In this document: positions 1 to 64,000 of the stretch, piece after piece | Layout of the letters: every line of letters starts with the position of its first letter | Position numbering within the stretch: position 1 is the first letter of the stretch | NCBI GenBank assembly: GCA_937872175.1 | Contig: CALMPI010000017.1 | Coordinates: 248,001-312,000, forward strand | Reading direction: 5' to 3' | DNA: 64,000 nt | Origin: an uncultured Flavobacteriales bacterium | GTDB taxonomy: Bacteria > Bacteroidota > Bacteroidia > Flavobacteriales_F > PHOS-HE28 | Made by a program: the position numbers and the translations under genes | The notes under the pieces: generated by a model | Databases searched by the model: none | What the model was told of the DNA's origin: nothing | The model's input: only the letters and a program-made list of their open reading frames with translations

Positions 1-1450
1 CTTGCCCGCTACCTGCGGCCATGGTGCTCATCGCACTTTCATCGGCGGTGGTCAATTCCCAAGGTTCCTCACCGGCTTCCAGCTTGCTCAGGTACAGGTC
101 CTGGAAGTCCCACCAGCTATCATGATCCGCGGCCAGCTTGGCGTTCATGGCCGAGCGCGCATTGGCGAGGTCGCCATCGGCCAAGTTCAGCAGGTAGATC
201 TGCTGGTCACTGCCCGGGACAGGGTACTGCTGATGCAAGGCAATGGCATCGGCAATGCTCACACCCGATGCGCTGTCCAAGGCCAGCGAGGTGTGGGCCA
301 GGAGGGCCTGGCTCTGGCGGCCCATCCAGTAGGCCATTTCGCTTTCCATCAGGGTCTGCATATTGATACCGCCACCCTGCTCGTTCGCCACCAATTGCTT
401 GTAGTAGGGGGTCAGCGCACTTTCCTCCATCAGCTTGTTCACCTCGGGTTCCAAGGGGCTGTTGGCGATCAGTGCCTGGGCCAGGTGCCAGGGGTTCATG
501 TCGGCCAGCCGCTCGAAGACCAGCTTCCACACCTCGCTGCTCACCTTGGGCGCTACCAGCATCAGCTGGTTGCGGACCGCATAGCTGCCATTAGCGGGGT
601 TCTGGACAAAATTCTGCAGGCCATCCGTGTTACCCCCGTCGGTCCAATCATCGTACACCGCCCTCAGCGTAGCCTGCTCGGCGGCCGAATAGGCTGCTTC
701 ACTGGAGGCGGACGAACCACCACCGGTTAGCATCATCATGGTGCCGGTACCACATGCCGTTTGCTTGCTATATGTGAATAGGGTTGGTTGGTTGATACCG
801 GTGAGAGGCGTTGGGTCCAAAGGCGGGTTTGTCAGGCAAGTAGGGATCACCTCCACTCCGGCTGTGGGCGCATGGTGCCAATACTGGAAGTAGAGGCCCA
901 GGTTGTTGGCCACGTCATCCACCTGCATGTGCTCGTCGTTACCGGTGCAGTTCTGCAGGAAGGTGTTGCCTGCGGGGGAGGATTGGTTGACATCGCTCCC
1001 CTGCACATTCCCCACGCTCACTCCCGGTCCGGTAAAGGCCATGTCGAAGTCATCGTCCAGGTACCAGCTGAAGTCGTTGCACTTGAAGTGGAGGCCGTCG
1101 GTTACCAGCGGGCCGTCGTTGTCACCCTGTATGGTGACCCCCGCACTGAAAAAGCCGCCGTTGTTTCCCGTGAAGCCGCTGTAGGTATTGTTGAAGAAGC
1201 GGTTGTTGTTGTCGCCGATGGCCTTGAAGGTACTGCCCACGCAAGGGTTGGCGAAAGGCGAGCCGTAGGCGATGAAGGCGTTGTTCTCAAAGAGGATGGT
1301 CGGCGTCGCATCCAAGTAGCTGCCATACACAGGGGCCCCTAGCCCCTGACCCACCATGTCCAGGTCGGGTTCCTTGAACTCGCAGGAGGTGACCTGTGCA
1401 TTGTTGCTGCCCCAGATGCCGAGGCCATGGCCACAGTTGGCGAAGAAGGC
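1..1450 (-). pseudogene. Continuation of the T9SS-type surface protein beyond an in-frame TGA (runs off the window)
   Basis: Reading the minus strand on from the TGA at 1453-1451 in the same frame gives an uninterrupted sequence to position 2, beginning AFFANCGHGLGIWGSNNAQV. The first about 180 residues continue the Asn/Gly-rich beta-helix of the upstream part. The remainder (ending near ADESAMSTMAAG) is richer in Leu, Ala and Glu and looks alpha-helical. The frame is kept exactly, so this is one protein split by a single stop codon and not a separate gene. No start codon with a plausible ribosome site was seen at the break. The true C-terminus lies outside the window. It may be a nonsense mutation, a sequencing error or a stop that is read through. 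Confidence 0.75.
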
Positions 1451-4144
1451 TCAATGGACCCGGACCATCTTGGCGCTGGGAACGTTGTTGGCCAGCACAC
1501 CTTCCTGTAAGCTGCTGAAGCTCGGTGAGCGCGGATTCGTGGGAAGCCCGGCGTAGGCATCGACGATCCGTAGGTCCGTGTTGACGCTTTCGATCCCCAC
1601 ACCCCAGGCGGCGACGTTGTTCACGTCCAGTCCGCTGTGCGATCCGTCGAACACACACCCCCTCACCCAGATGCGAGGGTAGTTGCTCACGTAGAGATGC
1701 ACCTTGGGGGTCTTGTCGGAATAGTTGAGCGGCCCGGTGGTGAGGAAATCGCACTCCCAGAACTTGGTCACCGTGAAGTCATTCGCGCAGCCGCCACCGC
1801 TGCCGCAGGAGTAGGGCCTGAGGACGACATCATGGATGTTGTTCTCGAAGATGGCATTGGTGCAGATCACCCGGGCACCGCGCTGGGTGGCTGTGCTGCC
1901 GATGGGGTCGTTGATGTCAGCATTCGCGGCCAACACCCCCACAAAGGCGTTCTTGATGGTGGCCCCGGTGGCCAGTTCCACAGTGGCTTGATTGCCCGGA
2001 CTCTGCGCCAGGTTGGTGTTGCCCAAGGCCATGATGCCATCCCACATTCCATCGCCGCAGGGGCCGATGTTGGTGAGCGTAGCGCCCTGCACCACCACCA
2101 GTTTGCCGCCAGGCTGCACCACGATGTTGGTCGTGTAGCCCACGCGGCGGCTGTCCGCGAAGCTGATGGTGGCGCCGTTGTTGATGGTGAGCGTCTTGCC
2201 GGCAGGGATCACGATGCTGCCGCGCACGTTCATGCTGCTGCTCCAGGTGGTGGTGGCGGCGGTGAGGGTGTAGATGTTGCTTGGATCGTAGGGATACAGG
2301 GCGTGGAACGCGGTGTACAGGGCCGGGTCGCTTTCGCAGCCGTGGAACTTGATCAGGTAGCCATCCTCCCAGGTGTGGCCGGTATTGCCACAGACCACCA
2401 GGCCACCATCATCGGCCTCCACCACCTGGAAGCTGCACTGCCGCTGTCGAAGGTTATCGGGGTCGCAAAGGGGCGTTACGCCCATCACCGCATCCGCGTC
2501 CCAGGTGCCTTCCCAGTTCACGCTGCCGTCGGCGAGGTCCAATTCGGCCATGTAGCTGTCGCTGAGCCAATGGCCCCAGTCGGAGAGGCCCGCCGTGGGC
2601 CAGTCGAACTGGTCCGGCGTGTTCGGGTCGTTGTCGTGGTCGATGGTATACGTGTTGGTCAGGCAGTTCTGGATGTCCTGGCTCAAGGCGGACCACTGCA
2701 AGGGCGTGGTGCTTTGGGTGCTTTTGGTACTGGAGATGATCACATGGCCGTTGGCGCGTTGCCGTGCGGCCAACAAAATATCATAACCGCGCATGGGGCC
2801 GAGGTCCGCCGGAGCCGGCCAAAGCTGGTCGCCGTTCAGGTCCATGCGATACACCCGGCCCGTGGCCTGGTGATCGGGCTGCGCGCCATAGCCTGCGGTG
2901 AAGTCCGTCAGGACCGGCCAGATGATGCTGGTGTTCTGACCGTCCATAGCGAACTGAACACGGTTCGCACTGCAATAGGAGTTGGACGTCAGCGCATATT
3001 CGGTGGCGTCCACACCGGTATCCTCGAACCAGGTCGGTGTTTGCCCAGCACCGTCGAAGTACAGCAGGAATGCAGTGAAACCAATGGGTGTTCCTGCGGC
3101 GAACTGCCACCGCATGCCGGTGACCGCGTATTTGTCCTGGGCCGGGTCGGGATGCCGGGTGATATGGAACGCTTGGCTCTCCAGCCAAATGGCGTCCGGC
3201 CACAACGCGCTGAGGTACGCTTCGTCCATGACGACTTTCCAGTTGAGCATGCCGTTGGCGTCCAAGTCCACCATGAAGGGCCGTTGTGCGAGTGCCGGAT
3301 CGCTCGAGCCGGCACGCCGGTAGCCGACCACGCGATAGCCACCGTCCCCGTCGGGATCGGTCTCTACCAACGAGTAGCCGTATGTGCGACCGTTGCGGGC
3401 CAGCGAGGGGTCGTCGTTGCTCCCATAGGCATGGTTCCAAAGCACATGGCCATTGGTCCGATCGATCTTCAGCACGACCATCTTGCCCGCTTGGGCATCG
3501 CACGGGATGTTCGGATCGCCCAGGTCCACCAGCGGCTGCCCGGTGGTGGGGTTATAGTAAATGGGCTGTTGGGCCCAGGGCGTATTGGGCCACGGAGCGA
3601 TGCTCAACCCATAGCCGGTGACAACGAGGTCACCGTTCCGGTCCTGAATGATGCCTTGGAACAAACCGCCCATGTAGGCATGGTGCCACTGGGGGTTGCC
3701 GTCCAGATCGAAGTAGGCCACCGTGCCGGTGATCATGCCCAACCGCCTCTCCTTGGTCTCCAAGATCGGCACGTACGGATCGCCCGACACGCTGAACGAC
3801 TCGCAGTGGGCGTTCGTGAACCCCCAGTTGGGGATGTAGGAATATCCGGCTACGGCATAGCCGATATGCGCGCCGTTCGCATCACGCACAAGGCAGACGT
3901 CGTTGAACCAGTCCACCCCCGAGTCTTCGGGATCCACGCTCGTGCTCAGGGGCACGGTCGTGGGGTTGTAGCTCACCGGGGATGAGTTGGTGATGTACGA
4001 GTACAACGTGCCTTCCGGTCGTTCGGTCAGTGCTTTGATGCGCTGCCATTGCACCCCGGGCAACTGGGCTGGCACCTCAGCGCCCATGAACAGGAAGAGA
4101 ACTACCCCCCCCCCCTTGAGAATAACGTGTTCAATACACGGCAA
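1451..4144 (-). CDS. Large exported protein: propeller-like N-terminal region plus right-handed beta-helix; stops at an in-frame TGA
   Basis: 897 codons are open before TGA (codon 898). A hydrophobic stretch VVLFLFMGAEVPA followed by Gln at about residue 27 looks like a signal peptide. Residues about 40-610 have repeated GYAVAGYSY/VVTGYG/YRVVGYRRAG patterns, as in blade-type delta-60 or PQQ-like surface proteins. Residues about 640-897 (IVIPAGKTLTINNGATISF and following) look like a pectate-lyase-type beta-helix. The protein clearly continues past the stop. The listed start is TTG, only 10 codons before an 11-G homopolymer, so the true start is uncertain: an ATG at 4191 is in a different frame and would join only if the tract had one more G. 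Probable T9SS cargo by analogy with other genes here; substrate unknown. Confidence 0.75.
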   Translation of the reverse strand: MPCIEHVILKGGGVVLFLFMGAEVPAQLPGVQWQRIKALTERPEGTLYSYITNSSPVSYNPTTVPLSTSVDPEDSGVDWFNDVCLVRDANGAHIGYAVAGYSYIPNWGFTNAHCESFSVSGDPYVPILETKERRLGMITGTVAYFDLDGNPQWHHAYMGGLFQGIIQDRNGDLVVTGYGLSIAPWPNTPWAQQPIYYNPTTGQPLVDLGDPNIPCDAQAGKMVVLKIDRTNGHVLWNHAYGSNDDPSLARNGRTYGYSLVETDPDGDGGYRVVGYRRAGSSDPALAQRPFMVDLDANGMLNWKVVMDEAYLSALWPDAIWLESQAFHITRHPDPAQDKYAVTGMRWQFAAGTPIGFTAFLLYFDGAGQTPTWFEDTGVDATEYALTSNSYCSANRVQFAMDGQNTSIIWPVLTDFTAGYGAQPDHQATGRVYRMDLNGDQLWPAPADLGPMRGYDILLAARQRANGHVIISSTKSTQSTTPLQWSALSQDIQNCLTNTYTIDHDNDPNTPDQFDWPTAGLSDWGHWLSDSYMAELDLADGSVNWEGTWDADAVMGVTPLCDPDNLRQRQCSFQVVEADDGGLVVCGNTGHTWEDGYLIKFHGCESDPALYTAFHALYPYDPSNIYTLTAATTTWSSSMNVRGSIVIPAGKTLTINNGATISFADSRRVGYTTNIVVQPGGKLVVVQGATLTNIGPCGDGMWDGIMALGNTNLAQSPGNQATVELATGATIKNAFVGVLAANADINDPIGSTATQRGARVICTNAIFENNIHDVVLRPYSCGSGGGCANDFTVTKFWECDFLTTGPLNYSDKTPKVHLYVSNYPRIWVRGCVFDGSHSGLDVNNVAAWGVGIESVNTDLRIVDAYAGLPTNPRSPSFSSLQEGVLANNVPSAKMVRVH
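4105..4115. repeat. 11-bp C/G homopolymer inside the signal-peptide coding region
   Basis: Eleven consecutive C on the plus strand (G in the coding sense) encode the end of Lys plus Gly-Gly-Gly and the first base of Val just before the hydrophobic core. The ATG frame starting at 4191 enters the tract and hits TAG at 4104-4102. With 12 G it would continue into the surface-protein frame. It is therefore either a slipped-strand phase-variation site or a homopolymer sequencing error. Confidence 0.6.
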
Positions 4145-4376
4145 AACCAGCCTGGTTGCAGGCGAACGGCGTGGGCTCCAGTAGGGATCATGGCGTTGAG
4201 GATCGGTGAAGGAGGTGGAACGTAATTCGCAGCATGGTCGACCGAAGATAGTGCTGCCGGGTGATCGTCGAACGATGGGTGCGCCGATCTTCTTCTATGA
4301 TATACGGGTCTGCCGTGTCGGCGTCGATCGGAGGGGAGTGCGGACGGCCTCTCCTTGCCGGTCCGCGGCCGCCTTC

Positions 4377-4384
4377 TACCTTCG
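4377..4384 (+). promoter_or_regulatory. Putative -7 box TACCTTCG for the DUF898-M48 pair
   Basis: TACCTTCG matches the Bacteroidota TAnnTTTG -7 pattern except one base, and the same variant precedes many genes in this window. It lies 18 nt before the ATG at 4403. Confidence 0.45.
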
Positions 4385-4402
4385 ATCACCAACCCCCCGC
4401 GC

Positions 4403-5365
4403 ATGGAACTCCTCACGCCACAACGCCGCCTGGCCTTCAAGGGTCAGGGCGGCGACCTCTTCGCGGTGCTCATCGTCAACTGGCTGCTCACCATGGTCAC
4501 CCTGGGCCTGTACTACCCGTGGGCCAAGGTGCGCCGGCTCAAGTACTACTATGAGCACACCGAGCTGGACGGTCATCCCTTCCATTTCCACGGCACGGGG
4601 CGCGAGATGTTCATCGGATTCATCAAGGCGGTGGGCCTGCTGGCGCTGCTCTACGGGGCCTTCTTCGGGCTGGCGATGCTGCAGGAGGCCTGGGCCAGCG
4701 TGCTGGGCTTCCTGGTGCTCTTCGGCGGCCTGTTGCTGCTGCTGCCGCTCATCATCCACGGCACCTACCGCTACCGCATGAGCCGCAGCAGCTGGCGCGG
4801 CATCCACTTCGGCTACCGCGGCGATCGCAACGAGCTCTACCGCATCTGCCTGCGCGACGGCCTGCTCACGCTCGTCACCCTCGGCATCTACGGCAGCTGG
4901 TTCACCATCAACCTGCGCAACTACGTGATGAGCCACGTGCGCTGGGGCAGCTCGCAGTTCGCCTACAAGGGCGATGGCCTCGACTTCTTCCTGATGAACC
5001 TGAAGGGCTACTTCCTCACGCTGTTCACCCTGGGCATCTACGGCTTCTGGTGGCAGAAGGACATGTTCCACTACTACGTGGACCACCTGAGCTGGAACTT
5101 CACCGATGGGAAGCGCCTGCAGTTCAAGGGCACGGCCACCGGTGGCGGCTTCTTCGGACTGATGATCACCAACGTGCTGCTCGTGATCTTCACGCTGGGC
5201 ATCGGCTACGCGTGGGCCGAGGTGCGCACCATGCGCTACATCCTGGCGAACATCACCCTGGTGGGCGATGCCGACCTCAACAACGTGGCGCAGACCGAAC
5301 AGGAGCACAAGGGCGCGCTGGCCGAGGAGCTGGGCGACCTGATGGACATCGGCATCTTCCTGTGA
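4403..5365 (+). CDS. DUF898 (YjgN-family) multi-pass membrane protein
   Basis: 320 residues. The protein shows the repeated YjgN/DUF898 pattern: a hydrophobic helix ending in TLGLYYPWAKVRRLKYY, TLGIYGSWFTINLRNYV, TLGIYGFWWQKDMFHYY and TLGIGYAWAEVRTMRYI, each followed by a soluble strand with a small aromatic patch (FHFHGTG, FAYKGDG, LQFKGTA). Six to eight membrane helices are likely. ATG 4403 (MELLTPQRR) was chosen over the in-frame ATG at 4355 because it follows a promoter-like box and begins at the conserved region. The stop overlaps the start of the M48 protease gene (GTGA), so the two are co-transcribed; this family is often paired with M48 peptidases. The transported or bound substrate is not known. 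Confidence 0.88.
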   Translation: MELLTPQRRLAFKGQGGDLFAVLIVNWLLTMVTLGLYYPWAKVRRLKYYYEHTELDGHPFHFHGTGREMFIGFIKAVGLLALLYGAFFGLAMLQEAWASVLGFLVLFGGLLLLLPLIIHGTYRYRMSRSSWRGIHFGYRGDRNELYRICLRDGLLTLVTLGIYGSWFTINLRNYVMSHVRWGSSQFAYKGDGLDFFLMNLKGYFLTLFTLGIYGFWWQKDMFHYYVDHLSWNFTDGKRLQFKGTATGGGFFGLMITNVLLVIFTLGIGYAWAEVRTMRYILANITLVGDADLNNVAQTEQEHKGALAEELGDLMDIGIFL

Positions 5366-6474
5366 ACGACGGGGTGGAGGCCGTCCTGTACGACGGCGTG
5401 AGCAGCAGGCCGCTGGAGGCCCGCGTGAGCGTGCGGGCCCCGAACGCGCTGGTGGTGGAGCACGGCGGCGAGCGATTCACCTGGCCGCTGGAGCACGCCG
5501 GCATGCAGTGGGAGCGCACGCGCGACACGCTGCGCATCACCTTCGGCGAGTTCCCGCGGCGGGTGCTGATCGTGCGCGATCCGCTCTTCATCAGGAGTTT
5601 CGTGCTGCGCATGCGGTACACCGGCCGCCAGGGCGTGTACGACCGCATGCTGGGCCTGGCGCGCAGCGGGCCGGTGCTCTTCTTCCTGGGCGTGGCGGTG
5701 CTGCTGGTGGCCAGCTACGTATGGCTGCTGCCGTGGGCCGCCGAGGGGGTGGCCATGCTGATGCCGCGCACGGTGGACCGGCAGCTGGGCGAGGCCGCCT
5801 GGGGCACCATGGTGCACTCGCTGGACGAGGACACCGCGCGCAGCCGAACCCTGCAGCGCTTCGGCGAGGCCCTGCAGTTGAGCCCGGACCACCCGCTCAC
5901 CTTCCACGTGGTGGACGACGAACAGGTGAACGCCTTCGCCCTGCCCGGCGGCCACATCGTGGTGTACACCGGCATCCTGGAGCGCATGGACCGGCCGGAG
6001 GAGCTGGCGGCCCTGCTGGCGCATGAGGGCACGCACGTGCAGGAACGCCACAGCACGCGCATGCTGATGCGCCAGCTGGCGAGCTACGTCTTCCTCAGCC
6101 TCATCATCGGTGATGCCAGCGCCATCGCGGCCGTGGTGGCCAAGCATGCGGACAACGTGCGCAACCTGTCCTACTCGCGTGGGCTGGAAACGGATGCCGA
6201 CCGGCATGGCATGGAACGGATGCACGCCCGGGGCGTGGACCCCCAGGGCATGGTGGACCTGTTGCAGCTGCTGCAGGAGGAGGCCGTGGACATGCCGGCG
6301 GCCATGGAGTTCCTCAGCAGCCATCCGCTCACCGCCGAACGGGTGGCCGAGGCCGAGCGCCTGGCGGCGGAGCTGGGGATACCCGCCGTCACGCGGCCTC
6401 CGCTGGACGGGCTGTTCCAGGCGCTGCGGGCGGAAGAAGAGGAACCTGTGTCGGAGGAGGTGATGGCGGAGTAG
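5362..6474 (+). CDS. M48-family membrane-associated zinc metalloprotease
   Basis: 370 residues from a GTG start that overlaps the preceding stop as GTGA. HEGTH at residues 221-225 is the HExxH zinc site, and the Glu of ETDAD (residue 276) is the expected third ligand. A single membrane segment (VLFFLGVAVLLVASYVWLL) lies near residues 105-125, so the catalytic domain is anchored. The N-terminal about 100 residues are a small beta domain like that found in DUF898-linked M48 proteins. Overlap with the DUF898 gene indicates a functional pair, perhaps in membrane-protein quality control (inference). The coding sequence ends 2 nt before the convergent aspS stop. Confidence 0.9.
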   Translation: MNDGVEAVLYDGVSSRPLEARVSVRAPNALVVEHGGERFTWPLEHAGMQWERTRDTLRITFGEFPRRVLIVRDPLFIRSFVLRMRYTGRQGVYDRMLGLARSGPVLFFLGVAVLLVASYVWLLPWAAEGVAMLMPRTVDRQLGEAAWGTMVHSLDEDTARSRTLQRFGEALQLSPDHPLTFHVVDDEQVNAFALPGGHIVVYTGILERMDRPEELAALLAHEGTHVQERHSTRMLMRQLASYVFLSLIIGDASAIAAVVAKHADNVRNLSYSRGLETDADRHGMERMHARGVDPQGMVDLLQLLQEEAVDMPAAMEFLSSHPLTAERVAEAERLAAELGIPAVTRPPLDGLFQALRAEEEEPVSEEVMAE

Positions 6475-6476
6475 GC

Positions 6477-8228
6477 TCACCCTTTCACCACGATCCCCAG
6501 CTCCTTCAGCTGCGCATCGTCGATCCGGCTCGGCGCGTCGATCATGGTGTCGCGGCCGGCGTTGTTCTTCGGGAACGCGATGAACTCGCGGATGTCGGTG
6601 CGGTGGCCGAAGAGCGCCACCCAGCGATCGAAGCCGAAAGCCGCGCCGCCGTGCGGGGGTGCGCCGTACTCGAAGGCGTCCATCAGGAAACCGAACTTGT
6701 AGCGCGCGTCCTCGTCGGTGAAGCCGAGCACGCGGAACATGGCCTCCTGCATCGTGCGGTCGTGGATGCGGATGCTGCCGCCGCCGATCTCGGTACCATT
6801 GATCACCAGGTCGTACGCGTTCGCGCGCACGCTGCCGAGGTCCTTCTGGTCGAAGAGCTTCTGCGCGTCCTCGGGCTTCGGCGCGGTGAAGGGATGGTGC
6901 ATGGCGTGCCAGCGACCGGTCTCCTCGTCCTGCTCCAGCAGCGGGAAGTCGATCACCCACAGCGGCTTGAACACCTTGGGATCGCGCAGGCCAAGCTGGT
7001 CGCCGAGGTGCAGACGGAGTTCGTTCAACTGCTTGCGGGTCCTGTCGGCCTTGCCGGCCATGATGCACAGCAGGTCGCCTTGCTTCATGCCGAAGCGATC
7101 GGCCCAGGCCTGCAGCTGTTCCGGCGCGAAGAACTTGTCCACGGTGCTCTTCAGGCCTTCCTCGGTCCACTTCACGAACACGATGCCGGTGGCGCCGATC
7201 TGCGGACGCTTCACGAAGTCGATGAGCGCGTCGGTCTGCTTGCGGCTCCAGCCTGCGCAGCCTTCGGCGTTGATGCCCACCACCAGTTCGGCCTCGTCGA
7301 ACACCTTGAAGCCTTTGCCCTGCACGATGTCGTTCAGCTCGTGGAACTTCATGCCGAAGCGCAGGTCGGGCTTGTCGCAGCCGTAGTCTTTCATCGCTTC
7401 ATCGAACGACATGCGCGGGAAGGCGCCGTCGAAGGTGATGCCGTGGATGGCCTGGAACAGGTGCTTGGCCATGCCCTCGAAAGTGTTCAGGATGTCCTCC
7501 TGCTCCACGAAGGCCATCTCGCAGTCGATCTGCGTGAACTCGGGCTGGCGGTCCTGGCGCAGGTCCTCGTCGCGGAAGCACTTCACCAGCTGGAAGTAGC
7601 GGTCGAAGCCGGCCACCATCAGCAGCTGCTTGAAGGTCTGCGGGCTCTGCGGCAGCGCGTAGAACTCACCGGCGTTCATGCGGCTGGGGACCACGAAGTC
7701 GCGGGCACCCTCGGGCGTGCTCTTGATCAGGACGGGTGTTTCCACCTCCAGGAAGTGCTGTGCGCTGAGGTAGTTGCGCACCTCGATGGACATGCGGTGG
7801 CGCAGCTCGAAGTTGCTGCGGATGTTGGCGCGGCGCAGGTCCAGGTAGCGGTACTTCATCCGCAGCTCGTCGCCACCGTCGGTCTCCTCCTCGATGGTGA
7901 ACGGCGGGGTCTTCGCACTGTTCAGCACCTTCAGTTCCGTCACCACGAGCTCGATCTCCCCGGTGGGGAGGTGGGCGTTCTTGCTCTCGCGTTCGCGCAC
8001 CGTGCCGGTGGCCTGCACCACGAACTCGCGGCCCAGCTGGCGCGCCTGCTCGCACAGCCCCTTGTCACGCTCCATGTTGAAGCTGAGCTGGGTGATGCCG
8101 AAGCGGTCGCGCAGGTCCACGAAGGTCATGCCGCCGAGGTCGCGGGCGCGTTGGACCCATCCGGCGAGGGTCACGGTCTTGGTGGCGTCGGTGAGGCGAA
8201 GCTCGCCGCAGGTGTGCGTACGGTACAT
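6477..8228 (-). CDS. aspS: Aspartyl-tRNA synthetase
   Basis: 583 residues, the normal length of the bacterial-type enzyme, which charges tRNA-Asp using ATP. An N-terminal OB-fold anticodon domain ([20 protein letters not shown]) is followed by the class II core. Motif 2 is in [12 protein letters not shown], motif 3 is [10 protein letters not shown], and the bacterial GAD insertion domain lies in between. A TATCTTCG box lies 19 nt upstream of the ATG. It converges on the M48 gene with a 2-nt gap, leaving no room for a separate terminator. Confidence 0.97.
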
Positions 8229-8247
8229 GGGGAAGCGTGGCGGGCCG

Positions 8248-8255
8248 CGAAGATA
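8248..8255 (-). promoter_or_regulatory. Putative -7 box TATCTTCG for aspS
   Basis: The minus strand reads TATCTTCG, 19 nt upstream of the aspS ATG. It fits the TAnnTTYG pattern seen repeatedly in this window. Confidence 0.45.
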
Positions 8256-8350
8256 CCGGGACGCGCCGCTCGTGGCGGGGTGAACGGGCCGGCCCTGCCG
8301 GGGCAGCGCTTCGCGGCTCCCAGGCCATCTTCGGGGAAAGACCCGAACTC

Positions 8351-9112
8351 ATGCGTCACCCGCTCCTCGCCGCTGCCGCCCTGGCCCCGGCCCTGTCACT
8401 GGCCTGCTCCTGCTTCGGTCCGCAGACCTTTTGCGAGACGCTGTCGCCCCCCTATCCCGAGCCGCAATGGTGGGTGCCGGACAACATCATCCTGGCGGTG
8501 AAGGAGAGCGGCGTGGCCTACGGGGCGGATGTGCGGGTGGTGCAGACCTTCAGCGGAACCCTTGTGCCGGGGGCCGTGGTGCGCGTGTGGGGCGATTGCG
8601 GGCTGCTCTGTCGCCACTATGTGGATGGCGTGGCCGATGGGGATACCGTGCTGTGGGCGATCCAGGATTGCGATCTGTCCGGCAACGGTGGTTGCGGCAC
8701 CAGCCTGGAGTCGCCCACCGACCATCAGCTTTCGATCTGCGGGGTGTACTGGCTGAGCTATGCGAACGGGGTGGTCTCGGGTCCGTTGCTCACCGAGGGG
8801 GCCACCGAGAGCATGACCCTGGCCGAGTTCGACACCTTCGTGGACGGATGCCTGGCCACCTCGGTGCCCGATCCGGGCGGGTCGGACGAGGCGGAGCTGC
8901 TCATCCGGAACGACCGGCTGCACCTGGTCGGTGGGGCGGAGCTGCGCGAAGCGGAGATCACGGCCTGGGACCTCACGGGTCGCGCGCTCTTCAGCGTGCC
9001 GGTGGGGCCGGGTGAGCGCAGTTGGGTGCTGCCTGCTAGATCGTCCGCCGTGCTGTTGGTGGAACTGCGCACACCGGACCGCCGCCTGGTGCGGCGGTTG
9101 CTGCGGCCGTGA
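8351..9112 (+). CDS. Exported Cys-rich protein, probable lipoprotein, with a degenerate T9SS-like C-terminal domain
   Basis: 253 residues from ATG 8351. The N-terminus MRHPLLAAAALAPALSLACS has a hydrophobic core and an LSLAC lipobox-like end. The body (residues 20-165) contains about ten cysteines (CSCFGPQTFC, CGLLCRHY, CDLSGNGGCG) and resembles an NTR/TIMP-like beta fold, though this is uncertain. Residues about 175-253 (DRLHLVGG, ITAWDLTGRALF, LLVELRTPDRRLVRRLL) look like a short C-terminal sorting domain. In-frame codons upstream to 8237 are judged non-coding. Function not recognised. Confidence 0.75.
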   Translation: MRHPLLAAAALAPALSLACSCFGPQTFCETLSPPYPEPQWWVPDNIILAVKESGVAYGADVRVVQTFSGTLVPGAVVRVWGDCGLLCRHYVDGVADGDTVLWAIQDCDLSGNGGCGTSLESPTDHQLSICGVYWLSYANGVVSGPLLTEGATESMTLAEFDTFVDGCLATSVPDPGGSDEAELLIRNDRLHLVGGAELREAEITAWDLTGRALFSVPVGPGERSWVLPARSSAVLLVELRTPDRRLVRRLLRP

Positions 9113-9121
9113 GCCGAAGGC

Positions 9122-10006
9122 TCATTCGGCCATCAGGGCGGCGCGGCAGGAGGCCAGGGCATCCACCACCGCCGGGTCGGACTTCGGAGGCCGCAGGTCC
9201 AGGGCTTCGAGCCGCTCGCGGATCAGCCGTCCCACCAAGGCCCGGCTCTCCCATTGCTCATCGGCGGGGATGATGTACCACGGCGCATGAGGTGCGGCGG
9301 TGGCGCCGATGGCCTGTTCGTAGGCGTGCATGTAGGCGTTCCAATGGGCGCGCTCCGCGACATCGCCGGGGTTGAACTTCCAGTGCTTCGCCGGGTCGTC
9401 GATGCGTTCCAGGAAGCGCTTCTTCTGCGCGGCCCTGCTCATGTGCAGGTAGAACTTCATGATCACCGTGCCGCTCGCGGCCAGCTGCTTCTCCCACGCG
9501 GCGATCGCTTCGCAGCGTGCGCTCCAAAAGGCTTCGTCGATGTCCTTCACGCTGCTCACGCCGGGGATGTTCTGCCCCAGGATGAACTGCGGATGCACCC
9601 GGGTCACCAGCACCTCCTCGTAGTGGCTGCGGTTGTGGATGCCGATGTGGCCACGCTCGGGTACCGCCTGGGTGTGCCGCCAGAGGAAATCGTGGCTCCG
9701 CTCCAGCGAGCTCGGCGCCTTGAAGCTCCACACGCGGACGCCCTGCGGGTTCACGCCGCTCATCACATGGCGGATCGCGGAATCCTTGCCGGCCGCGTCC
9801 ATGGCCTGGAAGATGAGCAGCAGCGCATGGCGCCCCCCGGCGTACAGCAGTTCCTGAAGGTCGCTGATGCGCTCACGGTCCTTCTCCAACCGCTCCTTCA
9901 GCTCCTTTTTGTCCCCCTCCTCGGGCAGGTCCGTCACATGGTCCTTCAGGCGGAAGTGCCCCGGGGTGTCCACCACCACGCGCGGGTCGTTCAGCAGGTG
10001 CTTCAT
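9122..10006 (-). CDS. Polyphosphate kinase 2 family nucleotide phosphotransferase
   Basis: 294 residues. PPK2 enzymes transfer phosphate between polyphosphate and nucleotides. FQAMDAAGKDSAIRHVMSG is the Walker A loop. NRSHYEEVLVTRVHP is the Walker B-like segment, with Tyr-Glu-Glu as in the group that phosphorylates both AMP and ADP (class III-like, inferred from these motifs). The lid module contains Arg/Lys in MSRAAQKKRFLERI. It is a single-domain protein of normal length. It is divergent from the iron-permease-like gene, with 65 nt between the start codons. A TAGCTTCA sequence sits 11 nt upstream of the ATG and may be its promoter. Confidence 0.92.
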   Translation of the reverse strand: MKHLLNDPRVVVDTPGHFRLKDHVTDLPEEGDKKELKERLEKDRERISDLQELLYAGGRHALLLIFQAMDAAGKDSAIRHVMSGVNPQGVRVWSFKAPSSLERSHDFLWRHTQAVPERGHIGIHNRSHYEEVLVTRVHPQFILGQNIPGVSSVKDIDEAFWSARCEAIAAWEKQLAASGTVIMKFYLHMSRAAQKKRFLERIDDPAKHWKFNPGDVAERAHWNAYMHAYEQAIGATAAPHAPWYIIPADEQWESRALVGRLIRERLEALDLRPPKSDPAVVDALASCRAALMAE

Positions 10007-10071
10007 GGCCGGTGAAGCTACGCGCGGGGGAATGGGGGGCCGTACGATCTTTACGCCGTGATCGCACGGTC

Positions 10072-10455
10072 ATGGTCCCAAAGGTCAATTCTCCGTTCAC
10101 ACGCTTCGCCAAGCGGGTCTCGCTCGTCACCGGCAGGCCGGTCACCTTCATCCTGGCCATGGTGGTCATCCTGGCCTGGGGCATCACCGGGCCGTTGTTC
10201 GGGTTCAGTGACACCTGGCAGCTGGTGATCAACACGGGAACCACCATCGTCACCTTCCTCATGGTGTTCCTGATCCAGAACACGCAGAACCGCGACACGG
10301 AGGCGCTGCAGATCAAGCTGGATGAGTTGATCCGCGTCCAACAGGAAGCGAACAATGCGTTGCTCGATCTGGAGGAGCTGGATGATGATGAACTGGAGCG
10401 GATCCGCGCGATCTATCTGGCCTTGGCACGGGAGCAACGGGAGCGGGATGGATGA
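10072..10455 (+). CDS. Low-affinity iron permease-like small membrane protein
   Basis: 127 residues from ATG 10072. It begins with a basic segment (NSPFTRFAKRVSLVTGRP), then two hydrophobic helices (FILAMVVILAWGITGPLFG and WQLVINTGTTIVTFLMVFL), then the signature IQNTQNRDTEALQIKLDELI and an acidic coiled-coil tail. This matches the bacterial low-affinity iron permease/DUF family. Whether such short bacterial members really move iron is not established. The ATG was preferred to an in-frame ATG at 10012 because homology begins just after it. Confidence 0.85.
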   Translation: MVPKVNSPFTRFAKRVSLVTGRPVTFILAMVVILAWGITGPLFGFSDTWQLVINTGTTIVTFLMVFLIQNTQNRDTEALQIKLDELIRVQQEANNALLDLEELDDDELERIRAIYLALAREQRERDG

Positions 10456-10561
10456 AGGATGCGGGTGCCTGCGGACACCCGTTGGACCCGAACGGGATCG
10501 CTCCCGGCTCCGGTCCGCGCACTTCATGTGGGCGTACATGCCCGGAAGCGGCTCATGTCCA

Positions 10562-11164
10562 TCAGGCCCCGGCCTTGTACACAGCCACGATCATCCGCAG
10601 CATGCCCAGATAGTGGGGGATGCGGTCCGCCGGATCGTAGCCGGAAGCCACGGCCTCCACCACCCATCCCCGCGAGATCAGGCTGCAACTGGCGACCAGG
10701 TGATCCTCCTCTGCTTTGGTGAGCCGGCGCAATTCGCCGGCGGCGACCAGGGCGCGGAAGCAAGCGCGCAGGTCGTTCATCCGTTGCTCCTGCCGTGCCG
10801 CATAGCCCCGGCGCATCTGCGGATCGCGCTCCAGGGCACGGGTGATGCTGGTGAGCAGGCAGCGGTACTGCACGTGGTTGGAGAGGAGCGCGTTGAAACG
10901 CCGGAAGAACTCCGCCAGCGAGCGCACCTCGCCGTTCGGGTAGATGGCATCATTGGCGGCGGCGAGGCCCTGCCCGATCGCAAGAACGATGCGCTCCTTG
11001 TCCGCGAAGTAGTAGGTGAGGTGGCCCGGTCGCAAGTGCAGGGCCTTCGCGATCTCCCGCACACCCACGTATTCGATACCGTACCGGTTGAACAGGTCCA
11101 GGGCTGTCGACAGGATCCGTTCGCGTTTCTCCCGCCCCTTGTTCGTGATCTTGTGTTCCGCCAT
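10562..11164 (-). CDS. TetR-family transcriptional repressor, divergent from a cupin gene
   Basis: 200 residues from ATG 11164; the longer reading frame begins with TTG inside the operator. Residues about 10-55 form the TetR helix-turn-helix (ILSTALDLFNRYGIEYVGV ... ALHLRPGHLTYYFADKE). The rest is a helical ligand-binding domain that was not assigned to a subfamily. The start codon lies 3 nt from a 17-bp perfect palindrome that also covers the -7 box of the neighbouring cupin gene. This strongly suggests autoregulation and control of the cupin gene. Ligand unknown. Confidence 0.92.
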   Translation of the reverse strand: MAEHKITNKGREKRERILSTALDLFNRYGIEYVGVREIAKALHLRPGHLTYYFADKERIVLAIGQGLAAANDAIYPNGEVRSLAEFFRRFNALLSNHVQYRCLLTSITRALERDPQMRRGYAARQEQRMNDLRACFRALVAAGELRRLTKAEEDHLVASCSLISRGWVVEAVASGYDPADRIPHYLGMLRMIVAVYKAGA

Positions 11165-11171
11165 ATATTTG
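11164..11171 (+). promoter_or_regulatory. -7 box TATATTTG of the cupin gene
   Basis: TATATTTG is a full match to the Bacteroidota TAnnTTTG element, 22 nt upstream of the cupin ATG. It overlaps the left arm of the palindrome at 11168-11184. Confidence 0.6.
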
Positions 11172-11184
11172 GACAACGTCCAAA
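11168..11184. promoter_or_regulatory. 17-bp palindromic operator for the TetR/cupin pair
   Basis: TTTGGACAACGTCCAAA is a perfect 7-3-7 inverted repeat between two divergent genes. Its two TTTG ends are the ends of the -7 boxes on opposite strands, so a bound dimer would block both promoters. Confidence 0.7.
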
Positions 11185-11188
11185 AGTA
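11181..11188 (-). promoter_or_regulatory. -7 box TACTTTTG of the tetR gene
   Basis: The minus strand reads TACTTTTG, a full match to TAnnTTTG, 16 nt upstream of the tetR ATG and overlapping the right arm of the palindrome. Confidence 0.6.
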
Positions 11189-11193
11189 AGCAC

Positions 11194-11745
11194 ATGAACT
11201 ACGAACGCCCTCATGTGATCGAAAGTGGTGCCGGTGAGCAGATCACCTTCGTCCGCATCGAGAAGGACCCCAAGGGGGACAAGCTGATCGTAGAGAACCT
11301 GGTCCAGCCGGGTTCGGGGCCACCGATGCACGTCCATCACCGGCAGGCGGAATCGCTCACCGTGGTCAGCGGCCGGATCGGCGTGCAGGAACTTGGAAAG
11401 TCGCCCATCGAGCATGGACCCGGCGAGACCGTGACCTTCGCCGCCGGTGTGCCCCACAAGTTCTGGGCGGCCGGGAGCGAACCCCTGCGCTGCACCGGAT
11501 GGATCCAGCCGGCCGACAATGTGGAGTACTTCCTCACGGAATTGTACCGCAGCACACGCGAGAACGGCGGCGAGCGGCCCAAGGACTTCGACGGCGCCTA
11601 CCTGGGCATGCGCTACGCCGGTGAGTTCGACATCCTGGAGGTGCCGGGCTTCGTGAAGAAGGTGCTGTGGCCCCTCACGGTGTTCTTCGGCAAGCTGGCG
11701 GGGAAGCATAAGCGATACGCGGACGCGCCGGAGCCGGTGGTGTGA
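11194..11745 (+). CDS. Cupin-domain protein
   Basis: 183 residues. Residues about 30-105 form a single cupin: GPPMHVHHRQAESLTVVSGR holds the His-X-His and Glu of cupin motif 1, and GPGETVTFAAGVPHKFWAAG is motif 2 with its His. The metal-binding residues are present, so catalytic or ligand-binding activity is possible. The C-terminal 70 residues, with one hydrophobic stretch (VLWPLTVFFGKLAG), resemble cupin proteins with a short membrane-contacting tail. It is probably controlled by the adjacent TetR regulator. Substrate unknown. Confidence 0.88.
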   Translation: MNYERPHVIESGAGEQITFVRIEKDPKGDKLIVENLVQPGSGPPMHVHHRQAESLTVVSGRIGVQELGKSPIEHGPGETVTFAAGVPHKFWAAGSEPLRCTGWIQPADNVEYFLTELYRSTRENGGERPKDFDGAYLGMRYAGEFDILEVPGFVKKVLWPLTVFFGKLAGKHKRYADAPEPVV

Positions 11746-11801
11746 GATACAGTGCGGATGCAGCAGCGCTGTGGTCGGTGCAGTGCAGCTTTTCCGTGCT
11801 C

Positions 11802-12398
11802 TCAGCTCCGCTCGAAGGCCTGGTAGGCGTGCACGTCGATGGTGCTGAAGAAGCTTCCCATCTCAGGCGCCTGACCGAGCACGCCGAGCGCCTGCATGAA
11901 CACGCTGCGGTCCTTCCAGCCGATCAGTACGGCGCGCATCGGGCCATCCACCGATCGAAGCTCCTGCTCGAACACGAAGCCGGGCTGCTGGCGCACAAGC
12001 CCGAAGAAGTGTTCCCGCTCGCGCAGGAAAGCTTCGTCCTGTCCCGCCTGCGGTGTGCGGATGGCCACTTCCATGGCGCTCGAGCGCTGGACATGCTGCA
12101 CAAGTGCCGGCGCATCCACGTCGCTCAGCGTGAAGGAACCTTTCGCCTTCAACGTGACGCCACCAGGCAGTACTTGATCGAACGATCGGAGCGTTGCCGG
12201 GGCTGAGCCATTCCATCCCACGATGCTCACGAGCACGCGTTGGGTGTCGGGTTCGGGCATGGTGAAGAACGACGCGCCTTGCACCAGGAACTTCACGTCG
12301 GCATGGCCTTTCAGCTGGTGTGCGAGCGCCTCCAACGCCCGGTCCAGTTGCGCCTCGCTGCCTTGCGCGGCCGTGTGGATGCGGATGTCGATGGTCAT
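11802..12398 (-). CDS. Hypothetical protein of two tandem dimeric alpha/beta-barrel (ABM-like) repeats
   Basis: 198 residues, no signal peptide. Two halves each resemble the 90-residue ferredoxin-like ABM/Dabb barrel: residues about 1-95, and 105-198 (MEVAIRTPQAGQDEAFLREREHFF region). The second half shares a layout with the C-terminal half of the upstream lipoprotein: an EVAxRxxxAGQ strand, then a helix, then a FxxELR strand. It starts 9 nt after the lipoprotein stop, so the two are one operon. Such folds act as small oxygenases or stress proteins, but no catalytic residues can be fixed here. Confidence 0.75.
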   Translation of the reverse strand: MTIDIRIHTAAQGSEAQLDRALEALAHQLKGHADVKFLVQGASFFTMPEPDTQRVLVSIVGWNGSAPATLRSFDQVLPGGVTLKAKGSFTLSDVDAPALVQHVQRSSAMEVAIRTPQAGQDEAFLREREHFFGLVRQQPGFVFEQELRSVDGPMRAVLIGWKDRSVFMQALGVLGQAPEMGSFFSTIDVHAYQAFERS

Positions 12399-12407
12399 CG
12401 CTCCGCA

Positions 12408-13157
12408 CTATTTGATCGAGGTGGCGAACTGCGAAGCGACCACATCGAAGGTGGCGAAGTAGGCCTGCGTCTCGGGCAGCTGCATCAGCGCACCGGCGAT
12501 GGCATTGAAGGCCCGCTGGTCGCGGTACACTGTCATGCCCACGCTCATGCGCTCCGTTTCCGGGCCGCCCACCACGGCGAACTCATAGCTCTCCAGCACG
12601 CCATCGCGGCCGTCCAACATGCTTACGAAGGCTTTGCGGGTGCGGTCGAATTCGGCTTCCTGACCGGCATGCGTGCGGCGCACGGCCACTTCCAGGACCT
12701 GTCCTTCGCCACGCATCACCGTGCCGAGATCGAAGGGCTTGCCCTCGGTCTGTTGCAGAAAGGCATAGGCCTTCAGGTCCATGGTGGCGGCGAAGGCACC
12801 GAAGGCTTGTTGTACCGTCGGCACGGACTGGATCTCACCTACACGGGCCATGGACGGATATTGGGTCATCCCGATGAAGACGGCACGAGCATCCGGTTGG
12901 GGCAGGGAATGGAAAGAGGCGAACTCCCGGTCGTTCCGTACGCCATCCTGCTTGGTCAGGACCTGAATGAAGGCGCTCCGGGCCTGTTCAAAGGACTCCT
13001 GTTGTCCGTCCTTCACCATGCGGACGGCAAGCTCGATGATGGGATTCTCGTTCATGGTCGGTGTGGGTGTTGAGCTGGTGTAAGTTGCTGGCTCCATGGC
13101 GGGGCTGCAGGCCAGCAGGGCGGCTCCAGCCAGTCCGGCGATGAGTGGTTGATACAT
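12408..13157 (-). CDS. Lipoprotein with two ABM-like domains
   Basis: 249 residues. MYQPLIAGLAGAALLACSP ends in a clear lipobox (LLAC), so it is probably lipid-anchored. A Thr/Pro-rich linker is followed by two similar barrels: residues about 38-135 (IIELAVRMVKDGQQESFEQA) and about 150-245 (VLEVAVRRTHAGQEAEFDRT). The pattern V-A-V-R-x-x-x-x-G-Q-x-x-x-F recurs, and also appears in the downstream partner. It is the first gene of the pair. The upstream AraC regulator is encoded on the same strand but separated by a hairpin. A TTGCTTTG sequence 20 nt upstream could be the promoter. Confidence 0.78.
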   Translation of the reverse strand: MYQPLIAGLAGAALLACSPAMEPATYTSSTPTPTMNENPIIELAVRMVKDGQQESFEQARSAFIQVLTKQDGVRNDREFASFHSLPQPDARAVFIGMTQYPSMARVGEIQSVPTVQQAFGAFAATMDLKAYAFLQQTEGKPFDLGTVMRGEGQVLEVAVRRTHAGQEAEFDRTRKAFVSMLDGRDGVLESYEFAVVGGPETERMSVGMTVYRDQRAFNAIAGALMQLPETQAYFATFDVVASQFATSIK

Positions 13158-13185
13158 GGTATTCCGGTTTAGGCCGACAAAGCAA

Positions 13186-13207
13186 GAGGCGGCCCCAGGG
13201 TCGCCTC
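13186..13207 (-). terminator. Hairpin downstream of the AraC gene
   Basis: GAGGCG and CGCCTC arms enclose a 10-nt loop. On the minus strand they are followed by TTGCTTT. It lies 23 nt beyond the AraC stop and before the lipoprotein gene. Confidence 0.4.
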
Positions 13208-13230
13208 AGGTCGATCCGGAGGAATGCCGG

Positions 13231-14079
13231 TCACTTTGTCGCCTGCGCTCGGTAGGCGGCGGGTGCCATGCCCATGTGCCTGCGGAACGAGCGGGCGAAA
13301 TTGCTCGGGTCGCTGTAGCCCAGATCGAACGCGATGGAGGCCACATCGGCGTCCGTGAACAACAGGGCGCGACGCGCATGCAGCATGCGGTGGTCTTCGA
13401 TCAGCTGCTTCGCCGAACGACCGAAATGCCGTTGCGCCAGCTTGTGCATGTGGCCACGACTGATCCCCAATTCCTCCGCGATGGCCTCCACCGTGCGCAG
13501 GTCGATCAATTTGTTGGCCAGCACATAACGAAGCCGTTGGATACGCGCGTCGTTGACCACACCACCGTCGTGCATACCAAGCACCGCATGCGCCCGCTGC
13601 AGCCGCACCAGCAACAGCTGGAGCGCGGCACGCAGGAAGGCTTCGCTGTCCCCTGAGGGCTTGCGCAATTCATCGTGTATCTCTTGTGCCAGGGCGGCAC
13701 ACGCGCTGAAGGAGCGCTTGCCGGGGCGTAAGGCAGGTGCGTTTCCCACGTCGCTGAAGAAGCTGAACTTGTAGGTGAAGTGCGCCTCCTCGAACAGGAT
13801 GTCCAGGAAGCCCGCCTCGAAGAAGAGCCACGTGGCACGGTCGAACGCGCAGCCGCTCAGGTCCACAGGCAGCCCAGGGCTGATGGTGATGACCCTGCCG
13901 GGACGGACCTTCACAAGATGCTCGCCGATCAGGAGGGTTCCGCTCCCCTCTTCAATGATGCCGATCACATGGAAGTCCGGCACCGCCTCCACGATGCTGC
14001 CGTCGAAGGTGGACATGTCCGCCGCGTCGATCAGCAGGCCATTGCCGTAGCGGTTGCGGTCGAACTTGAGTTTGCGCAT
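13231..14079 (-). CDS. AraC-family transcriptional regulator
   Basis: 282 residues from ATG 14079 (MRKLKFDRNRYG); codons further upstream include an HPPD-like remnant and are not part of it. Residues about 20-110 form a cupin-like sensor (GSGTLLIGEHLVKVRPGRVI). The C-terminal about 100 residues hold the two helix-turn-helix motifs: ELGISRGHMHKLAQRHFG and then ADVASIAFDLGYSDPSNFAR with the family ending HMGMAPAAYRA. It probably regulates the downstream lipoprotein/ABM-like operon (inferred from position). Inducer unknown. Confidence 0.92.
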   Translation of the reverse strand: MRKLKFDRNRYGNGLLIDAADMSTFDGSIVEAVPDFHVIGIIEEGSGTLLIGEHLVKVRPGRVITISPGLPVDLSGCAFDRATWLFFEAGFLDILFEEAHFTYKFSFFSDVGNAPALRPGKRSFSACAALAQEIHDELRKPSGDSEAFLRAALQLLLVRLQRAHAVLGMHDGGVVNDARIQRLRYVLANKLIDLRTVEAIAEELGISRGHMHKLAQRHFGRSAKQLIEDHRMLHARRALLFTDADVASIAFDLGYSDPSNFARSFRRHMGMAPAAYRAQATK

Positions 14080-14141
14080 GGACGATGTAGCGATCTGGCT
14101 CTGGACAAGTGTAACGGATCGGCGAGCACAGCACCATGCAA

Positions 14142-14166
14142 GAAGGGCGCCCATCGGACGCCCTTC
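14142..14166 (-). terminator. Hairpin between the surface-protein gene and the AraC gene
   Basis: GAAGGGCG and CGCCCTTC form an 8-bp stem with a 9-nt loop. It follows the HPPD-tail remnant on the minus strand and could end transcripts from the 14342-15950 genes. Confidence 0.4.
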
Positions 14167-14186
14167 GCATGTGATCTCGGTTTCTC

Positions 14187-14242
14187 CTACAACGTCCCCC
14201 TGTTCTCCTGCTCCCGCCATCGCCTCGAACAGGGCCTTGAAG
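14187..14242 (-). pseudogene. Remnant resembling the 3' end of the HPPD gene
   Basis: The minus strand carries the codons for FKALFEA, with a 23-base stretch identical to the intact HPPD gene (about 16082-16104). After a 2-base loss it then reads REQENRGTL and TAG, the same C-terminal residues as intact HPPD. The two sequences differ at synonymous sites near the end, so it is an old copy and not an assembly repeat. No other part of a second HPPD was found. Confidence 0.5.
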
Positions 14243-14341
14243 GTGCTGGTGCCGGCGTGGGAACGCTTCCGCCTGGTGCGGGACGAGGATATCCGGCGGG
14301 AGGATGCGATCTGCGCACCCGCAGGGAAGAACGGATGCCAC

Positions 14342-15798
14342 CTACGGGATCACGATGCGGCCGCTGGTGAGGAGCTGGCCTGAGCGCGTGATCAGCGCAA
14401 CGGGGTAGATGCCTTTCGCGAGATGGGACAGGTCCAGGACCTGCGCACCGCGGTGCGATGCCGTTCGTTGGACCACCCGTCCCACGGCGTCACGCACCTC
14501 CAGGGAGCAGCCCCAGGGGGCGTCGCTTGGAACGATGATCGAGGTTCGACCATCGCTGGGGTTCGGTGCGATCCCGAGGCTCGTTGTTCCTCCGGAAGCG
14601 TTGATCGAGAGCGATGTCGTATCCATGATCTTCGCGTAGTACCCGGTGGCGAACTGGTTCCCGGCGTCGTCATCGTCCGCGATGCCCCCCAGGACCACCC
14701 CGCCGTCCGGGCATACGGTCAGGCAATGCCCCGCGCTGCTCCACGTGGGATGGGTGCCCAGTTCGCCGGGATCGAGCAGCAGGGTCCGGACCAGTTGGTA
14801 GTTCGCATCCACCTCGTACATCACGATGCGGTCCGAGTCGTTCCCCGGTGAGCGCCGTGATCCGGTCAAGAGGAAATGGCCGCCGGCATCGACCACCATG
14901 GACCGGATGCGCTCCTGCGTGGGAAGGCCCTGGACCACCACTTCGATCGGCAGCAGGTTGAACGGTGCATTGACCCGTTGGATGAAGTGGCTGTAAGGCG
15001 CGTTGCCCAGCGATGTGCTCGCCAGGAAGTGGTCGCCTGCCGGGCCCGCGGCCAGGTCAGTGACGGGTGGCAGGTTCGTGATGGTCGCGGTCGCGTTCTC
15101 CCCGACGCGTCCAACTGCGAGAGCCGTCGCTCCAGCCCGAAGCCATGGAAGATCAGCAGGCCGTCATTCAGGGTCGCCGCACCGGACCACGCCGGCCCGA
15201 ACGCGACCGGGTTCAGTTGCGACCAGAGCAGGGCACCGCTCGGATCGTACCGCTCCACCCGGGTCGAGAAGGACTGCAGTGAATCCCAGCCATAGACAAG
15301 AACGTCGCCATTGGCCGCCTGCGCGATGCCGTTCGGAACCACCTCGGTCGTGGCGGACCAGGTCACCGCTCCGGCCAGGTCCGTGGACACCAGCAGCCCG
15401 CGCCCTTGCACGGACGGAGCCTTGCCCACGAAGGTATATCCGCTCCCATCGTTCCGTGCCACCAAGGCGCGCGACCGTCCGCGGGTCGTCAGGTAGGGCT
15501 CATGGCCGCCCGGCCAACCCAGGGAAGGAAATGTGATGGCATGGCTCCAGACCACCTCGCCCATGTCGTCCACCTCGAACAGACGGAATCCCGAGTCCGC
15601 TGTGTCCGGCCAGTTCACGTATTCCGCAAGGAGCACCGCGCCACCGGTCCCTTTCGCCACCACGGACACCACAGAACTGTACTGCCCCACGGTGTCCGCC
15701 AGCACCTTCTCGTAGACCGTTTGCGCTGTGGCACAGGTCGACCAACCCAGGGCCATCGGCACGATCAGGAACTTGAAGTGGCCCATGCCCTGGCTCAT
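14342..15798 (-). pseudogene. T9SS-sorted surface protein, broken by a frameshift near 15100
   Basis: About 485 codons. The first part (15798 to about 15100) starts with MSQGMGHFKFLIVPMALGWS and a signal peptide ending CATA before Gln, then has WD/propeller-like text (VVLLAEYVNWPD, YTFVGKAPSVQG). After LSQLDASG the frame breaks. Inserting one G in the four-G run at 15100-15103 restores ENATATITNLPPVTDLAAG and reads on to a normal end. The last about 80 residues (SLGIAPNPSDGRTSIIVPS ... GRVVQRTASHRG ... GIYPVALITRSGQLL) form a type A T9SS C-terminal domain. The start ATG overlaps the stop of a 51-codon gene. A homopolymer sequencing error is a strong alternative to true decay. Confidence 0.8.
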
Positions 15799-15950
15799 TC
15801 CTGCCTGCGCGATCGCTTGATCCGTTCCTTCAGCTCGGACTTCCGACCCAACAGCCGCAGGTCCGAGTCGGGGTCCGCGGACTGTTCATCAAGCTCCTTC
15901 TTGGAAAGGCCCTTGACGTTCTTGTGAGTGACGTGAATACTGCGCGACAT
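15795..15950 (-). CDS. Small basic protein (51 aa), unknown function
   Basis: The frame begins ATG at 15950 (MSRSIHVTHKNVKGLSKKEL) and ends RRQE with TGA overlapping the next ATG (ATGA). It is highly charged, predicted helical and has no signal peptide. The exact translational coupling with the surface-protein gene and the lack of in-frame problems argue that it is real. Its family was not recognised. It lies just after the second HPPD-tail-like sequence. Confidence 0.6.
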   Translation of the reverse strand: MSRSIHVTHKNVKGLSKKELDEQSADPDSDLRLLGRKSELKERIKRSRRQE

Positions 15951-15957
15951 CCTTGCC

Positions 15958-16046
15958 TTAGAGCGTCCCCCGGTTCGCCTGCCTTTGTCCGCCGGAGCTT
16001 CAGCGCCTTGCTACGCCGAAGCGGCTTCGCGAAGGCGAAGAAGGCG
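15958..16046 (-). repeat. Inverted-repeat-rich spacer with a second HPPD-tail-like end
   Basis: Between the HPPD stop and the 51-codon gene, the minus strand reads RQANRGTL then TAA, echoing the HPPD end REQENRGTL. The rest is built from short GC-rich inverted words (CGCGAAG/CTTCGC, TCCGCCGGAGC). It looks like a dispersed noncoding repeat, possibly carrying a duplicated gene end. Confidence 0.4.
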
Positions 16047-16048
16047 GG

Positions 16049-17194
16049 TCAAAGTGTGCCTCGGTTCTCCTGTTCTCTTTCGATCGCCTCGAACAGGGCC
16101 TTGAAGTTGCCCTTGCCGAAGCTCTTGGCACCCTTGCGCTGGATGATCTCGAAGAACATCGTGGGGCGGTCCAGCACGGGCTTGGTGAAGAGCTGCAACA
16201 GGTAGCCCTCATCGTCGCGGTCCACCAGCACGCCGTGCTGCTTCAGCACCGCCAGGTCCTCGTCGATCTCGCCCACGCGGTCCATCACCGTGTCGTAGTA
16301 GCTGGGCGGCACGTAGAGGAACTCCACGCCGCGGTCCTTCAACGCGCTCACCGTTTCGATGATGTTGTTCGTGGCCACCGCGATGTGTTGCACACCGGCG
16401 CCGTTGTAGAACTCGATGTACTCCTCGATCTGGCTCTTCTTCTTGCCCTCGGCCGGCTCGTTGATCGGGAATTTGATGCGGCCGTTGCCGTTGCTCATCA
16501 CCTTGCTCATCAGCGCGGTGTAATCCGTGCTGATGTCCTTGTCATCAAAGCTCACCAGCTGCGCGAAGCCCATCACGCGGGCGTAGAAGTCCACCCACTG
16601 GTTCATCTCGCCCCAGCCCACGTTGCCCACCATGTGGTCGATGAACTTCAGGCCCACCGGCTCCGGGTTGTAGTGGCTCTTCCACGGCTTGAAGCCGGGC
16701 ATGAACACGCCCTTGTAGTCGTTCCGCTCCACGAAGATGTGCACCGTCTCCCCGTAGGTGTGGATGCCGCTGCGCACCACGTAGCCGTGCTCATCCTCCT
16801 CGCGCACGGGCTCCATGAAGCTCTTGGCGCCGCGCTTGGTGGTCTCCTCCCAGGCCTTCTTCGCATCGGGCACCCACAGGGCGATCACCTTCACGCCATC
16901 GCCGTGCTTGCGGATGTGGTCGTTGATCGGGCTGTCCGGACCCATCGGCGTGGTCAGCACCAGGCGGATCTTGTCCTGCTGCAGCACGTAGCTGGTGCGG
17001 TCCTTCACGCCCGTCTCCAGGCCCGCATAAGCCAGGCTCTGGAAGCCCCAGGCGCTCTTGTAGTAGTGCGCGCTCTGCTTGGCATTGCCCACGTACAGTT
17101 CCACATAGTCCGTGCCCAGCAGGGGCAGGAAGTCCTGTGCATCGGCCATGATCTTCTCCAGGCCATAATCGACGTCTTTCAATCCGGTTGCCAT
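16049..17194 (-). CDS. hppD: 4-hydroxyphenylpyruvate dioxygenase
   Basis: 381 residues from ATG 17194. This enzyme converts 4-hydroxyphenylpyruvate to homogentisate in tyrosine catabolism using Fe(II) and O2. It has two vicinal-oxygen-chelate halves. The iron ligands are expected at FIDHMVGNV (His), GVQHIAVAT (His) and TMFFEIIQRKG (Glu), and all are present. The C-terminal GNFKALFEAIEREQ segment is the typical lid helix. It is full length. Its usual partner, homogentisate dioxygenase, lies about 1.5 kb away on the same strand, beyond a toxin-antitoxin pair. A perfect 16-bp palindrome lies 22 nt upstream of the start. Confidence 0.96.
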   Translation of the reverse strand: MATGLKDVDYGLEKIMADAQDFLPLLGTDYVELYVGNAKQSAHYYKSAWGFQSLAYAGLETGVKDRTSYVLQQDKIRLVLTTPMGPDSPINDHIRKHGDGVKVIALWVPDAKKAWEETTKRGAKSFMEPVREEDEHGYVVRSGIHTYGETVHIFVERNDYKGVFMPGFKPWKSHYNPEPVGLKFIDHMVGNVGWGEMNQWVDFYARVMGFAQLVSFDDKDISTDYTALMSKVMSNGNGRIKFPINEPAEGKKKSQIEEYIEFYNGAGVQHIAVATNNIIETVSALKDRGVEFLYVPPSYYDTVMDRVGEIDEDLAVLKQHGVLVDRDDEGYLLQLFTKPVLDRPTMFFEIIQRKGAKSFGKGNFKALFEAIEREQENRGTL

Positions 17195-17216
17195 TGGGGT
17201 AGGGGATAGATTGGTC

Positions 17217-17232
17217 CTCCGAACGTTCGGAG
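17217..17232. promoter_or_regulatory. Perfect 16-bp palindrome upstream of hppD
   Basis: CTCCGAACGTTCGGAG is a perfect inverted repeat with no spacer, 22 nt upstream of the hppD ATG. Just beyond it the minus strand reads GAACTTTG, a partial match to the -7 box. It may be an operator or a leader hairpin. Confidence 0.4.
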
Positions 17233-17377
17233 CCTCAAAGTTCGGGCTTTTTGCGGGGGTGGGGATGATGGAGGTCATTGGGGCGTGCCCCTCGCACCCT
17301 TCGACTCCGCTCCGCTTCGCTCAGGGCCCTCGGGTCGGGATTTCCCCTTCAAGTCCTCAGCCGGATTACCGGCTTCC

Positions 17378-17404
17378 GGGCTTTCCGGTCCAATCCCTCA
17401 CGCG
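17378..17404 (+). repeat. 27-bp direct repeat, copy 1 (flanks the toxin-antitoxin pair)
   Basis: It differs from the copy at 18102-18128 at only 2 of 27 positions, in the same orientation. Weaker similarity extends about 20 bases to the left. It lies just 3' of hepT. Confidence 0.65.
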
Positions 17405-17414
17405 GGATCCGCCG

Positions 17415-17765
17415 TTACTCCGGAAGATCAGCGAGGATGGCTTCGAGCTGTTGCTTCAGCGCTGGCATGTGCTCGTTCACCACCTCGGCAACAATGGCCG
17501 TATCGATGCGGAAATAGTCGTGCACCAATCGGTGACGCATGCCGATGATCAATGGCCAGGGAACTTCCGGGTGCGCGGCCCTCAACTCCTTGGTAAGCAT
17601 GTTCGCCGCCTCGCCGATGATCTCGATCAGCTTCACCGTTCCGAAACGGAGCATCGGGTCGTCATCGAGTTCCGCTTCCGAAGCGCTCGCCGGGCTGGCC
17701 TCCAACTGCCGGATCGCGTCCAGCATGTGCAACACCCGCGCACGGTCGGCCTCAGCTGCGCGCAT
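17415..17765 (-). CDS. HepT-like HEPN toxin (DUF86)
   Basis: 116 residues, helical. The HEPN ribonuclease motif RX4HXY appears as RHRLVHDY near residue 80, with the preceding Gly-Met typical of HepT. GEAANMLTKELR in the middle is also characteristic. Such proteins are toxins neutralised by AMPylation by a partner MNT-type nucleotidyltransferase. Its start overlaps the end of that partner gene by 14 nt. The module sits between hppD and hmgA and is bracketed by a 27-bp direct repeat. Confidence 0.9.
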   Translation of the reverse strand: MRAAEADRARVLHMLDAIRQLEASPASASEAELDDDPMLRFGTVKLIEIIGEAANMLTKELRAAHPEVPWPLIIGMRHRLVHDYFRIDTAIVAEVVNEHMPALKQQLEAILADLPE

Positions 17766-18048
17766 AGATCAGCCGCTTATCGCGATCCACGAAAGGTTTG
17801 ACATGCGGACTCAGGCCCTTGGTGGTCACCAGGTCGACTGAGCGGGAGAGCAAGGCTTCCAGGTCCAGGCCCATCTGTATGAAGTGCAGACCGATCGGCT
17901 TGCTATGGTCCAATTCCACGAGGATGTCCACGTCACTGCGCTCATCCGCCATACCACGCGCAAAAGACCCGAACAGGTAGGCCTGCTTCACGGGTTGGCC
18001 TGCAAAGTAGGCCCGAAGTTGCGCCAAAGCCTGTTCGTCCAGTTGCAT
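17752..18048 (-). CDS. MntA-like nucleotidyltransferase antitoxin
   Basis: 98 residues from ATG 18048. The minimal nucleotidyltransferase motif GSX10DXD is exact (GSFARGMADERSDVD, near residues 26-40), with a following acidic strand. In known MntA-HepT pairs this enzyme transfers AMP to the toxin tyrosine. A longer frame to 18084 exists, but the ATG at 18048 starts at the conserved helix. The gene precedes and overlaps hepT, so both are made together. Confidence 0.9.
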   Translation of the reverse strand: MQLDEQALAQLRAYFAGQPVKQAYLFGSFARGMADERSDVDILVELDHSKPIGLHFIQMGLDLEALLSRSVDLVTTKGLSPHVKPFVDRDKRLIYARS

Positions 18049-18101
18049 GTAGCGAAGGTATGGAGGACTATGCTTGGCCCTCACCCGAATAGCGGGCCTC
18101 T

Positions 18102-18128
18102 GGGCTTTCCGGTCCGATCTCTCACGCG
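18102..18128 (+). repeat. 27-bp direct repeat, copy 2
   Basis: This copy lies upstream of mntA. It matches 25 of 27 bases of 17378-17404 in direct orientation. It contains GGGCTTTCCGGTCC and CTCACGCG. Confidence 0.65.
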
Positions 18129-18138
18129 AAGAGTATGC

Positions 18139-18659
18139 TCAAGGTGTGGCCTTTCGGGACAACAGTTCCACGAGGCGAGGTTGGAGCACTAAGATGCCAA
18201 CAGGAAAGAACCAGAAGAGGAGCATGTAGATCAGCACTGGTTCATCCATTCCAGCTTTCATGCGAAGTAGGCTCGTGGCTTTCGAGAGGAAGAATAGGCT
18301 GTAGAAAAGGAAATAGATGAAGCCGAGGCCAATAGGCCATATCGCCCAACGCCAGCTGTACTCCGCCGGTGTGTAGTTGTTCAGCAGGAACTCATCGCTA
18401 GGGAACCAAATGATGATCGCGATGTAGCCAAGGATGTAGAATAGGCTGAGCCGAAAGCGACCAAGGTTCAGCGTAGTAGGTGGGCCGAGCCGTCGAAAGA
18501 GTTCGGCGCCGAGTACCCAGAAAGCCAAGCCAGTAAGCCAGCCAGTGCTACGCAGAGCGCACGGGCGATAAGTGGGTGGAATAGCTTAGCTGCAATGCCG
18601 AAAGCGACCAATGCGCATAGCCAATACCAAGGCTTCCAAGTCAGCAAAGGGGATTTCAT
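18139..18659 (-). pseudogene. Small multi-pass membrane protein broken by a frameshift near 18525
   Basis: Two overlapping frames join naturally. The first (from ATG 18659, MKSPLLTWKPWYWLCALVAF) carries two hydrophobic helices to about LAGLLA. The second resumes as LAFWVLGAELFRRLGPP and has three more helices ending LVELLSRKATP. A one-base change near 18525 would unite them into about 173 residues. Base composition is poorer in G+C than in neighbouring genes, suggesting acquired DNA. No family was recognised. Two separate overlapping genes are less likely. Confidence 0.5.
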
Positions 18660-18689
18660 GCACGTCTGTTAAGCCCTGATACCTCACCC

Positions 18690-19847
18690 TCACTCCAACC
18701 AACTCTTCCAATACTTCCCGTCGTCGATCTTCAACGCCTCCTCCGTCACCATCAAAGGCTTGAAGGTGTCCACCATCACCGCCAGCTCGTCGGTCACTTT
18801 TTTGCCGATGCTGCGCTCCATGGCACCGGGATGCGGACCGTGCGGGATGCCGGCGGGGTGCAGGCTGATGTGGCCGGGGCCGATGTCGTTGCGGCTCATG
18901 AACTCACCGTCCACGTAGTAGAGCACCTCGTCCGCATCGATGTTGCTGTGGTTGTAAGGCGCGGGGATGGCCTGCGGGTGGTAGTCGTACAGGCGCGGCA
19001 CGAAGCTGCAGATCACGAAGGCGTCCGTTTCGAAGGTCTGGTGCACGGGCGGGGGCTGGTGCACGCGGCCGGTGAGCGGCTCGAAGTCGTGGATGCTGAA
19101 GGCGTAGGGGTAGTTGTAGCCGTCCCAGCCCACCACGTCGAAGGGGTGCGTGGCGTAGACGAGCTCGTGCAGCAGGCCCTGCTTCTTCACCTTGATGACG
19201 AAGTCGCCCTTCTTGTCGATGGTCTCCAGCTTCTTCGGGCGGCGGATGTCGCGCTCGCAGTAGGGCGAATGCTCCAGCAGCTGGCCGAACCAGTTGCGGT
19301 AGCGCTTCGGCGTGTACACGGGCCGGTGGCTCTCCACGATGAAGAGGCGGTTGTCCGTGTCCTTGAACTCCAGGGTGTAGATCATCCCGCGGGGGATCAC
19401 CAGGTAGTCACCGTACTTGAAGTCGATGTTGCCCAGGAAGGTGCGGAGCGTGCCGCTGCCCTTGTGGATGAAGATGACCTCGTCGCAGTCGGTGTTCTTG
19501 TAGAAGTAGTCCACGCTCTTCGCCTGCGGGGCGGCGAGCACGATGGCCACGTCGCTGTTCACCAGGATGGGCTTGCGCGCCACGAGGTGGTCCTTCTCCG
19601 GCTTCGCCTTGAAGCCGTGCAGCCGCAGGGAGCGCATGTTCTTCTCCACCGCGATCTTCGGGGCGAGGTCCTTCGGCTTGCCGAGGGCCTTCACCTGCGT
19701 GGGGCGGTGGATGTGGTAGAGCAGCGAGCTCATGCCATCGAAGCCGATGGTGCCGAAGAGCTGCTCGTAGTAGATGCGGTCCTTGCCGTTCTTGAACACG
19801 GTGTGCCGCTTGTGCGGGATCTTGCCGAGGCTGTGGTAGATGGGCAT
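18690..19847 (-). CDS. hmgA: Homogentisate 1,2-dioxygenase
   Basis: 385 residues. The enzyme opens the ring of homogentisate to maleylacetoacetate, the step after HPPD in tyrosine degradation. The cupin-like iron site is visible as YNHSNIDADEVLYYVDG (His, Glu) and then GHISLHPAGIPHGPHPGAME (His). The length is that of the shorter bacterial form. The gene lies on the same strand as hppD, and the pair was presumably adjacent before the toxin-antitoxin and membrane-protein genes came between them. Confidence 0.95.
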   Translation of the reverse strand: MPIYHSLGKIPHKRHTVFKNGKDRIYYEQLFGTIGFDGMSSLLYHIHRPTQVKALGKPKDLAPKIAVEKNMRSLRLHGFKAKPEKDHLVARKPILVNSDVAIVLAAPQAKSVDYFYKNTDCDEVIFIHKGSGTLRTFLGNIDFKYGDYLVIPRGMIYTLEFKDTDNRLFIVESHRPVYTPKRYRNWFGQLLEHSPYCERDIRRPKKLETIDKKGDFVIKVKKQGLLHELVYATHPFDVVGWDGYNYPYAFSIHDFEPLTGRVHQPPPVHQTFETDAFVICSFVPRLYDYHPQAIPAPYNHSNIDADEVLYYVDGEFMSRNDIGPGHISLHPAGIPHGPHPGAMERSIGKKVTDELAVMVDTFKPLMVTEEALKIDDGKYWKSWLE

Positions 19848-19858
19848 GGCTGGATGCG

Positions 19859-19920
19859 GGTGAATGGCGAATGGTCAATGGCGAATGGCAGAGCGGGCGG
19901 TTGCCCATTCACCATTCACT
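19859..19920. repeat. GAATGG-rich inverted repeat between hmgA and trhO
   Basis: Several tandem GAATGG words on the left (19860-19889) face CCATTCACCATTCAC on the right (19905-19919), able to form a long imperfect hairpin. It looks like a dispersed palindromic element. No gene lies within it. Confidence 0.5.
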
Positions 19921-19953
19921 AACGACCGGTCGCCTGAGTTCATGGATGCGACG

Positions 19954-21132
19954 TTAGGAAGCCTGTGTGGCCTTGAAGCTGATCTTGCTCAACTCCGGAT
20001 GCAGCGTGCCGTTGAGCGCCAGGAGCTCCACCTCCTCACGGATGCGTGTGCGCAATCCTTCCGGATCGTTCACGGCCTTGGTCTTCGTGCTGCGCGTGCT
20101 GCGGCCTTTGCGCCAGGCACGCTGGGCTTCGATCGGCAGCTGGTGGATCTCGCGGCAGCTGGGGGAACAGCAGTCGGCGTACATCGTTGCGCATGCCTCA
20201 CATTGCACCAGCAGCATGTTGCAGGTGGCCTCGTGGCAGTTGGTGATGCGGTCGCTGGGGGCGCCGCACTGCATGCAGGTGCTCACCACATCGTCGGTGA
20301 TGCGCTCGGCGAGGCGTTCGTCGAACACGAAGTTCTGGCCGAGGTACTTGCTCTTCAGCCCTTCGGCCTTCAGTTGGCGGGCGTAGTCGATGATGCCGCC
20401 GTGCAGTTGGCTCACCTTGGTGAAGCCCTGGTGCTTGAGGAAGGCGCTGGCCTTCTCGCAGCGGATGCCGCCCGTGCAGTACAGCAGGATCTGGGGCTCG
20501 TGCGTAGGTCGACCCTGAGGGTCGACGGTGCCGGCGACCTGATCTGGCGTAGGCGCATCCTGCTGGCGCAGCATCTCCACCACCTCCTCAATGGCACCGC
20601 GGAAGGTGTCGGCCTTGGGCAGGTAGGCGCCTTCGAAATGCCCGATGAGGCACTCATAGTTGTTGCGCATGTCGATCACCACGGCGCCTTCCTCCATCTT
20701 CCGGTTGAAGGTCCTGGCGTCGAGGTGTTCACCTACGTTGGTCACATCAAAGGCGTCGTCGGCCAAGCCATCGGCCACGATCTTCTTCTTCACCTTGATC
20801 GCCAGCTTCAGAAAGCTCCTGCCATCGTCCTCCACGGCGATCTTCCATGGCACCTTGGAGAACGCTTCGCGGGCGTCCAGCGCTGTGCGGAAACGCCCCA
20901 GGTTCATCGTGGGCACGCTCACCTGGGCATTGATGCCTTCCGGGGCGACATACACGCGACCCAGAACGCCGAGCGCTTCCCAATCCTGATAGAGGGTGTT
21001 GCGCAGGGCCTCCACGTCGGCCAGCCGCACGTAGCGGTAGAAGGAGAGGGTGGTGCGCGGTAGGCCTTCGTGCTCCAAGCGGGCCCGGAGGACATCCGGT
21101 CGGTGCAGGTTGCGGAGGCGGTGCGGATCCAT
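19954..21132 (-). CDS. trhO: tRNA uridine(34) hydroxylase, rhodanese-domain (TrhO/YceA family)
   Basis: 392 residues. TrhO makes 5-hydroxyuridine at position 34 of certain tRNAs. An N-terminal acylphosphatase-like domain (TLSFYRYVRLADVEAL, GRVYVAPEGINAQVSV) precedes a rhodanese domain with the active Cys in ILLYCTGGIRCEKASAFL (residues about 215-235). A Cys-rich C-terminal region (CMQCGAPSDRITNC, CCSPSCREIH) may bind zinc and is common in longer members. A TACTTTCG box lies 36 nt upstream of the start. Confidence 0.93.
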   Translation of the reverse strand: MDPHRLRNLHRPDVLRARLEHEGLPRTTLSFYRYVRLADVEALRNTLYQDWEALGVLGRVYVAPEGINAQVSVPTMNLGRFRTALDAREAFSKVPWKIAVEDDGRSFLKLAIKVKKKIVADGLADDAFDVTNVGEHLDARTFNRKMEEGAVVIDMRNNYECLIGHFEGAYLPKADTFRGAIEEVVEMLRQQDAPTPDQVAGTVDPQGRPTHEPQILLYCTGGIRCEKASAFLKHQGFTKVSQLHGGIIDYARQLKAEGLKSKYLGQNFVFDERLAERITDDVVSTCMQCGAPSDRITNCHEATCNMLLVQCEACATMYADCCSPSCREIHQLPIEAQRAWRKGRSTRSTKTKAVNDPEGLRTRIREEVELLALNGTLHPELSKISFKATQAS

Positions 21133-21168
21133 GGGACGTGCGCCGGGCCTTCGGGCGCGACGATACCG

Positions 21169-21176
21169 CGAAAGTA
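21169..21176 (-). promoter_or_regulatory. Putative -7 box TACTTTCG for trhO
   Basis: The minus strand reads TACTTTCG, 36 nt before the trhO ATG, matching the recurrent TAnnTTYG pattern. Confidence 0.4.
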
Positions 21177-21321
21177 CAGCCCCGCCTGTCGCGCCTGACC
21201 CGCTGGCGCGTCACGGGCCCGGCGGATGGGAGGACCGGACCGGGACGGATGGGCGTACCGCCTGCGGAGGACGGTCACAGGGCGTGTCTCGACCGGTGAC
21301 AGGGGTTCGAGCTGGATCCCC

Positions 21322-21329
21322 TAGCTTGC
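21322..21329 (+). promoter_or_regulatory. Putative -7 box TAGCTTGC for the Cys-rich lipoprotein
   Basis: TAGCTTGC lies 27 nt before the ATG at 21357. It is a looser match to TAnnTTTG than most boxes listed here. Confidence 0.3.
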
Positions 21330-21356
21330 CCGCAACACCAACACCGGACCCGTACC

Positions 21357-21569
21357 ATGAACACGTTCAAGCTGATCGCCGCAGTGGCGGTATTGACGGC
21401 CTCCCTGGCCTCCTGCAGGAGGTGCGAGACCTGCAGGGTCGTGAACAACGGAACGACCACCTACGAAGGCAAGGCCTGTGGGAACAAGGACGTCCGCGAT
21501 TCCAACCAGCGGGCATGCGAGGACCAGGCGGCCATTTACGGGGGCACCTGCACCTGCGAGAAGTCTTAG
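21357..21569 (+). CDS. Small Cys-rich lipoprotein (70 aa), unknown function
   Basis: The signal MNTFKLIAAVAVLTASLASC ends in a lipobox with Cys20 as the lipidated residue. The mature part holds six more cysteines (positions 23, 26, 41, 54, 65 and 67), consistent with disulfides or metal binding. It has its own promoter-like box and is followed at once by a strong hairpin, so it is a single-gene unit. No family recognised. Confidence 0.7.
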   Translation: MNTFKLIAAVAVLTASLASCRRCETCRVVNNGTTTYEGKACGNKDVRDSNQRACEDQAAIYGGTCTCEKS

Positions 21570-21587
21570 GACCACGAGTGAACGTGC

Positions 21588-21619
21588 AACGGGCATCCTT
21601 CGTGCGAAGGGTGCCCGTT
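21588..21619 (+). terminator. Strong hairpin after the Cys-rich lipoprotein
   Basis: A 15-bp stem with one mismatch (AACGGGCATCCTTCG against CGAAGGGTGCCCGTT) and a 2-nt loop starts 18 nt after the stop. There is no clear T run. Confidence 0.6.
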
Positions 21620-21715
21620 CGCGTTCGGACCTGCGGGGTCCATGGGTGGCCAGGACGACGAGGCGCCCCCGTCCGCGGTCCCGTCGCATCCATTGATCGG
21701 GAGCGCGAACACGAC

Positions 21716-21723
21716 TAGATTCG
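21716..21723 (+). promoter_or_regulatory. Putative -7 box TAGATTCG for the SDR gene
   Basis: TAGATTCG, 28 nt upstream of the ATG at 21752, follows the TAnnTTYG pattern. Confidence 0.35.
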
Positions 21724-21751
21724 CCGTCCAACTCCAATCCGGCGGTCAAGC

Positions 21752-22696
21752 ATGTCCAAGAGGATCCTGGTGATCGGCAGCTCGGGCCAGATCGGCACCG
21801 AGCTGGTGGAAGGGCTGCGGGTGCGGTTCGGCAGCGAGAACGTGGTGGCCTCCGACATCAAGGAGCCGCAAACGGCCCAGGACGGCCCCTTTGCCATGGT
21901 GGACGCGATGGACCGCCGAGGCATCGAGCGCATCATCGACAAGCACGGGATCACGGAGGTGTACCTGCTCGCCGCGTTGCTGAGCGCCACCGCCGAGAAG
22001 GACCCCGCCTTCGCCTGGAAGCTGAACATGGAGAGCCTGTTCATCGTGCTGGAACTGGCACGCGAAGGGAAGCTGAAGCGGGCGTACTGGCCCAGCAGCA
22101 TCGCGGTGTTCGGCCCCACCACACCGAAGGACGGCACGCCTCAGCGCACGGTGACCGAGCCCACCACGGTGTACGGCATCAGCAAGCTGGCGGGGGAGGG
22201 CTGGTGCCAGTACTACCACCAGCGCTACGGGGTGGACGTGCGGAGCATCCGCTACCCCGGCCTCATCGGCTGGAAGAGCGCGCCCGGTGGCGGCACCACG
22301 GATTATGCGGTGCACATCTTCCACGAGGCCATCAAGCATGGCACCTACACCAGCTTCCTGGGCCCGCAGAGCACCCTGCCGATGATGTACATGCCCGACG
22401 CCATCCGCGCCACCATCGCCCTCATGGAGGCCCCGGCGGAGCAGGTGAAGGTGCGCACCAGCTACAACCTGGCCGGCTTCAGCTTCAACCCCGAGCAGAT
22501 CGCCGCCGAGGTGCGCCGCCACATCCCCGGCTTCACCATCGCCTACGCCCCGGACCATCGGCAGGCCATCGCCGACAGCTGGCCGCGCAGCATCGACGAC
22601 AGTGCCGCCCGCGGTGATTGGGGCTGGAAACCGCAATACGACCTGAAGGCCATGGTGGACGACATGATGGCCAACCTCAGGGGGCGCGTGGGCTGA
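21752..22696 (+). CDS. NAD-dependent epimerase/dehydratase-type SDR, probable L-threonine 3-dehydrogenase
   Basis: 314 residues. The NAD-binding loop is ILVIGSSGQIGTELVEGL at the N-terminus, and the catalytic Tyr-X3-Lys is YGISK, with the upstream Ser in PSSIAVFGP. The conserved RYPGLIGWKSAPGGGTTDYA is typical of the SDR-type L-threonine dehydrogenases of Bacteroidota, which oxidise threonine to 2-amino-3-ketobutyrate. This assignment rests on motif similarity; a UDP-sugar epimerase is less likely. It stands alone downstream of a terminator. Confidence 0.85.
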   Translation: MSKRILVIGSSGQIGTELVEGLRVRFGSENVVASDIKEPQTAQDGPFAMVDAMDRRGIERIIDKHGITEVYLLAALLSATAEKDPAFAWKLNMESLFIVLELAREGKLKRAYWPSSIAVFGPTTPKDGTPQRTVTEPTTVYGISKLAGEGWCQYYHQRYGVDVRSIRYPGLIGWKSAPGGGTTDYAVHIFHEAIKHGTYTSFLGPQSTLPMMYMPDAIRATIALMEAPAEQVKVRTSYNLAGFSFNPEQIAAEVRRHIPGFTIAYAPDHRQAIADSWPRSIDDSAARGDWGWKPQYDLKAMVDDMMANLRGRVG

Positions 22697-22759
22697 GGAG
22701 GGGATCGAAACCCCCGGACCATCAGCGGCGTATAGCGGGCGTCCCGAACGGCCCCCGCC

Positions 22760-23653
22760 ATGTTCCGTGCCCTGATCCTCATTGTCCTGGTCCTCTGCGC
22801 GATCCCTTCCGCAGTAGGTCGCGCGCAGGCCACCGGGCCGGCCACGACCGCCATCAATCAGGTCGACGCGCAGGGCCGTCGCACAGGGCCCTGGCGGCTG
22901 CTGGCCCCGCAGGAGGGGCGGTCCGGATACACGGACGGCCAGGTGATCGAGGAGGGCAGCTACCTGAACGGCAAGCGCACCGGGACCTGGGTGCGCTACT
23001 GGCCCAACGGCAAGGTGATGAGCGAGATCACCTACCACCTGGGCCGGCCGAAGGGACCCTACAAGACCTATTTCCCCAGCGGGAAGGCCGAGGAGCAGGG
23101 CAACTGGGACCTGGACCGGAACACCGGTGCCTTCAAGCGATGGCACCCCAACGGCGAACTGGCCCAGGAGTTCGTCTTCGATCAGTACGGCACACGGGAC
23201 GGCCAGCAGAAGTACTACCACGAGAACGGACAGCTGGCCGTGTCGGTGAACATCGAGCAAGGCAGGGAGGATGGGACCTTGAAGCGGTACTACGCCAACG
23301 GCGACCTGCAGCAGGTGGCCGAGTTCGATGGGGGCGTGATCAATGCCGCGAACAGCAAGTACATCAAGCCGGTGCACCGCGAAGCCGCCGTGGCCCCTGA
23401 GCCGGTCGGCAAGGCGGCCCCGGCCGTGGGCGCCGAGGAGCGCCCCAACGCAGTGACCTTTCGCGAGAACGGATACAACACTTTGTATGACAGGCAGTTG
23501 CGCCTGTCCCAAGTGGGGATGTTCAAGGCCGGCCGGCTCTACGACGGCAAGCGGTACCGGTACGATGCGAACGGGAAGCTGGTGCGCATCGAGGTGTATC
23601 AGGACGGGCGCTACGCCGGCGATGCGGTGATCACCGACGACGACCTGCAATAG
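22760..23653 (+). CDS. Exported MORN-repeat (YwqK-like) protein
   Basis: 297 residues. A signal peptide (MFRALILIVLVLCAIPSAVG) ends before Ala-Gln. Residues about 50-190 hold five or six MORN-type repeats: EEGSYLNGKRTGTWVRYWPN, GRPKGPYKTYFPSG, DRNTGAFKRWHPNG, GTRDGQQKYYHENG and GREDGTLKRYYANG. Residues about 230-297 end with another such repeat (GRLYDGKRYRYDANG). Such proteins are common surface or periplasmic proteins in Bacteroidota, with no fixed biochemical role. No partner gene could be assigned. Confidence 0.85.
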   Translation: MFRALILIVLVLCAIPSAVGRAQATGPATTAINQVDAQGRRTGPWRLLAPQEGRSGYTDGQVIEEGSYLNGKRTGTWVRYWPNGKVMSEITYHLGRPKGPYKTYFPSGKAEEQGNWDLDRNTGAFKRWHPNGELAQEFVFDQYGTRDGQQKYYHENGQLAVSVNIEQGREDGTLKRYYANGDLQQVAEFDGGVINAANSKYIKPVHREAAVAPEPVGKAAPAVGAEERPNAVTFRENGYNTLYDRQLRLSQVGMFKAGRLYDGKRYRYDANGKLVRIEVYQDGRYAGDAVITDDDLQ

Positions 23654-23671
23654 CGGCGGCAGTGGGCTGGC

Positions 23672-23679
23672 TACCTTCG
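23672..23679 (+). promoter_or_regulatory. Putative -7 box TACCTTCG for cysS
   Basis: TACCTTCG ends 17 nt before ATG 23697. It overlaps the alternative GTG start at 23679, which favours the ATG. Confidence 0.45.
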
Positions 23680-23696
23680 TGGCCGCTCCGCCGATC

Positions 23697-25181
23697 ATGT
23701 CCGACGCCAAGAAGGGTCCGTTCCACCTGACCAATACGCTCACCCGCCGCAAGGAGGAGTTCGTGCCACTGCGCCCACCGCATGTGGGCCTCTATGTGTG
23801 CGGTCCCACGGTGTACAGCGATGTGCACTTAGGAAACGTGCGCAGCTTCCTCACCTTCGATGTGCTGTACCGATGGCTGACCTTCATCGGCTACACGGTG
23901 CGGTATGTGCGCAACATCACCGATGTGGGTCATCTGGTGGGGGATGTGGATGAGGGGGAGGACAAGATCGCCAAGCGTGCACGGCTGGAACGGCTGGAGC
24001 CCATGGAGATCGTGCAGAAGTACACCAACGGCTTCCACGACGTGATGCGGCTCTTCAACATCCTGCCGCCCAGCATCGAACCCACCGCCACCGGTCACCT
24101 CATCGAACAGATCGAGATGGTGAGGCGCATCATCGCCAGTGGCTACGCCTACGAGGCCAACGGCAGCGTCTACTTCGATGTGCCCCGGTTCGCGGAGAAG
24201 CACGCCTACGGCGAACTGAGCGGCCGAAGGATCGACGAATTGATGGCCAACACGCGCGACACCGAGGGCATGGACGAGAAGCGCAGCCCGCTCGACTTCG
24301 CCATCTGGAAGAAGGCCGACCCCACGCACCTGATGAAATGGCCCAGCCCCTGGGGGGAGGGCTTCCCGGGCTGGCACCTGGAGTGCAGCGCCATGAGCAC
24401 CAAGTACCTGGGGCTCACCTTCGACATCCACGGCGGCGGCATGGACCTGAAGTTCCCGCATCACGAGTGCGAGATCGCGCAGAGCGTGGCCGCTGATGGG
24501 CATGCCCCCGTGCGCTACTGGATGCACGGCAACATGCTCACCGTCAATGGCCGCAAGATGGCCAAGAGCGAAGGCAACGGATTCACTCCGGAGGAGCTGC
24601 TCACCGGGAACCACAAGCTGCTGGAGAAGGGCTACAGCGCCATGACGGTGCGCTTCTTCATGCTGCAGTGCCACTATGCCAGCACGCTCGACTTCAGCAA
24701 TGCCGCCATGCAGGCCTCGGAGAAGGGACTTGAGCGGCTGATGAAGGCCATGGCCCTGCTGCCGAAGCTGAAGGCCACCGACACGGACGAAGCCGACATC
24801 GTGGCCTTGGAGCAGCGCTGCCATGCGGCCATGAACGATGACCTCAACACGCCGGTGATGATCGCCGAACTGTTCGAGGCCGTGCGGATCATCAATTCGG
24901 TGAACGATGGGAAGCTGAAGCTCACCGCCGCATTCATCGCGAGGCTTCAGGCCATGATGCAGGTCCTGGTGCGCGATGTGCTCGGCATCCGGGAGGAGAC
25001 CGCGGCCGCGAGCGGGGGCGACGAGGCGTTGGACGCCCTCGTGCAGGAGTTCATCCGCCTGCGCGCGGAGGCCAAGGCCCGGAAGGACTTCGCCACCGGC
25101 GATGCCATTCGCGACCGGCTGGCGGCCATCGGCATCGTGTTGAAGGACACCAAGGAGGGCACGGCATGGGAGCGCGCGTGA
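23697..25181 (+). CDS. cysS: Cysteinyl-tRNA synthetase
   Basis: 494 residues from ATG 23697. It is a class I synthetase: [20 protein letters not shown] holds the HIGH-type signature (HLGN) and the Zn-ligand Cys, [12 protein letters not shown] and HHECEIAQS hold further Zn ligands, and KMAKSEGN is the KMSKS loop. The C-terminal anticodon region ends in the typical [20 protein letters not shown]. The end overlaps the start of the glutaminyl cyclase gene. Confidence 0.97.
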
Positions 25182-26182
25182 GCACCGATCGATCCTGGGC
25201 CTGGCTGGTGGTGGCGTTCGCCGTGCAGGCCTGCACGCCCGGGACCGCGCCGAAGCCGGAGGTACCGGAGCCGGTGCCTGTTCTACTGCCACCGGCACCG
25301 CCGTTCAACGCGGACAGCGCGTACGCTTTCGTGGCGCAGCAGGTGGCCTTCGGGCCGCGTGTGCCCGGCACACCGGCGCATGCGGCCTGCGGGGACTGGA
25401 TCGTGGCCCGGCTGAAGGCGTCCGGGGCGAGCGTCACCGAACAGCGCGGCACGGTGACGGCGTTCAATGGCAACCCGCTGCCGCTGCGCAACATCATCGG
25501 CAGCTGGCGTCCCGGCGCCCGTGAACGCATCCTTCTGCTGGCGCACTACGATACGCGTCCTTTTGCCGACAAGGACGAGGAGCGCCGCAACGAGCCCATC
25601 CTCGGCGCCAACGACGGCGGCAGCGGCGTGGGCATTCTGCTGGAGATCGCGCGGCACCTCGGAACGGCCACGGACACCGCATTGCTCGGGGTGGACCTGC
25701 TCTTCACCGATGTGGAGGACTACGGAGAGCCCACCGGGGCCATGACCATGGAGTCCAACAGCATCGCCACCTGGGCCCTTGGCAGCCAGTACTGGGCCAA
25801 GAACCCGCACGTGGCAGGGTACACCGCGCGCTTCGGTGTGCTGCTGGACATGTGCGGGGCGAAGGATGCGCGCTTCTACCAGGAGTCGATCAGCATGCAG
25901 TATGCACCGCAGGTGGTGCGCAAGCTGTGGCGGACCGCGGCGGCGTTGGGCCATGGGGGCCGTTTCGTGGCGGAGACGCGCCACTTCGTAGGCACGGACG
26001 ACCACCTGCCGATCAACGAGCTGCTGCGCATCCCCACAGCGGACATCATCGAGTACCACGAAGCCACCGGGGCCTTCCACCCCAGCTGGCACACGCACGA
26101 TGACGACATGGACGTGATCGACCGCGCCACTTTGCACGCCGTGGGCTCCACGGTGATGGAGGTGCTGTGGAAGGAGCGGTGA
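25166..26182 (+). CDS. M28-type glutaminyl-peptide cyclotransferase, lipoprotein
   Basis: 338 residues. A lipobox (AFAVQAC) near residue 23 anchors it. The zinc site follows the type II glutaminyl cyclase pattern: LLAHYDTRPF, then EPILGANDGGSGVGILLEIA (Asp), LLFTDVEDYGEP (Glu) and FHPSWHTHDDDMD (His). This enzyme converts N-terminal Gln of exported proteins to pyroglutamate. Nearly all secreted proteins in this window begin with Gln after signal cleavage. ATG 25166 overlaps cysS by 16 nt; GTG 25178 (GTGA) is an alternative start. Confidence 0.8.
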   Translation: MGARVSTDRSWAWLVVAFAVQACTPGTAPKPEVPEPVPVLLPPAPPFNADSAYAFVAQQVAFGPRVPGTPAHAACGDWIVARLKASGASVTEQRGTVTAFNGNPLPLRNIIGSWRPGARERILLLAHYDTRPFADKDEERRNEPILGANDGGSGVGILLEIARHLGTATDTALLGVDLLFTDVEDYGEPTGAMTMESNSIATWALGSQYWAKNPHVAGYTARFGVLLDMCGAKDARFYQESISMQYAPQVVRKLWRTAAALGHGGRFVAETRHFVGTDDHLPINELLRIPTADIIEYHEATGAFHPSWHTHDDDMDVIDRATLHAVGSTVMEVLWKER

Positions 26183-26187
26183 GGGTC

Positions 26188-26234
26188 CACGAACAGGAAG
26201 GGCCCACCGAACCGGTGGGCCCTTCCTGTTCGTG
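26188..26234. terminator. Bidirectional terminator hairpin
   Basis: A perfect 21-bp stem with a 5-nt loop lies between the converging glutaminyl cyclase and FG-GAP genes. Confidence 0.8.
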
Positions 26235-26242
26235 ACCGCTCC

Positions 26243-28228
26243 TCAACGTTTCACGAAGCGCTCCTGCAGCAGGCGGCCTTCCTGGTCCACCTGGATCATG
26301 TAAACCCCGGGGGCGATGCCCGCGATGTCCACGGTGGGCTCATGGAGGACGGTGCGCAGCACAGGCTGGCCGGCGGTATTCAGCACAGTGGCGGTCGCGT
26401 TGCGCAACGGGGTCTCCGAGCTCAGGTACAGGATGGTCTCGGCCGGGTTGGGGTATGCGTTCAACAGGATCGGGCGCAGCGGTTCCTCCACGGCCGTGGA
26501 AAGGCCCTCGATCACATGCACCGCACCATTGACCGCGACCGCGTTGATCACATCCACGATCCCGCTGGGCCAGTGCACGGTCACCTGGTCCACTTCGCTG
26601 TCCTGGCCCAGCCCGAAGTGGGCGTTCAGCGTGCTCATGTACCGGAACCCGTCCCCGCTCCGGATGTCGCGGATCTGCGTACCGGACGCCGTGATGATCT
26701 CCACACGGGCACCGATCCCGTTCGTGTTGCTCACGGTGCCCTCCAGGGTCACCTTCAGCCAGTTGTTGCCGGTGAGGGCGTTCACGTGCACGGTGCTGCC
26801 GTTGACGATATCCAGGTAGCCGTCGTTGTCCAGGTCGCCCACCGGTCCGTTGGTCGGGGTCACCGTGTGCATGGTGAACGTCATGTCGCCGTTGTTGCGG
26901 AGCAATTTGCCGCCGCCCAGCACATCCAGCCAGCCGTCGTTGTCGAAGTCGTGCGTGATCCACTCGATGCTGGTGCCGCCGTGGACGTCGAAGCCCGAGC
27001 CGACCGTCACGTTGGTGAAGGTGCTGCCGTCATTGCGCATCAGCTTGTGGCCCCCGTTGGTGAAGGAGCTGGCACCCTGCACCAGGTCCATGTCGCCGTC
27101 GTTGTCGAAATCGCCCCAGGCCGAGCTCCAGCTCTGCTGGTTGTCCGCCAGGTTCATCTGCGCGGCCACCTCGGTCCATGTGCCATCCCCGTTGTTGCGG
27201 TGCAGCTGGTCGATGTTGGCCGGTCCCACCCCGCCGCGGCACTTGGCGATGAAGAGGTCCACATCGTGGTCGTTGTCATAGTCGATCCAGATGCTGCCGT
27301 AGTTGCCGCCATCGGGCGTGTCGCCAAGTCCGCCCTGGTAGTAGGTGAGGTTGCCCTGGCCGTCGTTCAGGTAGTACACGTTGGGCTCCACGTCGTGGCA
27401 GATGAAGGCGTCCAGGTGCCCGTCGTTGTTGATGTCCACGTAGTTGGAGCGCTGGCAGAAGATCCACTCGGTCTGCGAGTTCTCGATATAGGCGGTGGCG
27501 TCGGCGTTGGCCAGCATGAAGGTGGCCGATCCTCCGGCGTAGAGCAGGTCGTTGTATCCGTTGCCGTCCAGGTCCCCGGCCGCCATGCTCCAGTAGGGCG
27601 TGGTATCCGCCGTATCGGTCGGGAAGGTGGTCTGCACCAGACCACCACCGGCCTGCTGGTGGTTGATGGTGATCTGCAGATCGGTGACCCGCACCACATC
27701 GTCCAGATGGTCCCCGTTCATGTCCACGGCGGCCTGGCCGGAGCCGCTTGCGGCCGGCAGGGTCAGGGGCGAGAAGCTGAACACCGGGATCACGATCGGG
27801 GATTCGGTGAGCGAAAAGGTGAAGCCATTGGAGCTCCAGCGATTGTCGAAGGCGATGATGTAGGTGAAGCTGGCCGCCACGTTGAAGGTGAGGAAGGCGG
27901 TGTTGTTCACACCGGAATCATCGTCACCCGCCACGCAGGCCAGGGCGCCGCAGCCGCCCAGGTACACATGCACCCGGCTGTCGGTCAGGGCCCCCACGGC
28001 CGTGTTGATCGCCACGGTGTAGCTGGCCGTGGGCGTGTAGCTGTACCACTCGCCCGCCGTAGCCCCGGCGCCGTTCTGGGCGCAGATGGGGGTGGGCACC
28101 TGCGTGCCATTGACCGCGGAGACGACGTAGGTGCCGGCGGTGATGGGCAGGGCCGTTGCACAGTTGTCCTGTGCCAGGGTCGGTAGTGCGCCGAGCAGGC
28201 CGATCGTGATGGGGAGCAGTGGCTTCAT
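26243..28228 (-). CDS. FG-GAP/VCBS and ASPIC/UnbV surface protein with T9SS C-terminal domain
   Basis: 661 residues. The signal peptide ends LPTLA before Gln. Residues about 20-130 form a small beta domain (WYSYTPTASYTVAI). Residues about 160-480 hold FG-GAP repeats with Ca-binding-type loops (DMNGDHLDD, DLDGNGYND, DINNDGHLD, DYDNDHDVD, DFDNDGDMD, DFDNDGWLD, DLDNDGYLD). Residues about 490-570 form an ASPIC/UnbV domain (VTVHWPSGIVDVI). The end (NAYPNPAETILYLSSETPLR ... GVYMIQVDQEGRLLQERFVKR) is a type A T9SS sorting domain. Ligand unknown. Confidence 0.93.
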   Translation of the reverse strand: MKPLLPITIGLLGALPTLAQDNCATALPITAGTYVVSAVNGTQVPTPICAQNGAGATAGEWYSYTPTASYTVAINTAVGALTDSRVHVYLGGCGALACVAGDDDSGVNNTAFLTFNVAASFTYIIAFDNRWSSNGFTFSLTESPIVIPVFSFSPLTLPAASGSGQAAVDMNGDHLDDVVRVTDLQITINHQQAGGGLVQTTFPTDTADTTPYWSMAAGDLDGNGYNDLLYAGGSATFMLANADATAYIENSQTEWIFCQRSNYVDINNDGHLDAFICHDVEPNVYYLNDGQGNLTYYQGGLGDTPDGGNYGSIWIDYDNDHDVDLFIAKCRGGVGPANIDQLHRNNGDGTWTEVAAQMNLADNQQSWSSAWGDFDNDGDMDLVQGASSFTNGGHKLMRNDGSTFTNVTVGSGFDVHGGTSIEWITHDFDNDGWLDVLGGGKLLRNNGDMTFTMHTVTPTNGPVGDLDNDGYLDIVNGSTVHVNALTGNNWLKVTLEGTVSNTNGIGARVEIITASGTQIRDIRSGDGFRYMSTLNAHFGLGQDSEVDQVTVHWPSGIVDVINAVAVNGAVHVIEGLSTAVEEPLRPILLNAYPNPAETILYLSSETPLRNATATVLNTAGQPVLRTVLHEPTVDIAGIAPGVYMIQVDQEGRLLQERFVKR

Positions 28229-28247
28229 TTGTGGTCCGGGGTGATGT

Positions 28248-29363
28248 TCAGGGGCATGGTGGTCCGAGCGAGGCGATCCATTCGTTGATCAGGGCAAGCC
28301 CTTCGCGATGCACAAGGGTGCGGCCGAGGAGGGGCATGCGCACCGCCCCATCGGTGGAACCGAGGCGCAGGTGCATCATGGATCGGGCGGTGTCTCCGGC
28401 GGCCACGATGTGCGTCACCGACGGATCGATCGGGTCGTCCGGCAGCACACAGACCCCGAGGTTCTCCGGGTCGTCCGTGTCCTGGAACGCCAGCCGCAGC
28501 GGGCGGTAATCGCAATGGCGCTGGTCCGAGTGGCAGTGGGCGCATTGCATGTCGAGGTAGCCGCGCACACGGTCCACCACCGGCAGTGACGCTTCCGTCC
28601 AGTCGGGCGTTGCTTCGATCCCCGACGGGAAGCCCGGCGCGAGGTAGCCTGCCTGCACCCACCGCGCCAACTGGTTCATGGTGCCCTCCGGGTAGGCCAT
28701 GTCCGCGTTCAGGTTGCGCGGCTTCGGGCCGATGGGCAGCGGATCGGTGTTCACCTTGTGGCAGGTGAAGCACTCGGAGGCCGAGGGAATGCGGTAGGTC
28801 GTGCTCATCGTCCCCTGCTCGGCATCCGTCCAACTGATGGGCAGATAACTGCCGTCCATGTCCAGGTGGGCCTCGGTCTGATCGGGGGTCCACACGTAGT
28901 TCGCGAACTCCCACACCCCGTTGCGGCGGAACATCAACCGGGTCTCGATGATGCGTCGCTCCCCGTCAGGCATCGTGTTGTCGTACCAGAAGTTCTTGAT
29001 CAGGACGGCCCCTTCATCGAAGGCCAACGGCTCATGGTCGCTCACGTAGTGGGCTTGGGCGCCCTCCGGCATCCACACGAAGCGGTTCTTGTGGGCGTGG
29101 TCCGTGAACAGGGTGTTGATCGGGGCGAAGGGAAGCACGCCGGTATTGGGCTGCAGGTCGGCCAGGTCTCCCGCGAAGAACCGATACGCGCTCAGGGTGG
29201 GGTAGGGCACGTTCGCCAGATCGAAGCTCACCGGCTCCCCCGGCTGCGCGGCCGGTGCACCCTCCGGTGCCATCACCTCGTGCCTGCAGGCCGTGAACAG
29301 GACCGCGCACACGGCGGCCAGACGAACCGCCCAAGTGTTGAAGGGGTGCAGGCCGAAGCGCAT
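28248..29363 (-). CDS. Diheme c-type cytochrome lipoprotein (SO2930/HNE_0200-like)
   Basis: 371 residues from ATG 29363; much longer upstream open frames on this strand are shadows of polA. A lipobox (VLFTAC) lies near residue 26. Two CXXCH heme sites are present: CFTCH (within ASECFTCHKVNTDPLPIGP) and CAHCH (LDMQCAHCHSDQRHCDY). The invariant text FVWMPEGAQA, NFWYDNTMPDGERRIIETRL and WEFANYVW fits the SO2930 family, whose electron partner is unknown. A TACCTTCG box ends 3 nt before the ATG. Confidence 0.88.
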   Translation of the reverse strand: MRFGLHPFNTWAVRLAAVCAVLFTACRHEVMAPEGAPAAQPGEPVSFDLANVPYPTLSAYRFFAGDLADLQPNTGVLPFAPINTLFTDHAHKNRFVWMPEGAQAHYVSDHEPLAFDEGAVLIKNFWYDNTMPDGERRIIETRLMFRRNGVWEFANYVWTPDQTEAHLDMDGSYLPISWTDAEQGTMSTTYRIPSASECFTCHKVNTDPLPIGPKPRNLNADMAYPEGTMNQLARWVQAGYLAPGFPSGIEATPDWTEASLPVVDRVRGYLDMQCAHCHSDQRHCDYRPLRLAFQDTDDPENLGVCVLPDDPIDPSVTHIVAAGDTARSMMHLRLGSTDGAVRMPLLGRTLVHREGLALINEWIASLGPPCP

Positions 29364-29366
29364 GAC

Positions 29367-29374
29367 CGAAGGTA
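29367..29374 (-). promoter_or_regulatory. Putative -7 box TACCTTCG of the diheme cytochrome gene
   Basis: The minus strand reads TACCTTCG, ending only 3 nt before the ATG, which predicts a leaderless transcript. Confidence 0.45.
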
Positions 29375-29444
29375 GACGCTCGGACCTGACCGGACGGCGC
29401 CTTGGTGTCGGGCGGTCTTGCGATCCCGCACCGGGAGGCCGGGC

Positions 29445-29452
29445 TATCTTGC
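29445..29452 (+). promoter_or_regulatory. Putative -7 box TATCTTGC of polA
   Basis: TATCTTGC sits 4 nt before the polA ATG. The string TATCTTGCCCGCATG closely resembles TATCTTTGCCCGCATG before udk. Confidence 0.4.
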
Positions 29453-29456
29453 CCGC

Positions 29457-32321
29457 ATGTCCGATGCGACCCTGTCCGGAGCTGCGACCGCCGATGCGGA
29501 CAAGCGCCTCTTCCTCCTCGACGCCTACGCCCTCATCTACCGGGCCTACTTCAGCTTCATTCGCGCGCCCCGGGTGAACAGCAAGGGCTTCAACACCAGC
29601 GCGGCCTTCGGCTTCACCACCACCCTGCTCGACCTCATCAAGCGCGAGCAGCCCACCCACATCGCCGTGGTGTTCGATACCGCCGCGCCCACCGAGCGCC
29701 ACGAGACCCTGCTGGACTACAAGGCCAACCGCGAGGAGATGCCCGATGACATCCGCAGCAACGTGCCCTACATCCGCCGGATCATCGAGGCGCTGAACAT
29801 TCCCGTGCTGGAGAGCGACGGCTACGAGGCTGACGACGTGATCGGCACCCTGGCGAGAAAGGCCGAGGCCGAAGGCTACACCACCTACATGGTGACCCCG
29901 GACAAGGATTTCGGGCAGCTGGTGACCGACAAGATCATCATGTACAAGCCCGGGCGCGGCGGCGAACCGCCTGAAAAGCTCGGCCCGAAGGAGATCTGTG
30001 ACCGCTGGGGCCTGGAGCGCACCGACCAGGTGAAGGACATTCTCGGGCTCATGGGCGATGCGGTGGACAACATCCCCGGCATCCCCGGCATCGGCGAAAA
30101 GACCGCCATCAAGCTGGTGCAGCAGTTCGGCTCGTTGGAAGGGGTGCTCGAGAACGCCGACAAGCTCAAGGGCAAGCAGCAGGAGAACGTGATCGCCTTC
30201 GCCGAGCAGGGCCGCCTGAGCAAGCAGCTCGCCACCATCATTGTGGATGCGCCGGTGGAGCTGGACCACGATGCGCTGCACCTGGACCCGCCCGATAAGG
30301 ACAAGGTGCTGGAGGTGTTCAGCGAGCTGGAGTTCAAGAGCCTCGCCAACCGCGTGCTGGGCGGCGATGCGAACGGCGCGGCGGAAGAGCCCAAGCCCGG
30401 CCGGCGCGGGAAAGCGGCCGCCGCCAACCCCGGCCAGGTGGACCTCTTCGGCAGCCATGTGGACGCCGACGGCAACGTGGAGCTCACCGAACTGGCCACC
30501 ATCGATACGGTGCCGCACCGCTATTTCCTGGCGCGCACCAACGAGGACCTTTACATGCTGGCCGCGCAATTGAAGAAGCAGCCGCGCTTCTGCTTCGATA
30601 CGGAGACCACCAGCACCGACGAACGCACGGCCGAGCTCGTGGGCCTCGCCTTCAGCTGGAAGCCCCACGAAGGCCACTACGTGCCGGTGCCCGCCGACAA
30701 GGCCGAGGCCCAGCGCATCGTGGACATCTTCAAGCCCATCCTGGAGAACGAAGCCATCGGCAAGGTGGCGCAGAACGCCAAGTACGACATCCGGGTGCTG
30801 GCCCGCTACGGCGTGGAGCTGAAGGGGCCGCTCTTCGACACCATGGTCGCGCACTTCCTGCTGAAGCCCGATGTGCAGAAGCACGGCATGGACTTCCTCA
30901 GCGAGACCTACCTGGGTTACCGGCCGGTGAGCATCACCACGCTCATCGGCGAAAAGGGCCGCGGCAAGGTGCAGAAGAGCATGCGCGATGTGGAGGTGGA
31001 GCTGGTGAAGGAATACGCCGCCGAGGACGCGGACGTCACCTGGCAGCTCGCCGGAAAGCTGGAGCCGCTGCTGGCCGAGGACGAAGTGACCGGTCTCTTC
31101 AACGATGTGGAGATGCCGCTGGTGCATGTGCTCGCCGATATGGAGACCGAAGGCATCCGCATCGACATTCCGGCCCTCAAGCAGTTCAGCGAGGAGCTGG
31201 GCACCGAGCTCGTGCGCCTGCAGGACGCCATCCACCAGGCCTGCGGGGTGAACTTCAACATCGACAGCCCCAAGCAGCTCGGCGATGTCCTCTTCGAGAC
31301 CTTGAAGCTCGGCGGCGACAAGGTGAAGAAGACCGCGAAGACCGGGCAGTACCAGACCAGCGAGGACGTCCTGCAGGAACTGAGCAATGCACACCCTGCG
31401 ATACCGCTGATCCTGGACTACCGCAGCCTGCGCAAGCTGAAGGGCACTTACGTGGACACCCTGCCCGCGGCCGCGGATCCCGTGACCCACCGTGTACACA
31501 CCAGCTACCTGCAAACGGTGGCCGCCACCGGGCGCCTGGCCAGCAACGACCCCAACCTGCAGAACATCCCCATCCGCACGGAGAAGGGCCGCGAGATCCG
31601 CAAGGCCTTCGTGCCGCGCAGCGAGGAGTACCAGCTGCTCAGTGCGGACTACAGCCAGATCGAGCTGCGCATCATCGCCCACATGAGCGGCGACCGCAAC
31701 ATGCAGGAGGCCTTCCGCCATGGGCTGGACATCCACGCGGCCACCGCGGCCAAGGTGTTCAACGTGGACATCGCGGAGGTGACGCGCGAGCAACGCAGCC
31801 GCGCCAAGGCCGTGAACTTCGGCATCGCCTACGGGCAGGGTGCTTTCGGACTCAGCCAGAACCTGGGCATCCCGCGTGCGGAGGCCAAGCAGATCATCGA
31901 CGACTACTTCGCGCAGTTCCCCGGCGTGCGCAACTACATGGACGAGATGATCGGCTTCTGCCGCACCCATGGCTACATCAAGACGTTGATGGGCCGGCGG
32001 CGCTACCTGCCGGACATCACCAGCGCCAACAACACGGTGCGGGCCCAGGCCGAGCGCATCGCCATCAACGCGCCCATGCAGGGCTCGGCGGCGGACATCA
32101 TCAAGGTGGCCATGGTGAACATCCACCAGGACATCAAGGCGCGGGGGCTGAGGAGCAGGCTGCTGCTGCAGGTGCACGACGAACTGGTGTTCGACGCGCA
32201 TGTGGACGAAGAGGCCACGATGAAGGAGCTGGTGAAGGAGCGCATGGAGGGTGCCCTGTTGCTGGACGTGCCGCTGGTTGTTGACATGGGCGTGGGGAAA
32301 AACTGGCTGGAGGCGCACTGA
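29457..32321 (+). CDS. polA: DNA polymerase I
   Basis: 954 residues from ATG 29457. Residues about 16-310 form the 5' nuclease (FLLDAYALIYRAYFSF; IPGIPGIGEKTAIKLV helix-hairpin-helix). Residues about 345-540 form the 3'-5' exonuclease, with the Asp-X-Glu metal site intact (FCFDTETTS). Residues about 560-954 form the polymerase, with motif A LLSADYSQIELRIIAH, the O-helix RSRAKAVNFGIAYGQGAFGL and motif C LLQVHDELVFD. It works in gap filling and removal of RNA primers. The next gene starts 43 nt after the stop. Confidence 0.97.
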   Translation: MSDATLSGAATADADKRLFLLDAYALIYRAYFSFIRAPRVNSKGFNTSAAFGFTTTLLDLIKREQPTHIAVVFDTAAPTERHETLLDYKANREEMPDDIRSNVPYIRRIIEALNIPVLESDGYEADDVIGTLARKAEAEGYTTYMVTPDKDFGQLVTDKIIMYKPGRGGEPPEKLGPKEICDRWGLERTDQVKDILGLMGDAVDNIPGIPGIGEKTAIKLVQQFGSLEGVLENADKLKGKQQENVIAFAEQGRLSKQLATIIVDAPVELDHDALHLDPPDKDKVLEVFSELEFKSLANRVLGGDANGAAEEPKPGRRGKAAAANPGQVDLFGSHVDADGNVELTELATIDTVPHRYFLARTNEDLYMLAAQLKKQPRFCFDTETTSTDERTAELVGLAFSWKPHEGHYVPVPADKAEAQRIVDIFKPILENEAIGKVAQNAKYDIRVLARYGVELKGPLFDTMVAHFLLKPDVQKHGMDFLSETYLGYRPVSITTLIGEKGRGKVQKSMRDVEVELVKEYAAEDADVTWQLAGKLEPLLAEDEVTGLFNDVEMPLVHVLADMETEGIRIDIPALKQFSEELGTELVRLQDAIHQACGVNFNIDSPKQLGDVLFETLKLGGDKVKKTAKTGQYQTSEDVLQELSNAHPAIPLILDYRSLRKLKGTYVDTLPAAADPVTHRVHTSYLQTVAATGRLASNDPNLQNIPIRTEKGREIRKAFVPRSEEYQLLSADYSQIELRIIAHMSGDRNMQEAFRHGLDIHAATAAKVFNVDIAEVTREQRSRAKAVNFGIAYGQGAFGLSQNLGIPRAEAKQIIDDYFAQFPGVRNYMDEMIGFCRTHGYIKTLMGRRRYLPDITSANNTVRAQAERIAINAPMQGSAADIIKVAMVNIHQDIKARGLRSRLLLQVHDELVFDAHVDEEATMKELVKERMEGALLLDVPLVVDMGVGKNWLEAH

Positions 32322-32364
32322 GCTGCGGCCGGTCGGGATGGACCTTTACCGCAGACTGGATCCC

Positions 32365-33264
32365 ATGAATCACACCTCCCGGACCGTGTGGCCCCTTGCG
32401 GCCGCTTTGGCCGTGCTGGTCGCCTGTGGTGGCGGCGAAAGCGGCCAGCAGGACACCTTGAACGTGCCCGACAGCGCGGACTCCGCGGCGCAGGCCGAGC
32501 GGATGCGGAAGACCCGCAACATCTTCTACAACATCCCGTCACCCATGGAGACCGCGGCCCTGCTGAAGAAGGCCGGGGCCGAGTACGACAAGGACATCCT
32601 GAACGACGTGAAGAACGTGGACCGCTACACCGCGGCCAGCAAACAGGCGCTGAACCTCGGCATCTACGGCGCCGACCTGAGCTACGCCAGCGTGAACAAC
32701 CAGACGCAGGAGAGCATGTTCTACACCAGCTGTGCCAAGAAGCTGGCCGATCGGCTGGGGGTGAGCAACGCCTTCAACGACACCACGCTGGAGCGGATGG
32801 AGGCGAACATGAACGACCGCGACTCGCTCCTGAGCATCATCAGCGAGACGTACTGGAGCGTGGACGCCTACCTCAAGGAGAACGAACGGGACAACATCAG
32901 CGCGCTGATGATCGCCGGTGGCTGGGTGGAAGGCCTCTACATCGCCACACAGGTGGCCGGGACGAAGGACACGCCTGAACTGCGGTCGCGCATCGCCGAG
33001 CAGCGGCTGAGCCTGGATGATCTTCTGGGCCTGATGGACACCTACACGGGCACCGACGAGGCCCTGAACGGGGCCAAGGCCGATCTGAAGGCCCTGGCCG
33101 AGCTGTTCGGTCCGGCGCCTGCGGCCGGTGCGCCCGCCGAGGTGACGCAGGAGAACGGTGTGGCCGTGATCGGAGGGGGCGGGCCTGCGGCGGCCCTCAC
33201 CGACGACCAGCTCAAGGCGATCACCGAGAAGACCGCCACCATCCGCAACGCCTACATCAACTGA
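32365..33264 (+). CDS. Lipoprotein of unknown function, mostly helical
   Basis: 299 residues from ATG 32365. The lipobox AVLVAC is followed by a Gly/Ser/Asp-rich spacer (GGGESGQQDTLNVPDS). The rest is alpha-helical, with RKTRNIFYNIPSPMETAALLKK and a region with regular Leu spacing. A Gly/Pro/Ala-rich linker (APAAGAPAEV, VIGGGGPAAA) precedes a final helix. No enzyme motif is visible. It lies 8 nt before a second exported protein, so the two probably form an operon. Confidence 0.82.
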   Translation: MNHTSRTVWPLAAALAVLVACGGGESGQQDTLNVPDSADSAAQAERMRKTRNIFYNIPSPMETAALLKKAGAEYDKDILNDVKNVDRYTAASKQALNLGIYGADLSYASVNNQTQESMFYTSCAKKLADRLGVSNAFNDTTLERMEANMNDRDSLLSIISETYWSVDAYLKENERDNISALMIAGGWVEGLYIATQVAGTKDTPELRSRIAEQRLSLDDLLGLMDTYTGTDEALNGAKADLKALAELFGPAPAAGAPAEVTQENGVAVIGGGGPAAALTDDQLKAITEKTATIRNAYIN

Positions 33265-33272
33265 GCACCGCC

Positions 33273-33716
33273 ATGACCGCCTTGCGAACGACCCTCGCCC
33301 ACGCAGCCCTGGCCGGTGCCCTGCTGGTGGCCACCACCGCCGCGCAGGCCCAGTGCCGCAGCTTCGCCAAGAACAAATGCGTGCCGGAGCTGGCCCCGTA
33401 CAAGTTCAATGAGTCCTTCAACGCGGCCCAGCTCGCCCCCGGTGAGGAGGCCGAGGTGAACCTCACCTTCTTCAGCGGGCAGGAATACCGCGTGATGGTG
33501 TGTACCCACCCCATCCTGGGCGAGGTGAACTGGAAGCTCGTGGACGCCTCCAACAAGATCGTGTTCGAGAGCCTGGCCGATGAGCCCAAGCATCACTTCG
33601 ACCTGCGCATGGCCTCCACGCAGCAGATGAAAGTGGTCGTCTGGGTGCCGGGCAAGGCGCGCACCGACATGGTGCACGTCGGCTGTGTGGCCATCCTCGT
33701 GGGCTTCAAGGAGTGA
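33273..33716 (+). CDS. Small exported protein, unknown function
   Basis: 147 residues. Signal peptide MTALRTTLAHAALAGALLVA ends TTAAQA before Gln. The mature part is beta-rich (NLTFFSGQEYRVMVCTHPIL, MKVVVWVPGKARTDMVHVGC) with four cysteines that could form two disulfides. It follows the lipoprotein by 8 nt and ends at a strong hairpin. No family was recognised. Confidence 0.8.
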   Translation: MTALRTTLAHAALAGALLVATTAAQAQCRSFAKNKCVPELAPYKFNESFNAAQLAPGEEAEVNLTFFSGQEYRVMVCTHPILGEVNWKLVDASNKIVFESLADEPKHHFDLRMASTQQMKVVVWVPGKARTDMVHVGCVAILVGFKE

Positions 33717-33736
33717 TCCGGCCCACGGTCCTTTCA

Positions 33737-33770
33737 CACGAAGGCCCGGTCGTTCGACCGGGCCTTCGTG
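33737..33770. terminator. Bidirectional terminator hairpin
   Basis: A 15-bp perfect stem (CACGAAGGCCCGGTC and its complement) with a 4-nt loop lies between converging genes. Confidence 0.75.
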
Positions 33771-33789
33771 TTCACAAGCCGAACGAAGC

Positions 33790-35892
33790 TCACTCCTTGG
33801 TGAAGCGGGTGAGCTGCGTGCGCCCGTTCTGGCGGATGACGGCCAGGTAGACGCCTTTGGCCAGCCCGTCCACAGGGAGGGCGAGACGGTTGAGGCCGGC
33901 GGGCAGGGTCCGCTCCGGCAGCTGGGCCACCAAGCGGCCTACGGGATCCATCACCTGCACCTGCAAGAGCCCGGTCTCACGCAGGTCCATCACCAGGTCG
34001 GCGTCGGCGCCGGCCGGGTTGGGCACCACACGCAGGCCCTCCGAGCCTTCGGTCACCAGTTCGGCCATGCCCACCGGCGCGCCGTTCACGTTGATGTTGT
34101 CGATGAACAGGTTGTTCCCGCCATCGCTCTCGAACTCGAACTTGAAGCGGAACTCGCTCACGTGGTAGCTCGTGCTGATGTTGTCCACCACCGACTCCGC
34201 CCATTGCGACTCGTTGGATGGCGTGAACGGGCTGGTCTGGAGGGAGGCCGTGTTCAGGGCGCCGGTGCCGTAAAGGATGTCGCGCAGGCTCCAGCTCTCG
34301 CCGCAGTCCTTGCTCACATACAGCTTCAGCACATCGTTGTTCGCCGTGTTGCGCTGGGCGTAGGCGTAGCGGTAGCTGATCACGATGTCGGTGGCGTTGC
34401 TCATGTCCAGCGTGTTGCTCACCAGTTCGTCCACTTCACCCTCGCTGCTCACGTAGTTATTGAGGCGTACGCTTTTGCTGCTCTGGTACCCGGTGGTGCC
34501 CACGAGCTGGAAGCCGCCATTGCCACCCGCATCGTTCAACGCCCAGTCGGCGTTCGGCAGGGTGGTGGTGGCCTCGAAGCCCTCGCTGAAGGGCACGGCC
34601 AGACCCGCCGCCGGCATCACCATCACGTAGTTGTTCACCTGGGTGCTCACCTGGGTGTTGCCGTTGCCGGCCACCAGGGTCACCGGATACAGCCCTGGGC
34701 TGCTGTAGGTCACCACCGGGTTCTGGTCGGTGCTGGTGGACGGGGTGCCGCCCGGGAACGACCACTCCCAGGCAGTGGCGCCATGGTAGCTCACATCGGT
34801 GAACTGCACGGTGCCGCCGGAGCAGACCTCGCGCAGGTCGCTGGTGAAGGCCGCGGCACAAAGCACATCGGTGCCCGTGGTGCCGGTGGCGGACAGGTTG
34901 GACGGCTGCCAAAGCTGGTTGCGTTGGGCCGTGCCCGAGTTGAGGGCGGCCAGCATCCGCGTCTTCTGGCCTTCGGTGAACATCTTGGAGCAATAGGAGT
35001 ACTCCATGTAGTTCTCCACGTTGTCGAGGGTGCTGTTGCAGGTCGCTCCGGCCAGGGTGCAGCTGGTCCACCCCTCGGTGTTCGGCGTGTCGCCCACGTT
35101 GTCGTCCTCGTTGCAGTTGGAGGCGATGCCCGGTTCATTGGTGGGGCCCCAGGTGTGGCGCAGGTTGATCCAGTGCCCCACTTCGTGGGTGAGGGTGCGC
35201 GAGCGGCCCGGGCTGCTGGTGCCGATGCTGCCCGTGTAGTTGTGCAGGAGCACGATCCCGTCCGCAGCGGCGGCCCAGGAGCTGTTCACCGAACCCGGGG
35301 TCAGCGTATAACCAGCAGCGCCGTCGGCATAGGCGCAGACCCAGACGTTCAGGTACTTGTTCCGCGGCCACTGGATCAGGTCCTTCATGTCCTGCGTGCC
35401 GTCGTTGGTGAGGATGCTCTGGATGCGGTTGATACCGCTGGTGCAGTTGCCGTCCGGGTCCAGCTGGGCCAGTCGGAAGGTGATTCCCACATCGGCCACG
35501 ATACCCAGGAACTCAGGCCGCACGTTGTCCCAGTCGGCGTTCAGCTTGTTGAAGTCGTCGTTCAGCACCCGGATCGCATCGTGCACCTGGGCATCGCTGA
35601 TGTTCTCCGGACCGTTGTTGTGGATGATGTGGAACACCACTGGCAGCACGTAGGTGCTGCCACCCCGCTCGGCCTCGCTCAGCTGGGCGTACTGCTGGGT
35701 GAAGGCCTCCAGGGCGGCCTCATCATCGGCGATGCGCTGCAACCGTTGGGGGTCGTTCTGGTGGAGCGGGGCCAGATGCTCCAGGGAGTGCGTGCTGCAG
35801 TGGAACGGCACGTCCTGTTGGGCCAGGGCGGGGTGCAGCAGCAGAAGGGCCGACGCCAGGGCGAGCGGTCCGAAAGGGTTCGTACGGGTCAT
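33790..35892 (-). CDS. Secreted M43-type metalloprotease with PKD and T9SS C-terminal domain
   Basis: 700 residues from ATG 35892. The signal peptide ends HPALA before Gln. The zinc site HEVGHWINLRH is at residues 236-246, with the downstream Met-turn in NYMEYSYCSKMFTEGQ, as in pappalysins. Residues about 330-410 form a PKD-like domain (TAWEWSFPGGTPSTSTDQNP). Residues about 430-610 form a MAM/choice-of-anchor-like beta domain. The C-terminal about 75 residues (RVVPNPAGADADLVMDL ... GVYLAVIRQNGRTQLTRF) form a type A T9SS domain. A TATCTTGC box lies 26 nt upstream. Confidence 0.93.
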   Translation of the reverse strand: MTRTNPFGPLALASALLLLHPALAQQDVPFHCSTHSLEHLAPLHQNDPQRLQRIADDEAALEAFTQQYAQLSEAERGGSTYVLPVVFHIIHNNGPENISDAQVHDAIRVLNDDFNKLNADWDNVRPEFLGIVADVGITFRLAQLDPDGNCTSGINRIQSILTNDGTQDMKDLIQWPRNKYLNVWVCAYADGAAGYTLTPGSVNSSWAAAADGIVLLHNYTGSIGTSSPGRSRTLTHEVGHWINLRHTWGPTNEPGIASNCNEDDNVGDTPNTEGWTSCTLAGATCNSTLDNVENYMEYSYCSKMFTEGQKTRMLAALNSGTAQRNQLWQPSNLSATGTTGTDVLCAAAFTSDLREVCSGGTVQFTDVSYHGATAWEWSFPGGTPSTSTDQNPVVTYSSPGLYPVTLVAGNGNTQVSTQVNNYVMVMPAAGLAVPFSEGFEATTTLPNADWALNDAGGNGGFQLVGTTGYQSSKSVRLNNYVSSEGEVDELVSNTLDMSNATDIVISYRYAYAQRNTANNDVLKLYVSKDCGESWSLRDILYGTGALNTASLQTSPFTPSNESQWAESVVDNISTSYHVSEFRFKFEFESDGGNNLFIDNINVNGAPVGMAELVTEGSEGLRVVPNPAGADADLVMDLRETGLLQVQVMDPVGRLVAQLPERTLPAGLNRLALPVDGLAKGVYLAVIRQNGRTQLTRFTKE

Positions 35893-35918
35893 AGCAAGGG
35901 GCTCGGAAGTAGGGGAGC

Positions 35919-35926
35919 GCAAGATA
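35919..35926 (-). promoter_or_regulatory. Putative -7 box TATCTTGC for the M43 protease gene
   Basis: The minus strand reads TATCTTGC, 26 nt before the ATG at 35892; the same octamer precedes polA. Confidence 0.35.
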
Positions 35927-36063
35927 AACGGCCACCCCCCTCCAACTGTTGGTCAACAACCCCGCATTTCGCCCCGACCCTTGGGATCCGAGCCGGGAAT
36001 GACAACCGGCTGACGATCAGAGGCTGCAGCGCCCAGCTCCGTTGGTCGTTCGCCGGGGGGCGT

Positions 36064-37209
36064 TCAGCCGATGGCCTGAGCCAGGTCGTCGATCAGGTCG
36101 GCCGCGTCCTCCGTGCCCACGCTCAGGCGGATCAAGGTGTCGGCCAGCCCGTTGCGCAGGCGCTCTTCCCGGGGGATGCTCGCATGCGTCATGCTCGCCG
36201 GGTGCCCGATCAGGCTCTCCACCCCGCCGAGCGATTCGGCCAGGGCGAACAGGCTGGTCCGCGACAGCACCCGGGTGGCGTCCTCCATGCGGTCGCCCTT
36301 CAGGGTGAAGCTCACCATGCCGCCGAAGCCGCGCATCTGGGCCTTGGCCACGCCGTGGTTGGCGTGCTCGGGCAGGCCGGGCCAGTACACGCGATCCACC
36401 ATCGGGTGCGCCTTCAGGAAGTGGGCCACCGCCTCGCCGTTGAGGCAGTGCCGCTCCATCCGCAGGTGCAGGGTCTTCAGGCCGCGCAGCACCAGGAAGC
36501 AGTCCATGGGGCCGGGGGTGGCGCCGCTGCTGTTCTGCACGAAGGCCAGGCGCTCCGCGATGGCATCGTCGTTCACCACCAGCGCGCCCATCACCACGTC
36601 GCTGTGGCCGCCCAGGTACTTGGTGGCCGAGTGCATCACGATGTCGGCGCCCCGATCAAGGGGGTTCTGCAGGGCCGGGCTGGCGAAGGTGTTGTCCACC
36701 GCCAGCCAGCAGCCCTGCGCCTTGGCCAGCGCGGCCATGGCCGCGATGTCGATCACCTTCAGCAGCGGGTTGGTGGGGGTCTCCACCCAGATCAGGCGTG
36801 TGGCGGGCGTCAGGGCCTGCTTCACTTGGGCCGGATCGGCCATGTCCACGAAGCTGAAGCGGATGCCGAAGCCCTCGAAGATCTTGGTGAACAGGCGGTA
36901 GGTGCCGCCGTACAGGTCATTGGTGCTCACCACATGGTCCCCCGGCTTCAGCAGCTTGATCAGGGCGTCGATGCTGGCCATGCCCGTGGCGAAGCACAGG
37001 CCATGGCGCCCGTTCTCCAGTTCGGCCAGGGCCCGCTGCAGCGCGGTGCGCGTGGGGTTGTGCGTGCGGCTGTACTCGTAGCCCTTGTGGTCGCCGGGGG
37101 CGGCCTGCACGTAGGTGCTCGTCTGGTAGATCGGCGTCATGATGGCGCCCGTGGTGGGGTCGGGCTCCACGCCGGCGTGTACGGCCTTGGTGCCGAAGCG
37201 ATGGCTCAT
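36064..37209 (-). CDS. Cystathionine gamma-synthase/lyase-type PLP enzyme
   Basis: 381 residues from ATG 37209. It belongs to the trans-sulfuration family of PLP enzymes. The PLP lysine is in HSATKYLGGHSDVVMG, phosphate binding is in FATGMASIDALIKLL, and GYEYSRTHNPTRTALQRALA and SLGGVESLIGHPASMTHAS are family signatures. Sequence alone does not separate cystathionine gamma-synthase, gamma-lyase and methionine gamma-lyase; no linked sulfur gene is present. The ATG was chosen over an extension to 37284 because a TACCTTCG box lies at 37238-37245. Confidence 0.88.
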   Translation of the reverse strand: MSHRFGTKAVHAGVEPDPTTGAIMTPIYQTSTYVQAAPGDHKGYEYSRTHNPTRTALQRALAELENGRHGLCFATGMASIDALIKLLKPGDHVVSTNDLYGGTYRLFTKIFEGFGIRFSFVDMADPAQVKQALTPATRLIWVETPTNPLLKVIDIAAMAALAKAQGCWLAVDNTFASPALQNPLDRGADIVMHSATKYLGGHSDVVMGALVVNDDAIAERLAFVQNSSGATPGPMDCFLVLRGLKTLHLRMERHCLNGEAVAHFLKAHPMVDRVYWPGLPEHANHGVAKAQMRGFGGMVSFTLKGDRMEDATRVLSRTSLFALAESLGGVESLIGHPASMTHASIPREERLRNGLADTLIRLSVGTEDAADLIDDLAQAIG

Positions 37210-37237
37210 GGGGTCGAGGGACTTGTTCGTTGCGGCG

Positions 37238-37245
37238 CGAAGGTA
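37238..37245 (-). promoter_or_regulatory. Putative -7 box TACCTTCG for the PLP enzyme gene
   Basis: The minus strand reads TACCTTCG, 28 nt upstream of the ATG at 37209. Confidence 0.45.
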
Positions 37246-37361
37246 GAGGGGGTGCGGAGACGGGTGCATTGCCGTGATCATCACCGGATGCTGTCCGATG
37301 GGTTCGTACCCCTTTTCCGCTTCGATCGATCGATCCGTGTCGGAAGGATCGGTTTTCAGCT

Positions 37362-37369
37362 TAGCTTCG
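37362..37369 (+). promoter_or_regulatory. Putative -7 box TAGCTTCG for the SBBP-like surface protein
   Basis: TAGCTTCG lies 56 nt before ATG 37426, in the divergent spacer shared with the PLP enzyme gene. Confidence 0.4.
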
Positions 37370-37425
37370 ACCAGGCTCTTCCTTCGTCAGGAAAGTCATT
37401 TCGTTCACCAACCCACGCAGCTGCC

Positions 37426-40170
37426 ATGAAGCCTCGTTCCTTCTTCCTGTGCGGCGTTCTGTTCCTCGCTGCAACCGCCCAAGCCCAGCTTCTGGATGCC
37501 ACCGGCGATACCTTGGGGCCCATCGCCTACCGGACGGAGATGGGTCAGACCATCGACACGGATGGCGATCCCCCAGGCGACCTGCTGTACTATTCGGAGG
37601 GCCATCCCGTTACGGTGTGGATCCACGAGACACCCGCCATGACCTTCTCCTTCCGCGACCGGGACACCCTGTACAGCGTGCGCATGGACTTCGTGGGCGA
37701 AGGGGTGGACCCCGGCGCCGTGCTGAGCGTGATCAAGGAGACCGCCGACCACAGCAACTACTACCTGGCCCACACCGGCGCGGGGGTGGAGCAGGTACCG
37801 GCCGCCGGGGCGCTTTGGCGCGAGCACCTGTATCCGAAGATCAGTGTGCAGCACTACGCGGGTGCCTACGGTCCCAAGATGGCCTTCGTGATGGAGCCGG
37901 GTGCCGAACCGGCCCAGATCCAGATGCTCTTCAGCGGGCAGGACAGCCTGGCGATCGACTGGCAGGGGGCGGTGCGCGCCTACGTGGGCGAGCGCTTCCT
38001 GCGGCTGGAGGAGGCCTTCGCCTACCAGGTGATCAACGGCAGCGTCGTGCCCGTAAGCTGGTCGCCGAACTACGACCTGGTGAACGGCGGCGCACAGGTC
38101 TTCTTCGAGTTCGGCACCTTCGATGACAACTACCCGTTGATCTTCCAGATCGGCCCTCCACCCCCACTGGGCGGCGGTGGTGCCACCTCGGACTGGCGCA
38201 CCCTGCTGGGCAGTGCCACCGGAATCGGTGGCGGCGACTCCTGGGGCAACGCGGCCGTGGCCGCGCCCGATGGCGACCTGCTCATCGCCGGCAACACGCT
38301 GGATCAGGTCTTCCCCGCCAACACCGGTACGGTGATCCATCAGGGTGTGTGGGACATCTACTACGGTCGCTTCGATTATGCCCCCGGGAACCCGGCCAAT
38401 GATGCCCAGTTGCTGCACACCACCTACTTCGGGGGCACGGGCTCGGACAAGCCCATCGTGGCGCACTACGCCAGCGATGACCGGCTCTACATTGGTGGCT
38501 GGAGCAACAGCGAGGACGTTACCATCGAGCCTGGTGCAGACCCTCAAGATGGAAGTTACTGGCAGGACGCATTGAAAGGTGATTCGGACGGGCTACTGAT
38601 GGTCGTGGACCCTGCACAAGGGAACCTCCTGCGCAGCACCTATTTCGGCGGTGAGGGCGATGAGATGTTCACGGCCGCAACGGAGGATGTGTTCGGCGAC
38701 CTGTACTTCGGTGGGGCCACCAGCACGGCCACGGGCACGGCCAGCGGCACCTGCACGGCCGTGGCCACGGGCCTGCCCTTGTGCGATCCGGGCGGCACGG
38801 CCTACCACCAAACGAGCAACGCCGGTGGCACCGACTTCTTCCTCCTGAAGCTGGACCCGGACTTCCGCATGCTGAACTCCACCTTCTACGGGGGTGCGGC
38901 GGACGACCTGCTCTTTGACATGGCCTTCTATCAGGACCCCGTGGGCTTCAACGATCGGATCATCGCCGTGGGCCGCACGGAGGGGTCCTTGCCCCAAGGG
39001 GATCCGGGGGACTTCTGGCTTCCTGGACTAAGCGGCCCTACCGCGTTCATTGCCACGTTCACCCCCGACGGCACGGTGAAGTGGATGACGAACGTGCACG
39101 GCACCGACCGCTTGGAGGCGGCCGCGATGCAGCCACAGACCTCTCGGCTGGTGGTATCTGGCACAACCCTCGATGCCAGCTTTACGCCGGTCCCAACGTC
39201 CACGAGCTGCACAGCGGTTTCGGGCGCCCTGTCCATCTGCGACCCCGGGAACGGCGCCTACCACGATGACGCTGTTGATGGTGTGGATGAGTATTTCGCG
39301 GAGTTCGATGTGCTGACCGGCGAGATGCTATGGTCCACCGTGCATGGTGGCTCGGTGTTCGAACATGCCGGTGAGAGCGCCGTGGAGGTGTACGACGCCT
39401 GGCAATACCATCCCTTCCTAATCCGGCGCTTCAGTGATCTGGTGATCGATGCTGAAGGGAGCATCTTTGCCATGGGCATCGCCACGCAGTCCTTGGACCA
39501 CTCGGATGGCCTGTTGCAGACCCACCCTACGTTGACCGCCTTCGGTCTATACAACCAGCCGTGGTATTCGGACATGGGCACCGGGCAGACCGAGATCCTA
39601 TTGAAGTGCTTCGACATCGATCGGGTGCGTCTATGGTCCAGCACCTTCGGCAGCCGATTCACCCATGTGGATCACCTTTCGGACAAAGCATGGCGGCCGG
39701 GCGCATGCGATTGGGGTCACAGCCTCGTGCTCGTTCCGGGGGAGGCCCTCTATTGTGCAGGAAGTTCCGGTGGCATCCAGTTCGATGATGCGTGCCCATA
39801 TCCCGGAACCTCGTGGTGTGAACCCTCGGTACCCTATGCAGCCGCTGCGGATCTGTCCCATGGGTTCGCCGCCCGCTTGAACCTTCAAGAGATCAGCATC
39901 GGCGTGCCTGATGATCTTTTCTTGGAAGCGCTCGGCCTATCCTGTTCTCCGAATCCAGCGGGAGATCACGTCCGCGTGAGCGTGGGGAAGCGGGCCTTGG
40001 CCCATGAACAGGTGGACCTGGTGGATGCACAAGGCCGGTTGGTGCTGCGGGCTCGCACCGATGCGGACGGCACCCTCTGGCTACCTCAGCTGGGGACAGG
40101 GCTGTACAGCGTGGTCTGGCTCGGTGTGGACGGCAGCACGCCGACCTCCACGCGGTTCGTCAAACACTGA
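37426..40170 (+). CDS. SBBP-like repeat surface protein with T9SS C-terminal domain
   Basis: 914 residues from ATG 37426; an open frame running far upstream is non-coding. The signal peptide ends ATAQA before Gln. Residues about 20-245 form a beta-rich N-terminal domain. Residues about 250-830 hold propeller-type repeats such as LLHTTYFGGTGSDKP, LLRSTYFGGEGDEMF and LNSTFYGGAADDLLF. Two insertion loops resemble each other: CTAVATGLPLCDPGGTAYH and CTAVSGALSICDPGNGAYH. The C-terminus (GLSCSPNPAGDHVRVSVG ... LYSVVWLGVDG ... RFVKH) is a type A T9SS domain. The next surface-protein gene starts 3 nt after its stop. Confidence 0.92.
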   Translation: MKPRSFFLCGVLFLAATAQAQLLDATGDTLGPIAYRTEMGQTIDTDGDPPGDLLYYSEGHPVTVWIHETPAMTFSFRDRDTLYSVRMDFVGEGVDPGAVLSVIKETADHSNYYLAHTGAGVEQVPAAGALWREHLYPKISVQHYAGAYGPKMAFVMEPGAEPAQIQMLFSGQDSLAIDWQGAVRAYVGERFLRLEEAFAYQVINGSVVPVSWSPNYDLVNGGAQVFFEFGTFDDNYPLIFQIGPPPPLGGGGATSDWRTLLGSATGIGGGDSWGNAAVAAPDGDLLIAGNTLDQVFPANTGTVIHQGVWDIYYGRFDYAPGNPANDAQLLHTTYFGGTGSDKPIVAHYASDDRLYIGGWSNSEDVTIEPGADPQDGSYWQDALKGDSDGLLMVVDPAQGNLLRSTYFGGEGDEMFTAATEDVFGDLYFGGATSTATGTASGTCTAVATGLPLCDPGGTAYHQTSNAGGTDFFLLKLDPDFRMLNSTFYGGAADDLLFDMAFYQDPVGFNDRIIAVGRTEGSLPQGDPGDFWLPGLSGPTAFIATFTPDGTVKWMTNVHGTDRLEAAAMQPQTSRLVVSGTTLDASFTPVPTSTSCTAVSGALSICDPGNGAYHDDAVDGVDEYFAEFDVLTGEMLWSTVHGGSVFEHAGESAVEVYDAWQYHPFLIRRFSDLVIDAEGSIFAMGIATQSLDHSDGLLQTHPTLTAFGLYNQPWYSDMGTGQTEILLKCFDIDRVRLWSSTFGSRFTHVDHLSDKAWRPGACDWGHSLVLVPGEALYCAGSSGGIQFDDACPYPGTSWCEPSVPYAAAADLSHGFAARLNLQEISIGVPDDLFLEALGLSCSPNPAGDHVRVSVGKRALAHEQVDLVDAQGRLVLRARTDADGTLWLPQLGTGLYSVVWLGVDGSTPTSTRFVKH

Positions 40171-40173
40171 GCG

Positions 40174-41643
40174 ATGGGCTACTACCGGCTTGGCGGCGTG
40201 GCCGCCGCATTCTTCATCCTCACAACGCCCCCCTTGCATGCCCAATGGCCATCATTATTTGCTCCGCTTGGGTCTGGCGTAACGCCACAAGGTGTCCTTA
40301 GCATGGTGGAGGACAGCCTGAACGACGTGTTTTACTTGGGAGGGATCTTCGCACGCACCGGGGACGGAGCCGTGGTGAGTCCTGGTGTGATCGAATGGAA
40401 TGGTCATTCCTTTTCGGCCTTGGGTTGTGGACTGCACGGTGGAACATGGGACTGTGCAAGCCAGATCAACAATGGCAGTCATGTCTTTACGTTGACCATG
40501 CATCAAGGGCAGTTGTATGCTGGCGGATGGTTCACGCACTCTGGTACACAAATGGTCTCCAAGATCGCCTGTTGGGATGCGGCTGTTTCATTATGGAAAC
40601 CGCTCCAGAACGGCCTGAGCGGCCCGGTGTACAGCCTGCGTTCCTATCCGGACGGGCTCTATGCGGCGGGTTGGTTCGAGTACGCCAACGACACCCTGGA
40701 GGTGAACGGCCTGGCGCGCTGGGATGGCAGCACCTGGCATAAGGTACACGACCTGCCCAAGCTGAACCCCAACGACATCAACCGCATCAACGACCTGGCC
40801 TACTACCAAGGCGAGCTGTACATCGGTGGGAATTTCGGTGGCACCAACGGCCGGTTGGACATCGCCAAATGGGATGGCACGGCCTGGGTGGATGTGGACG
40901 GCGGCTTCCTGGGTGTCTTCAGCACGGTGAACAAGTTCGCGGTACACGACGGGTTGCTATACATCGCGGGCTCCTTCGCCAACTACCCGCCCTACGGCCA
41001 CCCGGACAATCCGGGCAGCGGCATCGTCACTTGGGATGGCAGCACCTGGGACGACCTGGCCGGGGGCACCTCGGGGTCCAGCAACGCCACCGTTACCCGC
41101 ATGGTGTGGCTGCACGACACCTTGCATGTGGTGGGCCTGTTCGGCCGCATCGGCGGGGTACCTACGGGCCGGATCGCGCGGTGGGACGGCCAGCGGTGGT
41201 GCAGCTTGGTGCCGCCGGACTACTTCTATCCGGACATCGGCCCCATCGGCGTGTTCCGCGACACCTTGTATGTGGGCGGTTCCTTCACGGTGGCCGGTCC
41301 GGACAGCATCAACCGCGTGGCCAAGTGGGTGGCGGGCGGCTATGTGGACAGTTGCCAGGTGATCGTGGGCGTGGGTCCGGAGCACGAGGATCCGCAGGGA
41401 ACAGGCGGGCTTTCGCTACATCCCAACCCGGCTGATGAGGTGGTGGCCCTCTCACAGGGTGGCCGACCCCTGCCCGGTGTTGCCTATGTGGTACACGATG
41501 CGCTCGGGCGCCTTGTGGGGTCCGGCCGAACGGACGTGGTGTCCACGCTGGATGTGCGCTACTTGGTCCCAGGGGCGTATGCGGTCACGGTGTTGAACGG
41601 CCAAGGCGGTGTGCTCGGCCAGGGGCGCATGATCAAGCACTGA
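40174..41643 (+). CDS. Propeller-like (delta-60/Kelch-like) surface protein with T9SS C-terminal domain
   Basis: 489 residues. The signal peptide ends TTPPLHA before Gln. Residues about 30-400 contain six or seven repeats of the form LYxGGxF ... IAxWDGxxW, for example YAGGWFTHSGTQMVSKIACW, YIGGNFGG ... IAKWDGTAW and YVGGSFTVAGPDSINRVAKW, fitting a beta-propeller. The last 75 residues (LSLHPNPADEVVALSQGG ... PGAYAVTVLNGQGGVLGQG) are a type A T9SS domain. It is separated by 3 nt from the preceding surface-protein gene, so both are probably in one transcript. Ligand unknown. Confidence 0.9.
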   Translation: MGYYRLGGVAAAFFILTTPPLHAQWPSLFAPLGSGVTPQGVLSMVEDSLNDVFYLGGIFARTGDGAVVSPGVIEWNGHSFSALGCGLHGGTWDCASQINNGSHVFTLTMHQGQLYAGGWFTHSGTQMVSKIACWDAAVSLWKPLQNGLSGPVYSLRSYPDGLYAAGWFEYANDTLEVNGLARWDGSTWHKVHDLPKLNPNDINRINDLAYYQGELYIGGNFGGTNGRLDIAKWDGTAWVDVDGGFLGVFSTVNKFAVHDGLLYIAGSFANYPPYGHPDNPGSGIVTWDGSTWDDLAGGTSGSSNATVTRMVWLHDTLHVVGLFGRIGGVPTGRIARWDGQRWCSLVPPDYFYPDIGPIGVFRDTLYVGGSFTVAGPDSINRVAKWVAGGYVDSCQVIVGVGPEHEDPQGTGGLSLHPNPADEVVALSQGGRPLPGVAYVVHDALGRLVGSGRTDVVSTLDVRYLVPGAYAVTVLNGQGGVLGQGRMIKH

Positions 41644-41770
41644 GCGAACGGTCGGGGCTGTGGCCTCATCCACCGCATGGTGTGTTGTTGGTCGATCCAT
41701 CCCTGAGTCCTCTCTTTGCCGCACGGGGTGCTTCCTTGGTCGAGGTGCTCCCTTGGCAGGCGGCTCCCCC

Positions 41771-42688
41771 ATGTCCCCCCGCACCCGCGCCCACCTGGCC
41801 CTCTTTGCGGTGAACCTCATCTACGGGGCCAACTACGCCGTGGCCAAGGGCCTGATGCCAGGGGTCATCGGACCCTCCGGCTTCATCCTGGTGCGGGTGC
41901 TGGGCGCGGTGGTGCTCTTCTGGCTGCTGCGGCTGCTGCGCCCCGAGCGCGTGGCGTGGAGCGATGCGCCCCGCCTGGTGCTGTGCGCGGTCTTCGGCGT
42001 GGCGCTCAATCAGCTCTGCTTCTTCCACGGCCTGATGCGCACCAGCCCGCTGCACGCCAGCCTAATCATGGTGGCCGCGCCCATCCTGGTGCTGGTGTTC
42101 GCCGCGGTGCTCATCGGCGAACGGGTCACCTGGGGCAAGGCCGTGGGCATCGCCTTGGGCGCCACCGGGGCCACCGTGCTGTTGGTGCTGGGGGCCGGGG
42201 GCGCCGATGCGGGGGCCACGTTGCTGGGCGACCTTTTCATCCTGGTGAACGCGGCCTCCTTCGCGTTGTACCTCGTGCTGGTGAAGCCCCTGATGCGCAC
42301 CTACACCGCCGTCACGGTCATGGCCTGGAGCTTCGCCATCGGCACGGTGCTGGTGCTGCCCTTCGGTTTGGCTGATGTGGCCACCGTCCACTGGACGACG
42401 TTGGGTGCCGGCATCTGGTGGGCCATCGCCTTCGTGGTGGTGGGCGTCACCTTCGTGGCCTACCTGCTGAACACCTGGGCCCTGCGGGTGGTGGACCCCG
42501 GGGTGGTGGGCACCTACATCTACCTGCAGCCGCTGATGGCGGTGGCCTTCGCGTGGGTGTACGCGGTGGGTGGCATCGCTCCGGCGGGTGCGCTCGCTCC
42601 GCCGGAGATCCGGCCCGTGCATGGGCTCTGCGCGGCGCTCATCTTCCTGGGCGTGCACCTGGTGAACCGCGCGGACCGTCGCACGTGA
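41771..42688 (+). CDS. EamA/DMT-family transporter
   Basis: 305 residues from ATG 41771. Ten hydrophobic helices arranged as two EamA halves are visible: residues about 5-140 (FAVNLIYGANYAVAKGLMPG, SLIMVAAPILVLVFAAVLIGE) and about 150-295 (GDLFILVNAASFALYLVLVK, TYIYLQPLMAVAFAWVYAVG). Members export or import small metabolites; the substrate cannot be told. An in-frame extension to 41660 is rejected because homology begins at the ATG. Confidence 0.92.
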   Translation: MSPRTRAHLALFAVNLIYGANYAVAKGLMPGVIGPSGFILVRVLGAVVLFWLLRLLRPERVAWSDAPRLVLCAVFGVALNQLCFFHGLMRTSPLHASLIMVAAPILVLVFAAVLIGERVTWGKAVGIALGATGATVLLVLGAGGADAGATLLGDLFILVNAASFALYLVLVKPLMRTYTAVTVMAWSFAIGTVLVLPFGLADVATVHWTTLGAGIWWAIAFVVVGVTFVAYLLNTWALRVVDPGVVGTYIYLQPLMAVAFAWVYAVGGIAPAGALAPPEIRPVHGLCAALIFLGVHLVNRADRRT

Positions 42689-42698
42689 GGGCGGCCGA

Positions 42699-42706
42699 TA
42701 CCTTTG
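42699..42706 (+). promoter_or_regulatory. -7 box TACCTTTG for the yicC-gmk-nadD operon
   Basis: TACCTTTG is a full TAnnTTTG match, 14 nt before the yicC ATG. Confidence 0.5.
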
Positions 42707-42720
42707 GCGAAAACCAGGGG

Positions 42721-43590
42721 ATGCTGCGATCAATGACCGGCTTCGGCCGGGCGGAAGGCCCGGTGGGCGAACGCAAGGCGAGCGTGGAGCTGCGGTCGCT
42801 CAACAGCAAGCAGCTGGACCTGCTGGTGAAGCTGCCCGCCGCGCACCGCGAACGGGAGGCCGAACTGCGCGCGTGGCTCGCCGAGCGGGTGGTGCGGGGC
42901 AAGGTGGAGCTCTTCGTGAACATCGACGCCGTGCGCGCGGTCGACCGGCAGGGTCTGGATGCCACCACGATCAAGGCGCAGTACGAACAGCTGAAGGCCC
43001 TGGCCGACGCGGTGGCTCCGGGGCACACCACCGACCTCCTGGGCATCGTGCTGCGGCAGGCCGAACAGCAGAAGCCCGCGGACGAGCCCACGGACCCGGC
43101 CGAGTGGGAGGCCCTGCTGACCCTGGTCCAGCAGGCCGCGGCGGCCTTCACCTCCTACCGCACCGAGGAAGGGGCCCGCCTGATGGACGACCTGCGCTCC
43201 ACCGTGGCGCGCGTGGAAGCGCTGTTGACCGAGGTGGCGGCCTTGGACGCGGGACGCACCGACCGCGTGCGCGACCGGTTGCGGAGCAAGGTGGAGGAGC
43301 TGGGCACCACCGTGGACCGGAACCGCTTCGAGCAGGAGCTGGTCTACTACCTGGAGAAGTTCGACATCAACGAGGAGAAGGTGCGCCTGAAGGCCCACTG
43401 CGCCTACTTCCTGGAGACCCTCGCCGCCCCGGACCAGCAGGGACGCAAGCTGGGCTTCATCGCCCAGGAGATGGGCCGCGAGATGAACACCATCGGCTCC
43501 AAGGCCAACGATGCGGCCATGCAGAAGCTGGTGGTGCGCATGAAGGACGACCTGGAGAAGATCAAGGAGCAACTCCTGAACGTGCTGTGA
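42721..43590 (+). CDS. YicC-family endoribonuclease
   Basis: 289 residues. The start MLRSMTGFGRAEG is the YicC hallmark (SMTGFGR). The conserved ELRSLNSKQLDLLVKLP and the C-terminal EMGREMNTIGSKANDAAMQKLVVRMKDDLEK (read in pieces) are typical. YicC proteins act as endoribonucleases. ATG 42721 was chosen; ATG 42733 is also possible. The gene overlaps gmk by 4 nt (GTGA), a common arrangement for YicC and guanylate kinase. Confidence 0.93.
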   Translation: MLRSMTGFGRAEGPVGERKASVELRSLNSKQLDLLVKLPAAHREREAELRAWLAERVVRGKVELFVNIDAVRAVDRQGLDATTIKAQYEQLKALADAVAPGHTTDLLGIVLRQAEQQKPADEPTDPAEWEALLTLVQQAAAAFTSYRTEEGARLMDDLRSTVARVEALLTEVAALDAGRTDRVRDRLRSKVEELGTTVDRNRFEQELVYYLEKFDINEEKVRLKAHCAYFLETLAAPDQQGRKLGFIAQEMGREMNTIGSKANDAAMQKLVVRMKDDLEKIKEQLLNVL

Positions 43591-44159
43591 AGGCGGAAGG
43601 CAAATGCGTGATCTGCTCGGCGCCCTCAGGCGCTGGCAAGACCACCCTGGTGCGTCATCTGCTGGCCATGGTGCCCGCGCTGGCCTTCTCCATTTCGGCC
43701 ACGAGCCGACCGCGCCGCGCCAACGAGGTGGACGGGGTGGACTACCACTTCATGAGCCCGGAGGCCTTCCGTGAGCGCATCGCGCAGGACGCTTTCGTGG
43801 AGTGGGAGGAAGTGTATCCGGGCCGGTACTACGGGACGTTGCGCAGCGAGGTGGAGCGGCTGTGGGCGGAAGGGCGGCACATCGCCTTCGACGTGGACGT
43901 GGTGGGCGGGCTGAACCTGAAAGCACGGTTCGGCGAACGGGCGCTGGCCCTGTTCATCCAGCCGCCATCGCTTGAGGTGCTGGCGGAGCGCCTGGCCCGT
44001 CGCGGTACGGAGACCCCGGAGACCTTGCAGGTGCGGGTCGACAAGGCCGCCGAGGAGATCAAGGCCGCGCCGCGGTTCGATGCGGTGGTGGTGAATGACG
44101 ACCTGGACCGCGCCTGCCGCGAAGCGGTGGACCGGGTCCGCAGCTTCCTGGAGCGATGA
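43587..44159 (+). CDS. gmk: Guanylate kinase
   Basis: 190 residues from GTG 43587, overlapping yicC. It phosphorylates GMP to GDP with ATP. The P-loop is SAPSGAGKTTLVRHLL, the GMP-binding part is SATSRPRRANEVDGVDYHFM, and EWEEVYPGRYYGTL is the family signature. The length is standard. It overlaps nadD by 4 nt (ATGA). Confidence 0.96.
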   Translation: MKAEGKCVICSAPSGAGKTTLVRHLLAMVPALAFSISATSRPRRANEVDGVDYHFMSPEAFRERIAQDAFVEWEEVYPGRYYGTLRSEVERLWAEGRHIAFDVDVVGGLNLKARFGERALALFIQPPSLEVLAERLARRGTETPETLQVRVDKAAEEIKAAPRFDAVVVNDDLDRACREAVDRVRSFLER

Positions 44160-44743
44160 CCATCGCCTGCCTCTTCGGCACCTTCGATCCGCCGCACCGG
44201 GGTCACGTGCACATCGCCCGGCGCGTGCTGGAGGTGCCGGGGATCGATCGCGTGTGGCTGGTGGTGACCCCGCGCAACCCCTTCAAGATGGACCGGGCGG
44301 TGAGCCCGGACCAAGACCGCATGGCCATGGTGCGCCTGGCAGTGCAGGGGCTGCACGGCGTGGAGGCCAGCGAGGCCGAGCTGGGCCTGCCCCCGCCCAA
44401 CTACACCGCGGATACGCTGGCGCTGTTCCGAAGCCGCTGGCCGGAGCATCGGTTCGCGCTGGTGATCGGCAGCGACAACCTCGCGCAACTGCATCGATGG
44501 AAGGACCCGGAGGCCATTCTGGCGAACCACCGCGTGCTGGTGTACCCGCGGCCCGGTGTCGACCTACATCAGGGGCGGTCGGGTCTCGCCGGGCATGCCG
44601 GCATCACCCTGCTGGAGGGGCCGGTGATGGACATCAGCAGCACACGCATCCGAACGGCCATCCGGGAAGGCCGCGATCCGGGACCTGACCTGGACCCGGC
44701 GGTGTACGCTCACATCGCCGAACGGAAGCTCTACAGGGACTGA
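44156..44743 (+). CDS. nadD: Nicotinate-nucleotide adenylyltransferase
   Basis: 195 residues. NadD joins nicotinate mononucleotide and ATP in NAD synthesis. The nucleotidyltransferase GTFDPPHRGHVHIARR carries the HXGH motif. VVTPRNPFKMD, FALVIGSDNLAQLHRWKD and the ISSTRIRTAIREG motif near the C-terminus complete the family pattern. It is the last gene of yicC-gmk-nadD. Its 3' end overlaps the convergent udk gene by 13 nt. Confidence 0.95.
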   Translation: MTIACLFGTFDPPHRGHVHIARRVLEVPGIDRVWLVVTPRNPFKMDRAVSPDQDRMAMVRLAVQGLHGVEASEAELGLPPPNYTADTLALFRSRWPEHRFALVIGSDNLAQLHRWKDPEAILANHRVLVYPRPGVDLHQGRSGLAGHAGITLLEGPVMDISSTRIRTAIREGRDPGPDLDPAVYAHIAERKLYRD

Positions 44744-45381
44744 AGCGTCAGCGGGGCCACGCGCTCGGCGGCCTTGTGCAGGTGGTCGCCCAGGACCTCC
44801 AAGGAGCGGGTCAACGCCTGTTCGTTCACCACGTGCACGTCGCAGTGGTGGCGGTAGGGCTCCAGGTAGTTGCGGTAGGCGGGCAGCACATGGTGCTCCC
44901 ATTGGTAGAGCACCTCCTCGGCGCCATAGCCACGTTCCACGCGGTCGCGCTCCAGACGCCGTCGCAGCTGGGTGTCCAGGCGGGCCTCCACGAACACGCG
45001 CAGGTCGAACAGCTCACGGAGCGGTTCATGGTGGAGCACGAAAAGGCCTTCCACCACGATCACGGGCGCCGGAGCGATCTCGATGCGTCGGGGTTCGCGG
45101 CCCTCCTGGTTGAAGGTGTACTCCGTCCGGACCAGGGTGTCGCCGGCCACCAGCAGTTGGACATCGCGCACCAGCGCATCCAGGTCGATGGCGGTGGGCA
45201 GGTCGAAGTTCACCCGGCCGTTGGCATCCAGGGCCTGTTCGTGCTTGGGCCTGTAGTAGTCGTCCTGGGAGATGAGGCAGAGACTGCCGTCGGGGAGGCG
45301 TTCGCGCAGGGCGCGCACCAGGCTCGTCTTGCCCGAGCCACTGCCGCCCGCGATGCCCACCAGGTAGGCGCCCCTGTGCAT
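44731..45381 (-). CDS. udk: Uridine kinase
   Basis: 216 residues from ATG 45381. It phosphorylates uridine and cytidine. The P-loop is GIAGGSGSGKTSLVRAL, followed by LISQDDYYRPKHEQ and the substrate-binding NFDLPTAIDLDAL, then VEGLFVLHHEPLRELFDLRVFVE (in pieces), typical of Udk. An in-frame extension to 45528 is judged non-coding because a TATCTTTG box lies 5 nt before this ATG. Confidence 0.93.
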   Translation of the reverse strand: MHRGAYLVGIAGGSGSGKTSLVRALRERLPDGSLCLISQDDYYRPKHEQALDANGRVNFDLPTAIDLDALVRDVQLLVAGDTLVRTEYTFNQEGREPRRIEIAPAPVIVVEGLFVLHHEPLRELFDLRVFVEARLDTQLRRRLERDRVERGYGAEEVLYQWEHHVLPAYRNYLEPYRHHCDVHVVNEQALTRSLEVLGDHLHKAAERVAPLTLQSL

Positions 45382-45386
45382 GCGGG

Positions 45387-45394
45387 CAAAGATA
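45387..45394 (-). promoter_or_regulatory. -7 box TATCTTTG of udk
   Basis: The minus strand reads TATCTTTG, a full match, 5 nt before the udk ATG. This predicts a nearly leaderless transcript, as for polA and the diheme cytochrome. Confidence 0.5.
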
Positions 45395-45514
45395 GCCGAT
45401 CGGCTTTGCCGATGTGAGCGACTGATGATCAGGGCGTTGGGCTGTTCCGTTCGGGCCGCGATTTCGTTTGGCACGATGCTTGGAAATGAGCAGGCAGCAA
45501 CAACCCCAACGACC

Positions 45515-45658
45515 ATGAAGACCCGCACGAACCGCGTGGAGCGCTTGAAGAAGCAGGCCCGGCGCCTGATGCTGGCCGGGGATGTATCACGCTACATGAG
45601 CAAGCTCAGGGAACTTTACGAGACGCGTTCCAGCGGGAACGGGCTCGCGATCGGATAG
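45515..45658 (+). CDS. Small basic helical protein (47 aa)
   Basis: ATG 45515 opens MKTRTNRVERLKKQARRLML, then DVSRYMSKLRELYE. It is rich in Arg and Lys and probably one long helix. Short proteins of this build occur in Bacteroidota genomes, but no role is known. It is followed about 45 nt later by a strong terminator, supporting a transcribed unit. Confidence 0.6.
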   Translation: MKTRTNRVERLKKQARRLMLAGDVSRYMSKLRELYETRSSGNGLAIG

Positions 45659-45704
45659 GCGCCTGGTCCGGGGGACCGGACCGGGGACCTGGTTTTGGTG
45701 AAAG

Positions 45705-45739
45705 AAGGACGGGGCCTGTGGTGGGCCCCGTTCCTTTTT
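45705..45739 (+). terminator. Rho-independent terminator
   Basis: GGACGGGGCC and GGGCCCCGTTCC arms with a TGTGGT loop are followed by TTTTT. It ends the 47-codon gene. Confidence 0.75.
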
Positions 45740-45816
45740 CCATGCCCCGCAAGGGTTGTGGCGTGATCCGACGGGCGGCGTGGATCCTTTTTTCCACATC
45801 CGCGTACAAGGTGCCC

Positions 45817-45993
45817 ATGACGAAGAAGGACAAGATAGCCTTCATCAAGAGCAGCAAGCGCAAATCGCACGTGTACCACGATCTGCAGCGCTACTCGGAC
45901 CAGCAGCTCAACGACCTCATCCGTGAGATCGTGCAGGGCCTGGTGCGGGAGAGCGAGATCATCGCCAACGCCTACATCAACGGCTATCGGTGA
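45817..45993 (+). CDS. Small basic protein (58 aa), unknown function
   Basis: Starts MTKKDKIAFIKSSKRKSHVY at ATG 45817, then a helical part (QLNDLIREIVQGLVRESEII) ending AYINGYR. There is no signal peptide. A longer frame to 45718 would run through the terminator and is rejected. A hairpin follows at 46050, consistent with a small transcribed gene. Confidence 0.55.
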   Translation: MTKKDKIAFIKSSKRKSHVYHDLQRYSDQQLNDLIREIVQGLVRESEIIANAYINGYR

Positions 45994-46049
45994 ACACGAG
46001 CAGGATGCGCGCGCCGGCTTGAGCGAAGGCTGGGAGCGACAGGTAACCG

Positions 46050-46071
46050 GGCCCGGACATTCGTCCGGGCC
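46050..46071 (+). terminator. Short GC-rich hairpin
   Basis: GGCCCGGA and TCCGGGCC with a 6-nt loop are followed by TTGTT. It lies downstream of the 58-codon gene. Confidence 0.6.
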
Positions 46072-46167
46072 TTGTTACGTCCGCCCTCAGCCTTCCGAGC
46101 ATCCACCCCAACGACGCTGGGACGAACGGGTCGGAACGGTACCTTCACCGATACCAAACCCCCGGAC

Positions 46168-48219
46168 ATGAGAACACTGTACACCTTGCTGGCGGCCGCC
46201 CCCTTGTCGGCCTTCGGCCAATCGCTGGTCTCCACCCAGCCGGAGCTGCGCACCGCCCTGCTGGAGGATTTCACCGGCATCCATTGCCAGTACTGCCCCG
46301 AAGGGCATACCGTGGCGGCGGCCATCGAGGCTTCGGCACCTGACCGCGTCGTCATCGTGGGCGTGCACGCCGGCCCCTACGCCACACCGGGCACTGGGGA
46401 GCCGGATTTCCGCACCCAGGCAGGCACCGACATCGACGCCCATTTCACCATCGCGGGTTACCCGGCCGGCGTGATCAACCGCCACCTCTTCAACGGCGCG
46501 GATGACCTGGGTCGCGGCCAGTGGGAAGGCGCCGTGAACGAGATCCTCGGTCTTAGCTCTCCGGTGAACCTGGGCGTGGAGAGCAGCTTCGACGCCGGTA
46601 CGCGCGACCTCACGGTGAACGTGGTGGCCTACTACACGGACAACAGCCCGGCAGGCAACGACTTCATCAGCGTGCTGTTGAAGGAGAGCGACATCGTGGG
46701 CCCGCAGACCAGCACGGGCGGCAACATCCCCAACTACAACCACGAGCACGTGCTGCGCGCCTACATCACGCCCACCTGGGGCGATGAGGTGACCACCACC
46801 ACGGCGGGCACCACCGTCACGCGCACGTACACCTACAACGTCCCGGTCGACTTCGACATCGCGCACTGCGAGGTGGTGGCCTTCATCAGCGAGGACCAGA
46901 GCGAGGTGTATCAGGTGCGCGAGGTGATGGCCGATGGCGGCACCACCCTGCTGATCGGCGGCCTCGACGGCCCGGCCACGCCCTTTGCCGCAGGGGCCAG
47001 CGGCTCATCCACCGCCTTCGGCGCCACGTTCACGAACGCCCTGGGCGCGGATGGACCGTTCACCGTCACGCTCGCAAGCACTGATGCCCCGGCCGATTGG
47101 TCCTCGGGCTTCACGGTGATGGGCAACGCATACACCGGCAGTGCCACGGTGACCTTCGCCAACGGAACGCCCGAGGCCATCGCCGTCGACATCCAACCCG
47201 GCGCCAGCGCAGGTGTGGCCACCTACACCCTCACGGTGGCCTCGGTGGATGAACCCAACGCGCCGGTCCTTTTCGAGCTGATGCACGTGATCAGCGGTGT
47301 CACCGACCTGGTGATCACCAACCCGCAGGCCGAGCCGCACGATCCCCTGTACATGGCCGGACTGGCCGCCGCCAACCAGGCCGGCCGCGCCAAGACCAGC
47401 CGCGCGCTGTTCGGGGGCTTCGCCGGTGCCGGTGCACTGGGAGATGTGAACAACCTCTACTACAATGTCAGCTGGACCTTCCCCAGCCTCACGGACGATG
47501 TGGTGGCCCAGCTCGAAGCCTTCCTGGATGGCGGTGGCAACCTGATGATCGCCGGCCAGGACATCGGCTGGGACCAGAGCGGTGACCCCAACGCGTACGG
47601 CACAGCCATCACCCAGGCCTTTTACGAGGACTATATGTACGCGGACTATGTGGCCGATGGCAGCACGGCGAACAGTTCGGTGAACTTCGAGGACAACGAT
47701 GCGGTGTTCGGTGGGGTGCCCAACTCGAACATCAACAACGTGTTCCAGGGCAACAGCTATCCGGAGGAGATCACGCCCATCGCCCCGGCCGTGCCCATCC
47801 TGCGCTACAACAACCCCAGCAAGATCGGTGGCCTGCGGGTGCAGACCGCAACCTACAAGCTGGTTTACTTCGGTGTGGGCCCCGAGCAGATGACCACCGC
47901 CAGTGTGGGCGAGCAGATGGTGAAGCTGAGCCACGACTGGTTCTATGGCCTGGTGAGCGTCGAGGAGCTGGATGCCGCCTTCGGCGGATCGCTCTGGCCC
48001 GTGCCGGCGGACGGTGAATTGAACGTGTCGCTGGATCAGCCCATCAGCGCCTGGCAGGTGATCGACGCCGCGGGTCGTTCGGTGCTGAGCCCACGCACGG
48101 TGACCGCCACCGACCGGTTGGTGGTGAACGTGTCGGGACTGGCGAACGGGACGTATTCGCTGCTGGTGACCGCGGCCGACGGACGGCGCGCAGCGCGCAG
48201 CTTCACGGTGGCGCACTGA
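46168..48219 (+). CDS. Omp28-related surface protein with T9SS C-terminal domain
   Basis: 683 residues from ATG 46168. The signal peptide ends LSAFG before Gln. Residues about 20-250 form an Omp28/thioredoxin-like domain with a CXXC pair at 40 and 43 (GIHCQYCPEGH). A beta-sandwich follows (residues about 255-370). Residues about 375-600 resemble a flavodoxin-like or glutamine-amidotransferase-like sheet (FLDGGGNLMIAGQDIGWDQ). The end (GSLWPVPADGELNVSLDQP ... ANGTYSLLVTAADGRRAARS) is a type A T9SS domain. Such proteins are outer-membrane or surface exposed; function unknown. A TACCTTCA box lies 22 nt upstream. Confidence 0.9.
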   Translation: MRTLYTLLAAAPLSAFGQSLVSTQPELRTALLEDFTGIHCQYCPEGHTVAAAIEASAPDRVVIVGVHAGPYATPGTGEPDFRTQAGTDIDAHFTIAGYPAGVINRHLFNGADDLGRGQWEGAVNEILGLSSPVNLGVESSFDAGTRDLTVNVVAYYTDNSPAGNDFISVLLKESDIVGPQTSTGGNIPNYNHEHVLRAYITPTWGDEVTTTTAGTTVTRTYTYNVPVDFDIAHCEVVAFISEDQSEVYQVREVMADGGTTLLIGGLDGPATPFAAGASGSSTAFGATFTNALGADGPFTVTLASTDAPADWSSGFTVMGNAYTGSATVTFANGTPEAIAVDIQPGASAGVATYTLTVASVDEPNAPVLFELMHVISGVTDLVITNPQAEPHDPLYMAGLAAANQAGRAKTSRALFGGFAGAGALGDVNNLYYNVSWTFPSLTDDVVAQLEAFLDGGGNLMIAGQDIGWDQSGDPNAYGTAITQAFYEDYMYADYVADGSTANSSVNFEDNDAVFGGVPNSNINNVFQGNSYPEEITPIAPAVPILRYNNPSKIGGLRVQTATYKLVYFGVGPEQMTTASVGEQMVKLSHDWFYGLVSVEELDAAFGGSLWPVPADGELNVSLDQPISAWQVIDAAGRSVLSPRTVTATDRLVVNVSGLANGTYSLLVTAADGRRAARSFTVAH

Positions 48220-48238
48220 TCGGGAAGAGTGCATGAGC

Positions 48239-48266
48239 GGGGCCGGTGGCGATCGCCACCGGCCCC
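48239..48266 (+). terminator. Perfect GC hairpin after the Omp28-like gene
   Basis: A 28-nt perfect palindrome (GGGGCCGGTGGCGA and its complement) starts 20 nt after the stop. There is no T run. Confidence 0.6.
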
Positions 48267-48298
48267 GCCCGTTCCGGACCCATCCTGACCTGGATCAT

Positions 48299-48306
48299 TA
48301 GCTTTA
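48299..48306 (+). promoter_or_regulatory. Putative -7 box TAGCTTTA for recJ
   Basis: TAGCTTTA, differing from TAnnTTTG at the last base, ends 4 nt before the recJ ATG. Confidence 0.3.
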
Positions 48307-48310
48307 GGCC

Positions 48311-50080
48311 ATGAGCCGACCTGCGAACATCCGTTGGCGCCTGAAGCCCGAGCCCGACCCCGCGGCGGTGGCCGCCTTGACCAACGACCGCTGCCCGGCA
48401 CCGCTGGCCCGGGTGCTCGCGCAACGGGGCATCACCGGTCCCTCGGAGGCCTCCGCGTTCTTCCGCCCCGACCGGCGCGGGCTGCACGATCCCTTCCTGA
48501 TGGCCGACATGCAGCGGGCCGTGGAACGCATCGAGCGGGCTCTGGGCGATGGCGAGCGCATCATGGTCTATGGCGATTACGATGTCGACGGCACCACGGC
48601 CGTGGCCCTGGTCACCAGTTTCCTCCATCGCTTCACCGGCCAGCTGTCCTTCTACATCCCCGATCGCTACGCGGAAGGCTATGGCATCTCCACACAGGGC
48701 ATCGACCATGCCGCACGCGAAGGTGTGGGTCTGATCATCGCACTGGATTGCGGCATCAAGGCGGTGGACAAGGTGGCCTACGCGGCGGAGAAGGGCATCG
48801 ACATGATCATCTGCGACCATCACCGGCCCGGCGAGGTGCTTCCGGCGGCCGTGGCGGTGCTCGACCCCAAGCGCGACGACTGTCCCTATCCCTACAAGGA
48901 GCTCAGCGGCTGCGGCATCGGCTTCAAGCTCATGCAGGGCCTGGCCACGCGCAACGGCATCCCGTTCAGCGAACTGGAGGCCCTGCTCGACCTGGTGGCG
49001 GTGAGCACCGCCTGCGACATCGTGCCGGTGACCGGCGAGAACCGGATCCTGTGCGCCGCCGGCCTGGACCGGCTGAACAAGGATCCCCGGCCGGGCATCA
49101 AGGCCATGCTGGAAATGGCCAACGTGAAGCGCACCCTCACGGTCACCGACCTGGTCTTTGTACTGGGCCCTCGGATCAACGCGGCGGGCCGCATCGAGCA
49201 CGGGCGGCAGGCCGTGGAACTGCTGCTGGCCCACGATGCCGCGCAGGCCGAGCAGATGAGCGCCCGCATCGACCGTAACAACGTGGAGCGCCAGGGCCTG
49301 GACAAGGAGACCACCCGCCAGGCCTTGGAGCGCATCGCCACCGATGAGTTCCTGCAGGCCTCGTGGAGCACGGTGGTCTTCGACCCCGGCTGGCACAAGG
49401 GCGTCATCGGCATCGTGGCCTCGCGCCTGATCGAGGTGCACTACCGGCCCACCATCGTCCTCACCGAGAGCAACGGCAAGGTGGCCGGCTCGGCCCGCAG
49501 CGTGAAGGGCTTCGATGTGTACGAGGCGATCAGCGCCTGCAGCGACCTGCTGGAGCAGTTCGGCGGGCACACCTATGCGGCGGGGCTCACGCTCGATCCG
49601 GCGAACCTGGAGACCTTCCGCAGGCGCTTTGAGGAGGTGGTGCGCGGCACCCTGCGCGAGGAGCAGCGCACGCCGGAGGAGGAGGTCGACGCAGAGATCA
49701 CCTTGCGCGACATCAGCGACCGCTTCGTGCGCGTGCTGCACCACATGGCACCCTACGGCCCCGGCAACATGCGCCCGGTCTTCCTCACCCGGGGGGTGGT
49801 GGACAAGGGGCGGGCGCGCATCGTGGGCGAGAACCACCTGAAGATGAACCTGGCCGACCCCAACGACCCACGCCGGGAGGTGGACGCCATCGCCTTCCGG
49901 CAGGGCCATCACATGGAGCTGGTGCGCTCCGGCGCGCCGTTCAGCGTCATCTACACCCTGGAGGAGAACACGTGGAACGGCCGCACCACCGTGCAGATGA
50001 ACATCAAGGACATCAAGCCCGGCACCGCCGACCTGCTGGTGAACGAGCCGTTGGCCAGCGCCGTGGGCGAACCGGCCTGA
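48311..50080 (+). CDS. recJ: Single-stranded-DNA-specific exonuclease RecJ
   Basis: 589 residues. RecJ degrades single-stranded DNA 5' to 3' in recombination and repair. The DHH phosphoesterase domain has MVYGDYDVDGTTAVAL, LIIALDCGIK and MIICDHHRPG with all metal ligands. DHHA1 shows GSARSVKGFDVYEAI and FGGHTYAAGLTL. The C-terminal OB-fold (RFVRVLHHMAPYGPGNMRPV) is present. The heme/copper surface-protein gene follows after 34 nt and may be co-transcribed. Confidence 0.95.
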   Translation: MSRPANIRWRLKPEPDPAAVAALTNDRCPAPLARVLAQRGITGPSEASAFFRPDRRGLHDPFLMADMQRAVERIERALGDGERIMVYGDYDVDGTTAVALVTSFLHRFTGQLSFYIPDRYAEGYGISTQGIDHAAREGVGLIIALDCGIKAVDKVAYAAEKGIDMIICDHHRPGEVLPAAVAVLDPKRDDCPYPYKELSGCGIGFKLMQGLATRNGIPFSELEALLDLVAVSTACDIVPVTGENRILCAAGLDRLNKDPRPGIKAMLEMANVKRTLTVTDLVFVLGPRINAAGRIEHGRQAVELLLAHDAAQAEQMSARIDRNNVERQGLDKETTRQALERIATDEFLQASWSTVVFDPGWHKGVIGIVASRLIEVHYRPTIVLTESNGKVAGSARSVKGFDVYEAISACSDLLEQFGGHTYAAGLTLDPANLETFRRRFEEVVRGTLREEQRTPEEEVDAEITLRDISDRFVRVLHHMAPYGPGNMRPVFLTRGVVDKGRARIVGENHLKMNLADPNDPRREVDAIAFRQGHHMELVRSGAPFSVIYTLEENTWNGRTTVQMNIKDIKPGTADLLVNEPLASAVGEPA

Positions 50081-50114
50081 TCGAACCCTGAAGAACGCCC
50101 TGCGTCCAACCCCC

Positions 50115-51686
50115 ATGCGCCACCTGCTCGCCACCGCGCTCGTCCTGCCGCTTGCTGCGGCCGCACAGATCACCACGCCCACCTGGAGCGCGGACATCGC
50201 CTGCATTGTGTTCTCCCATTGCGCCCCCTGCCACCGTGAAGGCGGGGCGGGCCATTTCCCGCTCACGAGCTTCGTGGAGGCCTTTCCGTACCGCAACGAC
50301 ATCCGCGATGCCACCCAGCTGCGCCTGATGCCGCCTTGGCCGCCGGACGAGGACTACCGCAGCCTGGCGCACGAGCGCCTGTTGACCCAGGACGAGGTGG
50401 ACCTCATCGCGGCCTGGGTGAACGGGGGTGCTCCGGAAGGGGACCCGAACCTGGCCCCGCCGCCACCCGTCTTCGCCAGCGACTGGGTGATCGCGCAGCC
50501 GGACATCACCGCGCGGATGGAGGAATACGTGGTGCCGCCCTCCACCAACGACAACTACCGCTGCTTCGTGCTGCCCATCAACAACCCCACGGACCGCTTC
50601 ATCACCGGCTTCGAGGTGGTGCCGGGCAACACGGCGGTGGTGCACCACGTGCTCGTGTTCACCGATGAGACCGGCCAGGCGGCCCAGCTCGATGCGGGCG
50701 ATCCCGAACCGGGCTATGCGAGCTTCGGCGGCATCGGGGTGTCCGGCGCGAAGCTGGTGGGCGAATGGGTGCCGGGGGCCGACCCCTACTTCACACCACC
50801 CGGCATGGGCCTGCCGCTGCCGGCCAACGCCGACCTGGTGATCCAGGTGCACTATCCGGCGGGCAGCACCTTCGCAATGGACAGCACCCGCGTGAACCTG
50901 CAGCTGTCGCCGGGCGGCTTCGTGCGTGAGATGGCCCTGGACCCCATCCTGGAACATGGGGCCACGCTGATCGACGGTCCCCTGGTGATCCCGCCCAACG
51001 TGGTGAAGACGTTCCACAACCAGTACACGGTTCCCATCCCGGCCACCATCACGGCCATCGGCCCGCACGCTCACCTGCTGTGCACGCGCATGAAGGCCTA
51101 CGCCGTGCTGCCGGGCAACGACACCGTTCCCCTGATCGACATTCCCGAGTGGGATTTCCGCTGGCAGGGGCTCTACGCGTTCCGCAAGCCGATCTTCCTG
51201 CCCACGGGCACGGTGCTGCATGGCGAGGCCACCTACGACAACACCACCGCCAACCCGGACAACCCCAACGACCCACCGCAGTGGGTGACGCTGGGCGAGG
51301 CCACCACCGATGAGATGATGCTCTTCTACTTCGGATGGACCTTCGGCCTGGCCTCCGATACGCTGATCGTGGTGGACACCGCCGCGCACGCCGCGCATCA
51401 TCTGGACTGCGAACCTTCCACGCCGGTGGGCTTGCCGGACCCGGCGGAGGTGGCCGATCCGCGTGTGCATCCCGTGCCCGCCGACGACCAGGTGTTCCTC
51501 TCCGGGCTGGCCGGCCCCGGCACGCTCGAGCTGCGCGATGCCGCAGGACGGCTCTGCGGGCGCTGGAGCGTGCGCGGCCATGCGCATTCGCTCGATCTGC
51601 AGGACGTGAAGAGCGGGGCCTATATCGCGCTGCTGCGGGATGAACGCGGCCAGGTGATCCAAAGCGCCCGCGTGCTGAAGCGATGA
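50115..51686 (+). CDS. Heme c plus copper type II monooxygenase-like surface protein with T9SS C-terminal domain
   Basis: 523 residues. The signal peptide ends LAAAA before Gln. A c-type heme site CAPCH is at residues 36-40 in a short cytochrome segment. Residues about 130-420 match the peptidylglycine/dopamine monooxygenase copper fold with every ligand present: H177-H178 (VVHHVLVF), H246 (IQVHY), H318 and H320 (GPHAHLL) and Met401 or 402 (DEMMLFYF). Residues about 445-523 form a type A T9SS domain (VHPVPADDQVFLSGL). It probably oxidises an unknown substrate at the cell surface, with the heme as electron entry (inference). The stop overlaps tadA (ATGA). Confidence 0.87.
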   Translation: MRHLLATALVLPLAAAAQITTPTWSADIACIVFSHCAPCHREGGAGHFPLTSFVEAFPYRNDIRDATQLRLMPPWPPDEDYRSLAHERLLTQDEVDLIAAWVNGGAPEGDPNLAPPPPVFASDWVIAQPDITARMEEYVVPPSTNDNYRCFVLPINNPTDRFITGFEVVPGNTAVVHHVLVFTDETGQAAQLDAGDPEPGYASFGGIGVSGAKLVGEWVPGADPYFTPPGMGLPLPANADLVIQVHYPAGSTFAMDSTRVNLQLSPGGFVREMALDPILEHGATLIDGPLVIPPNVVKTFHNQYTVPIPATITAIGPHAHLLCTRMKAYAVLPGNDTVPLIDIPEWDFRWQGLYAFRKPIFLPTGTVLHGEATYDNTTANPDNPNDPPQWVTLGEATTDEMMLFYFGWTFGLASDTLIVVDTAAHAAHHLDCEPSTPVGLPDPAEVADPRVHPVPADDQVFLSGLAGPGTLELRDAAGRLCGRWSVRGHAHSLDLQDVKSGAYIALLRDERGQVIQSARVLKR

Positions 51687-52132
51687 TCCAGGTGGGCGGC
51701 GATGAGCATTGGATGCGCCAGGCCCTGCGCGAGGCCGAGCGCGCCTTCAGCCTGGACGAGGTGGCTGTGGGCGCTGTGGTGGTGTGCCAGGACCGCATCA
51801 TCGCCAAGGCGCACAACCTTACCGAGCGGCTCAACGACGTCACCGCCCATGCCGAAATGCAGTGCATCACCGCGGCGGCCACGCACCTGGGCGGCAAGTA
51901 CCTCGCGGACTGCACGCTGTACGTCACGCTCGAGCCCTGTGTGATGTGCGCCGGGGCTTTGCGCTGGTCGCAGCTGGGGCGGCTGGTCTTCGGTGCGTTC
52001 GATGAGAAGGCCGGCTACCGGCGCATCGGGGCGAGCTTGATGCATCCCAAGACCCAGGTGACCGGCGGCGTGCTGGAGCCCGAGTGCGCGGACCTGATGA
52101 AGGCCTTCTTCCGGAGGAAGCGGGCGTTGTGA
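51683..52132 (+). CDS. tadA: tRNA-specific adenosine-34 deaminase
   Basis: 149 residues. TadA converts adenosine to inosine at the wobble position of tRNA-Arg. The zinc site is VTAHAEMQCI (His and catalytic Glu) and TLEPCVMCAGAL (two Cys). GAFDEKAGYR and the basic C-terminal helix AFFRRKRAL are typical. It overlaps the preceding gene by 4 nt. Confidence 0.93.
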   Translation: MIQVGGDEHWMRQALREAERAFSLDEVAVGAVVVCQDRIIAKAHNLTERLNDVTAHAEMQCITAAATHLGGKYLADCTLYVTLEPCVMCAGALRWSQLGRLVFGAFDEKAGYRRIGASLMHPKTQVTGGVLEPECADLMKAFFRRKRAL

Positions 52133-52266
52133 GCTCAGGGAGCTGGGTGTGCCACACGCAGAGGCGCAGGGAACCCAGAGCAACTTCGAACCCTTCTCGC
52201 GAGCAGCCCGAAGGGATGCGTGGCGATCTCCTTCCTGACCGTCATCGCGAGCCGGTCCCGTAGGGC

Positions 52267-52352
52267 CGGCGTGGCGATCTCCCTGGCCAATGATCGGAGC
52301 ACTTCCAGGGAGATCGCTTCGGCGCCAAGGCGCGCCTCGCGAAGACGTGTTG
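52267..52352 (+). repeat. Outer repeat, copy 1, with a 13-bp hairpin
   Basis: GCGATCTCCCTGG (52274-52286) and CCAGGGAGATCGC (52305-52317) are perfectly complementary. The unit ends with CTCGCGAAGACGTGT, echoed by copy 2. A further half unit, GCGTGGCGATCTCC, occurs at about 52219. Confidence 0.75.
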
Positions 52353-52357
52353 GGTTG

Positions 52358-52722
52358 GCGTGGAGCGTTCCACGCGCAGGAGGGGCGTTCACGCGGTCAA
52401 GCCCCCTCCTGGGCAGCGATCGCTCGCTGCTCCCATCAAGGAGGGGCACGGGGCGGTTTCCTCGTTCATCAATTATGCGGCATGACTGGGTTGATACCTC
52501 CCCCGGCGCCTCCTTGCCCGGCGCGTGGAGCGTTCCACGCGCAGGAGGGGAGTTCACGCCATCAAGCCCCCTCCTGAGCAGCGATCGCTCGCTGCTCCCA
52601 TCAAGGAGGGGCACGGGGTGGTTTCCTCGTTCATCAATTATGCGGCATGACTGGGTTGATACCTCCCCCGGCGCCTCCCTGCCCGGCGCGTGGAGCGTTC
52701 CACACGCAGGAGGGGTGTTCGC
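52358..52722 (+). repeat. 165-bp tandem repeat, 2.2 copies
   Basis: Units begin at 52358, 52523 and 52688 (partial, about 35 bp), each with GCGTGGAGCGTTCCAC. The two full units differ at only a few positions. Each holds a nested hairpin (52403-52446 and 52568-52611): CCCCTCCT pairs with AGGAGGGG, and inside it GCAGCGA pairs with TCGCTGC. Each also starts with a small palindrome, GCGTGGA/TCCACGC. Confidence 0.9.
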
Positions 52723-52731
52723 GCGATAGTC

Positions 52732-52817
52732 GGCGTGGCGATCTCCCTGGTCAGTGATCCGATCTCTTCCGGGAGATCGCTTCCCCTGCAAAGCCAGGCT
52801 CGCGAAAACGTGTCGGG
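52732..52817 (+). repeat. Outer repeat, copy 2
   Basis: A direct copy of 52267-52352 with several changes in the loop and flank. The stem (GCGATCTCCCTGG at 52738-52750 with CCGGGAGATCGC) is kept apart from a single bulge. Confidence 0.7.
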
Positions 52818-52845
52818 AAGATCACCCGCCCATCCAGCTCCGCCC

Positions 52846-53277
52846 TCAACGCCCGCCCAGTGTGCGCCGTTTCCGCCGGGCCTTGGCCAGCTGTTCCTGC
52901 GCGAGCACCTCGTTCAGCGCGACGGCCTGCTGGATCAGGCGGCGCAGGGCGCCCTCGGGCAAGGGACCTGGGGCCGGCGGCGGGAGGTAGTGCCGGATCT
53001 GCGCGTGGTCCGTTCGGGCGAACAGCCCCTCGGGGTCGCCTAGGTGCACGCCCTCCACAAAGCCCAGCACCAGCCCCTTCTTCTGCAGGCTGAGGTAGCA
53101 CATCCAGCGCCGGTGTTCATAGAACGGGATGCCGTACTTCCAGGTCTCCGCCATTCGGGGAGAGGCCTCCAGCAGCAGGTCGCGCAGGCGCAGGGCCTGT
53201 TCCTGCCACGGAGCGGGCAGCCCCTCGAACCAACCCTGGATGCGGGTGGTGGAGGGCACGGGACGAGAGGTGGGCAT
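52846..53277 (-). CDS. DUF1801 domain protein
   Basis: 143 residues from ATG 53277; the much longer frame upstream is a shadow of the bacilliredoxin gene. The domain runs from TTRIQGWFEGLPAPWQEQAL through ASPRMAETWKYGIPFYEHRR and MCYLSLQKKGLVLGFVEGVH, the usual DUF1801 pattern. A basic C-terminal tail (LAKARRKRRTLGGR) may bind nucleic acid or simply be unstructured. The domain's biochemical role is unknown. It is divergent from the bacilliredoxin gene. Confidence 0.88.
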   Translation of the reverse strand: MPTSRPVPSTTRIQGWFEGLPAPWQEQALRLRDLLLEASPRMAETWKYGIPFYEHRRWMCYLSLQKKGLVLGFVEGVHLGDPEGLFARTDHAQIRHYLPPPAPGPLPEGALRRLIQQAVALNEVLAQEQLAKARRKRRTLGGR

Positions 53278-53297
53278 GTGCCCCTTGACGGACCCGT

Positions 53298-53305
53298 TAC
53301 TTTTG
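53298..53305 (+). promoter_or_regulatory. -7 box TACTTTTG for the bacilliredoxin gene
   Basis: A full TAnnTTTG match, 59 nt before the ATG at 53365. Confidence 0.5.
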
Positions 53306-53364
53306 TACCGCCGTCGGGGACCGCAAATGTGGCTCCGAGGGCGGCCCGTCCAACCCGAACGACC

Positions 53365-53775
53365 ATGTACCCTCCCGAACTCGTCGCCCCCATGAAGACC
53401 GACCTCACCAGTGTCGGCTTCGAGGACCTCAAGACCCCCGATCAAGTGGACAAGGCGCTGGCCCAGCCCGGCACCGTGCTCTGCGTGGTGAACAGCGTGT
53501 GCGGCTGCGCCGCCGGTGCAGCGCGCCCCGGCGTGAAGATGAGTTTGCGCGGCGCCAAGCGGCCCGAGAAGCTCGTCACCGTGTTCGCCGGGGTGGACAC
53601 CGACGCCACCATGCAGGCGCGCAAGCACTTCCTGCCCTACCCGCCCAGCAGCCCCAGCATGGCGCTGTTCAAGGACGGCAAGTTGGTGCACTTCCTGGAG
53701 CGCCACCACATCGAGGGCCGCACCGCGGAGATGATCGCGGACAACCTGCAGATGGCCTACGAGGAGTTCTGCTGA
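53365..53775 (+). CDS. BrxA/BrxB-family bacilliredoxin
   Basis: 136 residues. It begins MYPPELVAPMKTDLTSVGFE and carries the CGC active site in VVNSVCGCAAGAARPG, which is diagnostic for the YphP/YqiW family. The C-terminus (LVHFLERHHIEGRTAEMIA) also matches. In Firmicutes these proteins remove bacillithiol from oxidised proteins; the thiol used here is not evident. It stands alone, divergent from DUF1801. Confidence 0.93.
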   Translation: MYPPELVAPMKTDLTSVGFEDLKTPDQVDKALAQPGTVLCVVNSVCGCAAGAARPGVKMSLRGAKRPEKLVTVFAGVDTDATMQARKHFLPYPPSSPSMALFKDGKLVHFLERHHIEGRTAEMIADNLQMAYEEFC

Positions 53776-53788
53776 ACAGAGCCTTCGA

Positions 53789-56700
53789 TCACGGCAGTTG
53801 TTGTGCCCGCGTGGCCGTGGGCACCGCACCGCCGATGTTCACCAGCACCATGTCGCGGTCGTTGGCGCTGCCGGCGTACTTCACCACGCCGTCCAGGTTG
53901 GTGTCCTCGATCCGGTAGCCGGCCAGCGTGGCGGTGGGCACCGTGCCGCCCACGGCCACCAGGATGGGGTCGCGGTCGTTGTTGGCGCCGGCGTAGCGTA
54001 GGGTCGCGTCAGGCTTCACGTTCCCGGTCCACAGCACCTGCACCCCGTTCACGGACTTGCGTGCGTCGGTGCCCCAGGTGGGCGTGCCGGAGGTGGTGAG
54101 GTCCAGCGATGTGGTCGTCGTGCTGAGGGCCAGGGTGCTTGCGGTCATGGCGCCCAGGTGGTTGCGGTGCCGCACGGCCACCTGGTAGCTGCCGGGCGCG
54201 GCGAGCAGGGCCACCGGTGACACGCCGTCCTCGGCGACGACATCCCCATCGCGTTGAACCAGGGCCGCGCGCGTGGCGACGATGGTCGCCGGGTTCACGG
54301 CGTGGCGCAGTTCCACCAGCACCCAGTCCACCACCGCGTTATCCCCGCTGATGCTTGTGACCCCGGGCTGAAGGGCTTCACCGCCACCATCAGCCACCTG
54401 GGTGAAGCCCAGTGCCGTGTACGGTTCGGTGGCCGGGATGAGGCCGTTGGTGCGCAGCAGGTCGCGCATGCGGCCGGTGTTCGGGTCGTAGGGGCCTTCG
54501 AGCATCAGCTTCACGGACAGGCGCAGCCCGCCGTTGAGGATGGCGATGTTGTCCAGGTAGAGGCGGTCGCCGTAGTCGTTGACCCCGGTGAAGCGCAGCA
54601 CCACCTGCTGGCCGTCGTAGGCGCTCAGGTCGATGTCGTGCAATTCCCATTGGTTGGCCGCCGTGGGTGCCCAGGGGCTGCTGCCCGTGGTGGTGGTGCC
54701 CAACGCCAGGGCCTCCTCGAAGTACAGCGTGGTCCAGCTCTGTCCACAGTTCGTGCTCACCTCCACGCGAAGGCCGTCGGTGTAGCTGGCCCCGTAGGGC
54801 TTGTAGGCGTGGTGGAACTGCAGCCGTGTGCCGGCGCTGCCGGCCAGGGAGAGCACGGGGCTCACCAGCCGGTCCTGCTGGCCGGGGGCGTTGTAGTAGT
54901 AGTAATCGATGCGCCAGGCCCGGGTGGGGTTACCGTCCGCACCCACGGTGAGCGCCTGGTTGGTCCAGGTGCCCTGTCCGTCGGGATTCTCCAAGGTCCA
55001 TCCGGCGGGGGTCACCAGCTGGTCCTCGGCATTGGCCGTGACCGGTGTCGGTGCGCCTCCGGTGGGCACGGTGATGAAGCCGGGGATCGTGCGGGTGCTG
55101 CTTCCGTTCCCGTCCGTCACCGTAAGGGTGACGTCGTAACTGCCCGGGTCGGTGTAGGACACCACGGGAGCGCGCACCGTGCTGGTGGCGGGCGATCCCC
55201 CGGGGAAGCTCCAGCTCCAGGTGGCGTTGGTGCCGTGGAGGGCGCTGTTGTCCCAGAACTGCACGGCGGGTGCCAGGCAGGTGGCGGTGCGCTTGTCGGC
55301 GCTGAAGTTGGCCAGCGGCGGGGCCGGCGTTTCCAGTGCGCTCTCCCACACGCTGCGGTCGGTGCCGTTGCGCACCTTGCCTTCGCGGTAGTGGATCAGC
55401 AGGCGCGTGCTGAAGGTCCTGGCCGGAAGTCCTGCGTTCCACAGGGTCCAGGACGGCGCTGCATCGCTGCGGATGTACACGGCGCGGCGTGTGCCCAGGT
55501 AGAGGCCACCGTTGCTGCCGAGCTGGTGTGCGATGTTCGTGGGCCACTCCCCGTTCAGGTTCGCGTCGGTGATGTTGGTCCAGCTGGTGCCGCCGTTCGT
55601 GGAGCGGTACACCACATAGCTGTTCAGGTCGGGATAGTTGCCGTACTGCGATGTGCGCGTCAGCCAGAGGGTCTGGGGATCCGTACCGCTCACCGCGATG
55701 TCGTAAGGCACCCAGGTGTTGCCGTTCAGCTGTGCGCTCGATGGCGTGATGTCCGTCCAGTTCGATCCGCCATCGGTGCTGCGCCATACCTTCTTCACAT
55801 CCCACCAACCCGGATAGGTGCACACATAGATGGTGTTGGGGTCGTTGAAGGCCACCTCGATGCTGGTCACCTTGGCGCCGAAATCGTGCACCTGGGCAAA
55901 GGAGGTTCCGTTGTCATCCGTGCGCCAGAGGCTGTTGTCCTCGCCCACGAAGGCGGCGTTCACCAGGTTGGGATGCCACACCACCTCGCTGCTCTCACCC
56001 ACGATGTAGCTGGCGTTCGGTTCGCGCGACCACGCGCTGTTGCCGTTGTTCACGGTGCGGTCACCGCTGAGGGTCTTGTATCCGTAATCGCTCAGCGCGC
56101 GCCGGTCGTACTGCGGATGCACGAAGCCCCGGTAGTTGTCGCCGCCATCGGTGCTCACCCAGCCGCCCAGGTACACCGCGTTGTCCTTCAGCAGGGTGCC
56201 GTTGTGGTAAGTGCCGCCGAGCATCACCTGCGCGCCGGTCCAGCCGCCCTGGCCGAAGCCCCAGAAGTCGGTACCGGCGATGCCGTTCATGCGGCGGGTG
56301 AAGGTGGCGCCGCCATCGGTGCTGTGGAAGATGCCGCCATCGCAGGCCACCCACAGATCGGTGCCGAAGAAGCGGATATCGTGGATGTCGGCGTGGACAT
56401 AGTCGACCTTGTTGCTGTGGCTCCACTTGGCCGGGCAGCTGAAGGTGATGCCGCCATCGGTGCTCACCCAGCGGTTCACGGCGCCCACCTGGAGCGTGTT
56501 CGCGTTGGAGGGATCCACGGCGAGGGCCAGGTCATAGTAGTACTGGCCACCGTCGTCCTGTCCGGCATCGTCCCAGCCCATCAGGTTGAGGTTGGTGGGC
56601 GAGGGCACACCGCCAGGTCCTGAGCCGCAACACTGAAAGGTCCATGTACTGCCACTATCCATGCTTCGGTAGATGCCATAGAGCCCGCTGCCGCCATCGG

Positions 56701-57730
56701 CGACACCGGTGCAAAGGGCGTACACGGTGTTCGGCGCGTTGGCGCTCACAGCGATCTCCGTGCGCCCTTGTTCATCGGGCGCTGCGGGCAGGGGCCAGTT
56801 GATGCCCACCTGCGTGAAGCTCACCCCGTTGTTCGTGCTGCGCCAGAACTCGGTGCGGTCGCCGGTCCGCTTGATGGCGTACACCGTGTTCGGGTCGCCG
56901 GGCTTGAACTCCAGCTCCTGCCAGGTGCCGGTCTGCACCTGGGTGAAGCTGGTGCCGCCGTTGGTGCTTCGATAGAGCCCGGCGCTGCTGCACACGAAGA
57001 GCACTTGGGCGTTCGTGGGGTGAAGCACGATATCGCGGATCTCGTGGTCCGCGGCCTGGAAGGTGGCGTCGCCGATGGGGGTCCAGTTGGCCCCGCCATC
57101 AGTGGTCTTCCACAGGTCGCCCTCGGCACCGAAGTAGGCGGTGTTCTGCGTGCTGTGGTCCAGCTCCACGCTGAGCACCGTGCCGATCATGAGGCTTTTG
57201 GTGACGTTGGTCCAGTTGAGGCCCTTGTCGGTGGTCTTCCACACGCCGGCGTTGGCCGTGCCCGAATAGAGGAGGTCGCTGTTCACAAGGCTCTGCTCCA
57301 CGGTGTACACGTGCGCCGCACCACAGGCGTAGCTCTTGGCGGCGGCGCCGTGGTCCCAGTCGAAGGGCCCGATGCAGCTCCAGTTCGCCGCACGGCCGGC
57401 GCGCAACGCGTCGGAAGCATCATGGTAGCGGCGCAGGTCCTGGGTGTAGGTGGCGCGTTGTGCGGGATCGATGGGGACCAGCGCGTGCCCAAGCTCCCGT
57501 TTCCACCGCTTGTAGAACTGGGTGTGCGTGTTCTTCTCGAAGGGGTGCGTGGCGTAATACGCCTCGTAGACCGCCTGCACCGCGCCGGGGTCGGGATCGG
57601 GCGCGTACATCAACTGTGCCCACTGGGGCAGGGCAGCGCTCAGCTGGGGGTTCGCCGATGGATCCTGGGCGCAGAGGATGGGCGCCAGGAGCAGTGCGGT
57701 GATGGCCGTGTGAAGGCGTGTGCGGGTCAT
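53789..57730 (-). CDS. Very large BNR/Asp-box surface protein with PKD and a duplicated NDRD C-terminal module
   Basis: 1313 residues from ATG 57730. The signal peptide ends PILCA before Gln. Residues about 130-830 contain many sortilin/BNR repeats with Asp-boxes (GVWKTTDKGLNWTNV, LWKTTDGGANWTPIG, VWRSTDGGSNWTDIT). Residues about 855-950 form a PKD domain (TWSWSFPGGSPATSTVRAP), and about 960-1110 a choice-of-anchor-type beta domain. The last about 80 residues hold two copies of YAGxxNDRDxxLVxxGGxVPTAT around DTNLDG, unlike the type A domains elsewhere here. CACCTTCG lies 4 nt before the ATG. Ligand unknown. Confidence 0.9.
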   Translation of the reverse strand: MTRTRLHTAITALLLAPILCAQDPSANPQLSAALPQWAQLMYAPDPDPGAVQAVYEAYYATHPFEKNTHTQFYKRWKRELGHALVPIDPAQRATYTQDLRRYHDASDALRAGRAANWSCIGPFDWDHGAAAKSYACGAAHVYTVEQSLVNSDLLYSGTANAGVWKTTDKGLNWTNVTKSLMIGTVLSVELDHSTQNTAYFGAEGDLWKTTDGGANWTPIGDATFQAADHEIRDIVLHPTNAQVLFVCSSAGLYRSTNGGTSFTQVQTGTWQELEFKPGDPNTVYAIKRTGDRTEFWRSTNNGVSFTQVGINWPLPAAPDEQGRTEIAVSANAPNTVYALCTGVADGGSGLYGIYRSMDSGSTWTFQCCGSGPGGVPSPTNLNLMGWDDAGQDDGGQYYYDLALAVDPSNANTLQVGAVNRWVSTDGGITFSCPAKWSHSNKVDYVHADIHDIRFFGTDLWVACDGGIFHSTDGGATFTRRMNGIAGTDFWGFGQGGWTGAQVMLGGTYHNGTLLKDNAVYLGGWVSTDGGDNYRGFVHPQYDRRALSDYGYKTLSGDRTVNNGNSAWSREPNASYIVGESSEVVWHPNLVNAAFVGEDNSLWRTDDNGTSFAQVHDFGAKVTSIEVAFNDPNTIYVCTYPGWWDVKKVWRSTDGGSNWTDITPSSAQLNGNTWVPYDIAVSGTDPQTLWLTRTSQYGNYPDLNSYVVYRSTNGGTSWTNITDANLNGEWPTNIAHQLGSNGGLYLGTRRAVYIRSDAAPSWTLWNAGLPARTFSTRLLIHYREGKVRNGTDRSVWESALETPAPPLANFSADKRTATCLAPAVQFWDNSALHGTNATWSWSFPGGSPATSTVRAPVVSYTDPGSYDVTLTVTDGNGSSTRTIPGFITVPTGGAPTPVTANAEDQLVTPAGWTLENPDGQGTWTNQALTVGADGNPTRAWRIDYYYYNAPGQQDRLVSPVLSLAGSAGTRLQFHHAYKPYGASYTDGLRVEVSTNCGQSWTTLYFEEALALGTTTTGSSPWAPTAANQWELHDIDLSAYDGQQVVLRFTGVNDYGDRLYLDNIAILNGGLRLSVKLMLEGPYDPNTGRMRDLLRTNGLIPATEPYTALGFTQVADGGGEALQPGVTSISGDNAVVDWVLVELRHAVNPATIVATRAALVQRDGDVVAEDGVSPVALLAAPGSYQVAVRHRNHLGAMTASTLALSTTTTSLDLTTSGTPTWGTDARKSVNGVQVLWTGNVKPDATLRYAGANNDRDPILVAVGGTVPTATLAGYRIEDTNLDGVVKYAGSANDRDMVLVNIGGAVPTATRAQQLP

Positions 57731-57827
57731 GGAGCGAAGGTGCGTCGATCGACCCGCACGGGACATGACCGAAGTCGGGGAGGATGGGGATCCCTCGCCG
57801 CAGGCGGCCGTATGGCGGCCGAATGAA

Positions 57828-57854
57828 GAAGCCCCGGCCATTGGCCGGGGCTTC
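57828..57854. terminator. Hairpin downstream of gdhA
   Basis: GAAGCCCCGGCCA and TGGCCGGGGCTTC form a 13-bp stem with a 1-nt centre. It lies 22 nt past the gdhA stop. Confidence 0.7.
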
Positions 57855-57875
57855 CTGTTGGTGTGCGGTCGGTAC

Positions 57876-60450
<2,575 letters not shown>

Positions 60451-60531
60451 GGCGGTCCCGCCCAAGATAACGGCACACCCGATCGTGGAGGAACAGCGGG
60501 CCACGCGTGAAGCCGGGCCGGTGGGTTTGGC

Positions 60532-60539
60532 TACTTTCG
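60532..60539 (+). promoter_or_regulatory. Putative -7 box TACTTTCG for the TonB receptor-kdsB operon
   Basis: TACTTTCG lies 16 nt before the ATG at 60556. Confidence 0.45.
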
Positions 60540-60555
60540 ACCCGCCACCAGACCC

Positions 60556-62955
60556 ATGAGGAACCCCTTCGCCTGCCTTGCCCTGCTGCTCGGGGCCGGC
60601 ACGCTGGCCCAAGAGCAGGCCGTGCTGCAGGGCCGCATCACCGACACCGCTTCGGGCATCGGCCTGATCGGTGTGAACGTGCTCGCCGGGCCCGGAAAGG
60701 GCACCGCCACCGACGCCAACGGCGATTACCGCCTGTCCCTGGACGCCGGGGAGCGATCCATCACCTTCACGCTGCTGGGCTATGCCAACGAGACCCGCGA
60801 GGTGGTGCTGGTGGGGGGCCAGGAGACCCGCCTGGACGTGGCCATGCGCGCCTCGGCCACGCAATTGGACATGGTGGTGGTGACCGCGGGCAAGTTCGAA
60901 CAGCGCGTGGGGGAGGTGAGCCAGAGCCTCAGCGTGCTGCGCCCCGAGGTGATCCAGAACAAGAACATCACCAACGTGAACGAGGTGCTGGGGCAGGTCC
61001 CCGGCGTGGTGATCATCGACGAGGACCCGCAGATCCGCGCCGGCAGCGGCTTCAGCTATGGGGCCGGCAGCCGGGTGATGGTGCTGGTGGACGACCTGCC
61101 CGTGCTGAGCGGCGACATCGGCCGCACCTCCTGGAGCATCGTGCCCACCGAGAACGTGGAGCAGATCGAGGTGATCAAGGGCGCCAGCAGTGTGCTCTAC
61201 GGCAGCGCCGCGCTCAGCGGGGTCATCAACGTGCGCACCGCCTATCCGCGCGAGGAGCCCATGACCCGGGTGAACGTCTTCGCCGGGATGTATGACACCC
61301 CGCGGAACAAGGAAGCGCGGCCGCGCACCGATCGCCCGGCGTTCCTCGGAGGCACCAACTTCTTCCACAGCCAGCGCTTCGGCCAATGGGATGTGGTGCT
61401 CGGCGGCAACCTGGTGTGGGACGAAGGGTTCCTGGGCCCCGAATCGGTGGGCAAGGACACGCTGAACCGCGACGACCCCAAGTACAGCACGCCCGCAGGC
61501 TACGACCACCGCGTGCGGGTGAACGGCGGGGTGCGCTACCGGCACAAGAAGGTCAAAGGCCTCAACTACGGCGTCAACGCCAACGCCATCCGGGCGGATA
61601 ACACCAGCGTGTTCATCTGGGATGATGCGGGCGACAACATCTATCGCGCGGAGAACGGGACGGTGACCAACACGCAGGGGATGCAGTACTACGTGGACCC
61701 CTACGTGAACTACCTGAGCGACAAACAGACGCGCCACAGCCTGCGCGGCCGCTACTTCAACCAGAAGTTCGACAACAGCGGGAACCAGAGCAACGCCAGC
61801 CACTTCCTGTACGGGGAATATCAAGCCCAGCAGCGCATGGACATCTGGGGTGAGACGGTCCTCACCGGTGGCATCGTGGCGCAGCGCACCCGCTCGGTGG
61901 CGCTGTTGTACAGCGGCAACCCCGATGGCGACGATGAGAACACGGCCACCAATACCGCCGCCTACCTCCAGGTGGACAAGAAGCTGATCAAGGAACGGCT
62001 GGCATTGAGCGCAGGGGTGCGCTACGAGAGCTTCTCGGTGAACGAGGACCAGCAGGCCGTGCCTGTGTTCCGTGCGGGGGGCACCTACCGGGTGCTGAAG
62101 GGCACCTTCGTGCGGGCCAGCTACGGGCAGGGCTTCCGCTTCCCCACCATCGGCGAGCGCTTCATCCGCACCAACGTGGGCCCGCTCAACATCTACCCCA
62201 ATCCCGACCTGGAGCCGGAGGAGAGCTGGAATGCCGAGGCCGGCATCAAGCAGGGCTTCCGCATCGGCGGCTTCACCGGCTATTTCGACGCGGTGTACTT
62301 CCAACAGGAATACAGCCGCTACATCGAATTCACCTTCGGGCAGTGGGCCGTGCCCACCTTCACCAACTTCGCCGGGCTGGGCTTCAAGTCGGTGAACACC
62401 GGCAACGCGCGGGTGAGCGGGGTGGAACTGGAGCTGGCCGGCAAGGGCAAGGTCGGTGCCGTGGACCTCATGGTGCTGGCCGGCTACACCTGGTCGAAGC
62501 CCATCACCACAACTCCTGACGAGGTGTACGCGCAGCCCGTGATCCAGGGCTACCCGCCCTCCACCTATCGCAACACCAGCTATGATGCGGGCGACGACCT
62601 GCTGAAGTTCCGCGTGGAGCATCTGTTGCGCATCGATGTGCAGGCCGATTGGCGACGGCTCAACGCCGGGTTCAGCGTGCGCTACAACAGCCACGTGCGC
62701 AACATCGACAAGGTGTTCGTCGACCTGGACGAGAGCGCCGTGGAACTCACCGCGCTGCGGACTGGCGTGGGCGAATGGATGGCCACGCACCGCAGCGGTG
62801 ACACGGTCCTGGACGCCCGGGTGGGGGTCAAGGTGGGTGCGAACAACCGTGTCTCCATGGTGGTGAACAACCTCACCAACCTCACCTACGCCATCCGTCC
62901 CTTGAGCGTGGAGGCACCGCGCAGCTTCCAGCTGCAGTTCAGCCGCAGCATTTAG
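60556..62955 (+). CDS. TonB-dependent outer-membrane receptor with carboxypeptidase-like N-terminal domain
   Basis: 799 residues. The signal peptide ends AGTLA before Gln. Residues about 20-100 form a CarboxypepD_reg-like domain (GRITDTASGIGLIGVNVLA, GTATDANGDYRLSLDAGE). Residues about 105-225 form the plug (EVIQNKNITNVNEVLGQVPG, VEQIEVIKGASSVLYGSAAL). The rest is a 22-strand-type barrel ending PRSFQLQFSRSI with a C-terminal aromatic-containing strand. It is not followed by a SusD gene, so it is more like a siderophore/cobalamin-type receptor than a Sus pair; ligand unknown. kdsB begins 3 nt after its stop. Confidence 0.93.
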   Translation: MRNPFACLALLLGAGTLAQEQAVLQGRITDTASGIGLIGVNVLAGPGKGTATDANGDYRLSLDAGERSITFTLLGYANETREVVLVGGQETRLDVAMRASATQLDMVVVTAGKFEQRVGEVSQSLSVLRPEVIQNKNITNVNEVLGQVPGVVIIDEDPQIRAGSGFSYGAGSRVMVLVDDLPVLSGDIGRTSWSIVPTENVEQIEVIKGASSVLYGSAALSGVINVRTAYPREEPMTRVNVFAGMYDTPRNKEARPRTDRPAFLGGTNFFHSQRFGQWDVVLGGNLVWDEGFLGPESVGKDTLNRDDPKYSTPAGYDHRVRVNGGVRYRHKKVKGLNYGVNANAIRADNTSVFIWDDAGDNIYRAENGTVTNTQGMQYYVDPYVNYLSDKQTRHSLRGRYFNQKFDNSGNQSNASHFLYGEYQAQQRMDIWGETVLTGGIVAQRTRSVALLYSGNPDGDDENTATNTAAYLQVDKKLIKERLALSAGVRYESFSVNEDQQAVPVFRAGGTYRVLKGTFVRASYGQGFRFPTIGERFIRTNVGPLNIYPNPDLEPEESWNAEAGIKQGFRIGGFTGYFDAVYFQQEYSRYIEFTFGQWAVPTFTNFAGLGFKSVNTGNARVSGVELELAGKGKVGAVDLMVLAGYTWSKPITTTPDEVYAQPVIQGYPPSTYRNTSYDAGDDLLKFRVEHLLRIDVQADWRRLNAGFSVRYNSHVRNIDKVFVDLDESAVELTALRTGVGEWMATHRSGDTVLDARVGVKVGANNRVSMVVNNLTNLTYAIRPLSVEAPRSFQLQFSRSI

Positions 62956-62958
62956 GCC

Positions 62959-63708
62959 GTGCGCATCCTGGGCGTCATCCCTGCGCGCTACGGAAGCAGC
63001 CGCCTGCCGGGCAAGGTGCTTCTGGACATCGGCGGGCGCAGCATGCTCGCGCGTGTGATCGAACAGGCCCGCCGGTCCACCGGGCTGGCCACCGTGGTGG
63101 TGGCCACCGATGACGAACGGGTGGCCGGGCATGTGCGCGGTCTGAACACCGAGGTCGTGATGACCTCCGCGGACCATCCCAGCGGGACGGACCGCTGTTA
63201 TGAGGCCCTGGCGAAGGTGGGTCGAGACCGGTACGATGCGGTGGTGAACATCCAGGGCGACGAGCCCTTTCTGGACCCGACCCAGCTGGATCTGGTGTGC
63301 GCCACGCTCGAGCGCCCCGGCGTCCAGGTGGCCACCCTGGCCAAAGCGGTGACCGATGACCGGGAGCTTGACGATCCCGGTGAAGCCCACCTGGTGGTGG
63401 ACAAGGACCTGAACGCCTTGTACTTCAGCCGGGCGGCCATCCCTTTTCTGCGCGATGAGGTCTCCGGTCCACGGCATCGGGCCTTCCCCTTCCTGAAGCA
63501 CGTGGGCGTATATGGCTATCGGAGCGAAGTGCTGGAGCGGCTGGTGGCGCTTCCGCCGAGCCCGCTGGAACTGGCGGAGCGACTGGAGCAGTTGCGCTGG
63601 TTGGAGAACGGGTTCCGCATCACGGTCGCCCTGACGGACCACGACAGCTTCTGTGTGGACACCGAGGCCGATCTGGCGGAGGCCAGGCGGCGCGCCGCCG
63701 CATCGTAA
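62959..63708 (+). CDS. kdsB: 3-deoxy-manno-octulosonate cytidylyltransferase
   Basis: 249 residues from GTG 62959. KdsB activates Kdo with CTP for lipopolysaccharide synthesis. GVIPARYGSSRLPGKVLLDI is the nucleotide loop. VATDDERVAGHV, MTSADHPSGTDRCYEA and VVNIQGDEPFLDPTQLDLV are family signatures, and KHVGVYGYRSEVL and EQLRWLENGFRITVA close the fold. The start is 3 nt after the TonB receptor stop, so it is probably in the same transcript. Confidence 0.96.
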   Translation: MRILGVIPARYGSSRLPGKVLLDIGGRSMLARVIEQARRSTGLATVVVATDDERVAGHVRGLNTEVVMTSADHPSGTDRCYEALAKVGRDRYDAVVNIQGDEPFLDPTQLDLVCATLERPGVQVATLAKAVTDDRELDDPGEAHLVVDKDLNALYFSRAAIPFLRDEVSGPRHRAFPFLKHVGVYGYRSEVLERLVALPPSPLELAERLEQLRWLENGFRITVALTDHDSFCVDTEADLAEARRRAAAS

Positions 63709-63722
63709 TTTGGCCGGCTGCC

Positions 63723-64000
63723 ATGGCCATCGAGCGCGACATCCACGACCTGCTGCATCATCACGACTGCGTGATCGTGCCGCGCTTCGGCGGCTTCCTG
63801 GCCCACTACCGCCCGGCCCGGTTGGACGAGGCGCACCGGCTGGTGCATCCGCCCGCGCGGGAGCTCAGCTTCAACCGGCACCTGGTGCGCAACGACGGGC
63901 TGCTGGCCGACCAGCTTGCGCGCCGCACCGGTGCGGGATTCGATGAGGCCTCGGGCCGGATCGGGGAGGAGGTCGATGGCTGGCGGGAGCGGATCGCCCG
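63723..64000 (+). CDS. HU-CCDC81-like domain protein, partial at the window end
   Basis: 92 residues are visible from ATG 63723, and the frame is open to the window edge. The text MAIERDIHDLLHHHDCVIVP, then RFGGFLAHYRPARLD, PPARELSFNRHLVRNDGLLA, matches the bacterial CCDC81-type HU domain (C-V-I/V-P-x-F-G-G-F and F-N-x-x-L-x-x-N-D-G-L-L). In Bacteroidota such proteins often continue with a SPOR domain and act in the cell envelope; that part is not visible here. Part of the same cluster as kdsB (15 nt apart). Confidence 0.85.
   Translation, partial: MAIERDIHDLLHHHDCVIVPRFGGFLAHYRPARLDEAHRLVHPPARELSFNRHLVRNDGLLADQLARRTGAGFDEASGRIGEEVDGWRERIA

Follow-up and report, generated by a model that had tools for sequence, protein, structure and literature searches.

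A probable intergenic mosaic of two REP-type palindromic repeat families in a Flavobacteriales sub-clade

The BIMEs of enterobacteria are mosaic clusters of palindromic units, and the locus described here resembles them. CGTC-type REPs are widespread and, to our knowledge, have no known mobilising enzyme. The CGTC-tagged REP superfamily forms head-to-head dimers and includes RPE-4 and RPE-6 of Rickettsia and dRS3 of Neisseria (Di Nocera et al. 2013, PMC3733652). REPINs with RAYT transposases are another related system (PMC3116915); like them, the present array consists of inverted stem-loop doublets that are dispersed, extragenic and hairpin-forming in single-stranded DNA. The array lies in a window of 64,000 nucleotides from contig C17 of a 4.3-Mb draft genome (G000). 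It is probably an intergenic mosaic of two REP-type palindromic families, A and B: non-autonomous dimers that were amplified within one sub-clade of a Flavobacteriales genus, built up on one another and serve as sites of recombination.

Repeat B starts with CGTC-AT (CGTCATCGCGAG at 52240) and carries GACG at its opposite end. It shares with the CGTC REPs the inverted head-to-head dimer form with CGTC on the outside, a location mostly at the 3' ends of genes and the lack of a dedicated transposase. In contrast to these REPs, its loop holds a hairpin of about 16–20 nt, whereas a CGTC REP has a stem of 8–9 bp and a loop of 4–5 nt, and its tail is CTCC(C) rather than the CCA-like consensus. As judged from sequence, B appears CGTC-like without being a proven superfamily member: tag, dimer, location and the lack of a transposase fit, but loop length and tail do not. 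In the CGTC REP study, some families have other loop lengths, and units with unusual loops were discarded (PMC3733652). Repeat A is an inverted doublet of stem-loops like the GTAG REPs and REPINs, but it has no terminal GTAG, and no CGTC tag either, ending instead in TCAAGCC / GTTCA. This second dimer family, as yet without a name, has the ends TSAASNCCCCTCCTG, carries terminal inverted repeats of about 15 nt and has no coding capacity.

The array occupies the gap between two convergent genes and carries no genes itself. It starts about 60 bp (60–61) past the stop codon of a gene for a TadA/CMP-dCMP-type deaminase (51683..52132, + strand; Pfam PF14437, E=1.5e-32, and PF00383, E=3.3e-28), which has orthologues in 55 of 58 relatives. 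It ends about 36 bp short of the stop codon of the convergent gene, which encodes a DUF1801 protein (52846..53280, - strand; PF08818, E=1.5e-14). The initial annotation was thus wrong to state that no protein gene is near. Open reading frames of 218 and 169 amino acids cross the array because 165, the tandem period, is a multiple of three; neither has a Pfam match, and a protein-coding array was rejected. Close to the deaminase gene, the motif CACGCAGAGGCGCAG (52149–52175) is a dispersed direct repeat; several relatives also have it 3' of tadA, and it is present again in other gaps (loci L085, L087 and L088).

All repeats of the array are given on the + strand. On the left, a half copy of B (52193..52231), belonging to a 14-nt direct repeat family (D5), forms a single CGTC-like stem-loop, CTTCTCGCGAGC[AGCCCGAAGGGA]TGCGTGGCGATCTCC. 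It is followed by a complete B (52240..52347, with GACG at 52344–52347), defined by its fold and by BLAST against its own genome. Next come the 34-nt 3' tail of a truncated A (52358..52391), consisting of hairpin 2 and CAGGAGGGGCGTTCA and belonging to a 38-nt family (D2) that is 92–100% identical, and two complete copies of A (52397..52556 and 52562..52721). On the right is a B without its first third (52730..52810; 82–86% matches to full B), which has lost CGTCATCGCGAG... and breaks inside hairpin 1. The junction GATAG(C/T)CGGCGTGGC that joins it to A is also found at C3:3308. The initial annotation had placed the inner units exactly between two copies of a hairpin repeat. B-type hairpin blocks indeed flank them on both sides (52267–52354 and 52731–52817, 79–86% identical), but the exactness does not hold, as the left side has a complete B plus a half copy and the right B is truncated.

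The tandem spans 52358–52724 with a period of 165, 2.2 copies, 95% matches and a TRF score of 671. Two full and one partial unit had been proposed and are present: the full units are 96% identical, and the third match covers the first 38 nt only. The 165-bp period is correct, but not its phase. When the phase was reset from the element ends across all genome copies, the natural unit of A became a 160-nt palindrome, TCAAGCCCCCTCCTG...CAGGAGGGGNGTTCA. The predicted nested hairpin of about 44 nt was also recovered, at 52403..52446 in the left half of A copy 1 (CCCCTCCTG[GGCAGCGATCGCTCGCTGC..]AAGGAGGGG), from both sequence and fold.

A and B share one plan, an inverted pair of REP-like stem-loops with an extra hairpin in each loop. 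Each folds on its own as a four-way cloverleaf, and z-scores of the folds range overall from -3.6 to -6.3. The RNA fold of A copy 1 has an energy of -88.1 kcal/mol (z -4.4; DNA fold z -4.6). That of B with short flanks (52229–52357) has an energy of -76.1 kcal/mol (z -6.3) and contains a four-way junction; the B DNA fold has a z-score of -4.4. The hairpins nested in the halves of A have unrelated stems that are still complementary (GAGCAGCGA/TCGCTGCTC, GCGCGTGGA/TCCACGCGC, GTCCGGCGGA/TCCGCCGGAC, GTCGATCGA/TCGATCGAC and GCGTGTGGA/TCCACACGC) and a common loop form, GA-NNNC-TC. Pairing extends to 87% of positions, compared with 67% (sd 4%) when the 3' arms were re-dealt (maximum 81% of 5000). In the copies read, the hairpin in one half of an A differs from that in its other half.

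Both repeats are dispersed in their own genome, where the counts, obtained by pattern and BLAST searches, are all lower bounds. The A core has 16 exact matches, against 0 for a reversed control pattern, and 2 matches within the window, where 0.00 are expected. For the B core there are 28 exact matches and 47 with at most one mismatch, against 3 at that level for the reversed control, and the full B (52240–52347) has at least 36 BLAST matches. The ends of A are sharp, recurrent and constant across the copies read in the genome, and full B copies at C17, C18, C34, C36 and C41 are inverted dimers. Independent A tandems occur at C36, at C30 and in the relative G025. All 14 exact genome copies of hairpin 2 fall inside A, which makes this hairpin part of the A element; the hairpin as an independent nested element was therefore rejected.

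Other small repeats accompany A and B. Some A copies (G000:C36:139330–139770, G000:C30:75640–76290 and L127) have in their right arm an additional sequence, TGTCCGCCATAGCGAAGCGACGGCGGAC, from another small palindrome family. The palindrome TGTCCCGCC(C/T)CAGCGGGATG recurs beside A and B sites in intergenic regions of C36, C37, C45 and C34. Pattern matches in named genomes are mainly to MAGs labelled Flavobacteriales or Bacteroidetes, and the assignment of the window's genus to the Flavobacteriales rests on such near relatives. A bare half-A core (e.g. CCCCTCCTTAGCAAGGAGGGGCAGGGGGTGGTTTC) without the inserted hairpin was seen at L116 and L119 in a MAG of the gammaproteobacterium Thiomargarita, and at L121 in Pedobacter aquatilis, which belongs to another genus of Bacteroidota. 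The occurrences in Thiomargarita and Pedobacter suggest that the half-A core is old or horizontally shared, and the hairpin-free cores hint that the hairpin insertion was a later addition.

A and B occur next to each other far more often than expected by chance, and they do so at the 3' ends of genes. With the exact pattern, B lies within 300 bp of A at 7 of 12 A loci, although such a distance covers 0.5% of the genome (binomial p ~5e-14 genome-wide, and ~4e-7 if just 10% of the genome is available). BLAST revealed further A–B neighbours at C3:1002, C18 and C8. Exact B–A junctions recur at unlinked loci, indicating that composites are copied too. A general rule that A is inserted precisely within B was rejected, as the junctions vary between the B centre, the B hairpin and the A hairpin; adjacency alone is claimed.

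Among 45 genomes of the genus, A cores are present in eight (16 in G000, 9 in G026, 6 in G025, 3 each in G033 and G014, and 1 each in three others) and are frequent only in G000, G026, G025 and G033. A slightly looser 13-nt pattern finds 41 B cores in G000 and 6–13 in G023, G025, G026 and G033; the remaining genomes have 0–6, mostly 0–4, which is near background. The TadA proteins of these four relatives are 95–99% identical to that of the window, and the next genome is at 86%. Because the enriched relatives are also the nearest by TadA identity, the amplification looks like a sub-clade event, with G000, G023, G025, G026 and G033 enriched for both repeats. The genome and a few close relatives contain both units elsewhere.

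Orthologous sites were compared in the relatives. In G000, the gap between two convergent genes at C36:108340 holds two A units; this gap has no A in G023, G025 and G033, nor in G026 as far as the contig end. The site in the relatives has neither an A nor a B repeat. It is the single orthologous site found to lack A, and no target-site duplication is readable in its repeat-rich flanks. No A was present 3' of tadA in the relatives read (G026 for 188 nt to the contig end, G033, G025, G023 and G005); G026, G033 and G025 show other, B-like remnants there, and G023 and G005 have different genes. The suggestion of a mobile palindromic element, MITE- or REP-like, is well supported by the dispersed copies with constant ends, the four relatives that lack the element at an orthologous site, and the inverted-dimer architecture.

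A segment of about 10 kb in G000 (C18:13725–25580) is inverted relative to G026:C30:90000–100800, G023:C2, G033:C88 and G025:C210, and B clusters lie at both breakpoints in G000. Two B sites there are separated by about 10 kb, and their four flanks (L14/R14 and L24/R24) are re-paired in all four relatives. A single inversion unique to the G000 lineage and bounded by B clusters would give this pattern; mis-assembly is less likely because the two clusters differ in sequence. The idea that the repeats are recombination sites is upheld in this limited sense.

RAYT, the obvious candidate for an enzyme that moves the repeats, found no support. None of 33 RAYT (Y1-transposase) loci in the genus has an A within about 1.5 kb, and one of the 33 has a single B core with one mismatch. 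A RAYT-mobilised REPIN was rejected because the RAYT loci are without A and, with that one weak exception, without B. About half of these loci carry a GACCCC..GGGGTC palindrome instead, which is also found around the RAYT (Y1_Tnp) gene at L051 (G000:C4:6256–6597) and is a third REP family, probably the one cognate to RAYT. A search for phage or plasmid carriage of the repeats gave no matches, and such carriage was rejected. The literal core sequences of A gave no match in the papers searched.

Most probably, single-stranded hairpin forms of A and B would have been mobilised in trans by a nuclease or transposase encoded elsewhere and, within one sub-clade, inserted as new copies into further intergenic regions, chiefly at the 3' ends of genes. 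A and B would have come to sit in or beside each other, and A at the window locus would then have been duplicated in tandem. Homologous recombination between near-palindromic copies could next line up units in tandem, form composite copies and cause inversions. The repeats might also influence the 3' ends of mRNAs. The recurrence of identical B–A junctions means that some copies may instead stem from gene conversion or segmental duplication of composites. That such recombination between repeat clusters accounts for all copies, with no transposition, is improbable. The shared composite junctions at unlinked places, the tandem A and the inversion at B are what it would produce, but A stands without a nearby B core at C36:108340, C30, C37:64557 and C45, and the relatives' C36:108340 site has no A or B to recombine with. 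We are similarly doubtful that a conventional DDE transposase mobilises A as a MITE through its terminal inverted repeats. The 160-nt length of A, its terminal inverted repeats and its absence of coding capacity agree with this, the chance ORFs across the array being without a Pfam match; against it, no target-site duplication was seen in the repeat-rich flanks, and A is palindromic over its whole length with nested hairpins, unlike typical MITEs.

The cloverleaves might also be kept for a role as RNA: at the 3' ends of converging messages they could work in both directions, either terminating transcription or shielding those ends. In favour of this, the array is flanked by convergent genes whose stop codons are 36–61 bp away, most of the 13 other sites examined have at least one gene pointing its 3' end at the repeat, and the folds are very stable with compensatory changes in the arms. 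We nevertheless consider this reading unlikely. There is no U-run 3' of the stems (0 terminator-like sites), so that an intrinsic terminator was rejected; the repeats are missing at the same place in close relatives and hence are not needed there; and selection on hairpins in DNA accounts equally well for the covariation. Nor did the earlier suggestion of a specific structured RNA find an Rfam family: the whole window, A included, has 0 matches at the gathering score, and a single hit below threshold, with 15.9 bits where 105 are required, is noise. An assembly artefact is very improbable. Contigs C8, C10, C17, C40 and C45 end in A, which is usual for repeats in draft assemblies, but the two A units differ at fixed positions, which argues against collapse, and the tandems at C36, C30 and G025 are independent.

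Within the proposed mosaic of two REP-type families, there is a slim chance that A and B are substrates of one trans-acting nuclease that recognises single-stranded DNA with a four-way junction and favours other cloverleaves as targets. If so, one enzyme would explain the shared architecture, the interchanged side hairpins, the mutual nesting and the amplification of sequence-unrelated A and B in the same sub-clade. A small clade is enriched in both a CGTC-like REP and a similarly shaped family, and its relatives do not have them at the orthologous positions, which makes it a tractable setting in which to seek the enzyme that mobilises CGTC-type REPs. The genome also shows a case in which short palindromic dimers mark the two ends of an inversion; apart from that, this is routine repeat biology.

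Compared with known systems, A differs from REPINs in having no linked cognate RAYT, and the RAYT genes of the genus depart from the REPIN case in carrying another palindrome, neither A nor B (PMC3116915). A parallel in organization is offered by the NIMEs, made of dRS3 and RS repeats, in which an intergenic CGTC-class repeat is likewise interleaved with a larger second repeat and which are proposed recombination points (PMC3898611). The sequences are different, the copies far fewer, no phage link was found, and A is itself a dimer and can stand alone; the dRS3 motif that flanks RS repeats in NIMEs (ATTCCC N8 GGGAAT) does not occur in the array. As a mosaic it behaves like the neisserial intergenic mosaic elements without being one. 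In contrast to BIMEs, it has two unrelated unit families, and its units are cloverleaves rather than simple stem-loops. The locus thus looks like a variant of the familiar REP-type repeats that is specific to one lineage, and not a new kind of system.
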